Assembly (NCBI GenBank): GCA_947381435.1 | Contig: CANCVE010000003.1 | Span: forward strand, 1-64,000 | Direction: 5' to 3' | Length of the DNA stretch: 64,000 nucleotides | From: Chitinophagaceae bacterium | GTDB taxonomy: Bacteria > Bacteroidota > Bacteroidia > Chitinophagales > Chitinophagaceae | Shown: positions 1-64,000 of the stretch, one piece after another | Numbering within the stretch: position 1 is the first letter of the stretch | How the letters are laid out: each line of letters opens with the position of its first letter | Position numbers and translations under genes: made by a program | The notes under the pieces: generated by a model | What the model saw: only the letters and a program-made list of their open reading frames with translations | Told to the model about the DNA's origin: nothing | Databases searched by the model: none

Positions 1-1
1 G

Positions 2-145
2 CAAGATGTGATAGAACAAAAACGGGATTACATACACAATAACCCGGTTGTGTCTGGCTTGGTAACAGAACCGCAACACTGGAAATACAGTAGTGCCATA
101 GATTATGCTGGTGGCAAAGGACAACTAGACATTGATTTTCTATAA
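2..145 (+). CDS. C-terminal fragment of a REP-associated tyrosine transposase (RAYT / Y1_Tnp-like), truncated by the window edge
   Basis: Frame 2 reads QDVIEQKRDYIHNNPVVSGLVTEPQHWKYSSAIDYAGGKGQLDIDFL*, the typical IHNNPV..GLV..P..W.YSSA..Y C-terminus of Bacteroidota RAYT proteins. Confidence 0.8.
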   Translation, partial: QDVIEQKRDYIHNNPVVSGLVTEPQHWKYSSAIDYAGGKGQLDIDFL

Positions 146-158
146 TTTATATTGATTG

Positions 159-300
159 TAGCGTAGCCACAAGTGACACACTTGCGGTAGCAGCGAAGAT
201 TGAAGCGAGTGGGAAGCCTAAGCTAGTCGGAGCCTTCCCAGCTAGTCACTCGCTAATATCTACTAGGGCTAGCGAGCGCGTTTCGCGTGTGCAGTCGCTT
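159..300. repeat. REP-like palindromic repeats following the RAYT
   Basis: tagcgtagccacaagtgacacacttgcggtagcagcgaag, then agcgagtgggaag..cttcccagctagtcactcgct and gctagcgagcgcgtttcgcgtgtgcagtcgc; the first matches the element at 13779-13902. Confidence 0.7.
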
Positions 301-379
301 AGATAGCTTTTCTCTAATTTTTAATTCAATTAATAATTTAGAAACAGGGTATGGTGGTTTATATGTAGATTTGGACAAA

Positions 380-604
380 ATGATGTTTATGAATAATAAC
401 ATTTATCAAATAGCCATAAAAAAGGAATACGCCGCGGCTATAATTGAAGACTTAAAACTAATGGATGCCATAGATATTCTGGAACAACCTATACCTGCTT
501 GGCAACAAGAAGAATCTATCAGACGTCTGGCATCTTACCAAGCCAATCCTTCTATAGGCATTGAAGAAGACACATTTTTCAATCGCTTGAAATTAAAGGG
601 ATAG
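380..604 (+). CDS. Addiction-module antitoxin-like small protein (orphan)
   Basis: C-terminal part of ORF 287-604; ..AIDILEQPIPAWQQEESIRRLASYQANPS.. resembles small addiction-module components; likely starts at Met 380 or 389. Confidence 0.4.
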   Translation: MMFMNNNIYQIAIKKEYAAAIIEDLKLMDAIDILEQPIPAWQQEESIRRLASYQANPSIGIEEDTFFNRLKLKG

Positions 605-753
605 TAATTGTAACCTCCATATTTCACTTACACAGAAACCCATTCTGGGATATACAGGAAGAATAGTTGTAAGTACCTTGCCAAGCTGTTAAATATCATA
701 TTGCATAGCAAAACAACATTGCACTTTCGAGGTCGTCATTAACACTCGTTTTC

Positions 754-1347
754 ATGAAAAAGATATTTGTTTTCTCTGTTTTAATACTGATGTTTTGTGG
801 GTTGCTTCTCTCTTTCAAATCGCCCAAGGCAACTACCATTCTACCTGTAGATTTGAATAAAAGTAAGATAGAATGGATAGGCAGAAAAATAGGAGGGAAG
901 CACAATGGCTATGTTACGATAACTTCTGGCACCGTAGAAACCGATGGTAAGATGATGACAGGAGGCTCTTTTGTAGTAGATGCCACCTCGATGACTGACT
1001 TGGACCTTAGCTTTAAAAAAGAAAACAACTGGCTGATGGGGCATCTGAAAAACAACTTTTTTGAAGTTACCAAATACCCTAAAGCCACTTTTGTAATTAC
1101 CTCTGTAACACAGGGAGGAAACAACTTTACCGTTGTTGGTAAGTTGACAATTAAGGATATTACCCAAGAGATTAAGTTTCCTGCCGTCATTAATACTACT
1201 GCTACCAGTGTAAACGCTACTGCCACCATCCGAATAAACAGACACAACTTTAATGTGGATTATGGCGCAGGCCTAGTAAAAAGAATGGCCGACCAAGCCA
1301 TTAAAGACGAATTTGAACTTAATGTTACTTTGGTAGCGGGGAAATAA
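754..1347 (+). CDS. YceI-family protein
   Basis: DLNKSKIEWIGRKIGGKHNGYVTITSG..FEVTKYPKATFVITSV..GKLTIKDITQEIKFP.. Confidence 0.85.
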   Translation: MKKIFVFSVLILMFCGLLLSFKSPKATTILPVDLNKSKIEWIGRKIGGKHNGYVTITSGTVETDGKMMTGGSFVVDATSMTDLDLSFKKENNWLMGHLKNNFFEVTKYPKATFVITSVTQGGNNFTVVGKLTIKDITQEIKFPAVINTTATSVNATATIRINRHNFNVDYGAGLVKRMADQAIKDEFELNVTLVAGK

Positions 1348-1369
1348 AACATCTATAAAGTAGATTCAA

Positions 1370-3997
1370 TTATTCTTTGGTGAATTTTAATGTGGTGCTT
1401 TCACTTTGCAATCCGCCTTTTATTACTAATAAATATTGTCCTTTAGCTAGTTTAGACACATCGATGGTTTTAGAAACCGAACCATTCTCAATAGTAAACT
1501 GCATTAATTTCTTTCCGACAATAGATAATATCTCGGCATTCCTATTGCCCGAAAAAGTATTTAATGACACCGTTAATTGACTATTAACTGGATTAGGAAA
1601 CAATTTAGCTGTCATTTGATTTCTTCCCGTAACAACTTTTACTATTTTACTGTAAGCATATTTTCCATCCTTTTCTATTGTTTTTAGCCGATAGTAAACA
1701 GTGTTCTCTAGTTTATTATCATCCGTAAATTGATAGTTATTATTTGTCAAATTCTTAGCAGCAATGTTTCCTATAAATACGAACGCATGCCCATCTACGC
1801 TTCTCTCTATTTCATAGCCTTTCATATTAGTTTCATTAACAGTATTCCAGTTAAGCCTTACTCTTTCATTTATCACTTCAGCAAATAAGTCTGTAAGGTT
1901 TACAGAAAGCGGCGCATCGGATGTGATGCCATTTATGGTTACATTCTGATTAGCAAAGTACCTATTTGCCGTACTTGTATTCCACACATAAACCCTTAAA
2001 GACAAAGTTTGATTGGGCAATACGGTAATAGATGTTGGCGAACTACTAGCCTGTTCTCCGGCAAGAGAAGCGGTATTGGCACTAAGAAGAGAAATAGGGC
2101 TAGTACTTAAAGCAGTTGATGTAGCACCATTATAAAAACATCCTCCTGCAATTGGGTTAGCAGTAGCAAAACTATCAAGCGAGTAATAAACAGCTGTTTT
2201 TACACCTGTTCCACCACCACCCAAAGCACTTAAACCAATGGCATTAACTGTAAATATCTTTCCCGGAAGTGGGGTTACATTGTATTGCAAATACGCATTG
2301 GCAGTATAGGATTTCGGTAAAAAACTAGTAGTTCCTACAGTTTGCCATCCATTGATAGTGCCAAAGGTTTTTCCATAACTAATATCAGCTAATCCACTAC
2401 CCACCACTTGATTAGTAGCGCTAATATTTCCTTTAACAGTAGGCGATTGATCTACCAATAATGGCCAAGTAGCCGTTGCAATATTTGTAGTGATAGGGGT
2501 GGGAGAAGTGGTAATACCATTTAGATAATTCTCCAGATTTGTGTACCCATTAGCGGCAAATATTCCCCTATCGGCTGCATTATTTGGGTTCAGTCCGTTG
2601 GCAGTCTCCCAACTATCGGGCATGCCATCATGATCTGAATCTACTGGTGCTGTTTCAGAATTTAGGGTTGGCCATGCATTAACTGTTTGAGCATAAGGCG
2701 TTGCGTGCGGATAATCTCCTTGTACATCAATCAATCTTCCAATCCTGTTTTCTACATCATTAATTACACGTTGATCAAGGGTATCTCTTCTCGGAATAGT
2801 TACCCCTGCGTATTTAATAACCGTATCATACGCTTCTTGCGCCGTGTTTGTGTAGGAAGGAATCCAATCGGGGATAAATGGAGTTGCTACTTTAGATAAA
2901 CCAGAATCTGAAGATTTACCCGTATTCATGTATGCACCCAGCCAATTGCTATTGGTAATCTTTGCAGAACCATACATATAATTGCCAGACAAATAATAGT
3001 GCGCATAACCCTCTGCAACACTACTATCTACGTTTACAATGCGGTATCTTGTTCCAGAACCAGTAGACGGACCAGATTTATAATAGTTATTTACCATGTT
3101 GTAATGTCCGCCCTCGCCACCATAAGCAGAAAATAAACCCCAATTGTAAATTACATTGTTTCTGAAATCTGCACTCTCGAAAGAGCCGGCAGGATAGGTA
3201 CTATTACCAGAAAAGCGCGGATTGCGACTTTTAAAATGAGCAAATAGATTGTGGTGAAAAGTAGCGTGCAAACCGCCCCATATACCGCCGTAACCATGGT
3301 GTTCAAAGTCTGTATCACCGGTTTCGAAATGATACGAATAATTTAATCCTTCACTTATTAAATTCCATTGAAGTGTAAGGCTATCTCCCCTATACACAGT
3401 TAGTGATTCATCAACTCCCCAGCCAACTGTACAATGATCAATGATTATATTGCTATGACTTAATCCACCAAAAGCATCATCTCCGCCACTACCATTTAGT
3501 GGTATGCAAGAAGTGTCCTTAAAAGGTGCTACAGGCACGCCACAGTTTGCATGATTCGTTTTGAGCTGATTTTTATCCCCCATTCTAAAACGCATGTAAC
3601 GAACAATTACATTGTCGCCACTTATCACTACCGGATAATCGGCTATACAAATACCATCACCTGGTGCTGTTTGTCCTGCAACAGTTGTGTTTTCGGGGAT
3701 TGGTAATTTTGAATTAAGATGAATAGTTCCAGAAACTCTAAAAACGATTGTTCTGTAAGGAACCTTACTGATAGACTGGCTACAGGCATATCTCAAAGAA
3801 CCAACGGTGTTTTTATCGGTAAGATTCGTAACTTCAAAAACAGTGGTCAGAGCTTTGGCTGTTCCTCTACCGCCGCTTGCAAACCTTCCTGCACCTTCTG
3901 CTCCAGGAAACGAAATCTGTTGAGAATGCACTTGTGTAAATGCAAGCAGTAATGATAAAGAGAGTGTTATGCGTAAAATGGTAGAAGTGATATTCAT
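1370..3997 (-). CDS. Secreted pectate lyase-like protein (PL1) with T9SS C-terminal sorting domain
   Basis: Signal peptide; FPGAEGAGRFASGGRG; TVAGQTAPGDGICI; IIDHCTVGWGVDE; DSDHDGMPDSWE Ca-binding-like motif; C-terminal KLFPNPVNSQLTV.. Confidence 0.85.
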   Translation of the reverse strand: MNITSTILRITLSLSLLLAFTQVHSQQISFPGAEGAGRFASGGRGTAKALTTVFEVTNLTDKNTVGSLRYACSQSISKVPYRTIVFRVSGTIHLNSKLPIPENTTVAGQTAPGDGICIADYPVVISGDNVIVRYMRFRMGDKNQLKTNHANCGVPVAPFKDTSCIPLNGSGGDDAFGGLSHSNIIIDHCTVGWGVDESLTVYRGDSLTLQWNLISEGLNYSYHFETGDTDFEHHGYGGIWGGLHATFHHNLFAHFKSRNPRFSGNSTYPAGSFESADFRNNVIYNWGLFSAYGGEGGHYNMVNNYYKSGPSTGSGTRYRIVNVDSSVAEGYAHYYLSGNYMYGSAKITNSNWLGAYMNTGKSSDSGLSKVATPFIPDWIPSYTNTAQEAYDTVIKYAGVTIPRRDTLDQRVINDVENRIGRLIDVQGDYPHATPYAQTVNAWPTLNSETAPVDSDHDGMPDSWETANGLNPNNAADRGIFAANGYTNLENYLNGITTSPTPITTNIATATWPLLVDQSPTVKGNISATNQVVGSGLADISYGKTFGTINGWQTVGTTSFLPKSYTANAYLQYNVTPLPGKIFTVNAIGLSALGGGGTGVKTAVYYSLDSFATANPIAGGCFYNGATSTALSTSPISLLSANTASLAGEQASSSPTSITVLPNQTLSLRVYVWNTSTANRYFANQNVTINGITSDAPLSVNLTDLFAEVINERVRLNWNTVNETNMKGYEIERSVDGHAFVFIGNIAAKNLTNNNYQFTDDNKLENTVYYRLKTIEKDGKYAYSKIVKVVTGRNQMTAKLFPNPVNSQLTVSLNTFSGNRNAEILSIVGKKLMQFTIENGSVSKTIDVSKLAKGQYLLVIKGGLQSESTTLKFTKE

Positions 3998-4053
3998 TGT
4001 ATAATTTAAAAAAGCCTCTACCAGAATGCGTAACTAGTAGAGGCAACGTGATA

Positions 4054-7000
4054 TTATTGTTTAATAATAATAGAACTTGATTTATCTAATCCATTAAGCA
4101 TTGTTAATTGATAATTGCCTTTTGGAAGCTTAGATACATCAATAGATGTTTTTGTTGCATTTTCTTTTATTTGTTGTACCAATAAAAGTTTTCCAGTAGT
4201 AGCGTATACCTTGCAAACAGCGTTTGCACCAACTTTTGCATGGGAAAGATTAATAGTTGATGTAACTGGATTTGGATAAACACTAAATAAACTTTTCACT
4301 GTTTTATTGATGGTTACGGTTTTACTGTATTCAAAAGAACCAACCGCATCCACAGATTTTAATCTGTAGTAAACAATTGATGCGTCTAATGCTGAAGCAT
4401 CTATATAATTATAACTATTGGCAGAAGCATTTTTATTAGCACTCACACTACCTATGGTTGTAAAGTTTCTTCCATCAGTACTTCTTTCTATTTGATAAGA
4501 AACCAAATTGATTTCATTACTAGTTGTCCATTTCAACAAAGTACCTCTGCTCTCATTGGCACCACTAAAAGAAATAAGCTTAACTGGCAATGCTGAAACA
4601 ACACTTAGTTCGCCGGTTGTTGGAGAGAAAGACCATGCTAACCCATCTCCTGGAGTTTCTGGAATAAAATTGGTAAAGTTGCCAATAGCAGGAGAAGTGG
4701 TTAATACTAAAATTTTAAACACATCTCCAACAGCAAAACTATCTGTACTATTTATTTTTAATGTACCGTTCAAAGAAACTGCGCCTGTTATGGTTAATTT
4801 ATCCCAAGTAGATTTTGCCTTATTAATGTCAATATCTACAACGCTTCCAGAATCCAAAGCTAGCTTACCTTTTAATGTAAAGTTTCCTATTGCACTATCG
4901 CCTGGTTGCAAAGTGCCACCAGTTTGAACAAAAACATCACCAGCAACATTTCCTTTTCCTGCAAGAATCCCTTGTGAAACATAGATACTTCCTGTGCCTG
5001 TATGACTACCATTTATAATCAATGCACCGCCTTCGACGGTTGTAGTACCCTTGTAAGTGTTTTTACCTGTTAATCTCCATACACCTGTACCTTCTTTAAT
5101 AATGGTGGTAGTACCGTTAGCATCGGTAGTATTTCCGTATAATTGATCGTTTATGACGCCGTTAAAAGTCTCATCGGTACCCATTGCACCAACAGAGTAG
5201 GTAGTGTGACCATTTCCGAAAGAAGCTGTTTTAGTACCACCAGTAGATAGCATGGTCCCTGCAGGCCCAGAAAGACCACCAAAATAGATAGTCTCATTAT
5301 TTTTATAATCTGCAATTTTTGTTCCCCCTGCAGTAACCACTCTATTGTTAGGGAATCCTACACCATTGTCTATCATTAATATATTACCAGCAGCAAGACC
5401 ATTTGCTACCAATGTTCCTGTAAAGTCTGACCAATCGCCCTGTATTAATTCACGTACATAAGGAATAGCATAATTAAGTGTGCCGTTGCCACTAACCGTG
5501 CAGCTTAAGTTAGCATTTCTGTAAGGTTCCAAACCATTTACTGTACTATCATCTACATATATATGTATAGGATAGTTTTCATAAATAGTACTACTTCCAC
5601 CTGATGTTCTAAAAGTACCTCCGTGTAACCTTAAAACATTAGATGTGCCGATGGCCACACAGTTATCAATAATGTCCGACGCTAAAGTAGCACTGCTAAC
5701 AGGGGTTATTTCTAATATACCGCCATTTATGGTTGTTTCGCCCAAATATGGATTGGTATTTTTAAGTACCAATCTTCCTGCACCAGACTTGATGAGACCT
5801 CCAGAACCAGAAATTACACCCGTCATTGTTACGGTTGACTTAGTTATGTTGAATTCGCTAGTAGCATCTAATGACATACTTCTATCGGTACTCGTGTTTG
5901 CACCAATGTACGACATCTTGCCTCCTTTTAAAACCCAATTGAAAGCATAGTTGGCTGATGATCCGATTGAACTTGCTTTTAATCCATTAGCAAGACTGTC
6001 AATAACCAATGTACCCTCATGCAAAACTGTAGCTCCTTTGTATTTATTATCGGTAAGCAATGAAAGTGTGCCGCTACCCACTTTGTTTACCGAACCATTA
6101 CCTGCAATAATACCTGTACCAGTAAAGGAATAATCACCAGAACTATTTACCACTATATCTTTTGGTCCCATTTGGGCTGTTATGTTAATTATTTGCCCTG
6201 CTGAACCTGCTTCTCCAAATAGAAGTTTACTACTATCCGCAAACAATGCAGCAGAAGTACCATTTAGCCAGTTTAGGGTTGTTGAGTCCCAATCTTTACT
6301 AACATTACCACTCCAGGTTAAGTTTGGAACAAAAGTATTAACATCTAAAACGGGTACTTCGATAGGCCTAGATTTAGCCACCAACACATTAGAATAAGCA
6401 GAAGTATCTGTTGCATTAAATGCCCTAACCCTAAAAGTATCTACTTCCTCAGGCTTTAAACCAGTAACTGTAAAATAATTAGTATCAATTCCTGTAACTG
6501 CTATTTGAACAAAACTTCCTTTAATCTTTTGTTCAACTATATAGCCCAATTCCTTTTGTGTGTAATCGAACCATGAAAGAGAGATACTACTTTGAGTGGC
6601 CGAATCGGCTTTTAAATTTAAAGGTGCTCTCAAATAATTTTGCGCACTTTTAGTATTAATACCATTTATGTAGTTTTCTATATTAGCATAGCCATTTGCA
6701 CTAATCACCATTGCATCGTCTACAATAGGATTTGTTCCATTAGCATTTTCCCAATCATCAGGCATACCATCATTATCAGTATCTACTCTTTTAGCTCCAC
6801 CCCACAATTTCCAAGTGGTAGGCGCACCAAAAGGAAGCCTGTCTTCACTAGCAATAAATTCTCCTTTTTTCCCAAAAGTTTTTACTTCGTTAACCACATA
6901 ATAATCTGCTAAATCTCTGTAAGGAAGTGATGCACCTACACTAGGCAATAAACTATCTACCAAACTAGAGGCAGATAGGGTAGGCAATGTAGGATAAGCA

Positions 7001-7929
7001 TAAGGTTTCAATTGAAAATCTGGACCACCTTCATACTCACTTGGTTGAATTGGATAAGTATTTAGCACACCGTTTCTGTCAGAATCACTAATGTTATCCG
7101 TAGCGTATATATGAAATAAATTGTTTCCCCTAGAAAACGGTTCTACACATTTAAGTGGCCCAAGAATGAAACAGTTATTGGTAACATTTACAAAAGACTC
7201 TCCTTGCGAATCCCCGCCCATGATATATGCACCTGCACTCCAGTTATATACTATGTTGTTTACATATTGGCTTACTCCTTTTACCTTGTTGTTTCTGGTA
7301 CCGTTATCTACATACAGGTTTCTATACAGGGTAATGCCTCCATCATTTTGTATCAACCCACCCGCAGAGTGCGTGAGTAATCCTTGAGAAATAATGCAGT
7401 TTTGAATAGTGATACGTTGTGCAGTAGTTGAATTGATTGAAAAGTTTTCATCCCTTCCCCATGACACTGTACAATGGTCAAAAATAACATCTGTTGCATT
7501 ATCAAGGCCATTCGCATCTTTGCCAGAAGTACCCACAATGCCCATCCTTATTTTCATGTATCTGCATATTGTGTTACTCGATTTTGTAAACGTCCACCCA
7601 TTACCATACACCGTAATTCCTTCACCCGGTGCAGTTTGCCCTGCCAAATAAATATTAGCCCCAACAAGCAATCTTGCCGTTATTTTTATTACACCCGCCG
7701 TATCAAATACTACAATTCTGTTGGGCTGGCTAACCGCATCACGAAGAGAACCTGTACCAGCATCTTTAAGATTAGTTACATGATATACCGATCCTTTTCT
7801 ACCCCCTATTGCATACTTTCCGAAACCTTCTGCTCCCGGAAAAGCTACTAATTGTGCATTTGCAGCATGAATGCCAACGAGAAAGATGGTAGCAAAAACA
7901 ACCATTGATTTGAAGTAACCTTTTTTCAT
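4054..7929 (-). CDS. Large secreted pectate lyase-like protein with FN3-like region, autotransporter-associated beta-strand repeats and T9SS sorting domain
   Basis: FPGAEGFGKYAIGGRKGSVYHVTNL; YLAGQTAPGEGITV; GKNTYKGTTTVEGGALIIN-type repeats; C-terminal SVYPNPVTSTINLSH. Confidence 0.85.
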   Translation of the reverse strand: MKKGYFKSMVVFATIFLVGIHAANAQLVAFPGAEGFGKYAIGGRKGSVYHVTNLKDAGTGSLRDAVSQPNRIVVFDTAGVIKITARLLVGANIYLAGQTAPGEGITVYGNGWTFTKSSNTICRYMKIRMGIVGTSGKDANGLDNATDVIFDHCTVSWGRDENFSINSTTAQRITIQNCIISQGLLTHSAGGLIQNDGGITLYRNLYVDNGTRNNKVKGVSQYVNNIVYNWSAGAYIMGGDSQGESFVNVTNNCFILGPLKCVEPFSRGNNLFHIYATDNISDSDRNGVLNTYPIQPSEYEGGPDFQLKPYAYPTLPTLSASSLVDSLLPSVGASLPYRDLADYYVVNEVKTFGKKGEFIASEDRLPFGAPTTWKLWGGAKRVDTDNDGMPDDWENANGTNPIVDDAMVISANGYANIENYINGINTKSAQNYLRAPLNLKADSATQSSISLSWFDYTQKELGYIVEQKIKGSFVQIAVTGIDTNYFTVTGLKPEEVDTFRVRAFNATDTSAYSNVLVAKSRPIEVPVLDVNTFVPNLTWSGNVSKDWDSTTLNWLNGTSAALFADSSKLLFGEAGSAGQIINITAQMGPKDIVVNSSGDYSFTGTGIIAGNGSVNKVGSGTLSLLTDNKYKGATVLHEGTLVIDSLANGLKASSIGSSANYAFNWVLKGGKMSYIGANTSTDRSMSLDATSEFNITKSTVTMTGVISGSGGLIKSGAGRLVLKNTNPYLGETTINGGILEITPVSSATLASDIIDNCVAIGTSNVLRLHGGTFRTSGGSSTIYENYPIHIYVDDSTVNGLEPYRNANLSCTVSGNGTLNYAIPYVRELIQGDWSDFTGTLVANGLAAGNILMIDNGVGFPNNRVVTAGGTKIADYKNNETIYFGGLSGPAGTMLSTGGTKTASFGNGHTTYSVGAMGTDETFNGVINDQLYGNTTDANGTTTIIKEGTGVWRLTGKNTYKGTTTVEGGALIINGSHTGTGSIYVSQGILAGKGNVAGDVFVQTGGTLQPGDSAIGNFTLKGKLALDSGSVVDIDINKAKSTWDKLTITGAVSLNGTLKINSTDSFAVGDVFKILVLTTSPAIGNFTNFIPETPGDGLAWSFSPTTGELSVVSALPVKLISFSGANESRGTLLKWTTSNEINLVSYQIERSTDGRNFTTIGSVSANKNASANSYNYIDASALDASIVYYRLKSVDAVGSFEYSKTVTINKTVKSLFSVYPNPVTSTINLSHAKVGANAVCKVYATTGKLLLVQQIKENATKTSIDVSKLPKGNYQLTMLNGLDKSSSIIIKQ

Positions 7930-7961
7930 ATTTATGCGTATTAAATTATTCTATTAAAACA

Positions 7962-8978
7962 TTATTTATCCAACGGATTCCACTTATCCACTCCTCCTAA
8001 AATATTACTGATAGTATATTTCTGCGCCTCTTCCTTTGTTAGCTGTTTAGACCATGAAACCCTTTTATCGGTAGAAGCACCTGCACCTGAGTTACCATAC
8101 TCGGCATAAAAAGCTGTCTTTTCCTTATCGGGCCACATGGCATCGCCTTTCCACGGGTTCCATCCTTCTGCAAGAATGTGGCTACCCATTTCGCAATTAA
8201 CGTAAACTGTTTTTGCATACGGCCGCCATGGTCGCCCAAGAAATACCTTTTTCACACTTGAATCTGCAATCAATTTACAATTAATCAATACAAAACCAAA
8301 TGCCTGACGAGGTGTAGTAGCTGCAGCCGTTATATAAGAATTTGTCAAACTCTTGATGGTGCAATTTTGAAATATCACGGTTGCTTCTCCAAACAAAAAG
8401 TCGGTAGTGCCTTCTATATAGCAATCTTGGTATAGCTGACGGCTGCCTTCGGTAGCGGCATACAATGTATCTTGATGTCCCAATAGTTTACAATTTTTAA
8501 TTTGGCAACGGTCGCCTTCTACATGCAATGCCACCGCTTGGCCAACAGCTCCAGCAGCATTTTCGATGGTGAGGTTTTCTGCCATGAAGTCATTGCCCTG
8601 CACCAAAACGGTAAAGGATGTGTAGGTGCTAAACTTATCCTTGCCAAAAACATCTTTGCCACTAGGAAAAGCTTTGCCAGAATAATCGCTATTGGTGATG
8701 ATGGTGTTTTCCTTGTCCTCTCCTATCAAAGAAATCTTAGTTTTCCATGAAGGAATGATGAGTTTCTCGTGATAAATTCCTTTCTTAATGTGGATGGTTA
8801 CCCGTTGCTGCAACAAATCTCTAACTGAATTTACCGCTTCCTGAATAGTCGTAAAATTGCCGCTTCCATCTTGCGAAACAACCAACTCACTTGGATAAGT
8901 TGGCTTTTGGCCCATTGCCATTGGCAATAAACCTAGTAGGCAATAAAGAAATGCGACAAATAATTTACTCAATTTCAT
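7962..8978 (-). CDS. Pectinesterase (CE8)
   Basis: VVSQDGSGNFTTIQEAVNSV; GHQDTLYA; GTTDFLFGEA; LGRPWRPYAKTVYVN. Confidence 0.93.
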   Translation of the reverse strand: MKLSKLFVAFLYCLLGLLPMAMGQKPTYPSELVVSQDGSGNFTTIQEAVNSVRDLLQQRVTIHIKKGIYHEKLIIPSWKTKISLIGEDKENTIITNSDYSGKAFPSGKDVFGKDKFSTYTSFTVLVQGNDFMAENLTIENAAGAVGQAVALHVEGDRCQIKNCKLLGHQDTLYAATEGSRQLYQDCYIEGTTDFLFGEATVIFQNCTIKSLTNSYITAAATTPRQAFGFVLINCKLIADSSVKKVFLGRPWRPYAKTVYVNCEMGSHILAEGWNPWKGDAMWPDKEKTAFYAEYGNSGAGASTDKRVSWSKQLTKEEAQKYTISNILGGVDKWNPLDK

Positions 8979-8984
8979 GTGTTG

Positions 8985-10601
8985 TTATTTGGCAATAATC
9001 AATGCTTGTTCTGTAGCTCCGTTGGTAAACTCTGCTTTCTTTGCGGTGGTAACATCTGTTCCAGAAACTTTAATAGCCGCAGATTTATCACCTTCTATAC
9101 CAAACAACAAACTAGTGTTACTTCCGTATTTTAGATTGTCAATCGATATGTTACTACCATTATCTAAATGTACCAATGGGTTAGTTTCCTCACAGTTCAC
9201 GGTTACATTCTTTAATGAAATACCATCCGCTTCTATTATTTCTAATCCTTTTCTAGTGTTCAAGGTTATGTTTTCTAAATGAATCCCTTTAATGCTCATC
9301 TCAGGCAAACCACGTATCAGCAAAGCTCTTTCAGCCCCATCACATGTTACATTGTTTACATAAAAGTCTTTGAATAGTGGCGTGCCTTCCGTTACTGGCA
9401 TCGTCTCTTTTTTCTTGGCTTTTACAGCATAATACATATCGAACAATATGGCTTCGTGCGCAATATTTTTCATACTCAAATCCTTAATAAAAATATTTTC
9501 TACCACACCACCACGACCACGCGTTGTTTTAAAACGAAGACCAATGTCGGTTCCTATAAACTTGCAGTTGTACACATAAATATTTTTAGCACCGCCCGAC
9601 ATTTCGCTACCTATCACAAAACCCCCGTGTGCACGATACACTACACAGTTGCGCACCACCATGTTTTCGGTGGCAATGCCCCGCTTTCTACCATCAGCAT
9701 CTCGCCCCGATTTTACACAGATGCCATCATCACCAGCATTAAACGTACTGTTTTCTACCAATACATTTTTGCAAGATTCTATATCCAATGCATCGCCATT
9801 TTGTGCATTCCAAGGATTATCAACGTGTACGCCTTGAACGGTTAAATCGGTACATAGAAGAATATGTAAACACCAAGCGGGCGAGTTTTTGAACGTTGTA
9901 TTCTGTAACAATACCTTTTTGCAGTTATTTAAAACAATAAGATTCGGACGAAAAAAGTCTTTCATCCCTTCATAATCTTTCAAAGTTTTTCCTGGTTGAA
10001 GCACGATAGCATCTTTTTCTGCTGCGCCTCTTGCATAGCTTTCGGATGGATACCAAGTACTTTTATTTTCACTCAATACACCTCCTTTGGCCGTTAGGCT
10101 TTCCCACTCTGCAGTAGACATTTTCCCTTTTTTAATGGCTCGCCAAACATCTCCATGTCCGTCAATAGTTCCTTCGCCCGTTATGGCTACATTGGTTAAG
10201 TCTTTACCAAAAATAGGCGACTCGTTTCGTGGCGATGGGTGCCCTTCATAGTCGCCCAATATCAGTTTGTATTCATTTTTATCTTCGGTAAACTGTAATG
10301 AAGCCGAAGGATTGAGGTGCAGATTTACATTACTTTTTAAAACGATGGGCCCAGTAAGCCAAGTGCCATTTGGAATAAGCACCACTCCGCCGCCTTTAGC
10401 ATTGCAGGTGTTTATAGCATCGTTGATACTTTTGCTATTCAACTTTTTGCCCCCTTCAATCGCTCCATAAGAAAGTATATTGAAAGTGTCTTTCTTAAAT
10501 GTAGGCAATTCCGCTTTGGGTAGATTACTCCAAGAATAATTTTGGGCAATTGCTCCCGTTGTCAATGCCACTGAAAGGCTAAGTAAAAGTGTAAATTTCA
10601 T
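8985..10601 (-). CDS. GH28 polygalacturonase-like protein
   Basis: NAQNGDALDIESCKN; FNAGDDGICVKSGRDADG; AHGGFVIGSEMSGG; GLRFKTTRGRGG. Confidence 0.92.
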   Translation of the reverse strand: MKFTLLLSLSVALTTGAIAQNYSWSNLPKAELPTFKKDTFNILSYGAIEGGKKLNSKSINDAINTCNAKGGGVVLIPNGTWLTGPIVLKSNVNLHLNPSASLQFTEDKNEYKLILGDYEGHPSPRNESPIFGKDLTNVAITGEGTIDGHGDVWRAIKKGKMSTAEWESLTAKGGVLSENKSTWYPSESYARGAAEKDAIVLQPGKTLKDYEGMKDFFRPNLIVLNNCKKVLLQNTTFKNSPAWCLHILLCTDLTVQGVHVDNPWNAQNGDALDIESCKNVLVENSTFNAGDDGICVKSGRDADGRKRGIATENMVVRNCVVYRAHGGFVIGSEMSGGAKNIYVYNCKFIGTDIGLRFKTTRGRGGVVENIFIKDLSMKNIAHEAILFDMYYAVKAKKKETMPVTEGTPLFKDFYVNNVTCDGAERALLIRGLPEMSIKGIHLENITLNTRKGLEIIEADGISLKNVTVNCEETNPLVHLDNGSNISIDNLKYGSNTSLLFGIEGDKSAAIKVSGTDVTTAKKAEFTNGATEQALIIAK

Positions 10602-10946
10602 GGTATTATTCTATTATTAGAATTGTTAAGTGGAAGCAAGAAAAATTATTTCTTGTTAGAGATTGTATTTGCAAACATTAGTTTATTCATAGCAATCAAA
10701 AAATTATATCAAACAAGTTACTTCATTGCCGAAGGTATCATTCATATTAGAAGTAATCATTTTAATCTAAAAAAATACTATTTTAATATTATCAAGTCCC
10801 CTATTTACACAATCGCACTAATAGGGTAAAAGTAGCGCTGTAATGAAAGTAAGCGTCATGCACTATCCTGATTTTTTCTTTAACGCCTAAATAGAATACC
10901 TCACTCACCTTTCGCATATTTATCAACACGATAGCAAAACCTTTTC

Positions 10947-11115
10947 ATTCAACACATAGGAACATTAGACACATAGAAAAATAATGTAAGAAGCGTTGCA
11001 CTTTAAGGTCACATAGGATGGGAGTATAAAAAGTGAAACTTTTTTTCCTAAGTTTCCTTTTCTTTTTTCTTTTCAACCAAGCAGACTATGTTCCTAATGT
11101 TCCTATGTGTTGAAT
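10947..11115. repeat. Inverted-repeat element (30-bp arms, about 109-bp centre)
   Basis: attcaacacataggaacattagacacatag / ctatgttcctaatgttcctatgtgttgaat; arms match 28/30. Confidence 0.8.
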
Positions 11116-11225
11116 AAAAATACGTAACATCAGTACCTCATTGTTACGCTTGATTAATGCCATCGCCTCTTTATATTTATTAAAAGAACCCTCAATAGGA
11201 AAAACATATTTCTCATTAATAAAAT

Positions 11226-11256
11226 AAAAAGAGGCCTCAAATTGAGGCCTCTTTTT
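11226..11256. terminator. Bidirectional Rho-independent terminator
   Basis: aaaaagaggcctcaa a ttgaggcctcttttt. Confidence 0.8.
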
Positions 11257-11319
11257 GTTTTATGCAATCACGTCTTGATACTAATACTAACCACTAATAA
11301 CTAACCACTAATAACTAGC

Positions 11320-12285
11320 TTAGTCCACCTTCACTTCCCAGTTGCCGGCATAGTCGGTTTCGTTTTTCACATATAAAAACAACATATCGGGTGCATTAAA
11401 ATCATGAAAAGTAATTACCGTATCATGATGAGGCAGCACCACTATCGGCACTCCAACCATTGCACCGTTTAACGTGTGGGCTCCAAAGAAAGTAACCGGA
11501 AAATCTGATTTATTCTTCAAGGTAAAAACAGAGGTAGTAATAATGCCCGATTCTATACAAAGCGCGCTTGCATTAGCGTTTACAATACCAGTTTTCACTA
11601 CACTTGGATGCGTGTTTACGCCAAACAATAAACTAAAATCGTAGTAGCTACGGCAGGCAACCTGATTGGGCCAAAACTGCAAACCCACGGCATACATTGC
11701 TTTCATGGTGGCAGTTTCCACAGGTTCTCTATTATTTATCACGGTACCTGTGATGGCTTTTACTACAGACTTTTTTGTGTTCTGTGCACCAATAGCGGCT
11801 GTAATATTTGTTTCTAACGTAGTAAAAATGGCTGCAAATGGCGCACCGCCCAAGCTAGACATATACTCGGTTGCTTTGGTGGCTATCCTATGACTTACAC
11901 TTTGCACATTCTCTCTAGTAAGTCGGCTAAACTCTGTCATTCCATGTGGAAAAAACTCGATGTAAACAGAATCTCCAATTGGATACACGGCTGCAATAGA
12001 GTTGTATTTACTCCTCACGGTATTTGCAAAAAGCGCAGTCACTATATCAAGGCTACTAGTTTTAGCCACTCTTTCTGCAATGTTTACACTTTTAGTTTCA
12101 AAATTGCCAAAATAGGTGGTATAAACAGACGTGAGGTTCGCTATCTGAGCATCAAAAACGCCTTCAGGATTGTTGGCAACGAGCGATGCAATAAGGTTTC
12201 GTAAAAACACCTGAAACCTACTGTCAATAATGTTTTCCTTATCGAAAAGGTCTGTGTAAAACGCTTCAAAATGTGAAATCTGCAT
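11320..12285 (-). CDS. Conserved protein of unknown function, copy 1 of a duplicated cassette
   Basis: 321 aa, near-identical over most of its length to ORF 62971-63936; no recognised domain. Confidence 0.85.
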   Translation of the reverse strand: MQISHFEAFYTDLFDKENIIDSRFQVFLRNLIASLVANNPEGVFDAQIANLTSVYTTYFGNFETKSVNIAERVAKTSSLDIVTALFANTVRSKYNSIAAVYPIGDSVYIEFFPHGMTEFSRLTRENVQSVSHRIATKATEYMSSLGGAPFAAIFTTLETNITAAIGAQNTKKSVVKAITGTVINNREPVETATMKAMYAVGLQFWPNQVACRSYYDFSLLFGVNTHPSVVKTGIVNANASALCIESGIITTSVFTLKNKSDFPVTFFGAHTLNGAMVGVPIVVLPHHDTVITFHDFNAPDMLFLYVKNETDYAGNWEVKVD

Positions 12286-12346
12286 AAATTTAATTTAGTA
12301 AATGTGATTGAAAAAATAAATGAATAGATAAAAAAGTGCCTTTGTG

Positions 12347-12500
12347 CATCTTTATACCAACGATGACTAGATAACTCGTTAGGATGTCATCTTTATACCA
12401 ACGATGACTAGATAACTTGTTAGGACGTCATCTTTTTACCAACGGAGACTAGATAACTTGTTAGGATGACATCTTTATACCAAGGATGACTAGATAACTT
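12347..12500. repeat. 41-bp tandem array, about 4 units (array L)
   Basis: catctttataccaacgatgactagataactcgttaggatgt-type units starting at 12347, 12388, 12429 and 12470. Confidence 0.95.
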
Positions 12501-12732
12501 AAAATCGTATAATCTTTTTGAGGAAGACTGCTACAGGGATTTGATTAATTGCTACTATGGTTGGTGGCGGTGGAAAAGAAAGGGTTAGTATATAGAAAAA
12601 GGCCAGCATGCAAGTAATTATCGTTCATTAGCAACAAGGCAATTAAATGCAACCATTAGTTGCATGGAGGGGTAAAATAGTTTTTGGGGAAGCACTATTC
12701 GTTGATGTTGGTTGACCAATCCTATAAGGGGC
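12501..12732 (-). other. Conserved leader-like non-coding block of the duplicated cassette (copy 1)
   Basis: Reverse complement matches 62349-62580 with roughly a dozen mismatches over about 235 nt. Confidence 0.9.
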
Positions 12733-12832
12733 AAAGCTTAGTGAGACAATAAGCCTAATATTCGGGATGGGGTTTACTAATATATTTGTAAAGAGATTTA
12801 AATTAATTAACCTCTTTATTGAAATTATAATT

Positions 12833-13687
12833 ATGCCAACCTTCTCAGAAAGAATAGGAGTAACGCCCATTAAATCAATCATACAAATTGATTCTATTAG
12901 TAGAGATTTAGAAAATTCATTATGGAATGCTTTGATTATTTATTACTGGGATAAAATGGATGAATCGATATTACGAAGTAGAAATGAAATTCGAACACTG
13001 TATTATAATGTTTGGGCTCATTATTTTAAAAATAAATTGGATGAAATCTATCATTCAAAACCAAATTTTATAAGCATGATTAAGAAATATTTCTTTACAT
13101 GTGAATGGTATGAGAAGTATAATCTCATCGAATTTGTTAAGAATAGTTATCATCCATTGGATACTCGGGATTCCACAAACAAAGAATACATTGATTACTG
13201 TAACATAGTTTTTGAACGTGAACTATCCGGATATAGATTTATAGATGGCACATTGGGACCAATAATAACACCAATTGAAATTGAATCTATTGAAGATGCT
13301 TTGACTATTGATGATATATACAAACCTGTAAAAACTCATTTTGGCAGGGCTTTACAATTTTTATCTGATAAGACAAATCCTGATTATAGAAACTCCATTA
13401 AAGAATCAATAAGTGGGGTAGAGTCTTTCTGTTCTATTTTGACAAAAAATCCAAAAGCTACTCTTGGGCAGGCTCTTAAAGTTATCGAAGAAGAACATTC
13501 TTTGCATACAGCTTTAAAAAGCTCGTTCAATAGTTTGTATGGCTACGCTAGCGATGGTGATGGAATAAGACATCATTTAAAATTTGAAGAAAACTCAAAA
13601 CAAGAAGATGCTATCTATATGTTGGTTTCATGTAGTGCTTTTATAAATTATCTAATCAAGAAAGCAAGTACAACCGCGATCAAGTAG
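12833..13687 (+). CDS. Abortive-infection-like (AbiJ N-terminal-domain / HEPN-type) protein
   Basis: MPTFSERIGVTPIKSIIQIDSISRDLENSLWNALI N-terminus; C-terminal RNSIKESISGVESFCS..LGQALKVIEE..LYGYASDGDGIRHHL. Confidence 0.65.
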   Translation: MPTFSERIGVTPIKSIIQIDSISRDLENSLWNALIIYYWDKMDESILRSRNEIRTLYYNVWAHYFKNKLDEIYHSKPNFISMIKKYFFTCEWYEKYNLIEFVKNSYHPLDTRDSTNKEYIDYCNIVFERELSGYRFIDGTLGPIITPIEIESIEDALTIDDIYKPVKTHFGRALQFLSDKTNPDYRNSIKESISGVESFCSILTKNPKATLGQALKVIEEEHSLHTALKSSFNSLYGYASDGDGIRHHLKFEENSKQEDAIYMLVSCSAFINYLIKKASTTAIK

Positions 13688-13778
13688 CTTAAGCTTAGCA
13701 CCCATCTAGCCCATCAATATCCCAACAGTGCAGTACTGCCCAGCTTGCGCACGTCAAATTAGGATGTCACATGGACTT

Positions 13779-13902
13779 GCTGCTACCGCACGTGTTTCAC
13801 GTGTGGCTTCGCTAAGATCTCTTGCCGACATTTTGTAACATTATTTCTTTAGTAGATTTTTATTATGGAGAATCCACACGTGAGGACACGTGCGGTAGCA
13901 GC
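13779..13902. repeat. REP/BIME-like inverted pair
   Basis: gctgctaccgcacgtgtttcacgtgtgg and ccacacgtgaggacacgtgcggtagcagc as inverted arms; same core as 159-199. Confidence 0.8.
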
Positions 13903-13935
13903 GAAGATGGTAGCGAAGGCAACGAGGAGGCTGCC

Positions 13936-14032
13936 CATCTAGTCCCAATTAATACCCCCATACTTCTCGAAAATCGGGGTGCTAGTTCATGACTCCCGTC
14001 ATGGACTGATTGGTTACTTGGTTTAGCATAAG
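13936..14032 (-). repeat. Dispersed repeat of about 100 bp (copy 1)
   Basis: Reverse complement resembles 61521-61638: cttatgctaaaccaagNaaccaatcagtccatgRcgggagtYatgaac..ttttcgagaag. Confidence 0.75.
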
Positions 14033-14090
14033 TGAAATATAAAATAAACCGCCCCACTCTGCAAAAGGTATATTTGTATAAATACTTGAA

Positions 14091-14642
14091 ATGCAGATAA
14101 TACAATCCATACAAAACAGGATATACACAATACGTGGCGAACGAGTGCTTTTGGATAAAGACCTAGCATTATTATACGAAACAGAAACTAAATTCTTGAA
14201 CCTGTCAGTAAAGCGAAATATAAAGCGGTTTCCACCCGATTTTATGTTTCAGCTTACAAAAGAAGAGTATGAAGGATTGCGTTTTGAAATAGAAACCCGA
14301 GAAAAAGATGCCAACTTGAGGTTGCAAATTGAAACCTCAAGTTGGGGCGGCTCCCGTTATCTACCCTATGCTTTTACCGAACAAGGAGTAGCAATGCTTA
14401 GTGGCATACTAAACAGTGATAAGGCAATAAATACCAATATTGCCATCATGCGAGCATTTATAGAAGTTCGAAAAGTATTGCTTCAACAAACTGATATGCG
14501 CGAACAACTGCGGGAAATAAAAGAGCGGATGGGCGAACACGATTCCCAACTAAATCAAATATATGATGCCATGGAAAACCTGCTAGACGAAAAAGCCGCC
14601 CAAAGAAAATGGGATGAACGCCAACGGATTGGGTTTAAGTAG
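14091..14642 (+). CDS. ORF6N domain-containing DNA-binding protein
   Basis: IYTIRGERVLLDKDLALLYETETKFLNLSVKRNIKRFPPDFMFQLTKEE..YAFTEQGVAMLSGIL. Confidence 0.85.
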   Translation: MQIIQSIQNRIYTIRGERVLLDKDLALLYETETKFLNLSVKRNIKRFPPDFMFQLTKEEYEGLRFEIETREKDANLRLQIETSSWGGSRYLPYAFTEQGVAMLSGILNSDKAINTNIAIMRAFIEVRKVLLQQTDMREQLREIKERMGEHDSQLNQIYDAMENLLDEKAAQRKWDERQRIGFK

Positions 14643-14818
14643 TAAGAATCTCTGTGGTGTTTTGTATTGATTTATAGGTAGTGTAATTGCAATAGATGGC
14701 ACAGAAAGAAAAAAGAAAAGAAGTTTATTTGGGTTAGATAGAATAAGTAGGAGGCAAAAAAAATAAGGAAGCAGATAACTACTTCCTTATAAACTAAACT
14801 TATCGTAATGGGTACTTC

Positions 14819-16453
14819 CTATTTAGCAATAATCAATGCCTTATCTGTAGCACCTTCATTAAACGTTACTTTCTCTTTTGCTATAGATACATCGGTTTTA
14901 GATACCTTAATATCGGCAGCTTTATCGCCAGTTATGTTGAAAAGCAATTGAGTGGTGGAAGGATATTTAATGTTTTCGAGCGTTATGTTTCTGCCATTAT
15001 CAATTAAAACAACAGGTTTTGTATCTGTACTAATAATGTTTACATTCTTTAGAGAAATATCTTCCGCTTCAATAATTTCTGCTCCTTTGTCTGCTTTCAA
15101 AACAAGGTTTTCTAAGTGAATACCTTTAATGCTCATTTCGGGCAATCCACGTATCATCAATCCTTTTTCGGCTCCATTACAAACAACATTGTTTACATAA
15201 AACTCTCTAAACTGAGGCGTGGCTTCGGTTACAGGCTTGGTTTCTTTCTTGGCAGCTTTAACCATATAGTACATATCAAAAAGGATAGCTTCATGAATAA
15301 TATCCTTCATGCTGATGTTTTTGATGTAAATCTTTTCTACCATTCCACCACGACCACGGGTAGTTTTAAAACGTAAACCAATATCGGTACCGATAAAAGT
15401 ACAGTTTGAAACAAAAATGTTTCTAGCACCACCAGACATTTCACTACCTATAACAAACCCACCATGCGCACGATAAACGATACAATCTTTTACCACCATG
15501 TTTTCGGTAGGCACACCACGCTTTCTTCCGTCTTCATCCCTACCCGATTTTACACAGATGCCATCATCGCCCGCATCAAAAGTGCAACCTTCTACCAATA
15601 CATCCTTACAAGATTCTACATCTAAGGCGTCACCGTTTTGGGCATTCCAAGTATTGCGAACATGCACTCTTTTTACTGTTAAGTTCCTACAAAGAATGGT
15701 ATGCAAACACCAAGCAGGCGTATTTTGGAAAGTAGTATTTTCTAACAATACGTTTTTACAATTATTAAGAACAACCATGTTTGGTCGGAAAAAATCTTTG
15801 TAGGGTTCATAGTCTTTTAAGGTTTTACCAGCTTGATATTTTATGATGTCTTTTATTTTAGATCCTTCCAAATAACTTTGAGACGGCAACCATTCCTTCC
15901 CATTTTCACTTACCAAACCACCACTTGCTACCAAGTCTTTCCAATCGCTTTCTGTTAATCTTTCTTTGGCAATAGCTCTCCATACTTCACCATGACCATC
16001 TAAAATACCTTCACCCGTAATGGCAACATTTACCAAATTAATACCAGATACCGGAGATTGGTTTCTAGGTGATGCATGGCCTTCATATTCGCCCAACACC
16101 AATGGATACTGTGTTTTATCGTCCGAAAACTGCAATAATGCAGAATGACTAATGTGAAAATTTACATTGCTTTTTAAAACTATTGGCCCAGTAAGCCACA
16201 GTCCCTGAGGAACCAACACTACGCCACCCCCTTTTGCAGAACATGCATCAATAGCAGCATTAATACTCTTTGTATTTAAGGTAACGCCATCGGCAATTGC
16301 CCCATACTTTGCAATATTGAACGTGTCTTTCTTAAAAGTTGGTAGAACAGCTTTAGGAAGATTATTCCAAGAGTAATTTTTTGTTTGTGCAATTAAAGAG
16401 GTGAATACACCCATAAGAATGGCAACAGAGAGAACTACTTTATTTAATTTCAT
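14819..16453 (-). CDS. GH28 polygalacturonase-like protein (paralogue of 8985-10601)
   Basis: NAQNGDALDVESCKD; FDAGDDGICVKSGRDEDG; AHGGFVIGSEMSGG. Confidence 0.92.
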   Translation of the reverse strand: MKLNKVVLSVAILMGVFTSLIAQTKNYSWNNLPKAVLPTFKKDTFNIAKYGAIADGVTLNTKSINAAIDACSAKGGGVVLVPQGLWLTGPIVLKSNVNFHISHSALLQFSDDKTQYPLVLGEYEGHASPRNQSPVSGINLVNVAITGEGILDGHGEVWRAIAKERLTESDWKDLVASGGLVSENGKEWLPSQSYLEGSKIKDIIKYQAGKTLKDYEPYKDFFRPNMVVLNNCKNVLLENTTFQNTPAWCLHTILCRNLTVKRVHVRNTWNAQNGDALDVESCKDVLVEGCTFDAGDDGICVKSGRDEDGRKRGVPTENMVVKDCIVYRAHGGFVIGSEMSGGARNIFVSNCTFIGTDIGLRFKTTRGRGGMVEKIYIKNISMKDIIHEAILFDMYYMVKAAKKETKPVTEATPQFREFYVNNVVCNGAEKGLMIRGLPEMSIKGIHLENLVLKADKGAEIIEAEDISLKNVNIISTDTKPVVLIDNGRNITLENIKYPSTTQLLFNITGDKAADIKVSKTDVSIAKEKVTFNEGATDKALIIAK

Positions 16454-16526
16454 GAAGGCGTGTTTTATAAATTACAAGTTTTGGCAATCCGTTATATGAT
16501 TCAAATAATAAAAATTATAAGAAGTA

Positions 16527-17000
16527 TTATTTGATAATAAAGGTTTCTGTTAGTTTACCACTTTGTACATCCTTTCCACCATTCGCAACATTATTAGCTA
16601 AAACCGTAACCCTAAAGGTATCTGCTTTAGGATATTTATACGAATACCAACCTTGAGGTAAAATTGCTCCAGAATTAGCAGTTGAGTCATTCTTTGGGTC
16701 ATAAATATGAGATGCATCACCCGTGTAGATTACCTTGAAATCTGAACCGCCACCAGTATATTTAAAGTAAAGTGTTTTATTGTAAACACGTGTTGGTGTA
16801 TTTGGAAGAACAGACACAAAAAAGCTATCAATATGATTTTGTATAATGCCATTAACAGCAAACGCCGACAACGTGCTAACTTTTGCAGAATCTAAAGCAC
16901 TCGCTGTAAAACGAACAGATGGAGTCTCGCTACTCTTTTTGCAAGCCCAGTTTACTATTAAAAGTGTTGCAATAAAAAATGATATTCCTATTTTTTTCAT
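16527..17000 (-). CDS. Hypothetical lipoprotein of the SusCD locus
   Basis: MKKIGISFFIATLLIVNWACKKSSE lipobox; directly follows susD. Confidence 0.6.
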   Translation of the reverse strand: MKKIGISFFIATLLIVNWACKKSSETPSVRFTASALDSAKVSTLSAFAVNGIIQNHIDSFFVSVLPNTPTRVYNKTLYFKYTGGGSDFKVIYTGDASHIYDPKNDSTANSGAILPQGWYSYKYPKADTFRVTVLANNVANGGKDVQSGKLTETFIIK

Positions 17001-17057
17001 ATTAAAAAAGTATTTCACTGTAAAAAGTATTCTAATTTATATATCCGACTCAAAATC

Positions 17058-18965
17058 TTAATATCCATTATTTTGAGTAACTGCACCATTGCTAGCATCA
17101 ATTACTGCCTGAGGAATTGGAAACAACTCACTATGCTTCTCTACAAAGCCAGATGCAAAAAATTTACTAAACGTAGTGGTAATACCCGAACCAATCCAAG
17201 AAACCTTTGTGTTAACTGGTCTTTCCATGGTTGTTGTTACTGTAATAGAAGGTTGCTTTGCATAAAAACTATTAATCCACAATGTTGAATCATCAACTGC
17301 TTTAGACATGCCTGCAGGATTTCCTGCATCACCAGGATAATTAAAATACATGGATGTAGGCAATGGTCCTGTCAAAGCGTAATCAGATGGCTCAGCCATA
17401 TAACTCGTTTTTGCTAATGCTTTATTACTAATTATTGTACCTAAATTAGCTTTTGTTTCATTTATAGCTTTAGCTAATAGACCCCATCTTTTTAAGTCAT
17501 ATTTACGAATACCTTCTGCTCCAAACTCCAAAGAGCGTTCTCTAACAATCGCCTTAAAGAAATCATCGTGGGTTGTAGGAGTTGTTCCTATCAAAGATGG
17601 ATCACCTCCAAAACCTCTTGTTCTAACGCTATTGTAAGCACTTACCGCAGCAGCAGAAGGTCCATTATTCAATTCATTATCCGCCTCTGCAAACATTAAT
17701 AAAACATCTGAATATCGAATTAGTGGCCAATTCAATCCCATATAAGAAGCTCCACTTGTTGGTGCCGGTGTAACCCAATCTCCCCTAAACTTGCCATCTC
17801 TCATTGCTGTAATTTTATTACCAATTTTAGAAAAATCAGACAGAACATCATAAGGGGCAATTGTTACATCTCTTCTTGTGTCTTTCGAATCGAACAAATA
17901 AAAATAGGTAGGTAACATTAAAAGAGTGCCGCTACCGTTTAAAAAATTATAAGAAGCAGAGATAGTACCTGCGCTAGAAACAGGAGTGTAAGAACCGGCA
18001 AATTTTGGCCCATTATAAATACCCAATTTACTATCCGTTAACCCTGTTCCACCGCCCATAGCTACTTCAAATAAAAGTTCGTTACTAGGGTCAGCAGCAT
18101 GTGCACAGATACCGTCTTTAAAAATAGACTTGTAACTAGGATTCAAAGCGTGCTTACCGCTGTTAATTATGTCGTTACACTCATCCAAAGCAATCTTATA
18201 GTAATCTAAATAATGCGCATCATCCCTGCTTATTGTTCCATTATCCCTCAAATCATAACCTCCTCTATATAAAGCAATTCTTGCACGCAAAGCTTTCACC
18301 GCACCTTTTGTAATACGCTCATCAGCCTTAACCGCATCTCTCCATGGAACTAAAGTTTCAGCCAATAAAAGATCATTTAACAAGTGATTATAAATTGTAT
18401 CTCTATTAGTTTTACCGATAAACAAATTTTTAGATTCAGAAGATGGAAGAAATTGTGCAGGCACATCTCCCCAATTTCTAATTAACTCCATGTAAAATTG
18501 CGCACGCAAAGTCAATGCCTCGCCGTATAGTCTTTGCAATTCAGCACTTGAAGATGGGTTTGTATATAAACTCATCTTCGGAATATTGTAAATACATATA
18601 TTAGCTCTTTCTATACCTTGGTACAATTGTACATAAGGGGCATATAATTGCAGATTAATTGCAGTAGCATTATAATGGGCAATATCTCCTCGATCATTAT
18701 CCCCAGTTTTTGATGGTCCCATTGTTTCATCATTATCATAGGGATAATACATACTAATTCTTATTCCGTACCCTTGATCTCCGGCCAAATCCTGATAAAC
18801 GCCAATCACAGCCATTTTTGTAGAAGTTACATTACTAAAGATTTCGGCATTGGAAATAAGCGAAGGAGAATCAGGTTCCAAGAATTTCTTGCAGGAACTT
18901 AAACCAGATATCATTAAAATTGCTATCCCAAATATTACAGACCCATTAATATATTTATTATTCAT
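17058..18965 (-). CDS. SusD/RagB-family outer-membrane lipoprotein
   Basis: ISGLSSCKKFLEPDSPS..; LRAQFYMELIRNWGDVP; RERSLEFGAEGIRKYDLKRWG. Confidence 0.95.
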   Translation of the reverse strand: MNNKYINGSVIFGIAILMISGLSSCKKFLEPDSPSLISNAEIFSNVTSTKMAVIGVYQDLAGDQGYGIRISMYYPYDNDETMGPSKTGDNDRGDIAHYNATAINLQLYAPYVQLYQGIERANICIYNIPKMSLYTNPSSSAELQRLYGEALTLRAQFYMELIRNWGDVPAQFLPSSESKNLFIGKTNRDTIYNHLLNDLLLAETLVPWRDAVKADERITKGAVKALRARIALYRGGYDLRDNGTISRDDAHYLDYYKIALDECNDIINSGKHALNPSYKSIFKDGICAHAADPSNELLFEVAMGGGTGLTDSKLGIYNGPKFAGSYTPVSSAGTISASYNFLNGSGTLLMLPTYFYLFDSKDTRRDVTIAPYDVLSDFSKIGNKITAMRDGKFRGDWVTPAPTSGASYMGLNWPLIRYSDVLLMFAEADNELNNGPSAAAVSAYNSVRTRGFGGDPSLIGTTPTTHDDFFKAIVRERSLEFGAEGIRKYDLKRWGLLAKAINETKANLGTIISNKALAKTSYMAEPSDYALTGPLPTSMYFNYPGDAGNPAGMSKAVDDSTLWINSFYAKQPSITVTTTMERPVNTKVSWIGSGITTTFSKFFASGFVEKHSELFPIPQAVIDASNGAVTQNNGY

Positions 18966-18983
18966 TTTATTTAGTTTAAGAAA

Positions 18984-21900
18984 TTAGAAATTAAGATTGA
19001 TACCACATACATAACCTCTACTACGAGGATACGCTGAATAATCAACACCAGGTGTCAATGGTGTATCTCTTCTAGTATTCACTTCTGGATCATACCCTGT
19101 GTAACTGGTTATTACTGCCAAGTTGTTTACTGTTGCATAAATGCGCAACTTTGTAACGCTTAACCTCCTCATGAATTTTGAAGTAGAAGGTAAAGAATAT
19201 CCAATAGTAATATTGTTAATCCTTAAAAATGATGCATCCTCTAAAGCATAAGACATTGGCGAAAATGCAGAAGATGAAGAGCCAACAGATGGCAACCATA
19301 TGGAAGTGTTTTTATTTAAAGCATCAATTTCAGCCTTACTTTTTCCATAAACAGATGTTCCATCATATTTTTGATAGGTAACACCTGTTGCATCAACCAT
19401 TTTCCAACGGTTATTCATAATCGCGAGCATATTGGCATTTGGCGTATATGCACTAGTAAATTCAAGTTTATTATCATTTACAACATTTCCTCCTATTCTA
19501 TAGTTTACAAAAACACTCGCATCCCAATCTTTATACTTAAATGTTTGAGTTAAACCACCATAACAAATAGGCTGGTTGCTGCCTAAAATAGTTCGGTCGG
19601 TTACATCAACTTTACCATCACCATTCAAATCTTTATATCTTATACTACCTGGCTGAATAGCAGATGCGGTAACTCCTGCATTACTTGCAACGCCCGCCTT
19701 TAACGTATATATGTAGGGTAAATCTGGATTACCACTAGCTTTTACATCAAAATCTTTGGTAGTATAGAATCCATCATTAACATAGCCATACATAGAACCA
19801 ACTTTTTCGCCAACTTTAACTATAAAGTCGGGCAAATTTCCTGCGCCTGCAAAATTAGAACTTTGAAAATAGGAATTCTGATTTGGTCCTAAACTCTTTA
19901 TTACATTCTGATTAGCTGAAATGTTATAATTAAACGACCATGAAAAATCTTTTGTCCGCACCAATGTACCACTCAATTGAAGTTCTATACCTTTATTATT
20001 TGTTGAACCAACATTTTGAATTTGAGTTTTGTACCCTGACGAAATTGGCATTGGTACGTTAACTAACAATTTATCGGTTACATTATTATATAGATCTATA
20101 GATACTTGAAATTTATTTTTCAAAATTCCAAAATCAAAACCTAGATTAGCATAAGATGTTGTTGATTCCCATTGAAGACTTTTATTTGGAAGATTAGGAC
20201 TATTATATCCTGGATTCAGAACACCAAGCAAGGCATAAGAAGAAGCTGGATCAGATGAAGTAAAATAGCTTCCATAAAGATGATTCTTGATACGTGCATT
20301 ACCAACTATACCAGAAGAAATTCTAACTTTTACATCGGTTAAATAATTATTTACCTTATCCATAAAACGCTCTTTGGATAAATTCCAAGTAAATCCAGCT
20401 GATGTGAACCTGCCCCACTTTTTTTTCTCTGCAAATACACTTGCTCCATCATATCTTAGACTTGCAGTAAATTGGTATTTTTTATGTAGATTAAACTTGG
20501 CATTCGCGAAAAAAGAAACTAATCTAATTGTATTTTCAGAAGAAGTAGTATAAAAACCACGTTCTGAAGTATTGTTTGGTGTACTATTACTCATGTTAGC
20601 CAAAGCTGTCTTTGGTGAAATACCAAGTGGCATATATAGGGATTGTACATAATTTGTTGTTAACACATTTTGGTATGTCTCTTCACCTACTAATACTGTA
20701 AATGGATTATCTTTTATTGAACTTGAATAATTGAATACGTTTGAATTAGTTATAATTACTTTCTTTTCTCTGTTTATAGCTGCATTTGGCATACTATCGC
20801 TATTCTTTCTAGAATAAATTTCTATAGCGTCATTAAATGTATTTTGTTGCAAATCGGTAATGTCATATCCTAGTGTTGTTCTAAATGACAAGCCTTTTGT
20901 TAATTGATAATTTAGATAGCCATTATAAACAAAATTGTCTGTAACATTATTTTTATACAATCCATTATTTAGTAGTATCGGATTAATGAGGGTTAATCCA
21001 TTTCCTCCTGTAGCATTTTCTAGTGTTGGATCGGTAACATCTGCACCTTGACCAGCTTGAACAAAGGGTCTATAACGAACAATTTGTCTTAAAAAGCTCA
21101 GAGATTGATCTCCATTAGGATCGGTAGTTCCAGAACCATCTACGGTTGTTTTATTATAACGTACACTGAACCCTAGTTTAACATTATCTGTTGCCTTATG
21201 GTCAAACTTAAAGTTCAATAATTTTCTATCATACTCCGAATTTTGGAATATTCCGTCCTGAGAATTGTCTGTTAAACTCAAAAAATATTGTGTTTGAGCA
21301 CTACCCCCAGATACACTAATGTTGTGAGATTGCTGCAATGCATCCCTTCCAAACATTGTATTTTGCCAATCGTAAAAAGGCACTTTTTTATAGGCTTGTA
21401 ATGCTTGCCAATCTTTACCATAACTTGTGAATGTACTTGTATCGGTAGAAAATTTACTTCTATCATACTGCAACATCACAAATTCGTAAGGATTCATTAC
21501 TTCTAATTTCTTACTAATTTGATTCAATCCAACCAATCCATTATAGGAAACAGTCATTTTACCTTTCGTATTCTTTCCGCCTTTAGTAGTTACTACTACA
21601 ACACCGTTTGCAGCTCTCGACCCATAAATAGAAGTTGCAGAAGCATCTTTCAAAACATCTATAGATTCAATGTCTTGTGGAGAAATCAAAGAAATTCCTT
21701 CATCCGACTGTATACCATCAATTATATATAATGGCGCATTACTTTGAGTAACTGATCCACCTCCACGAACCTGAATTTGAACTTGCGAACCAGGAGCTCC
21801 TTCGGAAGTAGTAACCTGTACACCCGCAAGTTTTCCTGTAATGGCTTCTTCTGCTGAGTTTACAACAACATCTTTCAAATCTTTTGCGCCAATAGTTGAA

Positions 21901-22280
21901 ATCCCTCCAGGAATATCTTTTCGTTTTACAATCTGATAACCAATTACCACTACTTCCTCTCCAGCAATATCTGCACTAAGCTCCATTTTTACAGTAATCA
22001 AGTCATTGCCTTTGGCTTCTACCAATTGTGTTTTGTAACCAACATAGCTGATAGTTAGATAAACAGTTTCGTTGCCAGATTTGGGATGAACAGTAAACTC
22101 TCCTTTACTATTGGTCTTTACTCCTTTACTCGTTCCTTTGGTTAAAACACTTGCACCCTCTAAAGGATTTCCTTTAGAATCTGTTACTACACCCTTAATC
22201 TCTTTGGTTTGAGCAAAAAGAAAAGTAACAAAAAAGAGAGGGAGTGCAATTAAAAGCAGAAATTTTTTCATGTTAAACAA
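18984..22280 (-). CDS. SusC/RagA-family TonB-dependent receptor
   Basis: Carboxypeptidase-like N-terminal domain [21 protein letters not shown]; plug domain [32 protein letters not shown]. Confidence 0.97.
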   Translation of the reverse strand: [1098 protein letters not shown]

Positions 22281-22390
22281 TCGTTTTAAAAATTAAAATA
22301 TAACCTAGTTCCATAGAAAAGCCCATAAAGTTTGCGAAATTAGTAGTAACTCGTTTAAAACCGTCCCGCACTGTCCTGTCAAGTTTTTGT

Positions 22391-24439
22391 CTATTGCTTT
22401 ATAAACCTTTGTGTTAATTTGTTTAAACCTGATTCAAAAGTTATTAAATAGGTTCCTGACTTCAATTTTGATATATCAATTACCTCTTGAACAGAATTTT
22501 TAACCACTTGCTGTGACAAAATCTTTTTCCCATCTATTGAAAAAATCTTTACTTCTCCAGCATCTTTAACCTGATCATATACTAATGTCAAGCTATTATA
22601 TGCAGGATTTGTCAAAATTCTAAAATTGCTTTTCAATGCGCTAATCTTCAATAGCAATACATTGCTATACACAAAACTTCCACTCTTCTCTTTAATCCTA
22701 AGCCTGTAATAAGCATTATTTTCTTTAGTTAATTGTGCATCCAAAAACTCATAATCATTCTTATTTTTCCCCATTCCTAATGCCTTTACTGCACCAATAT
22801 TCTTAAAAGCAATCCCATCAAGGCTTTTTTCTATATTAAATTCAAATGTGTTTAATTCATTCGTAGAAGACCAACTAAGTATTGCCTGTTGTTCATTATT
22901 CAAGGCGGCCTTGAAGGAAATAAGTGAAAGAGGTAAAGTTCTAGGCGCAACCAATTCGTTTAAATACAGTTCTAGTTTTGTATATCCACTCGTATCGATT
23001 GTATTACCATCGGTAGAATCGGCAGGATTTAGTCCATGTGCTATTTCCCAAGCATCTGGAATTCCATCGTGGTCGCTATCAATTGGTGCTAGAGCTGTAG
23101 AATCATAATTTGGCCATCCACCAATTGAATCTTGTGTATCCACCATTCCCAAATTGCCTTTACCATAATAAGTACTTGTAGAATTAGTGGCATGCTGTGA
23201 TGCAGTACCTGTTATCGTTTCTTTAATTATTCGTCTATCTATTGTATCTCTTTTTGGGTAAGTATCTCCCACTCCCTCCAATACAGAATTATAGGCATCT
23301 AATGCTGTTTCCATTACAATTGGTTCGTTTTGCGTTGGTGCAGAAAGTTTAAAGGAGTCAGCATAAGAAGAAGGATAATATTTTGGATTCAATCCCAAAT
23401 AGTTATTTGCTGTTACTGTGGGCACTCCATACACATAGTTTCCTGAAATGTAAGCCTTACCTTTTAGTCTTGCGGCCCAAGCAGGCACATAAGCATCAGT
23501 AGCATTCCAAATAATCTTTGCTTTATTAGCAGGAGTAGCTGGCCCAGGTTTATAATAGTTGTTCATGATATTTACTTCTGCCCTTCTCAAATCAAAAATT
23601 GGTTTCCCCGTGTCTGCAATTTCTATTTCATTACCATAGCATCCCAAGTCATTTCCCCAATTGTAAATTACATTGTTTCTATAATCTAGATAGGCCAAGG
23701 TATCATGTGTCCTAGATCCATTAAAACGAATAGCTCTGCCATGGTGATGTGCCAATAAATTATGGTGATAGGAAGCAAATTGTCCACCCCAAACGCCTGC
23801 ATACCCATGGCTACCTTTTCCGTTATAAGATGCATTAAGGCTCTCACTTACCAAGCACCACTGAACAGTAGAATATTTGTTGTCGTAAAAAGTAGCCGCT
23901 TCCTCCATAGACCAACTCATTGAGCAATGATCTACGATAAAATTAGTTGAGTTTTCTATATCCAACCCATATACAGCCGGATTATTGGTTTTAGAAACAT
24001 CTCCAGGACGGAAGTGCATATATCGGATAATGAGATTAGTACCATAAATTTTTACCATCCCTCTTTTAGTACAAATACCATCTCCAGGAGCTGTTTGACC
24101 TGCAATAGTCATATTAGATCTTTGTACTTTAATGGGAGTCAATAAATCAATAATGCCTCCCACTCTAAAAACGATGGTCAATGGTTCACCCGGATACGCT
24201 TTAAAAGCTTGACGAAAACTACCTAGCCCATCATCTGCCAATGTGGTTACCTCATATACTTTTCCTCCACGACCGCCCAACGAATATTTTCCGTAACCCT
24301 CTGCTCCTGGAAAGGCCAATTGTTGTGAAAACGCAACTTGGACATTCCCTAATAAAAAGATTAATATGAAAAATTTACTTTTTATTATCGCTTTTCCTAC
24401 ATAGAAAAGGCTGAAAAAGCGTGTGTGATGTATGAACAT
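22391..24439 (-). CDS. Secreted pectate lyase-like protein (PL1) with T9SS sorting domain
   Basis: FPGAEGYGKYSLGGRGGKVYEVTTL; TIAGQTAPGDGICTKRG; FIVDHCSMSWSMEE; C-terminal sorting-like segment. Confidence 0.88.
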   Translation of the reverse strand: MFIHHTRFFSLFYVGKAIIKSKFFILIFLLGNVQVAFSQQLAFPGAEGYGKYSLGGRGGKVYEVTTLADDGLGSFRQAFKAYPGEPLTIVFRVGGIIDLLTPIKVQRSNMTIAGQTAPGDGICTKRGMVKIYGTNLIIRYMHFRPGDVSKTNNPAVYGLDIENSTNFIVDHCSMSWSMEEAATFYDNKYSTVQWCLVSESLNASYNGKGSHGYAGVWGGQFASYHHNLLAHHHGRAIRFNGSRTHDTLAYLDYRNNVIYNWGNDLGCYGNEIEIADTGKPIFDLRRAEVNIMNNYYKPGPATPANKAKIIWNATDAYVPAWAARLKGKAYISGNYVYGVPTVTANNYLGLNPKYYPSSYADSFKLSAPTQNEPIVMETALDAYNSVLEGVGDTYPKRDTIDRRIIKETITGTASQHATNSTSTYYGKGNLGMVDTQDSIGGWPNYDSTALAPIDSDHDGIPDAWEIAHGLNPADSTDGNTIDTSGYTKLELYLNELVAPRTLPLSLISFKAALNNEQQAILSWSSTNELNTFEFNIEKSLDGIAFKNIGAVKALGMGKNKNDYEFLDAQLTKENNAYYRLRIKEKSGSFVYSNVLLLKISALKSNFRILTNPAYNSLTLVYDQVKDAGEVKIFSIDGKKILSQQVVKNSVQEVIDISKLKSGTYLITFESGLNKLTQRFIKQ

Positions 24440-24878
24440 ATTGCAACCAATTAAAAAATAAAAATAGGATTATAAAATAACTTCAAAGAAGAATTTTATA
24501 ACCAACTATTTGCAAAGTTATTCGGCGGAACAAGGAAAACTATCCTGCTCCCTCCCGCGAATTATAAATTGTATGTTTTTTGCTACTTTTATTTATCTCT
24601 AATAACTAAAACTATGCTTATTAACCGATTTAATTTGTTAAGCAACTTATGTTGTTCTAAAACTTACTATTAATGGCAAAGTATATTTGGTGAGTTTTTA
24701 AAATGTAAAAAGAACATATTTTATCGAAAATATTTATCATTTTGCCTATAGTATTTAAAAATAATTAAATTTTTAGTAAAATATTTTGCTTTTGTATAAA
24801 TCAATTCTTTTAGTTATTAATTTGCTATAATTGTAATTATAACATTTTTGCGTAAATAACACATAAATAAGAATAAAG

Positions 24879-25889
24879 ATGCTAGGTAATATTACGCTCG
24901 ATCCAAAAAGTAAGACCCCCATATTTATTCAAATTGCTGAGATTATTATCTCTAAAGTTGATAATGGCTCTTTAGATAATGACACTTCTTTGCCCTCGAT
25001 AAATACTTTTAATAAGACCTATAAAGTATCAAGAGATACAGTAGAAAAAGCCTACGGGGTTTTGAGAAAAAGGGGCTACATAAATGCCGTTCCAGGAAAA
25101 GGTTATTTTGTAATTGGCAAAAGACATGACAAACTTCGTATCCTTTTTATATTCAACAAAATCAGCTCTTTTAAAAGGATTACCTACTATAGTTTTCTAC
25201 AAACAATGGGTGATAAGGCAACTGTCGATTTACAAATACATCATTACAATCCATTCTTATTAAAAGATATTATCAACCAAAACCTACGCAAATACAACTA
25301 TTTTGTCATCATGCCTCATTTTGAACCTGACGCTGATCAGGAAAGTTATCTTGAAACATTTAGACGTATTCCTGAAAATGAATTGCTCATATTAGATAAA
25401 TTTCTCCCTGAATTTCCTGCTAAAAAAGCGGTGTTTCAAGATTTCAAATCAGATACTCAAGCAGCACTTTGCGAGGCTAAATCCTTGATGGAAAAATATA
25501 AGTCTATCATACTCTTATTCCCAGAATATAGAAATCATCCGCCAGAAATTATTCAAAGCGTGGAATTGTATGGTAAAGAACAAAACCATGAAGTTTCGGT
25601 GGTGTATAATGCAGCTAATATCACACTAACTAAAAATTCTGTTTATATAGTTATTGCCGATGATGATTTGGTTACCCTCATTAAAATGATTAGAAAAACG
25701 GATTTTGTTTTGGGTAAAGACATCGGGATTATCTCTTTTAATGAAACCGATTTAAAAGATTTACTAGACATCACCGTTATCAGTACTGACTTTGAAAAGA
25801 TGGGAGAAACTGCTGCCGAGCTTATTCTTAATAACAGAAATGAACTGGTTAAAAATCCTTTCCGGATTATTAAAAGAGGCTCATTATAA
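24879..25889 (+). CDS. GntR-family regulator with C-terminal substrate-binding-like domain
   Basis: KTPIFIQIAEIIISKVDNGSL..LPSINTFNKTYKVSRDTVEKAYGVLRKRGYINAVPGKGYFV. Confidence 0.9.
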   Translation: MLGNITLDPKSKTPIFIQIAEIIISKVDNGSLDNDTSLPSINTFNKTYKVSRDTVEKAYGVLRKRGYINAVPGKGYFVIGKRHDKLRILFIFNKISSFKRITYYSFLQTMGDKATVDLQIHHYNPFLLKDIINQNLRKYNYFVIMPHFEPDADQESYLETFRRIPENELLILDKFLPEFPAKKAVFQDFKSDTQAALCEAKSLMEKYKSIILLFPEYRNHPPEIIQSVELYGKEQNHEVSVVYNAANITLTKNSVYIVIADDDLVTLIKMIRKTDFVLGKDIGIISFNETDLKDLLDITVISTDFEKMGETAAELILNNRNELVKNPFRIIKRGSL

Positions 25890-25906
25890 AAGTATTTTAG
25901 ATTTTT

Positions 25907-26968
25907 TTAAAACAACCTTCCTTGTTCTCCCGGTCGTGTAAATTGGGTAGTGTCCAATTCCCAACGTTGATCATTCAAACCATAAATTTTATTGTACTTT
26001 CTAAACTGCTGCCGCACCAAGTCGGCAATGGGTCCTTCGCCACGCATCCGCACACCAAAACGACTATCATTTACTTTTCCATTATGGGCATTTTCTATCA
26101 AATGCCAAACTTTATCAGCCCTATCGGGGTAGTTTTTATAAATCCAATCATGAAACAGGAGCTTTATCGCCCCATTCAGTCTAATAAAAGTATAAGCACT
26201 AAAGGTTGCACCCATTTCGCTTGCCGCTTTCATTATTCGTTGCATCTCCTATTCGTTCAGTCCTGGAATCATTGGCCCAAGCATTACACCCATCCGCACG
26301 CCTTCTTTTCCAAGTTCTTCAATTATTCTCAATCGTTGTTTTGCTGTGGTGGTGCGTGGTTCCATTGCTTGCCTTAGGTTTTCATCAAACGAAGTAATGC
26401 TTACCAATACGCTGACTAGTTTCTTTTTAGCCATTTCCTGTAATAAATCTTTATCTCGAAGTATGCCCGCATTTTTGGTGATGATACCTACTGGTTGGTT
26501 AAACTGATTACACACTTCTAGCATTTGTCTGGTTATTTTAAACTTCCTTTCCGCAGGTTGATAACAGTCGGTATTTCCACTTAGCGATATGGGTACACAT
26601 TCCCATTTTGGGTGCATCAAAAACCTATGAAGAAGTTCTGGTGCATTCTTTTTAACGATAATCTTCGTTTCAAAATCTATTCCAGCACTCCAACCCCAAT
26701 ATTCAAAACTATTGCGGGCATAACAGTAAATGCAACCATGTTCGCAACCTTGATATGGATTCATGCTATACATCATGCCCACATCTGGGCTATCCACTTT
26801 GTTCACAATGGTCTTCGCTAAGTCTTCCATATAAATGGTTTTCGGGTTAGGTTCTGTCCAATCATCTATCGATTCTAACTGATCTTTAACCCGTTCATTC
26901 TTCAGGAACTTATTGCGCGGGTTAATCTGCGCACCCCGTCCTTTTGGGTAGTTTTCATTATTCTCCAT
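25907..26968 (-). pseudogene. Radical SAM protein (PA0069/SplB-like), split by one in-frame TAG
   Basis: CEHGCIYCY cluster motif; ..MLGPMIPGLNE-[TAG]-EMQRIMKAASEMGATFSAYTFIRLNG.. with no frameshift across the stop. Confidence 0.8.
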
Positions 26969-26997
26969 AAAATTAATTTTACCTCTTTTTTGTTTTT

Positions 26998-27156
26998 TAA
27001 CCACGAAGGACACTAAGAAAAGAAGCACAAGGAACACAAGGTTTTTTAGTGAAACAAACTTAGCCACAAAGGAAAAAAGGGGAAGAACCACTAAGCACAC
27101 TAGGATATAAATGTTCTTTGTGTTTCTTTGTGAAAACCCTATGTCCTTTGTGGTTA
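26998..27156. repeat. Inverted-repeat element
   Basis: taaccacgaaggacactaag ... ctatgtcctttgtggtta with nested related sub-repeats. Confidence 0.65.
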
Positions 27157-27162
27157 AGTATC

Positions 27163-27746
27163 CTAAAACAAGCTTGCCTGTTCTAGCTTTTTTACCTGAT
27201 TTAGCAATGGAAATCGTTCAAACACCCTATACCCTTTGCTGTCTTCATTTCGTTTAAGAAGTATTAATTCATTCACCATAAACGACGCATTAAAATGGGT
27301 GTTGCTATACTCCAACCACCCCTTTTCGTATTGCCAAGGCAGTAGTTTATGGGCGATGGATATAATATGATCCGTAATAAAATGTGGCTTGGTTTGGGCA
27401 TTTGGTTTAATATACTCCTGCACTTGCTTCAATTCTTTTATCAAATCCATTATCTGATTGGTTGCTTGTACTTTCAGGTAAATGGTATGCGATGGAAGAC
27501 TACCAAAATCGTCCAATACAATCCTGAAAACTTATTTACCATGGCAATATTGCGCAGCCTGTTTACAAAAGGCCGCTCTGCTAGCTCGTACTAGCTAAAT
27601 TTTATGAGTGTTATCTGTGGTTTTAAATGCAATGCTTGCTCACATTGATAGGCTTCTGAAAACCCCTTTTTTATTGCGATAATTTTCTCTATCAAGTCTT
27701 CATGAGGCTGGATAACTAATAGATATTCATTTATTGATTCGTTCAT
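27163..27746 (-). pseudogene. 2H phosphoesterase / 2'-5' RNA ligase-like pseudogene
   Basis: Reconstructed MNESINEYLLVIQPHEDL..LKPQITLIKFS*YELAERPFVNRLRNIAMVNKF / FRIVLDDFGSLPSHTIYLKVQ..; one TAG stop and one frameshift; paralogous to 28070-28687. Confidence 0.75.
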
Positions 27747-27816
27747 AAATTTTATTTTAACTGAATGATTGTGCTTAAAAGGCGACAGTTTACGTTCAAT
27801 TCACCATTTCGTTAGG

Positions 27817-27984
27817 TGTAATAACTCTTGTATTACATGTAATTAAGCCACTTCTGGGTGTAATGAAACTTCTATTAGATGTAATGTAGCCGCTTCTAGG
27901 TGTAATGAAACTTCTATTAGATGTAATGCAGCCGCTTGTGGGTGTAATGAAGCTTGTATTACATGTAATGAAACCGCTTCTGGG
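27817..27984. repeat. 21-bp tandem array, 8 units
   Basis: Each unit starts TGTAAT; 14-nt remainders alternate between two types (gaaacttctattaga / gtagccgcttctagg). Confidence 0.95.
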
Positions 27985-28069
27985 TGTAATATAAATAATA
28001 CCAACCCTTTTTTTACCTGAATTAATCCAAAAGATTTTTATCCTTTTTATCAAAAAAGTTTTCATAGGC

Positions 28070-28687
28070 TCAACAGTTGAATAATACATTTTCAGTTGAC
28101 GATAACTGAAAGCTTGTTAGTTTTTTACACGCATCAAACTGATGCTGCCTACGCAATAAAACCAACTCTTTCATCTCGAATGACCCACTGAATGTTTTTT
28201 GGGAATAATCCATTATAGCTCTTTCAAAAACAGAAAGAGACAATTTCCTAGCTATGATAAGTTGTGGCTTGGAAACCAAATGCATTGGCGGACAATCATT
28301 GCTACACACATAATGATTGATGGATTGGAGTGCATTGGCTAACTGTTTGAAAGGCTGCTGCTGCTGCACCCTTACATATATGGTGTGGGGAGGAAAGCCG
28401 CCGTAATTATTAAGCAATACAGAAAACCTTGGCAGCGTACCAATGGCACGGTTCATCCATCGGATAATGGTTTCTTCCATAGCCTTCTTCGCTAAAAAGT
28501 TGGCAATAGTAATGTACGGCTTGGTTTTTATAGAAACCCCTTCACCATACCTATCAAAAAAATATTGCTTTTCTTCCACCATCTGTTTATATACTTCATT
28601 GCTAGGGGTTGTCACCAGTAAATACTCAAACAAGTATCCATATTCATTTTGTAAACTTCTGCCGTGTGGTTGTGCTATTAAGTCCAT
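28070..28687 (-). CDS. 2H phosphoesterase / 2'-5' RNA ligase-like protein with degenerate HxT motifs
   Basis: TKPYITIANF and SKPQLIIARKL; FPPHTIYVRVQ; paralogous to the adjacent pseudogene. Confidence 0.7.
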   Translation of the reverse strand: MDLIAQPHGRSLQNEYGYLFEYLLVTTPSNEVYKQMVEEKQYFFDRYGEGVSIKTKPYITIANFLAKKAMEETIIRWMNRAIGTLPRFSVLLNNYGGFPPHTIYVRVQQQQPFKQLANALQSINHYVCSNDCPPMHLVSKPQLIIARKLSLSVFERAIMDYSQKTFSGSFEMKELVLLRRQHQFDACKKLTSFQLSSTENVLFNC

Positions 28688-28762
28688 AAAAAATAAATAT
28701 TGTTCTAAATAATTTTAGCATAAAAATACTACATAATTTAGCAAACTAAAAAAATAATTATT

Positions 28763-29230
28763 ATGTCATCAGAAATTTTTTCTCGTTCTGCTTATAATGG
28801 AAGCAAGAATTTTAGTCAAAACGATATCCAAACAGCTAATGCTACAGGCTTTGGGGCAGCTGCCGACGACTATGCCGAAAGGGGGATAGACCTTAATGAA
28901 CAACTGATAATAAATAAGCCTGCTACTTATTTTTTTAGAATGAATGGCGAAGCAATGTTGGAAGCTGGTATATATCCGGGGGATATATTGATTGTTGATA
29001 GAAGCCTGAAAGCTGTGTCGGGGAAAATTATTGTAGCAGCTTTAAATGGATCATTATTGGTGCGACGATATAAAGAAAACCAAAATAATTATTGGCTTGA
29101 ACCCGCTAATAAACGTTTTGCAGATATTACCTTGGATAAACATGTGCCACTAAAATTGTGGGGAGTAGTTACTTGTGTGATACACATTATAGACCCAATA
29201 TTGATTGCTTTTAATGCCTCAAAAAAATAA
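28763..29230 (+). CDS. umuD: UmuD-like S24/LexA-fold protein, catalytic dyad apparently lost
   Basis: GIDLNEQLIINKPATYFFRMNGEAMLEAGIYPGDILIVDRSLKAVSGKIIVAALNGSLLVRRY; directly upstream of umuC. Confidence 0.88.
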   Translation: MSSEIFSRSAYNGSKNFSQNDIQTANATGFGAAADDYAERGIDLNEQLIINKPATYFFRMNGEAMLEAGIYPGDILIVDRSLKAVSGKIIVAALNGSLLVRRYKENQNNYWLEPANKRFADITLDKHVPLKLWGVVTCVIHIIDPILIAFNASKK

Positions 29231-29232
29231 AT

Positions 29233-30513
29233 ATGGTAGCCATTGTGGATTGTAATAGTTTTTATTGCTCGTGTGAAAGGGTATTTAGACCTGATCTTGA
29301 AAATAAACCTGTTGTTGTACTGAGTAATAATGATGGGTGCATAATAGCTAGGAATGATGAGGCAAAAGCATTGGGTGTAGGTATGGCAGGGCCTTATTTT
29401 ATGGCAAAAAAGCTTATTGAGGATAATGGGGTTACCACTTTTTCTAGCAATTATAATTTGTACGGAAATATGAGTTGGCGTGTGATGGAAACATTAAGGA
29501 TGCTGATGGGCGAAAAAAATGTAGAAGTTTATTCTGTAGATGAATGTTTTATTAACCTCGATAAAATACCTAAACATCTATTGCAAAGCACCGCCCTCAA
29601 CATGAAACAAATGGTAGAATTATGGACAGGTATAAAAGTATCTATCGGTGTGGCACCTACAAAAGTGTTAAGCAAAGTGGCTAATAGACTTGCCAAAAAA
29701 AATAAATTTGCAACCAATTGCATACTTGTACTAGATACTCCTCTTAAAATAGAAGAAGCACTGAAAAAAACAAAAGTGGATGCCATTTGGGGAATTGGTG
29801 GTCAATATGCAAACAAACTAAAGGAAAAAAATATTCTTACAGCCTATGATTTAAGTAAGAAAGATTTGTTTTGGGCAATGAAAAATCTAGGCGGTGTTGT
29901 GGGCGAACGCTTATTGAGAGAATTGAAGGGAGAAAAGAGTAAAACCCTACAAAAGCCATTGATAGAAAAGAAAATGATAGCCACAACAAGAATGTTTGGA
30001 AGCCCAGTTTCGGATATTAAAAGTATTAAAGAAGCAATAGCAACCTATACGTCAAGAGCGGCGGAAAAGCTAAGACGGCAACATGGGGCTGCTAAAACAA
30101 TTAGTGTATTTGTGATTCCTAAAGAACCTAATAATAATGGTCGGTTTAGGCATGGTCCGAGCATTGGAAGCTATTTTACATTGCCTAAAGCAACATCGCT
30201 AACCAATGAACTTATAAAACCAGCTGTCGATTTGGTAGATAAATTATTTGAAAAAGGAAGGTCTTATAAAAAAGCGGGTGTAATGCTTAGTGGATTAGTA
30301 GCTGATAGCTCCATACAAGGAAATCTATTTGTTCCTCACAGTAATAATTGTCAACGCTTATTGATGAATATGATAGATAATGTAAACTTCTCAATGCGAG
30401 ATGACATATTAAAGTTTGCAGCTAGTGGTACTACACGAAATTGGAAAATGCAAAAGAATTTTCATAGTCCTCGATACACTACAAGATGGGATGAACTAAG
30501 GGAGGTTTTATAA
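29233..30513 (+). CDS. umuC: Y-family DNA polymerase V catalytic subunit
   Basis: VAIVDCNSFYCSCERVFRPDLENKPVVVLSNNDGC; VYSVDECFINL; SIGVAPTKVLSKVAN. Confidence 0.96.
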   Translation: MVAIVDCNSFYCSCERVFRPDLENKPVVVLSNNDGCIIARNDEAKALGVGMAGPYFMAKKLIEDNGVTTFSSNYNLYGNMSWRVMETLRMLMGEKNVEVYSVDECFINLDKIPKHLLQSTALNMKQMVELWTGIKVSIGVAPTKVLSKVANRLAKKNKFATNCILVLDTPLKIEEALKKTKVDAIWGIGGQYANKLKEKNILTAYDLSKKDLFWAMKNLGGVVGERLLRELKGEKSKTLQKPLIEKKMIATTRMFGSPVSDIKSIKEAIATYTSRAAEKLRRQHGAAKTISVFVIPKEPNNNGRFRHGPSIGSYFTLPKATSLTNELIKPAVDLVDKLFEKGRSYKKAGVMLSGLVADSSIQGNLFVPHSNNCQRLLMNMIDNVNFSMRDDILKFAASGTTRNWKMQKNFHSPRYTTRWDELREVL

Positions 30514-30533
30514 ATAGTAACTAGAAATAATTC

Positions 30534-31454
30534 CTAAAAAAATAATTGGAAAATAGAGTTTCTCTTTTTTACGAAAACAGGTTTTTTAATACTCAATCCA
30601 CAAACATCATTTAGCTTATCAATCATATAAAGAGAAAATTCTGGAAAATTAGCTTCATCTAGCAAGTGCATAAAGAAGTAAACTTCCTCGATACCATCTT
30701 CAATCCAAAGTTTTATTTTTTCTATCCATTTATCTATTCTGGCATAATCAGTATCATGCGTACCATTGCCCACATATCTGATAAAAACTTTTGGCACAGT
30801 AAGGTGCATGTGTACACAATCTCTTCTGCCACTGGTATCGGTCATTGCCAATCCAATTTTATGTTCTTTTAAAAAAGTAATTAATTCGTTTTTAGCATCA
30901 CTATTACTAAACCATTCTAGATGACGGAGTTCTACAAAGAATTGGTATTTTGTGGGTAGGCTTTTTAAAAAATCGAATAATTCAATTTTTTTCTTCGGAG
31001 TAAAAGACTCATTTAACTGAATTAATATTGGTCCTAATTGTTCTCGAAAAGCTGCTAATCCTGCAAGAAAATCATCCGTAAGGCTTTTTTTACCATAGAG
31101 GCCTCCTTCGTGGGTTATTCCTTTATACATTTTGGGACAATATAAAAATCCCTTTCTTGTTGTTTTTTCAGCCCATTTATCCATAGTTCTCGAACTATGA
31201 ATTTTATAATGTGTAGTATTGAGTTCTATGCTATTATAATTATTGGCATAGGTTTCTAAAAAATCTTTCTCTTCCATTTTGTAAGGAAAAATTTTTCCAA
31301 CCCATTCACTTCGCCCCCATTTGGAACATCCTACAAATACTTTTGGAGAAGCTTTCCTTGAGCCAGACAAAATTTCTTTGTTGGATAAAGGTTCAAATGG
31401 CAAAGTAAAATTTATGAGTGCAAGCTCTCGTTCAGAAACACGTCCAAATTCCAT
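30534..31454 (-). CDS. DUF72 domain protein
   Basis: VFVGCSKWGRSEWVGKIFPY..FLETYANNYNSIELNTTHYKI..YVRFVG-type C-terminus. Confidence 0.85.
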   Translation of the reverse strand: MEFGRVSERELALINFTLPFEPLSNKEILSGSRKASPKVFVGCSKWGRSEWVGKIFPYKMEEKDFLETYANNYNSIELNTTHYKIHSSRTMDKWAEKTTRKGFLYCPKMYKGITHEGGLYGKKSLTDDFLAGLAAFREQLGPILIQLNESFTPKKKIELFDFLKSLPTKYQFFVELRHLEWFSNSDAKNELITFLKEHKIGLAMTDTSGRRDCVHMHLTVPKVFIRYVGNGTHDTDYARIDKWIEKIKLWIEDGIEEVYFFMHLLDEANFPEFSLYMIDKLNDVCGLSIKKPVFVKKRNSIFQLFF

Positions 31455-31546
31455 CTCGAAGGATTTAGCGTAAATAATGTTCCAAAATTAAGGGAATTTT
31501 AATATTTTTTTCTCCTTGATAACGTTATGCTTTTAAATTTTATTAA

Positions 31547-32065
31547 TTATTCCTTGCTAACAGCTTTTTTATAAATAGGCACTGTACTACAAGGCTCTCC
31601 ATACATAATACTTTTAGCAATTGGCTTTAGCTTAGCAGTCATCTCAACATAAGCACTTTCTGGAATGGATACTTCTCCACATCCTTTTATTACCACTCTT
31701 TTATCGGTGTATTCTTCCAAATTCAAACCAGCTAATTTTCTGGTAATTAAAGTAGATATTAGTTGTGGTGCATCGCCAAAAACAAGGTCTTTTGCTACAG
31801 GTTGCAGATAATTTGCTGCCAACATATATGCCCACATAGGTATTACTGCATCGGCGGTACAAGTAATGGCAACATATTTACCTTGATACTTTACCCAGTC
31901 GGTAGTTTGCAAAGAAGCCCTGTAATCTTTCTCTTTTAATATTAATCCCATGAAAAGATATTCCTTCAAATCGAAAACTTCTATTTCACCTTTAGGATAA
32001 AAATCTTCTAAATCTACAGTTACTATTCCACTCTCTGCTACCTTATTTACAATTGTTGCTTCCAT
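31547..32065 (-). CDS. DUF2480-like family protein
   Basis: VNKVAESGIVTVDLEDFYPKGEIEVFDLKEYLFMGLILKEKDYR..GCGEVSIPESAYVEMT. Confidence 0.65.
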   Translation of the reverse strand: MEATIVNKVAESGIVTVDLEDFYPKGEIEVFDLKEYLFMGLILKEKDYRASLQTTDWVKYQGKYVAITCTADAVIPMWAYMLAANYLQPVAKDLVFGDAPQLISTLITRKLAGLNLEEYTDKRVVIKGCGEVSIPESAYVEMTAKLKPIAKSIMYGEPCSTVPIYKKAVSKE

Positions 32066-32167
32066 TATTAAATTATGATTGAAACTTATCTGAATAAATG
32101 AAATGATTTTGTATCAATACGAAAATACAATTCTGATTCTGTTTTTTGTTTTCGCTATTTGCAAAAA

Positions 32168-32202
32168 CAAAACAGCCGCTCCTTTTTAAAGGGCGGCTGT
32201 TT
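32168..32202. terminator. Terminator-like hairpin
   Basis: aaacagccgctcctttttaaagggcggctgttt. Confidence 0.65.
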
Positions 32203-32252
32203 AAATATTTACTCTTTTATACTCTCCTTATCTCCCTTTAGGAGATAGGGGA

Positions 32253-34352
32253 TTAATAAAACTTACTTCTAAAATCCTTTATTGTTGCAGACTTACGCAA
32301 AGCATCTCCACCTCTGTAGAAAGCAGAACGTTGTTGTTGTTGCATTGATTGTTTTAGTTGTTGCGCATCTGTTGCACTTTGTTTTGCTCCAATGTTTTCT
32401 ACACGTATAGCATAAACACCAGATTGACCATTGATTGGCTCACTAACTTTTCCTTTCAAATCTTTATTAAATGCAGCACCAACTACTTTGTTTTCCATTC
32501 CCAAACCAGGAATAAAGGCATTGCCAAAAGAAATACTATCTGCTTTCACAACCGGAGTACCAGTGCTTTTACTTAAAGCTTCTAGTGTGGTAGCAGTAAA
32601 CTTACCTTCTATAATTTGTTTAGCCTTTTTATCATTACGAGCTAAAGTTTCTACTTGCGGACGCAAAACAGAAACATCTGGCAAACCAGGTTTGTTGATG
32701 CTTGTTTCGATGGCAACTACATATTTTTCACCAATTTCAAATGTCTCAGAAACATCCCCTTTGCTATGTTCATAAACCCATCTTACCAACTGACGAGCTT
32801 GTCCTAATGCATTCACATAACTATCATTCTCTTTTATTTCAGCAGCAGTTAAAGCGGCTTTATTCAACTTTTTGGCATTGTCTTGAAAATCTTGCAATGT
32901 CTTATTAGTTGCAGAAAACTCAGCAGCAGCAGTACTTGCAGCAGAAACTGTTTCTGGACTAGCAATAATTGGTTTAGCCAAATAAGCAATTTTATAAGCA
33001 GTCTGAGGATTTTTTTGTCCTAATACTTCTATGTAGTGATAACCATATTCTGTTTTTACTACACCCTTACTTCCAACTGGTTTATCGAAAGCAAAATCAT
33101 TGAAAGTACCAACCATTTGTCCTTGAGGGAAGAAATCGTAAACACCACCCTTATCCTTACTTCCTGGATCGTCAGAATATTTTTTACAAAGTTCTTCGAA
33201 GTTTGCACCAGCTTTAATAGCAGTTTCTATACTATCAGCCAATTTCTTTCCAGTAGTGTCTTCTTTTATTTGTTGACCACTTTTTGGATCCATAGTAGCA
33301 ATCAAAATATGACGAACCTTAGCACTATCAGGCCATTGTTTTGTTCCTATCAACTTAGCAATTACAAAATTACTTCCATCTAGGTAAGGACCAAAAGTTT
33401 GTCCAGCCGCCAATTTAAACAAGGTATCTTTCTTAGCAGACTCTACTTTAGTTTTAGAAAAATAACTTTCTTTAAAAGGAGTTTCAGTACCTACTTTACC
33501 TAAATAAGCTTTTTCATCCTTAGATGCTTCGAAGTCAGCTTTTAAACCAGATAACTGAGTAAGTACTGCCGAGCTATCAGCACCACTTGGTGTTGCATCA
33601 AAAGGAACATATGTAATTCCCCTTGTTTCTTCTTCCTTATCATATTCTTTATGATGCTTTTGTGCAAAAGCTAAAATTTCATCATCAGAAACTTTTACTG
33701 TAGAATCTACAATAGTTCCATAAGGAACGGCTACATAGCTAATAGAAGAAATAGCATTGTTATCGGCTTGCGCTTTTTCTACCAACCATTTAGGAATGTA
33801 AACAGACTGCTGCAACAAATCATTGTATTTACTACGAAGTTTTTGCTGAATAGTAGGTTTCAAGTAAGCTTCATTGATCATCTCTATCTGATCAGCGTTT
33901 TTACTCTTTTTTACTTGCGCAATAATTTGCTTTGCTTTGTTTACATCAAACACACCAGTTTTCTCATCAGTAAATTCTCTTTTTAATGGAGATTGCTGAG
34001 GATCGAACAAAATGTCTGACAATTCTTTATCACTAACCATTAAGCCAAGTTTATCATACTCTTGCTCGTTAATGATTCTTTCTACTTCCTGATTCCAAAC
34101 ATTTGGAATCAATTGTTCACGGTTACCAGCTTGCTGACCATACATTTTTTGCATCATGCTCAACTTGGCTTCAAAATCGACTCTTTCTATCGATACACCA
34201 TTTATCTTACCTAATGTAGTAGTATTAGTAAAAATACCACCTCTTCCTCCACCGAGTGCCCTATCCTGAAGAATAAAAGAAATTAAGGCAATAGCAATCA
34301 GCCCAAACATTATCCAGGCTCCTTTGTCACGAATTTTTTGAATAACAGACAT
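32253..34352 (-). CDS. PpiD-like peptidylprolyl isomerase (SurA_N / rotamase)
   Basis: N-terminal TM anchor; VRHILIATMDPKSGQQ..KKLADSIETAIKAGANFEELCKKYSDDPGSKDKGGVYDFFPQGQMV. Confidence 0.9.
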   Translation of the reverse strand: MSVIQKIRDKGAWIMFGLIAIALISFILQDRALGGGRGGIFTNTTTLGKINGVSIERVDFEAKLSMMQKMYGQQAGNREQLIPNVWNQEVERIINEQEYDKLGLMVSDKELSDILFDPQQSPLKREFTDEKTGVFDVNKAKQIIAQVKKSKNADQIEMINEAYLKPTIQQKLRSKYNDLLQQSVYIPKWLVEKAQADNNAISSISYVAVPYGTIVDSTVKVSDDEILAFAQKHHKEYDKEEETRGITYVPFDATPSGADSSAVLTQLSGLKADFEASKDEKAYLGKVGTETPFKESYFSKTKVESAKKDTLFKLAAGQTFGPYLDGSNFVIAKLIGTKQWPDSAKVRHILIATMDPKSGQQIKEDTTGKKLADSIETAIKAGANFEELCKKYSDDPGSKDKGGVYDFFPQGQMVGTFNDFAFDKPVGSKGVVKTEYGYHYIEVLGQKNPQTAYKIAYLAKPIIASPETVSAASTAAAEFSATNKTLQDFQDNAKKLNKAALTAAEIKENDSYVNALGQARQLVRWVYEHSKGDVSETFEIGEKYVVAIETSINKPGLPDVSVLRPQVETLARNDKKAKQIIEGKFTATTLEALSKSTGTPVVKADSISFGNAFIPGLGMENKVVGAAFNKDLKGKVSEPINGQSGVYAIRVENIGAKQSATDAQQLKQSMQQQQRSAFYRGGDALRKSATIKDFRSKFY

Positions 34353-34934
34353 AATAAAAAAATATTAGTAAAAATTTTTGGATGGCAAAAATAGGGGGAA
34401 TATATGTTTGAAACATATTGTGGAAAAATGCTTCAAAGTCAACAGCCGCCTACTGTTTAGAATGTGAACAAAAAAGACACAATATTTTATGTTCTAATGC
34501 GAATGAAAAATCAATAAAATCCAAAAAAACTATTCCCCATTGAGGCTGTTAATAACATCAGTTTTCAGGGGATAAACACAATTTTCACACTTATAATCGG
34601 GGATAGATATAGAATAAATACATCAAATAAATCTATCAGAAAGCTTATGCAGAAAATTTTTATCCTTTCTTTTCCATGTTAAACCAATATTAATTTCGTG
34701 TTAACACCTTAATGTGTTTATTGCGTTTAACAACCTATCTTTCTGTTTAAAACCCTTTAAAACCCTTACTCATAAAGGATTTTAGTTTGTGCATTAAATG
34801 TTAGAACACGTGGATAAGCCCTACTTTATTAACTTCGCCGCTTGTGTACAACTTAGTTTTCCCGATATCCACAGCCGTAGTAGTAGTAGTGGGTTATATA
34901 AATAATGTATTATTAAAAGTATATTACAAGAGTT

Positions 34935-35942
34935 ATGAACATTGAAATAGCAAAAGAAAAAATTTTAGAAAATGGATTCCTTAATCTCGAATTAGATCCT
35001 TCTTTGGATTTATTTGTTGAGATAGAAAAATTGAAAAAAGAAAAAAATGCAATAATTCTTGCACACTTCTATCAGGAACCCGACATTCAGGATATTGCAG
35101 ACTATATTGGGGATAGCCTAGGACTTGCTCAGAAGGCACAAAGCACCAATGCTGATATGATTGTTTTTGCAGGAGTACACTTCATGGCAGAGACAGCAAA
35201 AATTCTGAATCCTTCAAAAAAGGTTTTATTGCCCGATTTGAATGCTGGTTGTTCTTTGGCAGATTCTGCTCCAAAAGATTTGTTTAAAGCCTTTAAAGAG
35301 AAGCACAGCGACCATTTGGTAATATCCTACATCAATTGTTCTGCAGATATCAAAGCGCTCAGCGATATTATCTGTACCAGCAGTAATGCCGAGGCAATCA
35401 TTAATAGTATTCCATTGGATCAGCCCATCATTTTTGCACCAGACAGAAACTTGGGTGCATGGCTCAATAAAAAGACGGGTAGAAATATGTTATTGTGGAA
35501 TGGTGCCTGTATGGTACATGAGATTTTTAGTTTGGAAAAGATAACCAAGCTAAAGATTCGTCATCCCGAAGCGCAAGTATTGGCACATCCAGAATGTGAG
35601 GATGCTATTTTGAGGATATCTGATTTTGTAGGAAGCACCACACAGATACTAAAATATGCGGTTTCTTCTAGCTGTAATACCTTTATTGTGGCAACAGAAA
35701 CAGGTATTCTGCATCAAATGCAAAAAGACGCCCCAAATAAGACGTTTATTCCTGCTCCCCCTACCAATAATTGCGCGTGCAACGATTGTCCGCACATGAA
35801 GCTAAATACGCTGGAAAAACTATACTTGTGTATGAAGTATGAACTCCCCGAAATATTAATGGATGAAAACCTGCGTATTGCCTCCAAAAAACCTATCGAT
35901 AGAATGTTGGATATTAGTAGAGCTGCGGGACTGATAGGATAA
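34935..35942 (+). CDS. nadA: Quinolinate synthase A
   Basis: [60 protein letters not shown]. Confidence 0.96.
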
Positions 35943-35965
35943 ATACAATAAAACATTTGCTAAAT

Positions 35966-36009
35966 AAAAAACCTCTTTTGTCCTGTTAAGGATAAAAGAG
36001 GTTTTTTTA
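35966..36009. terminator. Rho-independent terminator
   Basis: aaaaaacctcttttgtcc tgtta ggataaaagaggttttttt. Confidence 0.8.
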
Positions 36010-36035
36010 TTAAAAAGCCTGTATATCTATTTTCT

Positions 36036-36593
36036 TTAGAAAGCTTCTTTATTTTCAGTTTTTGGCTTAGCATTGTTTAAACTAGCCATAAATTTAAAAG
36101 CCTTCAATAATCGTTGTTCAATATTTTCTTCCTTATTCAACTCTGTACCAGATACAAACCAAATTTTTGTGCGTACGTGGTTGGTGTAGTAAGCACTTTG
36201 TGGTTCGTTTGTTTTGTTGTTAATTTGACGAAGAGTAACTTTGTTTTTATCGGTTTTAAATTCAAAAACATCATTAGTACCTGCCATATTGGTTATTTCT
36301 GTCAAATCGCTAATCTTAAAAGTGTAAACATTAGTCATCTTATTGCCACCTTTTAAAACCCTTGTTTCTTGTATTTTAATGGTATCGCCCCCATGGTAGA
36401 AGGTTTGATACTTAATAGACACTTCCGTAGCTGCCTTAGATTGTGGCTTGTAGGTAGCTTCTGTACTACCGTATTTTTCAATTTTCTGCCTAATCCAATC
36501 TTTAGTGGTTTGTTCGGTTTGGGCGTTTACATTAAAGGAAAGCACTACAAGTGATATCCCTGCTACAATTTGTGTAATTTTTCTTGTTATCAT
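36036..36593 (-). CDS. Hypothetical secreted protein
   Basis: Signal peptide MITRKITQIVAGISLVVLSFNVNAQ. Confidence 0.5.
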   Translation of the reverse strand: MITRKITQIVAGISLVVLSFNVNAQTEQTTKDWIRQKIEKYGSTEATYKPQSKAATEVSIKYQTFYHGGDTIKIQETRVLKGGNKMTNVYTFKISDLTEITNMAGTNDVFEFKTDKNKVTLRQINNKTNEPQSAYYTNHVRTKIWFVSGTELNKEENIEQRLLKAFKFMASLNNAKPKTENKEAF

Positions 36594-36748
36594 TGTTGTT
36601 GTTTTAAGTGAGCAAATTTTATTGAAAATGTGTGGTGATATGTAATTGTATATAAATTAATAAAATCATTCAAATCAGCCAACGCAAAGAACAATTGCCT
36701 TATCGGTTTCAAAAATAGGGAGATTTTGTATTGAAAATTTTTTAATAG

Positions 36749-36890
36749 TTGTTAGTGGTTAGTTATAAGTTGTTAGTCTGCAATTTGAATTGTATTTTAA
36801 GATAAAAAAAGAAGGTTTTTCTTTTCTATTCGATAAAATGAAGAACTTTCTTTTATGACTAACCACTAATAACTAATCACTAACAACTAG
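36749..36890. repeat. Inverted-repeat element made of TTAGTGGTTAGTTATTAG-type words
   Basis: agttgttagtggttagttataagttgttagt ... actaaccactaataactaatcactaacaacta; overlaps the stop codon of 36887-37507. Confidence 0.75.
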
Positions 36891-37507
36891 TTTGCTGCTC
36901 TTGTTATTGGTGCGCAATAGTTTCTTCTTCTATCCGATCCACGAGCTGCCATTTTAAATACATAAGGAACAAAACTTGGCAAACCTTCTATTTCTATTGA
37001 ATGACTGGTTGATGTTTCAGAAATCCACACACTGGTTGCTGTAGCCGGAGAAGCGGTGTATAAAACTTCATAAAAGCCTGCTTTTGGCATTGCATTGCAA
37101 CTACACAACACTTTATTACTCGCTTCTTGCGTAATTACTTTAAAATTACTTACTACTGCAAATACACCAATTCTAGCTTTAGAAGCGGCAGTGTGCATAC
37201 CTGTAGACAATATTTTAGTTTCATCACCACCACTTGTAAGTTGCACATACGCACCCAATACGTGCATTTGCCCTTCTATAACAGCTCTTTTATCATTCTT
37301 ATCAGAAGTGTCTGTTGGTGTTCCATCTTTAGCCTTTGCCACAGCAGCCTGAAATAATATACGCTCAGCAGTTATTGATGTAACGGTAGGCGATGGTGTT
37401 GGAAAGCTTGAGTTGGGTGATAGATGCGTCTCAATACTTTGCACTTCAGTTATTAATCCATCGTCAGTGTAAACGTCTCTTGAATAATCAACCAAAACTT
37501 GTGACAT
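36887..37507 (-). CDS. Hypothetical protein, possibly FN3-like C-terminus
   Basis: 206-aa ORF; C-terminal half ..EVLYTASPATATSVWISETSTSHSIEIEGLPSFVPYVFKMAARGSD.. resembles FN3-type segments; 21-nt array upstream. Confidence 0.65.
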   Translation of the reverse strand: MSQVLVDYSRDVYTDDGLITEVQSIETHLSPNSSFPTPSPTVTSITAERILFQAAVAKAKDGTPTDTSDKNDKRAVIEGQMHVLGAYVQLTSGGDETKILSTGMHTAASKARIGVFAVVSNFKVITQEASNKVLCSCNAMPKAGFYEVLYTASPATATSVWISETSTSHSIEIEGLPSFVPYVFKMAARGSDRRRNYCAPITRAAN

Positions 37508-37638
37508 GACATTAATGATTTAATAAATGAAAAATAATCGGTTGAAAGTAATCTTATTGTAACTAGCAATACTAATTAGTTTATTAAAACAGGCATTTCA
37601 GACGTAAAATGCTTATAATAATTACCTATATTATCAAT

Positions 37639-37806
37639 ATCTGTATCAAGATTATCATAATCGGTATACCGTTAGCAATAATCTGTATAAGGATTGCCAG
37701 TATCTGTATATAGATGGTGACTATCTGTATACAGATGATGGCAATCGGTTGAAAGATGTTGATGATATTGATACCGATTATCGCCATCGGTATGAAGATA
37801 TCTATA
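37639..37806. repeat. 21-bp tandem array, 8 units
   Basis: Exact 21-nt spacing: atctgtatcaagattatcata / atcggtataccgttagcaata / atctgtataaggattgccagt / atctgtatatagatggtgact / atctgtatacagatgatggca / atcggttgaaagatgttgatg / atattgataccgattatcgcc / atcggtatgaagatatctata. Confidence 0.92.
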
Positions 37807-38010
37807 ATAGGTAAGCCGATATTGGCTTTAGTTATTGATTGGATAATAAAAAATGACTTTATATTTTATTATCCATAGTAGAGGAAGGAAAAAGGTTTAA
37901 AAATATTTAAGTATATGATTATCAATAAATTAATATCAAGTAAAGGTTATTATCTAGCTTTTTTATGAATGTTATGATTAGATTAATTAATAGATATTAA
38001 AGTACCACAT

Positions 38011-38058
38011 TTACTAATAAAAAAGCACTCAATCAATTGAGTGCTTTTTTATTAGTAA
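38011..38058. terminator. Bidirectional terminator, 23-bp perfect arms
   Basis: ttactaataaaaaagcactcaat ca attgagtgcttttttattagtaa. Confidence 0.88.
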
Positions 38059-38096
38059 ATATTATTCACTGTTTACTGTTTACTACTAACTGATCA

Positions 38097-39965
38097 CTAC
38101 CTTCCCATAAACACCATTAATATCTGGATATCGCTTGGGCTTACACCACTAATTCTGCTTGCTTGACCAAGCGTACGTGGCCTAACCTTCTTAAACTTTT
38201 GTTTTGCCTCACTAGAAATGGCCGTTAGTTTTTCAAAATCAAAAGTATCAGGTATAACTAAGTTTTCTAAATGGCTAACCTTTTCTACCAAGTCTTCTTC
38301 CTTACGTATATAAGTTTCGTATTTAACCTGAATTTCCGCTTGTTCAAGACTATCTTGATTATAGGCTTCTAATGAAGCAGCCAATGTAGGAACAGCTTGT
38401 AGCATACCATCTAGTGTTACATTTGGACGAAGTATAATTTTAGAAGCCCTTTGCTTATCCTCAATAATAGAAGACTCTATTGTTTCGAAATAAGGGTTTA
38501 TATCTTCCGGTTCTACATTATATACACTCAGTATCTTCTTTATTTCAGCTACGTTCTTCTGTTTACTTTCCACTTTATCCAATCGTTCCTGCGAAGCTAA
38601 TCCTATCTTATTACTCAAAGCAGTAAGGCGTATGTCAGCATTATCTTGTCTTAACAACGTTCGAAATTCTGCTCGGCTCGTAAACATACGGTAAGGCTCA
38701 TCAGTACCCTTACTTATCAAATCATCTATCAATACCCCAATATAGGCTTCGTTTCTTTTAAGTATAAAAGGCTCTTGTTCCTTCACAGCAAGATGTGCGT
38801 TAATACCTGCCATTAAACCTTGACAAGCCGCTTCTTCATAACCTGTAGTGCCATTTATTTGCCCAGCAAAGAACAGGTTCTTTATAAGCTTAGTTTCTAG
38901 TGTATGAGTTAATTGAGTAGGTTGAAAGAAGTCGTACTCAATTGCATAACCAGGACGGAAGAATTTACAGTTTTCAAAACCTGGTACTTTACGCAAAGCT
39001 TTTACCTGAACATCTTCTGGAAGAGAGGTAGAAAAACCATTTACATATATCTCCACAGTGTTCCATCCTTCGGGTTCTACAAATATCTGGTGACGTTCTT
39101 TATCTGCAAATCTGTTTATTTTATCCTCTACACTAGGACAATAACGAGGACCACGGCCTTCTATCCTCCCTTGAAACATAGGGCTTCTATCAAATCCAGT
39201 CTTCAATAGCTCATGCACTTCCTTGTTTGTATAAGTTATATGGCAACTGCGTTGTTGTTCTGGTTTAATTAAAGGAAGGTCTAAATAAGAGAATCCTGTT
39301 ATCACATCATCCCCTTTCTGCTCTTCCATCTTGCTATAATCAAGACTCCTACTATCTACCCTTGGTGGAGTTCCTGTTTTTAATCTATCTGCTTCAAAGC
39401 CATATTCTACTAATTGTTCTGTAATACCGGTTGCAGCCTTCTCTCCTACTCTACCACCGCCTAATTGTTTTTCACCAATATGAATAATACCATTCAGGAA
39501 GGTTCCACTTGTTATAACTACACTTTTAGCTTTAATCTTATTCCCTAAACCTGTTATTACACCACACACCTTTCCATTTTCTATTATTAGAGAACTAACC
39601 ATATCCTGATAAAAATCTAGGTTATTGGTATGTTCTAGCATTTCTCTCCATTTTGCAGCAAATAGCATCCTATCATTCTGTGTTCTAGGGCTCCACATGG
39701 CAGGTCCTTTACTTTTATTAAGCATACGGAACTGAATCATGGTAAGGTCTGTAACTATGCCGCTATATCCTCCTATTGCATCTATTTCTCGCACAATTTG
39801 TCCTTTAGCAATACCACCCATTGCCGGGTTGCAACTCATCTGACCAATGGTTTGCATATTCATTGTAATCATCAAAGTTTTACTACCCATATTAGCAGCA
39901 GCAGCGGCAGCTTCAGAACCTGCATGTCCACCACCCACTACTATTACATCATATTCTTGAAACAT
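38097..39965 (-). CDS. mnmG: tRNA uridine-5-carboxymethylaminomethyl modification enzyme MnmG (GidA)
   Basis: MFQEYDVIVVGGGHAGSEAAAAAANMG; QMSCNPAMGGIAKGQIVREIDAIGG; TSRAEFRTLLRQDNADIRLT. Confidence 0.97.
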   Translation of the reverse strand: MFQEYDVIVVGGGHAGSEAAAAAANMGSKTLMITMNMQTIGQMSCNPAMGGIAKGQIVREIDAIGGYSGIVTDLTMIQFRMLNKSKGPAMWSPRTQNDRMLFAAKWREMLEHTNNLDFYQDMVSSLIIENGKVCGVITGLGNKIKAKSVVITSGTFLNGIIHIGEKQLGGGRVGEKAATGITEQLVEYGFEADRLKTGTPPRVDSRSLDYSKMEEQKGDDVITGFSYLDLPLIKPEQQRSCHITYTNKEVHELLKTGFDRSPMFQGRIEGRGPRYCPSVEDKINRFADKERHQIFVEPEGWNTVEIYVNGFSTSLPEDVQVKALRKVPGFENCKFFRPGYAIEYDFFQPTQLTHTLETKLIKNLFFAGQINGTTGYEEAACQGLMAGINAHLAVKEQEPFILKRNEAYIGVLIDDLISKGTDEPYRMFTSRAEFRTLLRQDNADIRLTALSNKIGLASQERLDKVESKQKNVAEIKKILSVYNVEPEDINPYFETIESSIIEDKQRASKIILRPNVTLDGMLQAVPTLAASLEAYNQDSLEQAEIQVKYETYIRKEEDLVEKVSHLENLVIPDTFDFEKLTAISSEAKQKFKKVRPRTLGQASRISGVSPSDIQILMVFMGR

Positions 39966-40033
39966 TCTCTTTATAATTATTAGCTGGCAAAGATAATCTT
40001 GCAACCAATGATGCACTTATGTTTTTCTAAATT

Positions 40034-40049
40034 CGTTCCACGTGGAACA
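40034..40049. promoter_or_regulatory. parS-like site 1
   Basis: cGTTCCACGTGGAACa; parS consensus TGTTNCACGTGNAACA. Confidence 0.75.
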
Positions 40050-40091
40050 TTTAATTTTAATTATGGTTTTAAAATTCTTAACCCCTTTAAA

Positions 40092-40107
40092 TGTTTCACG
40101 TGGAACA
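40092..40107. promoter_or_regulatory. parS-like site 2
   Basis: TGTTTCACGTGGAACA. Confidence 0.8.
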
Positions 40108-40112
40108 TTATT

Positions 40113-40541
40113 TCAAAGAGATAAATATTGATTGATATAATAATCTTCTTTTTCTCTCATTAACTTAATCTCTTTTATTTTTTTATCTAAATAACCACAT
40201 AGATGAAGGCTTCCATGAAATATTACCCTAAGATTTTCTTCTAATACAGATGTTTTATGGGTAGCTGAATTATCCTTAACTCTATCGAGGCTAATATAAA
40301 TTTCTCCAATAACAGGATTACCTTCTTCTCCTAACGAAAAGGTAATTATATCGGTATAATAATCATGATTTAGATGGTCTTTATTAATTTGAAGAAGGTA
40401 ATCATCTGAGCAGAATATATAGTTCAGCTCATCCAATTCAGTATTTTCTTGTTCAAATAGAAAAATAATAAAATTTTTAAGTTTGTTTTTATCGGTTAGA
40501 GATAGCTTTCTATCCGCATAATTAAATTTTACGCTTGCCAT
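40113..40541 (-). CDS. ybeY: Endoribonuclease YbeY
   Basis: HDYYTDIITFSLGEEGNPVIGEIYISLDRV; LRVIFHGSLHLCGYLDKKIKEIKLMREKEDYY. Confidence 0.9.
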   Translation of the reverse strand: MASVKFNYADRKLSLTDKNKLKNFIIFLFEQENTELDELNYIFCSDDYLLQINKDHLNHDYYTDIITFSLGEEGNPVIGEIYISLDRVKDNSATHKTSVLEENLRVIFHGSLHLCGYLDKKIKEIKLMREKEDYYINQYLSL

Positions 40542-40651
40542 AATTAATATTTACTTTTGCAACTTCAAAAATCGTAATAAAAGACAGACTACACAGGTTT
40601 ATTTTTGCTACAGAAAAACTAAGGATAGTATTTTTTTAATAAAGAATTGAA

Positions 40652-40873
40652 ATGAGAAGATTGAGTGAGTTAGGGATTGGTCAAAGAGCAGTGATACATT
40701 CATTTGAAAAGGATGATATTTTTATTAAATTAATGGAAATGGGCTGTGTTCCAGGTGAAGAAGTTAAGGTAATTCAGGTTGCACCATTAGGAGATCCAAT
40801 TTCAATTTCAGTTGCAGGATATAATCTTAGTTTGAGATTGAGTGAGGCGAGTAGTATTTTTTTAGAGGGTTAA
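40652..40873 (+). CDS. feoA: FeoA-family protein
   Basis: LSELGIGQRAVIHSF..IKLMEMGCVPGEEVKVIQVAPLGDPISISVAGYNLSLRLSEA. Confidence 0.85.
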   Translation: MRRLSELGIGQRAVIHSFEKDDIFIKLMEMGCVPGEEVKVIQVAPLGDPISISVAGYNLSLRLSEASSIFLEG

Positions 40874-40889
40874 GCTTAAATGTTGCTAA

Positions 40890-41462
40890 ATGAAAATTGG
40901 TTTATACTTCGGTTCCTTCAATCCTATACATATTGGACACTTAATTATTGCAAATCATGTTGCCAATTTTACAGATGTGGAACAAGTATGGTTTGTTATT
41001 AGTCCGCAGAATCCATTAAAACCATCGTCGGAGCTATTAAATGAATACCATAGGCTTCACTTAGTTCAAAAAGCTATAGAAGATAATCCAAAACTTAAAG
41101 CTTCAAATGTGGAGTTTAAACTCTCTAAACCTTCTTACACAATAGATACACTCAATCATCTTTCTGAAAAATATCCAAAACATCAGTTTAGTGTAATAAT
41201 TGGAAGTGATAGTTTTACCAACCTTCCAAAATGGAAGAATTACCAAAACATACTAAACAACTACCCATTAATTATTTATAAGCGACCATTATTTGAAGTA
41301 GATAACTCAAAAATGAATGCTTCAGTTACAATATTAGATGCACCTCTATTAGAAATATCTGCCTCTGCTATTCGTAAGAGTATTAAGACTGGAAAAAGTA
41401 TTCAATATCTTGTTCCAGAGGTTGTAAATAATGAAATTAAGGATAACGGATATTATAAGTAA
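40890..41462 (+). CDS. nadD: Nicotinate-nucleotide adenylyltransferase
   Basis: MKIGLYFGSFNPIHIGHLIIANHV; PQNPLK; IIGSDSFTNLPKWKNY; ISASAIRKSIKTGKS. Confidence 0.95.
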   Translation: MKIGLYFGSFNPIHIGHLIIANHVANFTDVEQVWFVISPQNPLKPSSELLNEYHRLHLVQKAIEDNPKLKASNVEFKLSKPSYTIDTLNHLSEKYPKHQFSVIIGSDSFTNLPKWKNYQNILNNYPLIIYKRPLFEVDNSKMNASVTILDAPLLEISASAIRKSIKTGKSIQYLVPEVVNNEIKDNGYYK

Positions 41463-41515
41463 GAGGTATATAAAATGCATTACTTACCGCATCTTTGCAT
41501 CTTGTTTTATTGGCT

Positions 41516-44500
41516 ATGTCTGAATCTCCACAAATTTTTCAAACTACAAACCCTTCCCGTTGGCAAAGGCTAAAATGGGGGTCTCGTATTGTAATTTTTC
41601 TTTTAATATTTGCGATTGCTGTAATTACATTAACACTTAGAAGTGTATCAAAATCAAATGATAAAATTCCTCTTGATGTTAGAGCTATAAAAAAAGTCTT
41701 TTCTGGTAGTGTGCCTACAATTGATAAAGAAAGCAGTATCAGTAAGTATAACAAAGGATTTAAATATTATATACACAATCAATGGGTAGAGGGAAAAGGT
41801 GTAGGACAAAAAGATACAGTTTTAAACCTTTCTAATTCATCATTATTTAGTGATAGTTTAGGTATACGAGCTGCTTTCTATATGCCATGGGATCCTCAGT
41901 CATTATTTTCATTGAGAAGAAATGTAAAAAAAGTAAATCTTGTATTGCCAGAATGGTTTTTTATTGACCCTAAGGCAGATACTTTAATTGTTCATATTGA
42001 TAAAGAAGCTTATGATATAGTTAAGGGGGCAGGCGTGAAGATGATGCCCATGTTGTCTAATTCATACAACGATAAAACAACAATTGACGCATTAGCCAGA
42101 ATTATTGAAAATCCAATAAAACGAGAAAACCTAATAAATAGCCTCTTAAAACAGTTGAGTAGATTAAAGTTTATAGGTATTAATGTTGATTTTGAAGATA
42201 TTAAAATAAAGAACAAAAAAAATTTTTGGTCTTTTCAAACTGATTTGTACTCAAGATTGCATGAAAATAATTTTTTAGTTACTCAAAATGTTTCTCCTTT
42301 TTCAGAATTTAATTATGATTACTTAGATAAGGATTATGATTATGTTTTTTTGAAAGCTTATGATGAACATTCTAATTATACTAATAGTGGTTCAATATCA
42401 AGCCAAAAGTGGATTGAAGAAAGAGTAGATGCATTAGCTAAGTATGTTGCTCCTTCCAAAATAGTTGTTGATTTAGCAGCCTATGGCTATGACTGGGGAA
42501 AAGCAAAAGATACAGTAAGACCGCTTTCTTATCAGCAAGCATTGGTTACGGCAAGAGAGAGTGATGCAGTAGTAGATTTTGATAATGATACATATTGCGC
42601 CCACTATCAATATTATGATGAAAAAGATGTTCTTCATAATGTAAATTTTGTAGATGCCGCTACAAATTTTAATGCTATCAGATTTTCAACTGAATATGGA
42701 TTAGCAGGAACAGCTCTTTGGAGACTTGGTTCGGAGGATAGTAGAATTTGGGAATTCTATCATTTGCCTATGACTAGATCGGCTTTAAAAAAGTTTGATT
42801 TTGCTGGATTTAATAAAGTAGAGGGAAGTAGAACTGTTGACTATACAGGAGCTGGGGAAATATTAGACGTATTAGCGTCACCTACAAATGGAAGAATTAC
42901 TACTGAAATTGACACATCCAGCATGTTGATAAGTGAGGAAAAATATGTTTCTCTACCCTCATCGTATGTTGTTCGAAAGTTTGGGAAGACTTCTAAGCCA
43001 AAACTTGTTCTAACTTATGATGATGGTCCTGATCCTAAATACACCAAAGAAATATTAGATACTCTTGCTTATTACCATGTTCCAGCCACATTCTTTGTTG
43101 TAGGATTAGAAGCTGAAAATAACATACCCCTCATAAAAAGAATACTCAGAGAGGGTCATGAAATAGGAAATCATACGTTTACTCATCCAGATATGAGTAA
43201 GGTTAGTAGAGATAGGGCACTCTTAGAAATGGATGCTACTAAGTTATTAATAGAATGTATTACTGGTAGAAGTATGTTAATGTTTAGGGCACCATTTAAT
43301 GCAGACAGTGAGCCAGAAAAGAATGAAGAACTTGTACCAGTTGCTTTAAGTAGAACAAGAAATTATATTACTGTAGGTGAAAGTCTTGACCCGGAAGATT
43401 GGCAAAAAGGAGAAATTGAAAATTTTAATGCTGATACAATTGTAAGTAGGGTTATTAAAGAATATGAAAGAAATCTTAATAATGGGGATAGTAGTAATAT
43501 CATATTACTTCATGATGGTGGTGGAGATAGAAGCCAAACAGTATTAGCAACCGGAAAACTAATAAGATATTATCAAGCAAAGGGATATACATTCACTACA
43601 GTTGCTGATTTATTAGGCAAAACAAGAGATGATTTGATGCCTTTTGCTAGTAGTAAGGATTATTATAAATTGAAAATCAATTATTTCTGGGCTATGTCTG
43701 TGTATTATTCTACGCACATCTTCTTTGCCATCTTCCTAATTTTTATGATAGTTAGCACAATCCGGTTGCTTATTCTCGGTACACTTTCTTTTATGCAAAG
43801 AAGAAGAGAAAAAGACATAGTATATAATGAACCGATAGACAACTATCCTCTAGTTTCCATTATTGTTCCTGCATATAATGAAGAAGTAAATGTTGTTAGT
43901 TCATTATATAATCTTTTAAAATGCGATTACCCTAATTTCAATATTGTTTTTGTAGATGATGGTAGCAAAGACAAAACATGGGAGATAGTTACAAAAGAGT
44001 TTTCTGATAACAATAACATCAAATTATATACTAAAGTAAATGGTGGCAAAGCCTCAGCTTTAAATTTCGGACTAAATGAAACAAATGCCGATTTTGTTGT
44101 ATGTATTGATGCTGATACTAAGCTTGCTTCAAATGCAGTTAGGCTATTAATGAAACACTTTTTAATGCAACCAAAAGGACGTCAAAAGATTGGGGCTGTA
44201 GCAGGTGTAGTAAAAGTTGGTAATGAAGTTAATATACTCACTAAGTGGCAAAACATAGAATATATCACCAGTCAAAACTTTGATAGAAAAGGTTTTGCCT
44301 ATGCTAATGCAATAACAGTTGTTCCTGGTGCTATTGGTGCCTTTAAAAAGATGTCAATTAAGGCTGCAGGTGGCTTTACAACAGATACTTTAGCAGAAGA
44401 TTGCGACTTAACTATTAGAATACTGAGATGTGGCTACATTGTTACCAACGAACCTAATGCAATTGCCTACACAGAAGCCCCTGAATCATTAAAGATGTTC

Positions 44501-44938
44501 ATGAAGCAACGTTTCCGTTGGAGTTTTGGTGTGATGCAAACATTCTGGAAGCATAGAGATTTATTGTTTACCAATCGAATTAAATCATTAGGTTGGATTG
44601 CACTTCCAGACATTCTAGTATTTAAATATATCATTCCAATCTTTTCTCCCATTGCAGATATTTTGATGATTTTCGGTCTCTTTACAGATAATGCTAGTAA
44701 AATATTGTGGTATTATTTACTTTTCACCATTGTTGACACCATAATAGCAGCCATTTCTTTCTTATTTGAGAAAGAAAACCCATTAAAGCTAGTTTGGTTA
44801 ATTCCTCAGCGCATCATTTATCGTTGGATAATGCTAGTGGTGCTTTATCGTTCTTTAAAGAGAGCATTAAAAGGAGAATTACAAAATTGGGGCGTATTGA
44901 AACGTACTGGAAATGTGAAAGATGTAAATATTGCCTAA
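41516..44938 (+). CDS. Three-domain GH18-like / NodB polysaccharide deacetylase / GT2 glycosyltransferase fusion
   Basis: GINVDFEDI (GH18-like); LTYDDGPDPKYTKEIL and NHTFTHPDMS (NodB); VDDGSKDKT, DADT, AEDCDLTIR, KQRFRWSFG (GT2); likely start MSESPQ. Confidence 0.9.
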   Translation: MSESPQIFQTTNPSRWQRLKWGSRIVIFLLIFAIAVITLTLRSVSKSNDKIPLDVRAIKKVFSGSVPTIDKESSISKYNKGFKYYIHNQWVEGKGVGQKDTVLNLSNSSLFSDSLGIRAAFYMPWDPQSLFSLRRNVKKVNLVLPEWFFIDPKADTLIVHIDKEAYDIVKGAGVKMMPMLSNSYNDKTTIDALARIIENPIKRENLINSLLKQLSRLKFIGINVDFEDIKIKNKKNFWSFQTDLYSRLHENNFLVTQNVSPFSEFNYDYLDKDYDYVFLKAYDEHSNYTNSGSISSQKWIEERVDALAKYVAPSKIVVDLAAYGYDWGKAKDTVRPLSYQQALVTARESDAVVDFDNDTYCAHYQYYDEKDVLHNVNFVDAATNFNAIRFSTEYGLAGTALWRLGSEDSRIWEFYHLPMTRSALKKFDFAGFNKVEGSRTVDYTGAGEILDVLASPTNGRITTEIDTSSMLISEEKYVSLPSSYVVRKFGKTSKPKLVLTYDDGPDPKYTKEILDTLAYYHVPATFFVVGLEAENNIPLIKRILREGHEIGNHTFTHPDMSKVSRDRALLEMDATKLLIECITGRSMLMFRAPFNADSEPEKNEELVPVALSRTRNYITVGESLDPEDWQKGEIENFNADTIVSRVIKEYERNLNNGDSSNIILLHDGGGDRSQTVLATGKLIRYYQAKGYTFTTVADLLGKTRDDLMPFASSKDYYKLKINYFWAMSVYYSTHIFFAIFLIFMIVSTIRLLILGTLSFMQRRREKDIVYNEPIDNYPLVSIIVPAYNEEVNVVSSLYNLLKCDYPNFNIVFVDDGSKDKTWEIVTKEFSDNNNIKLYTKVNGGKASALNFGLNETNADFVVCIDADTKLASNAVRLLMKHFLMQPKGRQKIGAVAGVVKVGNEVNILTKWQNIEYITSQNFDRKGFAYANAITVVPGAIGAFKKMSIKAAGGFTTDTLAEDCDLTIRILRCGYIVTNEPNAIAYTEAPESLKMFMKQRFRWSFGVMQTFWKHRDLLFTNRIKSLGWIALPDILVFKYIIPIFSPIADILMIFGLFTDNASKILWYYLLFTIVDTIIAAISFLFEKENPLKLVWLIPQRIIYRWIMLVVLYRSLKRALKGELQNWGVLKRTGNVKDVNIA

Positions 44939-45051
44939 TATTTTATTGATTATTGAATCTAAATTATTGAATAATAAATAAACTATTTTCCCTCCAACAT
45001 AATTTCTTTTCTTTGCCACACTTTAAAATGTAAACAGTAAAAATTATAATA

Positions 45052-46014
45052 ATGAAAGTAACTGACATTCAGGTTCAAAACGAAAAAGAAACGCGTGGTG
45101 GTTTCGGTGAAGGTATCTATGAGATTGGTAAAGAAAACGAAAACGTTATTGTTTTAACTGCAGACCTTGCAGGTTCTTTTAAATTAGGACCTTTCATAAA
45201 AGAAATTCCTGAACGTTTTGTGCAATGTGGAATTGCTGAAGCAAACATGATTGGTGTTGCAGCAGGGTTAACTATTGGTGGTAAAATACCTTACACAACC
45301 ACATTTGCAAACTTCAGTACTGGTCGTGTTTACGACCAAATACGTCAGAGTGTGGCTTACAGTGGTAAGAATGTGAAAATATGTGCCTCTCATGCTGGTT
45401 TAACCCTTGGAGAAGATGGAGCTACACACCAGATATTGGAAGATATAGGAATGATGAAGATGCTTCCTGGTATGACTGTAATTGTTCCATGCGATTTTAA
45501 CCAAACCAAAATAGCTACTAAAGCAATTGCTAGCTATGATGGCCCTGTTTATCTACGTTTTGGTCGTCCAAAATGGCCGAACTTTACAAAAGAAGATGGT
45601 AGTGACTTTGTAATTGGTAAAGCACAACAACTAAGCGAAGGAACAGATGTAACCATTTTTGCTTGTGGGCATTTGGTATGGAAAGCTATCGAAGCTGGTA
45701 AAGCTTTAGAAGCTAAAGGCATTAGTGTAGAGTTAATAAACATTCATACTATTAAACCACTAGATACAGAGGCTATTATCAAATCTATCTCTAAAACTAA
45801 GTGTGCTGTTACTTGCGAAGAGCATAACATTATTGGTGGATTGGGAGATAGTATTGCACAAGTAGCCGCTAAAAATTGCCCTATTCCAATTGAATATGTT
45901 GGTACTAATGATACTTTTGGCGAAAGTGGTACTCCTAAAGAGTTACTAGCCAAGTATGGTTTGGATACGCCAGATATTATTGCCGCAGTAGAAAAAGTAT
46001 TAAGTAGAAAATAG
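45052..46014 (+). CDS. Transketolase, C-terminal (Pyr + C) half
   Basis: TRGGFGEGIYEIGKENENVIVLTADLAGS; FVQCGIAEANMIGVAAGL; VPCDFNQTKIATKAIASYDGPVYLRFGRPK. Confidence 0.93.
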   Translation: MKVTDIQVQNEKETRGGFGEGIYEIGKENENVIVLTADLAGSFKLGPFIKEIPERFVQCGIAEANMIGVAAGLTIGGKIPYTTTFANFSTGRVYDQIRQSVAYSGKNVKICASHAGLTLGEDGATHQILEDIGMMKMLPGMTVIVPCDFNQTKIATKAIASYDGPVYLRFGRPKWPNFTKEDGSDFVIGKAQQLSEGTDVTIFACGHLVWKAIEAGKALEAKGISVELINIHTIKPLDTEAIIKSISKTKCAVTCEEHNIIGGLGDSIAQVAAKNCPIPIEYVGTNDTFGESGTPKELLAKYGLDTPDIIAAVEKVLSRK

Positions 46015-46036
46015 TTTTCTTATTTTTTTATCTAAC

Positions 46037-46074
46037 AAAAAGGTTAACGCTTAAAATTAGCGTTTACCTTTTTT
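46037..46074. terminator. Terminator between convergent genes
   Basis: aaaaaggttaacgcttaaaattagcgtttacctttttt. Confidence 0.75.
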
Positions 46075-48445
46075 ATTTACCGACAACTAACTTTTTCGTT
46101 TCAAAAGCATTATTTGCACTAACTGCAACCATATAAATGCCAGAGCAAAACTGATTGACAGGTAATGTAAAATTGTTACTACTTGTTAAGTTTACTTTGT
46201 TTGAATAAATAGTTTTGCCCGAAGCGTTTACTATGTTTATTACGGCTTTCTTAATTGTTTTATCAAAACTTAAGATGGCATAACTATTAGCAGGATTAGG
46301 CGAAATAGTAAATAAATCTGTTTTAGACAAAACTTCAACTGTTTGCACAGTAGAGAAAGTAAAACTACCAGTAATGTCAATCATTTTAAGCCTATAATAG
46401 TTTATTCCAGCACTAGCAATTGTATTATAAGCGTAACTATTTGTTGATGTTGCGTTTTTTGCATTAATTGTGGCTATAGTATTCCACTTATTTCCATTAG
46501 TACTAGTTTCTATTTCGAACCTTTTTGTTTTTACTTCATTAGTTGTTATCCATAGTAACTGAACATTTTCTCTTTTTACATTAGCAATAAAGTTTAGTAG
46601 CTTTAATGGAAGGATTGTATCTCCTGGTTGTGAAATTATTAGCGAATAAGCTTGAGATCCGCTTTGTAAAGTTCCTTTATGGCTAATTTTTATGGTAAAT
46701 ACATCACCAGCTTTTACATTTTTTATTAAAATCTGCTCTATATTATCCAATTTATTATCTCCCGTTGTAGCATCGGCAGCAGGAATGTACGGATTTAGGA
46801 CCCAAGGATAATAAGCAGTTCCATTTTTGGTAATACGCATGTCCAAATCGTTCACTAACATCGAAAGTGGCGGATGAGTAGCATCTACCGTAGTAACAGT
46901 TCCGGCAGGATCAGTCCAAGAAATCGTTGCTTTTATGGTACCACCTTTTGTAGCTGTAATTGTTTTTGTAAACGTATCTCCATTATTTAAATTATTCTCC
47001 AAAATCAAATGTTTCGACGTAGAAGCATTATTAGTAGCCGTAGAAACCTTTATTACTTCCGCTGCTCCTTGTGTATTCATCAGCCCCCAACCAAATTTAT
47101 AGTCAGGACCATTAGCATTTCCTGCTTCATTAGCCGTATGAATGGCCAATCCTTTAATTGTTGCTGCACGTAAAAAATTTCCGCTATGTAATTTTGAATA
47201 ATATTCTTGCAAAAGCAATAAAGATCCAGCAACTGCCGGAGAAGCCATAGATGTGCCATTATCTACTTCATAAGCATTATCATTTGTAGAAACCGTAGAT
47301 AAAACATCTACTCCATCAGCTACTAAATCAGGTTTTATTCTACCATCATTCGATGGACCCCAACTACTAAACGGCGTCATAATAACATCGCTAGGCTGAG
47401 TGTATCCATAAGTAACAGAATATACCGCCCCCACCGTAACAACATTCTTTCCACTGGCTTCAGGAGCCAATGTTACGTAACTATCATTCCTAGAAACACC
47501 GGATGGTAAGCTATCCTTGTAAATTAATTGTCCATTGTTGTAATAAGAATAAGGATTTCCTACACGAGGCCCGTTTTGATTTCTACTATTGCCTGCCGCG
47601 CGTACAGGCAGGTAATAAGGCGCATTATAGGCTATTTCATCAAGGCTTTTAGTATGATCGTCGTAGTAACCAAAGTTATAATCAACTCCGTCATTAATAT
47701 TTCCCAAAAATTGCCACGAGCCACTACCATCTTGATACCATCCACACAGTGTACCATACGAATGATTAGATATTAAAACATCTTTTGCAACGCCACTTGC
47801 TTCCGGAATATCATTAAACGTATATCCTCCATCCAAAGAAAAACAATAGGTTAATATTCCTTGCAATCCACTGCACATTCCTTTTACAGAAGGATTAATT
47901 CCTTTGGCTATCATGGTACCCGTAACGTGTGTGGCATGAAAAGAGCCTCCATAATAGTCGTATTTAGAACTATCCATCCTATTTATTCTTCCTACTAGCT
48001 CAATATGACTATCCAACACGCGCCCACCATCCCAAATTGCTAATTTGTTTTTCATATTTGCCGACGATCCATCCAAATTTACTCCAGTTGTTCCTCCTGT
48101 CCATAAAGCAGAGGTATTTATGGTTGCAGCAGCATCAATATTATTGAAAGTAGAAGCATAAATTGGGTTATTGAACCTATTTACGCCTACCAATTTTGCA
48201 AAACCTCCGTTTTTATCCGTATTTATTATTGGCCAATGAAAGCGTTTTGCCAACGAATCTGTAGTTAAACTATTTTCAATCGATTTTTTGCTGTAGAATA
48301 TCCCTACTTTTCTGAGTGCTTCCTTATTTGTAGCAATTTGTGCTTCTGCCGTAAACAATAAAACAAATAAGGCGACTGATAAAAGTGAATAATAACGCAT
48401 AATAGCTTTATATTTATGAAATAATTGGTGTAACATTCTTAGCAC
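46073..48445 (-). CDS. S8 subtilisin-like serine peptidase with T9SS C-terminal domain
   Basis: LAIWDGGRVLDSHIELVGR; FHATHVTGTMIAKG; NGTSMASPAVAGSLLLLQE; C-terminal ISPNPANSYAILS. Confidence 0.92.
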   Translation of the reverse strand: MLRMLHQLFHKYKAIMRYYSLLSVALFVLLFTAEAQIATNKEALRKVGIFYSKKSIENSLTTDSLAKRFHWPIINTDKNGGFAKLVGVNRFNNPIYASTFNNIDAAATINTSALWTGGTTGVNLDGSSANMKNKLAIWDGGRVLDSHIELVGRINRMDSSKYDYYGGSFHATHVTGTMIAKGINPSVKGMCSGLQGILTYCFSLDGGYTFNDIPEASGVAKDVLISNHSYGTLCGWYQDGSGSWQFLGNINDGVDYNFGYYDDHTKSLDEIAYNAPYYLPVRAAGNSRNQNGPRVGNPYSYYNNGQLIYKDSLPSGVSRNDSYVTLAPEASGKNVVTVGAVYSVTYGYTQPSDVIMTPFSSWGPSNDGRIKPDLVADGVDVLSTVSTNDNAYEVDNGTSMASPAVAGSLLLLQEYYSKLHSGNFLRAATIKGLAIHTANEAGNANGPDYKFGWGLMNTQGAAEVIKVSTATNNASTSKHLILENNLNNGDTFTKTITATKGGTIKATISWTDPAGTVTTVDATHPPLSMLVNDLDMRITKNGTAYYPWVLNPYIPAADATTGDNKLDNIEQILIKNVKAGDVFTIKISHKGTLQSGSQAYSLIISQPGDTILPLKLLNFIANVKRENVQLLWITTNEVKTKRFEIETSTNGNKWNTIATINAKNATSTNSYAYNTIASAGINYYRLKMIDITGSFTFSTVQTVEVLSKTDLFTISPNPANSYAILSFDKTIKKAVINIVNASGKTIYSNKVNLTSSNNFTLPVNQFCSGIYMVAVSANNAFETKKLVVGK

Positions 48446-48581
48446 TTAACTTTATTACAAAGAAAACTTAGTTTATCACCACGAAACACAAAGTTAAAGA
48501 TAGTGTTCTTCGTGTTTCTTTTTTCTTTGAGCTCCTTTTGATAGAATATCTTTCTGTTTAATAAAATTTAAAAATACTACT

Positions 48582-49049
48582 ATGGCAAAACTTATTTTAT
48601 TAATGATGATGGTAGCAACATTAAATGCTGCCTGCTATCAGCAAAGGGCACAAACAACAAATTTGGTGGCTAAGCAAGGTATTATTGGATACGTTTTGCA
48701 GATTTCGGGAAACAGAATGCCCTCAAAAGGCGTAAGACCTATTGTGCCAAAAGGAATAATGGCTACAATTTGCGTGTACGAAAAAACAAATACCGATCAA
48801 ATAGAACGTTTGGGCAGCGCCCCCCTTTATTCGGCCATACATACCCAACAAATAGCTACAGTACAAACAGATTCTATGGGCAAATTCACAGTTTTACTAC
48901 CTGTGGGCACTTATTCGGTGTTTATAAAGAAGCCAAATGGGTATTATGCAAACCGTTTTGATGAAAATAATAACATAAACCTAGTAATGGTAGACAAGAA
49001 AAAGCTTACTGAGGTTACTATAATGGATATGGAGGGCGCAACGTTTTGA
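48582..49049 (+). CDS. Hypothetical secreted protein (carboxypeptidase-regulatory-like fold suspected)
   Basis: GYVLQISGNRMPSKGVRP..TVQTDSMGKFTVLLPVGTYSVFIKKPNGYYAN. Confidence 0.5.
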   Translation: MAKLILLMMMVATLNAACYQQRAQTTNLVAKQGIIGYVLQISGNRMPSKGVRPIVPKGIMATICVYEKTNTDQIERLGSAPLYSAIHTQQIATVQTDSMGKFTVLLPVGTYSVFIKKPNGYYANRFDENNNINLVMVDKKKLTEVTIMDMEGATF

Positions 49050-49070
49050 TAAATGATTAAATGGGGTGTT

Positions 49071-49137
49071 GGTTTCTGGTTTCTAGTTGCTAGATACAAG
49101 GTTATAGTACCAGAAACCAGAAACTAGTAACCTGAAA
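49071..49137. repeat. Inverted-repeat element (ggtttctggtttctag family)
   Basis: ggtttctggtttctagttgctag ... accagaaaccagaaactagtaacctgaaa. Confidence 0.65.
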
Positions 49138-49227
49138 TATCCCGGTTGAAGAATTTCTGCCAATAAAAAAGGTTAGACAATGTAGCCTAACCTTCATTTA
49201 CTGAATAAAATGTTCTAATATAGATTG

Positions 49228-49299
49228 TGGTCCCGCCAAGAATCGAACTTGGATCTAAAGTTTAGGAAACTTCTATTCTATCCATTGAACTACGGGACC
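49228..49299 (-). tRNA. tRNA-Arg (anticodon CCT)
   Basis: GGTCCCG TA GTTC..GAAT A GAAGT TTCCTAA ACTTT .. CCAAG TTCGATT CTTGG CGGGACC cloverleaf on the minus strand. Confidence 0.95.
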
Positions 49300-49499
49300 G
49301 AGGGCGGCAAAAATAATGGTTATGTTATAACGTAGCCCTACTAATTCCATATTTTTATACAATAGAACCATTCTATCGTTCAAAATACAAAGAATTAATA
49401 CCCATAAATACCCAATTAGCTTACTAATTCGGCTTCAAATAGCCATCAAATTAAGTGCTACTATAATCTCTCCTTATATTTGGCGCCTAATTAGCGTTT

Positions 49500-50153
49500 A
49501 TGAAGTTCTACATTTTAGTAATAAGGTATCGTTTTTGGTTGAGTATTACGGGTTTGGCAATTGCTATTCTATTAAATGTTACGGGTTCTGCCGGTTTTTG
49601 GCCTTCTTTTCCGCTATACTTTGTAAGTGTTATAGGTTTGGTGAGTCATTTCTTGATAGGGCCTCTTCGTTTGGCACAAGGGCCTATGGAAGAAGGTAAT
49701 TTAGAAGAAGTAGAGAAGATATTAGCTTCGGTTTGGTATCCAAAATTGTTGATAAAGCCTGTACGTAGTGGATATTATACTATAAAAGGTCAGTTGGCAA
49801 TGTCTAATAAAGATTTTGATACAGCAGAGAAGTATTTAAAAGAAAGTTCTTCATTGGGCAGTGCAATACCTCAGGCAGAAGGCTCAAATAAGTTGCAATT
49901 GGGCATGATGGCAATGCAAAGAAACGACCTAAAAGGTGCAGAAGGATACATAAGAGCCGCACTACGTTTGGGTTTGGTAGATAAGGACAGTGAAGCAGTA
50001 GCCTACATAACCCTTTGCCAAATATTTATGAGTAAACGCCAAATAAAGGCTTCGAAAGACTTTTTTAGGAAGGCAAAAGAATGCAAACCGAAATCGAAAC
50101 AAGTAATAGATCAGATAAAAGAAATAGAGAAATACATAGGTAGGATGCAATAA
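49500..50153 (+). CDS. Hypothetical membrane protein with TPR-like region
   Basis: Two N-terminal TM segments, then KDFDTAEKYLKESSSLG..RNDLKGAEGYIRAALRLG.. Confidence 0.65.
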   Translation: MKFYILVIRYRFWLSITGLAIAILLNVTGSAGFWPSFPLYFVSVIGLVSHFLIGPLRLAQGPMEEGNLEEVEKILASVWYPKLLIKPVRSGYYTIKGQLAMSNKDFDTAEKYLKESSSLGSAIPQAEGSNKLQLGMMAMQRNDLKGAEGYIRAALRLGLVDKDSEAVAYITLCQIFMSKRQIKASKDFFRKAKECKPKSKQVIDQIKEIEKYIGRMQ

Positions 50154-50216
50154 TTGTACAAATGGAATTATTTGTGTTCTGATAACTGCATTTTCTTTCC
50201 AAAATAGTTTAATTTC

Positions 50217-50418
50217 CGTCCAAAAGCAACCATATTTCGTCCAAGAGTAAGCGAAAAACGTCCAAGAGTAAGGAAAAAACGTCCAAGAGTAAGCCTTTTT
50301 CACGTGAAAAAAGCTTACTCTTGGACGAAAATCTCTTGGTTTAGGACGTTTTTTCCTTACTCTTGGACGTTTTTCGCTTACTCTCGGACGTTTTCTCCTC
50401 GCTCTTGGACGTAATTTC
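50217..50418. repeat. Mirrored 21-bp array: 4 forward and 5 inverted units around a CACGTG centre
   Basis: Forward units start at 50217, 50238, 50259, 50280 (cgtccaagagtaag+7 nt); inverted units start at 50314, 50335, 50356, 50377, 50398 (cttactcttggacg+7 nt). Confidence 0.95.
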
Positions 50419-50564
50419 AAGTATTAATCCCTAAATAAACTTCGTTTTATTCTTTTTTAAATCAATTCTAATCAGTCCAAACATCCTTTAATCAGCCTAA
50501 AAAATTCTTATTTAGATATCAATAATTATCCTGCACCTTTGGAATAAGAAACTTTAAATAGAAT

Positions 50565-51179
50565 ATGAAAAACAAGCTCATTACTCCCACCATAGTCTTA
50601 TTAATATTAAGCATGCAGCAACTTAGTGCGCAAGTGGATGGTAAAAGCGCACATCAAAAGAAAGATACTATTACAATAATTGATACAACGTGGGGATTAA
50701 AACCAATAAAGATTCCCATTAATAATTTTTTAAATAGTACACAAATAAGAATAAGTGCTCTTAGCAAAATAGGAGTAATTTCAAACAATGATCCTATTTA
50801 TGTTTTGACAAATAATAATAGAGTACTGGATTTTGATATTGGTATGATTAATCCGAGTTGGATAAAAGAAATTGAAGTTATAAAAGACACTTCAGCCATA
50901 ACAAAATATTTGAGCAAGGCTGGAAGAGAGGTTATATGTTTGACATTGAAAGAAGACTTAGTATTCTTATCGGTAAAAAAGATAGTGAGCGTATATAATC
51001 TTCCTGAAAAGTGTGCAAAATATCCAGTATATATCAACGAAAAGTACTGTGCAAATGATGCAATATTGCTGGAACGGAGTAAAATAAAAAGCGTTAGGGC
51101 AGTAACAAGACTAATGAGTGGCATTGATGAAAAACAATTGGAAATTACTACGGTAGAGAAGACTCAATCCATTGAATAA
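50565..51179 (+). CDS. Hypothetical secreted protein
   Basis: Signal peptide MKNKLITPTIVLLILSMQQLSAQ. Confidence 0.5.
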   Translation: MKNKLITPTIVLLILSMQQLSAQVDGKSAHQKKDTITIIDTTWGLKPIKIPINNFLNSTQIRISALSKIGVISNNDPIYVLTNNNRVLDFDIGMINPSWIKEIEVIKDTSAITKYLSKAGREVICLTLKEDLVFLSVKKIVSVYNLPEKCAKYPVYINEKYCANDAILLERSKIKSVRAVTRLMSGIDEKQLEITTVEKTQSIE

Positions 51180-51321
51180 AGCATGGGAAAACCAAGAAGA
51201 AGACATTTGGGACGAAGTTTATAAGCAACAAAAAGAAAATGGTAAGCTAATACCAATCTCAATTATCGGAAAACCTAAGTGCTGCTTCTTTTTCTTTCAG
51301 TCTTTGTGGCAAATATTCTAC

Positions 51322-51918
51322 TTACCCCATCCTATCCACCGCTTCTATAGCCTTTTGCAATCTTTCATCATAGTTTCCGCTAATATCTACCCAAGGCACA
51401 GACTGATTTTGGAGGATGTTTTTATAAATGCCATACAATTCTCTTCGTGGGGCCTCATCGGGATATTCCCTTAGCTCATCTTTTACCCAAGGCAAGTCTA
51501 TATTGCATAAAAGATACAAATCGTACTTCCGTTCGGCAATTTGTTCTTCTATATAAGGATGACATTTGCCAAAAACGTACTCACACCATACTTTCATCAC
51601 GTACATATCGGTGTCGATGAAGAGAAGGGGGGAAGCATCGGGAATCGGGAATCGGGAGTCGCTAGTTTTCTGCGCAACTTCCGACTGTTTTACTTTCGAT
51701 TCCCGACTTTCGATTCCCGATGCTTCCAATGCCACCTGCCCTTTGGCAATAGTTAGTAAATCTTCATACGAATAATCTGTTCCATTGGTCAATAAGTATT
51801 CTCTTGCATATTCTTCGCACCATTTTGTACCATAATGTTCTGCCAAAAGCTTTGTGAGTGTACTCTTGCCAGTAGATTCTGGACCAATGATGACTATCTT
51901 TTTAATTTGTAGTGTCAT
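51322..51918 (-). CDS. NadR-like P-loop ATPase/kinase with an apparent palindrome-encoded insertion
   Basis: KKIVIIGPESTGKSTLTKLLAEHYGTKWCEEYAREYL; PLLFIDTDMYVMKVWCEYVFGKCH; adjacent to a pnuC-like gene. Confidence 0.85.
   Translation of the reverse strand: MTLQIKKIVIIGPESTGKSTLTKLLAEHYGTKWCEEYAREYLLTNGTDYSYEDLLTIAKGQVALEASGIESRESKVKQSEVAQKTSDSRFPIPDASPLLFIDTDMYVMKVWCEYVFGKCHPYIEEQIAERKYDLYLLCNIDLPWVKDELREYPDEAPRRELYGIYKNILQNQSVPWVDISGNYDERLQKAIEAVDRMG
51631..51727. repeat. Palindromic element inside a coding sequence
   Basis: ggaagcatcgggaatcgggaatcgggagtcg ... cgattcccgactttcgattcccgatgcttcc; first 17 nt of the arms pair perfectly. Confidence 0.85.
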
Positions 51919-51958
51919 GTGTTTACTATTTTTTTATGTTTTGTTTCCCCTATCCCCG

Positions 51959-52077
51959 CCCCTATCCCCTAAAGGGAGATATGGAGGATGGGTAGGCTAT
52001 ATCTCTTGGATTTAATTTTATTTTCTCATAAATAACCTCCATAAACACTCTCCATATCTCCCTTTAGGGGATAGGGG
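51959..52077. repeat. Inverted repeat with identical 28-bp arms
   Basis: cccctatcccctaaagggagatatggag (51959-51986) and its exact reverse complement (52050-52077). Confidence 0.9.
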
Positions 52078-52684
52078 TTAAGTTATTCAGTTTCTTTTTC
52101 CATTCTATCCATCCCATTATGGCTAATACTAAAAAAACGACGTATTGAATACTTGTAAATACAGCGCCTTTGTAAAAATATAGTGGAATGGAAATGGTAT
52201 TGGTCAATATCCACCATAACCAGTTTTCTATTTTCTTCCTTGCCATCTGCCACATGCCCGTATAGGCCGTTGCCGAGGCAAAAGAGTCGGCAAAAGGAAC
52301 GGTGCTGTTGGTAAATTTGGTTAATACAAGGTATAAAACCACCCAGGACACTACAAAAAATACGGAACAGACTATCCAATCCTTTTTTGTATTGAAACTG
52401 ATGGGCAGTGTATCGCCATTTTTCTGTTTGCTCCACACATACCAACCATAAATGCTCATAATGGTATAATAAAAATTGAGACTTCCCTCGGCATAGAGAT
52501 TCCACCACACAAAACAAAACCAAGTATAGAATATTGTGCTGATAATGCCCGTGGGATAGACTAGAATGTTTTCCTTACGGGAATAAAGTACACTGATGAT
52601 GCCGAAAAAAACCGCCGTAAACTCTTGCCAAGAAGTGTCTTGAATGCCTTTTACTAACTCGTGGATGAATGTTTCTAAATTCAC
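52064..52684 (-). CDS. pnuC: PnuC-like nicotinamide riboside transporter
   Basis: Multi-TM; GIISVLYSRKENILVYPTGIISTIFYTWFC; YGWYVWSKQKNGD; MARKKIENWLWWILTNTISIPLYFYKG. Confidence 0.9.
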   Translation of the reverse strand: MNLETFIHELVKGIQDTSWQEFTAVFFGIISVLYSRKENILVYPTGIISTIFYTWFCFVWWNLYAEGSLNFYYTIMSIYGWYVWSKQKNGDTLPISFNTKKDWIVCSVFFVVSWVVLYLVLTKFTNSTVPFADSFASATAYTGMWQMARKKIENWLWWILTNTISIPLYFYKGAVFTSIQYVVFLVLAIMGWIEWKKKLNNLTPIP

Positions 52685-52768
52685 AAACCTTTTTTGATTA
52701 TTTGTAAAGATAACCGCAGAAAGAACATTTACTTTGCCTGCAATTAATTAACAAAAAAAATTTATAAC

Positions 52769-53179
52769 ATGATACGTAATGCAACAGCCGTATGGAACGG
52801 TTCTGGTAAAGAAGGAAGTGGACATTTAACTACTCAAAGTACAACGTTGAACCAAACACAGTACTCTTTCAACTCACGTTTTGCAGAAGGCGTAGGCACA
52901 AACCCAGAAGAATTAGTAGCAGCAGCACATGCTGGATGTTTTACTATGAAATTGAGCTTTGTATTGGGTGCTGCTGGTTTTACACCAACAAGCATTGAAA
53001 CAAAATGCGAAATTACTTTGGATAATGGCGCTATTACTTTATCGCATTTAACGGTAAAAGCAACAGTTCCTGGTATTGATGCAGCGACTTTTGAAGCTAG
53101 TATTAAAGATGCAGAAGCAAATTGCCCAATAAGCAAATTGTACAACACAACTATTACTACCGAAGCTACTTTAGCGTAA
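52769..53179 (+). CDS. OsmC-family peroxiredoxin
   Basis: NATAVWNGSGKEGSGHLTTQS..GTNPEELVAAAHAGCFTMKLSFVLGAAGF..ANCPISKLYNT. Confidence 0.93.
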   Translation: MIRNATAVWNGSGKEGSGHLTTQSTTLNQTQYSFNSRFAEGVGTNPEELVAAAHAGCFTMKLSFVLGAAGFTPTSIETKCEITLDNGAITLSHLTVKATVPGIDAATFEASIKDAEANCPISKLYNTTITTEATLA

Positions 53180-53201
53180 CATAATAGACATTTATAATGC
53201 T

Positions 53202-53239
53202 GAAAGGCGGGTATTCCTAAAAGGGATGCCTGCCTTTTT
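53202..53239. terminator. Terminator
   Basis: aaaggcgggtattcct aaa agggatgcctgcctttttt. Confidence 0.75.
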
Positions 53240-53648
53240 TGTTTTATTGCCTTAAAAGCCAAATACTTTAGGGTTGATAAACCCCAATCAGTGAATTCTG
53301 TAAATCTATAATAGAGTTAAGTAATAATTCCCAGTACCACTTAGTCCACTTTTGCGAAAAGTTACTTTATGCAATTATTGTTTTTGGCCAAAACGGATGC
53401 TTCTAAAATGTTTTTATGGTATCAGCCTAGAATTAGAAATAGGTATATTCTTCAAAGGGCAATTTTATCAATTAAATTATAGTGTTTAACGTATGGATTT
53501 AAATTGATATTAAAGTTATAATATATTAATGTCATTAATCATATTAAAACCTAACAAACGTCACTTTCTACCCCGTGAGTACTGAGTAATTTGCACTCGA
53601 TTTCAAGATACAATGAAAGTATTTTAATAACATTTAAAATAAAACAAC

Positions 53649-54239
53649 ATGAAAAAGATTAAAAACTTTAGAGAAATGATAAGAAGTACGATACTTCTTA
53701 TACTATTAGTAATGATTACTACTATAACCAATGCACAAGTAAAGTACACTGCAAAAAATGACTTGAATTTATTGGTAAGTGGTACATCTACCCTGCACGA
53801 TTGGGATATGAAAGCTGCAAAAGGCGAATGTGATGCCCAATTTACTTTTAATGCAGCGGGAGATATTGTGGGATTAACTGGTCTTAGTGTTAGCGTGCCT
53901 GCCGAAGCACTAAAAAGCGAACACAGTGGCATGGATAAAAACGCTTATAAGGCATTAAAGACAGATAAGGCACCCAATATCACGTTCAAACTTACTTCTG
54001 CATCCATTACTCCAAATAATACCATTAAGTGTACAGGTAAACTAACCATTGCAGGTGCTACTCGTGAGGCAGAATTAATTGCTACTTACAAATTAAACAG
54101 TGATAAAAGCATTACCGTAACAGGAAAGAAGAATATTAGTATGAAAGATTTTAGTATGGAGCCTCCAACTTTCATGATGGGTACTATTAAAACCGGAAAC
54201 GACATAGTACTCAAGTTCGATTTAACACTAAGAAAGTAA
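53649..54239 (+). CDS. YceI-family protein
   Basis: DLNLLVSGTSTLHDWDMKAAKGECDAQF..KAPNITFKLTSASI..KDFSMEPPTFMMGTIKTGNDIVLKF. Confidence 0.85.
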   Translation: MKKIKNFREMIRSTILLILLVMITTITNAQVKYTAKNDLNLLVSGTSTLHDWDMKAAKGECDAQFTFNAAGDIVGLTGLSVSVPAEALKSEHSGMDKNAYKALKTDKAPNITFKLTSASITPNNTIKCTGKLTIAGATREAELIATYKLNSDKSITVTGKKNISMKDFSMEPPTFMMGTIKTGNDIVLKFDLTLRK

Positions 54240-54273
54240 GGTTCTGATTTTTTAACAACAAAAATTAAAGTAT

Positions 54274-55680
54274 ATGAAAAAGACAATTATCAAAGTAAGC
54301 AGATTTCTAGTATTATCTCTACTTGCAAGTGCGCCACTTACTATGATGGCACAACAACAGCCCAAAATTGTAAACCTAAGGCCGTATGATCAAACAGGTA
54401 TTAACGTATTTGAAGATACAAAGAATGATACCGCCGTTTTTGACGGATTGAAAGTTAGGTTTGGGGCAGGATTTACCCAACAGTTCCAAAATTTGAAACA
54501 TGAAAATCCAAATGCCCTTAAAAATGATGTAGGTGCTTTTGCTGGTGGTGTTTCTACTGCAGGTAATAAGCTAAAAGTTATTACTGCTGGTTTTCAAACT
54601 GCACAAGCAAACCTATTTATGGATGTTCAGTTGGCAGATGGTATCCGTTTAAATGTTACTTCTTATTTATCTTCTAAACACCATAATGAAACATGGGTAA
54701 AAGGTGGATATATCCAGTTTGATAAACTTCCTTTTAAAGGACAAATATGGAGTGATATCATGAAAGTTACCACTATTAAAGTGGGTCACTTTGAAGTAGA
54801 CTATGGTGACGAACATTTCCGCAGATCTGATGGTGGACAAGCATTATACAATCCATTTATGGAAGGAAACATCATGGATGAATTTGCAACTGAAATAGGT
54901 GGTGAAGTTTATGTAAAGAAAAATGGTTTCTTCGGAATGTTTGGCGTAACAAATGGTATGATTAAGGGTAATGTAGATTCTTTGTATGCAGCAAGTAATC
55001 CAGATGGCGATCTTCACAAATCACCTTCTATCTTATTGAAAGCAGGTTTCGACAAAAAGATTGCTGACAATGTAAGATTACGTTTAAGTGCATCATTCTA
55101 TGGCAATCAAAGCTCTGGAAGCAACACTTTGTTTGGTGGCGACCGCACAGGATCTAACTATCAATTTGTAATGGAAGAAAATTCTGCTAATCCAAGTAGT
55201 ACTACAGGTGCTGGTACTCCATTAGCATTCTCTGGAAGGTTTAATCCAGGATTTAGCAAGAAAATAAATGCTGTAATGTTTAACGCATTCTTAAAAGCTG
55301 GTGGAATTGAAATATTTGGTACTGCCGAAACCGCTTCTGGTAGAACAGGAGCAACAACTGCTACAAGAAGTGTAAATCAATTTGCAATAGATGGTGTATA
55401 TAGGTTCGGGAAAGCTGAAAATTTATTCTTAGGCGCTCGCTATAACACCGTTTCTGGTAGATTAGCTGACAGCAAAGGAGGTACTGGCGCAGGAGCTATT
55501 ACTTATACTGGCGATGTTAGTGTAAACCGTGTAGCAATTGCAGGTGGTTGGTTTGTTTCTAAAAACGTGTTGATGAAAGCAGAGTATGTTAACCAAGTTT
55601 ATAATGATTTTCCTAGTGCAGACTATAGGTCTTCAGGTAAATTTAATGGATATGTTATAGAAGCTGTTGTTGGTTTTTAA
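54274..55680 (+). CDS. Outer-membrane porin-like protein
   Basis: Signal peptide; beta-rich; GFTQQFQNLKHENPN..FEVDYGDEHFRRSDGGQALYNPF; C-terminal aromatic ..YVIEAVVGF. Confidence 0.65.
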   Translation: MKKTIIKVSRFLVLSLLASAPLTMMAQQQPKIVNLRPYDQTGINVFEDTKNDTAVFDGLKVRFGAGFTQQFQNLKHENPNALKNDVGAFAGGVSTAGNKLKVITAGFQTAQANLFMDVQLADGIRLNVTSYLSSKHHNETWVKGGYIQFDKLPFKGQIWSDIMKVTTIKVGHFEVDYGDEHFRRSDGGQALYNPFMEGNIMDEFATEIGGEVYVKKNGFFGMFGVTNGMIKGNVDSLYAASNPDGDLHKSPSILLKAGFDKKIADNVRLRLSASFYGNQSSGSNTLFGGDRTGSNYQFVMEENSANPSSTTGAGTPLAFSGRFNPGFSKKINAVMFNAFLKAGGIEIFGTAETASGRTGATTATRSVNQFAIDGVYRFGKAENLFLGARYNTVSGRLADSKGGTGAGAITYTGDVSVNRVAIAGGWFVSKNVLMKAEYVNQVYNDFPSADYRSSGKFNGYVIEAVVGF

Positions 55681-55706
55681 ATTGGGTCTTTTTTCATTTG
55701 TGTTGG

Positions 55707-55743
55707 CAGCCAGGATGATTTCTATCATTCTGGCTGTTTTTAT
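55707..55743. terminator. Terminator
   Basis: cagccaggatgatttctatcattctggctgttttt. Confidence 0.75.
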
Positions 55744-55852
55744 TGAAAGAATATTTTCAATGGGTTTATCTCTACTTTCTAAATCATCATTATTCAGTTA
55801 AAACTAAAATCTACTGTATTATCATTGGTTTAGTATATTTTTAGGTCAATTT

Positions 55853-56467
55853 ATGCCATCAAAAAGGATTACATATCTTTTACTACTTTTAATTTTCTGT
55901 GTGAATTGTATTTCATGGAATGAAAAACCATTTTTCTCCAATAAGGTTAAATGGGTGGTACTAAACGGCGGCACATTGAGGGTAAATGGCAGTACTAACA
56001 TAAATACGTTTAGTTGTATTGTGGCAAACAATGCACCTTCTGATACACTAACACTTTCATTGAACAAGGATGGATCTGAACTAATGACCGGAAACATAAA
56101 CCTTGACCTATTTGGGTTTGATTGCCATAATCCGATGATGACACTCGATTTAAGAAAGACCCTAAAAGCAAAAGATTATCCTGTGATGAAGATAAATTTT
56201 CTATCACTTGAAAAGAATCCATGTTTAAAAACAACTCAAGAAGCAATAAAAGGATGGGTAAACATTGAATTGGCTGGGGTAATCAAGAAGTATGAGGTTG
56301 ATTACAAATTGTCAATGGATAATATGCACGTAATACATTTAATTGGGGATAGGAGCGTAAACTTTTCTGACTTTAACCTTACGCCGCCAAGAAAATTGGG
56401 TGGAATGATAAAAGCCAATAATAATTTGGATGTAGAATTTAGTTTAAACATAAGAGAAGTAAAATAA
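55853..56467 (+). CDS. YceI-like protein
   Basis: LRVNGSTNINTFSC..KDYPVMKINFLSL..FSDFNLTPPRKLGGMIKANNNLDVEFSLNIR. Confidence 0.65.
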   Translation: MPSKRITYLLLLLIFCVNCISWNEKPFFSNKVKWVVLNGGTLRVNGSTNINTFSCIVANNAPSDTLTLSLNKDGSELMTGNINLDLFGFDCHNPMMTLDLRKTLKAKDYPVMKINFLSLEKNPCLKTTQEAIKGWVNIELAGVIKKYEVDYKLSMDNMHVIHLIGDRSVNFSDFNLTPPRKLGGMIKANNNLDVEFSLNIREVK

Positions 56468-56498
56468 TGTGCTGAGGGTTTTATAAAAAAAAGATAAA

Positions 56499-56912
56499 CT
56501 AGGGATTCATTTTTGAGAATACAATCCCACAAACAGTAGCTTGAAAAGAACCATATAGTAACCAACTAAAAACCATAGTAACCGTAACATCCATAGCACT
56601 GTAAGTAATCCACATGATAGGAAGAAGGGCTACAATGGCATAGATAACACCAAACTCAAGTGCACGCAAAAGGAAATGTCCTTTTAATAAACTCTTAAAT
56701 CTATCCCAAAACCATGATAAGGCAAGGCTTATAACAAATGCATGTGAGAAAAACAACACATCTTTTATGCCATCAGAATTTATTAATGGATTGTTTGCAT
56801 AAGCATCAATAAAAAGTTGTGGTAAATACCTTACAGCCAAAAACAACCCCCCATAACTCACAATAAATAAAATTGCTCCGGCAAGTAATCCTGTTAAAAG
56901 AACCTTTTTCAT
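56499..56912 (-). CDS. Hypothetical integral membrane protein
   Basis: Four hydrophobic segments. Confidence 0.5.
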   Translation of the reverse strand: MKKVLLTGLLAGAILFIVSYGGLFLAVRYLPQLFIDAYANNPLINSDGIKDVLFFSHAFVISLALSWFWDRFKSLLKGHFLLRALEFGVIYAIVALLPIMWITYSAMDVTVTMVFSWLLYGSFQATVCGIVFSKMNP

Positions 56913-57169
56913 CTGTATAATTTGAATTAAGTAATGCTCAAAGTTACTTTTAAATAGGCATTAAAATGTTTTAATATGAGTTTAGAGTGAACCCTATTTA
57001 AACATTACCAGTAATAGTTATGTTGTATAACCGAATGGCTATTTTTTTTAACTAAACCGTGAAAACGATACCATTGAAAAAGATTTCTTTACTTTCACGC
57101 TCTCTAAGCAGATTTCAAGGAAGGAAAAATGTTACTTAAGAGGCTTAGATTTATTAAATAAACGAACGA

Positions 57170-58162
57170 ATGAAAGCAATAATACCCGTAGCTGGCGCTG
57201 GAACAAAGCTACGTCCCCATACATACACACAACCCAAAGCTTTAATACCCATTGCTGGGAAAACAATACTCAGTTATATTGTAGATCAGTTGCACGATGC
57301 TGGTATAAATGAATTTATTTTCATTGTAGGTTACATGGGCGAGAAGATAAAGGAGTATGTAGTGCAGCATTACCCTGAATTGCAAACTCATTTTGTGTTT
57401 CAGAATGAAAGACAAGGTACTGGTCATGCAATAGAGTTGGCTAAAAACATAGTAGGACACGATGAAGTGTTTATTGCATTGGGAGACACCATTTGCGAGT
57501 ACGACATCAAGGAAGTAATGGATAGCCCCTACTCTATGCTTGGCATTAAAAAAGTGGATGACCCAAGAAACTTTGGTGTTGCAACAATAGATGATGCAGG
57601 TTTTATAGAACAATTGGTAGAAAAGCCTGCCATACCGAAGAGTAACATGGCATTGGTGGGAATTTACAAAATAAAAGAGGGAAACATTTTATACGAGTGT
57701 CTACATAGTCTTTTAGAAAGCCAAGAAACAGCAAAAAGCGATTATAATCTTACCGATGCTTTGGATTGTATGCTGAAACGTGGCGTGAAAATGATGCCAT
57801 TTAAGGTAAAGAGCTGGTTTGATTGTGGCAAAAAGGAAACCCTTTTAGAAAGTAGTGCTACCCTTCTTAAAAAATTTGGCGGTAACGTATCTGCCGATCA
57901 TCCTTATAAAGACAGCATCATTATTCCTCCTGTAAGTATTGCCGAAGGTTGCGAAATTTCTCACTCTATTATTGGTCCCCACGTTGCAATAGGCGCCAAC
58001 ACAACCATAAAACATTCAATAGTAAGAGATAGCATCATTGGTTCGTACACAAACTTGTTTGAAGTGGTGTTAGATAACTCTTTGATAGGAAGCGATGCAT
58101 CGGTAAAAGGGCTTAGTCGTAGCCTTAATATTGGTGATAATACAGAAATAGACTTTGGATAG
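57170..58162 (+). CDS. Sugar-phosphate nucleotidyltransferase
   Basis: MKAIIPVAGAGTKLRPHTYTQPKALIPIAGKTILSYIVDQL; C-terminal hexapeptide repeats. Confidence 0.92.
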   Translation: MKAIIPVAGAGTKLRPHTYTQPKALIPIAGKTILSYIVDQLHDAGINEFIFIVGYMGEKIKEYVVQHYPELQTHFVFQNERQGTGHAIELAKNIVGHDEVFIALGDTICEYDIKEVMDSPYSMLGIKKVDDPRNFGVATIDDAGFIEQLVEKPAIPKSNMALVGIYKIKEGNILYECLHSLLESQETAKSDYNLTDALDCMLKRGVKMMPFKVKSWFDCGKKETLLESSATLLKKFGGNVSADHPYKDSIIIPPVSIAEGCEISHSIIGPHVAIGANTTIKHSIVRDSIIGSYTNLFEVVLDNSLIGSDASVKGLSRSLNIGDNTEIDFG

Positions 58163-58168
58163 TTTTTT

Positions 58169-58242
58169 TAATGATTAGTGATTAACGTTTAATGATGAAT
58201 AAGACACATTATTCATCATTAAACGTTAATCACTAATCATTA
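58169..58242. repeat. Perfect 33-bp-arm hairpin between convergent genes
   Basis: taatgattagtgattaacgtttaatgatgaata agacacat tattcatcattaaacgttaatcactaatcatta. Confidence 0.95.
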
Positions 58243-58243
58243 C

Positions 58244-59566
58244 TCAGTTCTTCCTCCACGCCCACTTCCACATTTCTTTCCAAGTCGTTTTCTTTCCGTA
58301 CATCAATATACCCACCCTATATATTTTGGCACTAACCCATGTGGTACACAAAAAGCCACCAATTAGTAAAGCCATACTTAAACCCAATTGCCAGTAAGGT
58401 ACCGTATTAGGAACGCCAAATGGTATTCGAGCCATCATCACGATAGGCGATGTAAGCGGAAACAAGCTACCAAACACCGCCAATCCGCAAGTTGGGTCAT
58501 TGACAGCTTTTGTCATGATGACTATCCCGAAAATTATAGGCATTGTAATAGGCAATAACAAACTCTGTGCATCTTGAGGATCTTCGTTTACAGCACTACC
58601 TACTGCTGCAAACAAAGAGGAATACAATAGATAGCCTCCCAAGAAATAGAATACAAAGCAACCCACTATTACAGGAAAGTTCACATCACTTAGTCCTCCT
58701 AGAATACTATTCATGGCGCCACTATTCTTTGCTTCATTAATGGCATGTGTGGCAGCACTAATACTCGGATTACTTTCTGCCACACTAGGAAAAAGCAGCA
58801 CCATACCCACTCTGAGAGAAATAGTAAGCGTAATCCAGATAAGAAATTGTACCAAACCCACTGCCCCAATACCCGTAATCTTGCCCATCATCAACTGAAA
58901 AGGTTTTACACTGCTGATGATTACTTCTGCTATGCGATTTGTTTTTTCCTCCATTACGCCACGCATCACCATGGTACCGTAGATAAACAGAATGATATAA
59001 ATTAAAAATCCAGACACATAGCCCACGCCATAACTTATCCCAACTTTGGTATCATTTTCTTCCTTACCCTCCACAGTGGCAAACTTTATTTCATTGCTAT
59101 GCTGCAAACTATCCAGTTCTTTTTTATTGATGTTTAATGATGTTAAAAGCTTTCGTTCTTGCATGGCATTGTCTATTCGTTTCTGAATTTCTTGCCTATT
59201 CATCAACCCTACCGTTTTGCCCGATACGAAAGAGATGGTATCTCCCTTCGTTGCATCAAAACCCTTCGGCACATACACATAGCCGTCTAGTTCTTTTTTG
59301 GCCACCTTTTCTTTCAACGAATTAATAGTTTCATCCTTTACAAACTCAAACTTTATGTCGTCCTTGCTTTCTATTTTACCCCCAAACAGACTGGCATTAT
59401 CTGCAATGGCAACCTTATAGTTATCTGCTGTTTTTACGGCAAAATAAATGATGAGCCCATACAACCCAAAGATTACTACAGGCAATAATATAGTGGTCAA
59501 TAAAAATGTCTTTTTCTGCACCCTACTCAGAAATTCGCGTTGTGCTATTATCCAGATTTTGTTCAT
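58244..59566 (-). CDS. ABC transporter permease (ABC-2 / NatB-like)
   Basis: MNKIWIIAQREFLSRVQKKTFLLTTILLPVVIFG; MRGVMEEKTNRIAEVIISSVKPFQLMMGKITG. Confidence 0.92.
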   Translation of the reverse strand: MNKIWIIAQREFLSRVQKKTFLLTTILLPVVIFGLYGLIIYFAVKTADNYKVAIADNASLFGGKIESKDDIKFEFVKDETINSLKEKVAKKELDGYVYVPKGFDATKGDTISFVSGKTVGLMNRQEIQKRIDNAMQERKLLTSLNINKKELDSLQHSNEIKFATVEGKEENDTKVGISYGVGYVSGFLIYIILFIYGTMVMRGVMEEKTNRIAEVIISSVKPFQLMMGKITGIGAVGLVQFLIWITLTISLRVGMVLLFPSVAESNPSISAATHAINEAKNSGAMNSILGGLSDVNFPVIVGCFVFYFLGGYLLYSSLFAAVGSAVNEDPQDAQSLLLPITMPIIFGIVIMTKAVNDPTCGLAVFGSLFPLTSPIVMMARIPFGVPNTVPYWQLGLSMALLIGGFLCTTWVSAKIYRVGILMYGKKTTWKEMWKWAWRKN

Positions 59567-59588
59567 GATTATTAGTATTAAGTGATAG

Positions 59589-59650
59589 GTTTTAAGTAAT
59601 AGGTATTCGGTATTTTTTTACTTACTACCTAATACTTTTTACTTAAAACG
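59589..59650. repeat. Inverted-repeat element between ABC genes
   Basis: gttttaagtaataggtattcggta ... tacctaatactttttacttaaaac. Confidence 0.6.
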
Positions 59651-60586
59651 TTATGATTGTTTTTCAAAAGCCCTTGTTACCGATTTTGTTCCTTCTACCA
59701 GATGAATAAAAATATCATTGAGGGTAGGCAGTATTTCATTAAAGGATTCTATGGTTATGTCTTGACCAATAAAATGTTGCAGTACATCGTTGCTTTTGTA
59801 GCCTTCATTTATTTTCATGATAAATTCATTGGCTCTTTGGTCTATTATCTCATAAGCCTTATCCTCTACAATTGCCGGAATGCCCGCTAGTTTTATGCTG
59901 AATTTATTCTCTTTAAACTGTTGTTTTACGTCTGCAACTGTACCGTCCAGTATCTTTTTACCAAGGTTCACCAATACAATGTGGTCGCATATTTCCTCCA
60001 CCTGTTCCATGCGGTGCGTACTAAATATGATGGTACTACCCCGTTGTGCCAGTCCATAAATCTCGTCTTTTATCAGGTTGGCGTTTACAGGGTCTAATCC
60101 GCTAAACGGTTCATCCAGTATTATTAGTTTTGGTTCGTGCAATACAGTTATCAAAAACTGCAGCTTCTGACTCATCCCCTTGCTCAGGTCTTCCACTTTC
60201 TTGTGCCACCAGGTTTCCATTTCCAGTCTTTTAAACCAGAAACGTACCTTTTGCAAGGCCTCCGTTTTGCTCAGCCCTTTTAGTTGCGCCAAGTAAACCG
60301 CCTGCTCCCCTATCTTCATTTTCTTGTACAGACCGCGTTCTTCGGGCATGTAACCAATTTTTATGATGTCGTTTTCGGGGTCAAAGGCACGGCCATCAAA
60401 GGTTATACTGCCACTATCGGGGTAAAAGATACCCGTTATCATACGCAGCAACGTAGTTTTTCCGGCGCCATTAGGGCCCAGCAAACCGAAGATGCTGCCT
60501 TGTTCTATATCGAAACTAATATCATCTACCGCCTTTTGCGAAGCGTAGTGTTTTTTCAGGTTATGCAATTGTAAGATGGATGCCAT
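59651..60586 (-). CDS. ABC transporter ATP-binding protein
   Basis: Walker A GLLGPNGAGKTTLLRM; signature EDLSKGMSQKLQFL; Walker B LIILDEPFSGLDP. Confidence 0.96.
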   Translation of the reverse strand: MASILQLHNLKKHYASQKAVDDISFDIEQGSIFGLLGPNGAGKTTLLRMITGIFYPDSGSITFDGRAFDPENDIIKIGYMPEERGLYKKMKIGEQAVYLAQLKGLSKTEALQKVRFWFKRLEMETWWHKKVEDLSKGMSQKLQFLITVLHEPKLIILDEPFSGLDPVNANLIKDEIYGLAQRGSTIIFSTHRMEQVEEICDHIVLVNLGKKILDGTVADVKQQFKENKFSIKLAGIPAIVEDKAYEIIDQRANEFIMKINEGYKSNDVLQHFIGQDITIESFNEILPTLNDIFIHLVEGTKSVTRAFEKQS

Positions 60587-60734
60587 AGCTTATTTTAAAA
60601 ATCGAATATAGGAAGGGATGGTGGATTGGGTTTGAATAAAAGGATAAAAGGAGAATTGAAATTGGTTAATGTAGTGGATTTATGCTTTTTTTATTTGTGA
60701 AATAGCTACATCAATTCTTATAATATGCAACTAT

Positions 60735-60881
60735 TTAAGGTTTTAACTTTACTATTTTGTTGTTCTGAATTACAACTATTTCACTATTCTTTTGCTTCTT
60801 AAATTCAACCATTTTTTGGTATGCCTTTTCCAAGCCAAGCAATATTTTATTTTTATGTTCAATTTTTGCCTCTGTTGTCAT
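60735..60881 (-). CDS. Small protein (48 aa) overlapping the 3' end of the zeta-like gene
   Basis: Own translation: MTTEAKIEHKNKILLGLEKAYQKMVEFKKQKNSEIVVIQNNKIVKLKP*; ATG overlaps the upstream ORF by 23 nt. Confidence 0.5.
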   Translation of the reverse strand: MTTEAKIEHKNKILLGLEKAYQKMVEFKKQKNSEIVVIQNNKIVKLKP

Positions 60882-61494
60882 AATAGTATTTTAATTCAGC
60901 GAATTTAAGCGTATTAATAATCATTAGTTCTTTTGATATTATTTTCTCAGCAATGAGAATGTGTTTTCCTTCCGAATTATCAAACACCAAAACTTGGTCT
61001 ATAATGTCAAGATAAATATCAAATAGATTATTGATTCCATTATAAAACCTTCTTTCAATAATAGCTGCTTCAATGTTATGCCCACCTTCAGCTACACGTG
61101 TTTTAACTCGTTCCTTTGCTAACTCAGTATTTTTTAACCAAAAGAAAAGCAATGTTGTTTCATACCCGTTCATTTTGGCATCCAATATTTTTGGTTTATA
61201 GCTTTTAGTTGCCAATGTAGTCTCAAAGGCAAAACTTTTCTTGGTAGTTAAAAGTTCTTCAATTCTTTTCAGCATTATCCTTCCTGCTTCAAATGCCACT
61301 TTTTCGGGTTGAAATGGAGAAAGCCCTTTTGCAATTTCATCTGCATTTACAAATTCCTTACACCCTAAAATTTCGGGTAGGATAGTAAAAGATGCCGTTG
61401 TTTTTCCAGCACCATTACAACCAGCAATTATGTAAAGATTCTTTTCTGCCATAACTGCAAATTTATACGCAAAGGGCTTATTTATTTTACCCAA
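60859..61494 (-). CDS. Zeta-toxin-like P-loop kinase
   Basis: LYIIAGCNGAGKTTASFTILPEILGCKEFVNADEIAKGLSPFQPEKVAFEAGRIML..KSFAFETTLA; real start probably MAEKNLYI. Confidence 0.8.
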   Translation of the reverse strand: MGKINKPFAYKFAVMAEKNLYIIAGCNGAGKTTASFTILPEILGCKEFVNADEIAKGLSPFQPEKVAFEAGRIMLKRIEELLTTKKSFAFETTLATKSYKPKILDAKMNGYETTLLFFWLKNTELAKERVKTRVAEGGHNIEAAIIERRFYNGINNLFDIYLDIIDQVLVFDNSEGKHILIAEKIISKELMIINTLKFAELKYYYDNRGKN

Positions 61495-61520
61495 ACATAA
61501 TCTGGTTACAAACAGGTTCG

Positions 61521-61638
61521 ACTTATGCTAAACCAAGAAACCAATCAGTCCATGGCGGGAGTTATGAACCAGCAATTTGGTTTTCGAGAAGCATTTCACT
61601 GGAGTGGGTATTCATGGGTTAGAATGGATGGGGACTAA
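61521..61638 (+). repeat. Dispersed repeat (copy 2, inverted relative to 13936-14032)
   Basis: acttatgctaaaccaagaaaccaatcagtccatggcgggagttatgaaccagca..ttttcgagaag..gggtattcatggg. Confidence 0.75.
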
Positions 61639-62165
61639 TTTTTAATCTCAATTTGCCAATTTGTTTCAAAGTCCTTGTTCATCAAAAGGTTTAAGTCAAT
61701 GTATTTTTTAGTACCCTTAACTATAAAATGCAAGTCAGCTTGTCCTGAAGAACCTTGTGAACTCGTGTTCATAGACATACCTCCAAATGGCACAATAAAA
61801 ATACCGGTTACAATACCAACTTTACTTTGAATTGAATGGTTTGTCTTTATAAAATTAACAGCACTGGCAAATACTGTTGTCTGTTGTGTCGCAAAAAACA
61901 ATACACATTTTATTATGATAACAAAATTGGATAGTCCAATTCCTAATTTCTCAAATAATGTCTTTTTGTTATTAGGCTTCTTGTCTTTAATTCTATCACG
62001 CAAAATAAAAATTACGGAAAGCCAAAATAATACCCATCCTATTGTTTTGCTTTCCCAAAAGAAGTAAAGACCAACAAGTCGGCATAAATAGCCATAAAGT
62101 AGAAAAGCTATTGTAGCAATTATTAACTTTTTTGTTAGGTTGGAAAATGAATTAAAATATTTCAA
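61635..62165 (-). CDS. Hypothetical membrane protein, possibly Coa1/Tim21-like C-terminus
   Basis: N-terminal TMs; ..KVGIVTGIFIVPFGGMSMNTSSQGSSGQADLHFIVKGTKKYIDLNLLMNKDFETNWQIEIKN. Confidence 0.5.
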   Translation of the reverse strand: MKYFNSFSNLTKKLIIATIAFLLYGYLCRLVGLYFFWESKTIGWVLFWLSVIFILRDRIKDKKPNNKKTLFEKLGIGLSNFVIIIKCVLFFATQQTTVFASAVNFIKTNHSIQSKVGIVTGIFIVPFGGMSMNTSSQGSSGQADLHFIVKGTKKYIDLNLLMNKDFETNWQIEIKN

Positions 62166-62348
62166 TTGTCTGTCTATTTTTTCTGACCTTGTTTATGTTC
62201 CTCACTCGCCGATGTTGGTTTTCTTAACCAAAATCAATCAATAAAATGTTTAGATACTGATTCCCTCTCACAAATATATAGATATTGCCTTTATAGATTT
62301 TTGGTGAAGAATATTAACCTCGCCAATAAAATCCTATAAGGGCTGCCA

Positions 62349-62580
62349 GCCCCTTATAGGATTGGTCAACCAACATCAACGAATAGTGCCTCCCAAAAAA
62401 CTATTTTACCCCTCCATGCAACTAATGGTTACATTTAATTGCCTTGTTGCTAATGAACGATAATTACTTGCACGCAGGCCTTTTTCTATATACAAACCCT
62501 TTTATTTCCACCGCCCCCAACCATAGAGGCAATTAATCAAATCCCTGTAGCAGTCTTCCTCAAAAAGATTATACGATTAT
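62349..62580 (+). other. Conserved leader-like non-coding block of the duplicated cassette (copy 2)
   Basis: Near-identical to the reverse complement of 12501-12732. Confidence 0.9.
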
Positions 62581-62908
62581 AAGTTATCTAGTCAAGCTAG
62601 GTTTAAAACAGTCATCCTAACAAGTTATCTAGTCTGGGAGAAGTTGAAACAGACGTCCTAACGAGTTATCTAGTCCGGGAGAAGTTGAAACAGTCATCCT
62701 AACAAGTTATTTAGTCTGGGAGAATATCAAACAGTCATCCTAACGAGTTATCTAGTCTGGGAGAAGTTGAAACAGACGTCCTAACAAGCTATATAGTCCG
62801 GGAGAAGTTGAAACAGACGTCCTAACAAGTTATATAGTCTGGGAGAATATCAAACAGACGTCCTAACAAGTTATATAGTCCGGGAGAATATCAAACAGAC
62901 TATCTAAA
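62581..62908. repeat. 41-bp tandem array, 8 units (array R)
   Basis: aagttatctagtctgggagaagttgaaacagacgtcctaac-type units, exactly 41 nt apart, from 62581 to the last unit at 62868. Confidence 0.97.
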
Positions 62909-62970
62909 GGGTTTTGGCAATGTTTAATCAGTCAAATCATTCATTTTAATCACACTTTAAACTCAAATTT

Positions 62971-63936
62971 ATGACACATAATTTTTTTGATGCTTTTTAT
63001 AGCGACCTTTTTGACAAGCATAACATTATTGACAGTAGGTATCAGGTGTTTTTACGCAACTTCATTGCATCGCTCGTTGCCAACAATCCTGCAGGCGTTT
63101 TTGATGCTCAGATAGCGAACCTTACATCTGTTTACACCACCTATTTTGGTAATTTTGAAACTAAAAGTGTAAACATTGCCGAACGAGTGGCTAAAACTAG
63201 CAGCCTTGATATAGTGACTGCGCTTTTTGCAAACACCGTGAGGAGTAAATATAACTCTATTGCAGCCGTGTATCCTGTTGGAGATTCTGTTTACATCGAG
63301 TTTTTTCCACATGGAATGACAGAGTTTAGCCGTCTTACACGAGAAAATGTTCAAAGCGTTAGCCATCGGATAGCCACAAAAGCTACAGAGTATATGTCTA
63401 CCTTGGGCGGTGCGCCATTTGCAGCCATTTTTACAACGTTGGAAACAAATATTACGGCCGCCATCGGTGCACAGAACACAAAAAAGTCTGTAGTAAAAGC
63501 CATCACAGGTACCGTGATAAATAATAGAGAACCTGTGGAAACTGCCACCATGAAAGCCATGTATGCCGTGGGTTTGGAGTTTTGGCCAAATCAGGTTGCC
63601 TGCCGTAGCTACTACGATTTTAGTTTGTTGTTTGGTGTAAACACGCATCCAAGTGTAGTGAAAACTGGTATTGTAAACGCTAATGCCATCGCACTTTGTG
63701 TGGATGCGGGTATTATTGCTACCTCTGTTTTTACCTTGAAGAATAAATCAGATTTCCCGGTTACTTTCTTTGCAACGCACACGCTAAACGGTGCAATGGT
63801 TGGATTGCCGATAGTGGTACTGCCTCATCATGATACGGTAATTGCGTTTACAGAATTTAATGCACCCGATATGCTTTTTTTGTATGTGAAAAACGAAACC
63901 GACTATGCCGGCAACTGGGAAGTGAAGGTGGACTAA
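62971..63936 (+). CDS. Conserved protein of unknown function, copy 2 of the duplicated cassette
   Basis: Near-identical to 11320-12285; differences concentrate at the N-terminus and near the C-terminus. Confidence 0.85.
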   Translation: MTHNFFDAFYSDLFDKHNIIDSRYQVFLRNFIASLVANNPAGVFDAQIANLTSVYTTYFGNFETKSVNIAERVAKTSSLDIVTALFANTVRSKYNSIAAVYPVGDSVYIEFFPHGMTEFSRLTRENVQSVSHRIATKATEYMSTLGGAPFAAIFTTLETNITAAIGAQNTKKSVVKAITGTVINNREPVETATMKAMYAVGLEFWPNQVACRSYYDFSLLFGVNTHPSVVKTGIVNANAIALCVDAGIIATSVFTLKNKSDFPVTFFATHTLNGAMVGLPIVVLPHHDTVIAFTEFNAPDMLFLYVKNETDYAGNWEVKVD

Positions 63937-64000
63937 GCTAGTTATCAGTTGTTAGTTATTAGTTTTCTCTGGTGTTGGAACATTGATACAAATAAAAAAG

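Follow-up and report, generated by a model that had tools for sequence, protein, structure and literature searches.

A tandem array with a period of 41, 42 or 21 nt lies upstream of an orphan gene family in 81 of the 87 homologues analysed, which come from Chitinophagaceae and other families of Bacteroidia, and this period is retained even between relatives whose array units are unrelated in sequence. The layout, a conserved leader followed by an array and a gene for a protein of 321 aa, was recognised in a window of 64,000 nt (the whole stretch of DNA that was analysed) from the genome of a lake bacterium of Chitinophagaceae. Its existence and recurrence were confirmed, and the literature, to the extent that it was searched, contains no description of it. 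As the sequence of the unit changes freely while its length stays at 41 or 42 nt, about four turns of the helix, the arrays point to an undescribed DNA-level element of control or packing.

Layout of the cassettes and the orphan protein

The window holds two copies, R and L, each composed of a leader, a 41-nt array, a gap of 61-62 nt and a 321-aa ORF (Table 1). The initial annotation, made from the letters of this DNA, had described both copies in this order and on opposite strands, and its description was confirmed from the sequence. The eight units of R, which it called exact, are exact in length and inexact in sequence, as are those of L, since the unit identity calculated by Tandem Repeats Finder (TRF) is 88% in R and 90% in L (array scores 415 and 259, respectively). 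As annotated, the unit comprises a half that is common to R and L, TCCTAAC[AG]AGTTATCTAGTC, and a locus-specific half. The pattern of the shared half, with at most three mismatches, occurs at 16 places in 4.9 Mb, of which 15 are within the arrays of R, L and a third copy, M, and the reversed control pattern occurs at none, which excludes a chance origin. A match to the shared half in contig C28 lies inside an ORF and was discarded as fortuitous; the same contig carries a degraded cassette of the second orphan family (see below) with the same layout. Copy M, with a leader and six units, is located outside the window on the same contig as R and L (C3:82426-82910), and its ORF is lost save for the last few codons. 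The R and L leaders differ by 11 mismatches (about a dozen by the first count). The first, leader-proximal unit of R is a different variant, AAGCTAGGTTTAAAACAG, which is near to the ordinary unit of the homologous array L034 of another species. A coding function of the array was rejected, in agreement with the initial annotation, because 41 is not a multiple of three.

Table 1. Positions of the cassettes and of further arrays of the same class in the window
Feature	Coordinates	Strand	Basis
R leader, non-coding, conserved	62349..62580	+	94% identity to L over 193 nt; 68-80% to leaders of three other species
Leader core CTGTAGC.GTCTTCC.C.AAAAGATTAT in R	62545-62572	+	sequence
R array, eight 41-nt units	62581..62908	+	TRF period 41, 88% matches; lag-41 match 0.91, z 28.8
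R gap, 62 nt, A/T-rich, ahead of start codon	62909..62970	+	sequence
R orphan protein P0001, 321 aa, helical N part and beta-sandwich C part	62971..63936	+	ORF; no Pfam/NCBIfam match; AF2
L orphan protein P0002, 321 aa	11320..12285	-	93% identical to P0001
L gap, 61 nt	12346-12286	-	sequence
L array, about 3.8 units of 41 nt	12347..12500	-	TRF; lag-41 match 0.85, z 33.8
L leader, left end truncated inside an inverted repeat kept by R and M	12501..12732	-	sequence comparison
21/42-nt array, same class, upstream of second orphan family	37630..37736	-	TRF; lag 21, z 14.7
P0004, 206-aa FN3-like orphan protein, multi-copy family	36887..37507	-	ORF/family comparison
Stand-alone 21/42-nt array, same class	27815..27990	.	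TRF
Short 21-nt array, same class	50344..50412	.	TRF

Searches of Pfam, NCBIfam, PADLOC, PHROGs and the sequences of PDB gave no informative match to the 321-aa family. The only match to defence models is a weak one of 36 residues, no homologous PDB chain was found below E 0.25, and the phage, plasmid and viral collections contained no relatives. The AlphaFold (AF2) model of P0001 is of moderate quality (mean pLDDT 72, pTM 0.38), and its Foldseek matches concern the C part only, which resembles jelly-roll or cupin-like folds, e.g., PirA and the subunits of Bacillus endospore appendages (E about 6e-4). The family is mildly acidic (median pI 5.9), and thus the orphan protein itself is unlikely to be a DNA binder.

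The genome of a second species (G003) carries both L-type and R-type arrays, so these variants predate the split of the species. The L cassette is syntenic in G003, and the gene of an AbiJ_NTD4 protein (PADLOC candidate PDC-S32; 12767-13687, + strand), which in the window is placed head-to-head with the L leader, is absent at the syntenic site; this fits vertical inheritance with duplication and decay, and not recent mobility. A Zeta-toxin-like AAA protein is encoded at 60859-61494 (- strand), some 850 nt ahead of the R leader.

Association of arrays with the gene family and retention of the period

Homologues were sought in 100 relatives and in order-wide and class-wide samples, which overlap in the source genome and in some others, and were found in 16/101, 26/399 and 25/395 genomes, respectively. 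The source genome itself contains seven matches to the 321-aa protein; two more distant homologues encoded there are preceded by 41-nt arrays of unrelated sequence, and a homologue of 20% identity by a 42-nt array. For the 87 homologues with at least 250 nt of upstream sequence, 700 nt were scanned for the lag of best self-match between 14 and 70 nt, each of these 57 lags being treated alike. The scan was significant in 83, with the best lag of 42 in 51 cases, 41 in 28, 21 in two and another value in two, i.e., 21, 41 or 42 in 81 of the 83. Among control genes of the source genome a lag of 21, 41 or 42 was found in 35 of 262, and the Fisher p of about 2e-43 for this comparison serves only as a rough guide, because of the non-independence among homologues and because the single genome that supplied the controls has many arrays of its own. 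The arrays have a median length of 5.4 units (maximum 11.4) and end a median of 96 nt ahead of the start codon. The array rule extends beyond one locus and far beyond the source genome. Inspection of homologues for upstream arrays and of leaders for conservation was the means by which the initial annotation had proposed to challenge its module, and it yielded the 81 arrays and a leader conserved in other genomes. The functional pairing of array and protein supposed there stands as an association and falls as an exclusive one: similar arrays precede a second orphan family and stand alone in intergenic regions.

The leaders of the R group (L001, L002, L034, L035 and L036) align at 68-94% (z 11 to 86). 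Compared with the other units of the group, those of L035 and L036 score no differently from shuffled sequences, yet the period is 41 in every array of the group. In the pair L001-L035, for instance, the leader identity is 68%, the protein identity 69% and the p value of the unit comparison 0.63, with period 41 in both. Two further subfamilies follow this pattern in part, some pairs sharing the unit sequence and others not. The impression that the array diverges faster than its surroundings was borne out, leaders and proteins being conserved where the units are unrelated. In 13 genomes of the genus, nine occurrences of the leader core were found, of which eight precede a 41-nt array and one a degraded array. 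Within arrays, a homogenised interior and a degenerate leader-proximal unit are seen, and units of 42 nt keep a sub-period of 21 nt (excess match 0.15, t 4.4). At two other loci, L083 and L108:239-421, a common leader is followed by different arrays, and one 21-nt unit is common to L083 and L104:12130-12350.

The period, 41 or 42, follows the protein tree: with the period as a label on a tree of 83 proteins, 9 changes are needed as compared with 22.7 after shuffling (0/500 shuffles as low), and all 13 members of the P0001 clade have period 41. Plain inheritance of unit length could be the source of part of this clustering, but it does not explain the near-absence of lengths other than 41, 42 and 21 under sequence turnover.

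Genome-wide arrays and the symmetry of their units

A TRF census of a 464-kb sample of the source genome, about 10% of it, revealed 35 arrays with the smallest period of 21 (19 arrays), 22 (1), 41 (6) or 42 nt (9), and few other intergenic periods. From these 464 kb, with about 7 arrays per 100 kb, a total of some 350 per genome was extrapolated. The density of arrays is 7.1 per 100 kb in the sampled genomes of the genus and 2.0 per 100 kb in other genera with the family, the latter including one array known from the homologue L128; no array was found in 264 kb of genomes where the family was not found. A known orphan gene, or the remnant of one, lies next to about nine of the 35 arrays in the census (M included), and the others are near ordinary genes. 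One array of the window precedes the gene of P0004, whose family is apparently unrelated to the 321-aa family and has arrays of 21, 42, 63 or 41 nt at 21 of 27 loci.

Several single loci deserve mention. Two 2'-5' RNA ligase-like ORFs (27163-27516 and 28070-28687, - strand) flank the stand-alone array of the window. No known orphan gene adjoins the 41-nt arrays L090:12441-12649 and L097:8597-8805, which precede a PorV/TraF-like gene and a transposase-like fragment. The near-perfect palindrome ATTATTCGAGTCCGAATAATC is the unit of a 21-nt array, L246:1768-2061, found in a genome from another family. Tandem repeats of TAACTGA-like heptamers follow the stop codons of orphan genes (window 11280-11317 and 36858-36889) and of many others.

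The units are enriched in dyad symmetry, the best dyad score being 6.02 as compared with 4.70 in shuffled units (replicate range 4.48-4.97). In 19% of cases, a distance of 21 nt separates the two best dyad centres, 13-fold more often than the expected 1.4%; some of this spacing at half a unit is inherent in every symmetric repeat. Perfect inverted repeats exceed those of shuffled units at spacings of 0 (11 vs. 2.1), 2 (11 vs. 1.6) and 4 nt (8 vs. 1.5). Dyads are individually significant in only 32% of the family arrays, and unit copies within arrays lack the compensatory changes that would be expected under selection for dyads. G-U-compatible mismatches are distributed evenly between the strands (6 vs. 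6). The centre spacings of 0, 2 and 4 nt, together with the absence of a G-U strand bias and of compensatory changes, favour palindromes of double-stranded DNA over RNA stem-loops. Conserved RNA structure in the arrays was rejected, as copies differ without compensatory changes. The leader core of the R group can form a hairpin with almost invariant pairs, and no covariation was found in the leader. A search of Rfam 15 at the gathering score detected only a tRNA in the window and no match to the arrays. Intrinsic curvature, as predicted with a wedge model, was dismissed as a selected property, its mean z of only 0.35-0.63 being barely above that of shuffled sequences. The Bacteroidota -7 promoter motif TANNTTTG is too rare around the arrays to locate a promoter.

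Possible function and relation to known systems

Tentatively, and with somewhat less than even confidence, we interpret the array as a helically phased scaffold of double-stranded DNA for a dimeric binder, which would serve as an upstream control or silencing element of the orphan gene. Two-fold symmetric sites would be spaced by about 21 bp, i.e., two helical turns, usually within a double unit of 41-42 bp, and a dimeric DNA-binding protein encoded elsewhere in the genome would occupy them side by side along the same face of the helix. Placed between the conserved leader and the start codon of the orphan gene, such a complex could control or silence it. The sequence of the unit would turn over fast through homogenisation by unequal crossing-over or conversion, and the period and symmetry would be kept because both set the geometry of the complex. 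What we observe is that arrays and gene family go together, that the period is constrained while the sequence turns over, that dyads are enriched and that arrays are spread over the genome; protein binding, cooperativity and a regulatory role are what we infer. Against the scaffold speak the 41-bp unit, which, with 10.5 bp per turn, misses four full turns by 0.1 turn, the many arrays near ordinary genes with no known orphan nearby, the mildly acidic orphan protein, the modest share of arrays with significant dyads (32%), the lack of compensatory changes and the barely raised curvature. A broader version is possible and, in our opinion, doubtful: many Bacteroidia would have a genome-wide system of sequence-free, helix-phased palindromic arrays with one trans-acting dimeric reader, which would organise or silence fast-evolving orphan families in the manner of chromatin satellites, through recognition of geometry rather than of a fixed sequence.

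The main rivals of the scaffold are a satellite with a length ruler and an RNA ladder. The former, which we consider rather unlikely, assumes that functionless arrays are produced and spread by an amplification mechanism whose inherent ruler measures about 21 bp, the gene family being just a preferred neighbour. The presence of same-period arrays near ordinary genes throughout the genome speaks for it, the homogenised interior and degenerate leader-proximal unit resemble satellite evolution, and deletions associated with intergenic tandem repeats, described in some lake bacterioplankton genomes (PMC9426551), can be counted on the same side. However, it has to contend with the association with one family across many families of Bacteroidia (81/87 vs. 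35/262), with the conserved leaders and enriched dyads, and with the same arrays in the P0004 family. If the leader and array were instead transcribed, they could form a 5' untranslated ladder of hairpins of about 21 nt, which would control the orphan mRNA or be processed to small RNAs. The end of the array at a median of 96 nt ahead of the start codon, the enriched inverted repeats, some with 4-nt loops, and the potential hairpin in the leader core of the R group are consistent with such an RNA. Palindromes with centres of 0-2 nt are strongly enriched, though, the G-U strand bias and covariation in copies and leader are absent, the window arrays have no Rfam match, and hairpins give no reason for a period of exactly 41 or 42, which makes the ladder unlikely.

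It is quite improbable that the leader, array and ORF together constitute a mobile element in which the array is the end used for recombination or replication. Mobility would agree with the presence of three copies in a single contig, with genomes of the genus that hold up to 10-11 matches of a family, with the remnants from which the ORF is deleted and with the inverted repeat at the left side of R and M; however, no transposase or integrase was seen in the module, it has no relatives in phage, plasmid and viral collections, the L cassette occupies a syntenic place in another species, and the inverted repeat is not a clean end, since the R-M homology continues upstream of it. Of the "mobile or recurrent module" of the initial annotation, the recurrence was upheld and the mobility was not. 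Even less credible, and very improbable, is the idea that the 321-aa protein reads guides from the array in the manner of CRISPR or TIGR systems. As in CRISPR arrays, a conserved leader is followed by a regular, variable array and then by a protein gene, and the layout had initially been called CRISPR-like. In the mechanistic sense this name has to be abandoned: the arrays are without spacers, because of which the CRISPR identity was rejected, and their units are homogenised and 88-90% alike across all 41 nt (TRF). CRISPR arrays keep the newest unit by the leader, whereas the leader-proximal unit of R is an old variant shared with an array of another species. Neither the orphan proteins nor the few ORFs scanned on their flanks gave a Cas match, and the defence-model and PDB searches gave nothing beyond the weak match described above. 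TIGR-Tas systems are defined by a Tas protein with a Nop domain and an array with paired spacers; here, the orphan has no Pfam match, its N part has no Foldseek match to the Nop fold (in a weak model), and spacers are lacking.

We found no earlier description of such arrays in the literature searched, mostly open-access articles. Homology searches are blind to a non-coding element in which period and symmetry persist and the sequence does not, and this may be why the arrays have escaped description. Should the proposed scaffold prove correct, bacteria would possess a DNA element that is recognised through its geometry and is tied to large orphan families in freshwater and other Bacteroidia.

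Plasmid iterons (bound by RepA) and par centromeres (parC, bound by ParR) are direct repeats of about 20-22 bp located by a gene and bound cooperatively. They share with our arrays, which have periods of 21, 41, 42 and 63, the tandem arrangement near whole helical turns, but here the units are unrelated between loci and the arrays, by extrapolation, probably number hundreds per chromosome. The adjacent orphan has no Rep/Par match, and most other neighbours look, by eye, like ordinary genes. REP/BIME elements are defined together with a RAYT transposase. They are dispersed copies of one sequence family, in contrast to the arrays studied here, which have their own unit at each locus, in tandem and with a fixed period; common to both are the many palindromic intergenic repeats per genome, as described for REP/BIME (PMC3733652, PMC12306157). 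Heptamer TAACTGA repeats of Beggiatoaceae, Cyanobacteria and Bacteroidetes (PMC4679880) are likewise intergenic and tandem, occur in some Bacteroidetes, and have similar counterparts after stop codons here; they consist, however, of a single 7-nt motif and not of a 41-42-nt unit, and no gene family has an array of them before each member. The cyanobacterial LTRR repeats (PMC2408588) were set aside as a parallel on account of their resemblance to CRISPR repeats. With satellites and VNTR minisatellites the arrays share the concerted evolution of homogenised units and the variable copy number. They differ from these in a period that is not free but locked to 21, 41 or 42 across a bacterial class, in the conserved leader and in the one gene family downstream.
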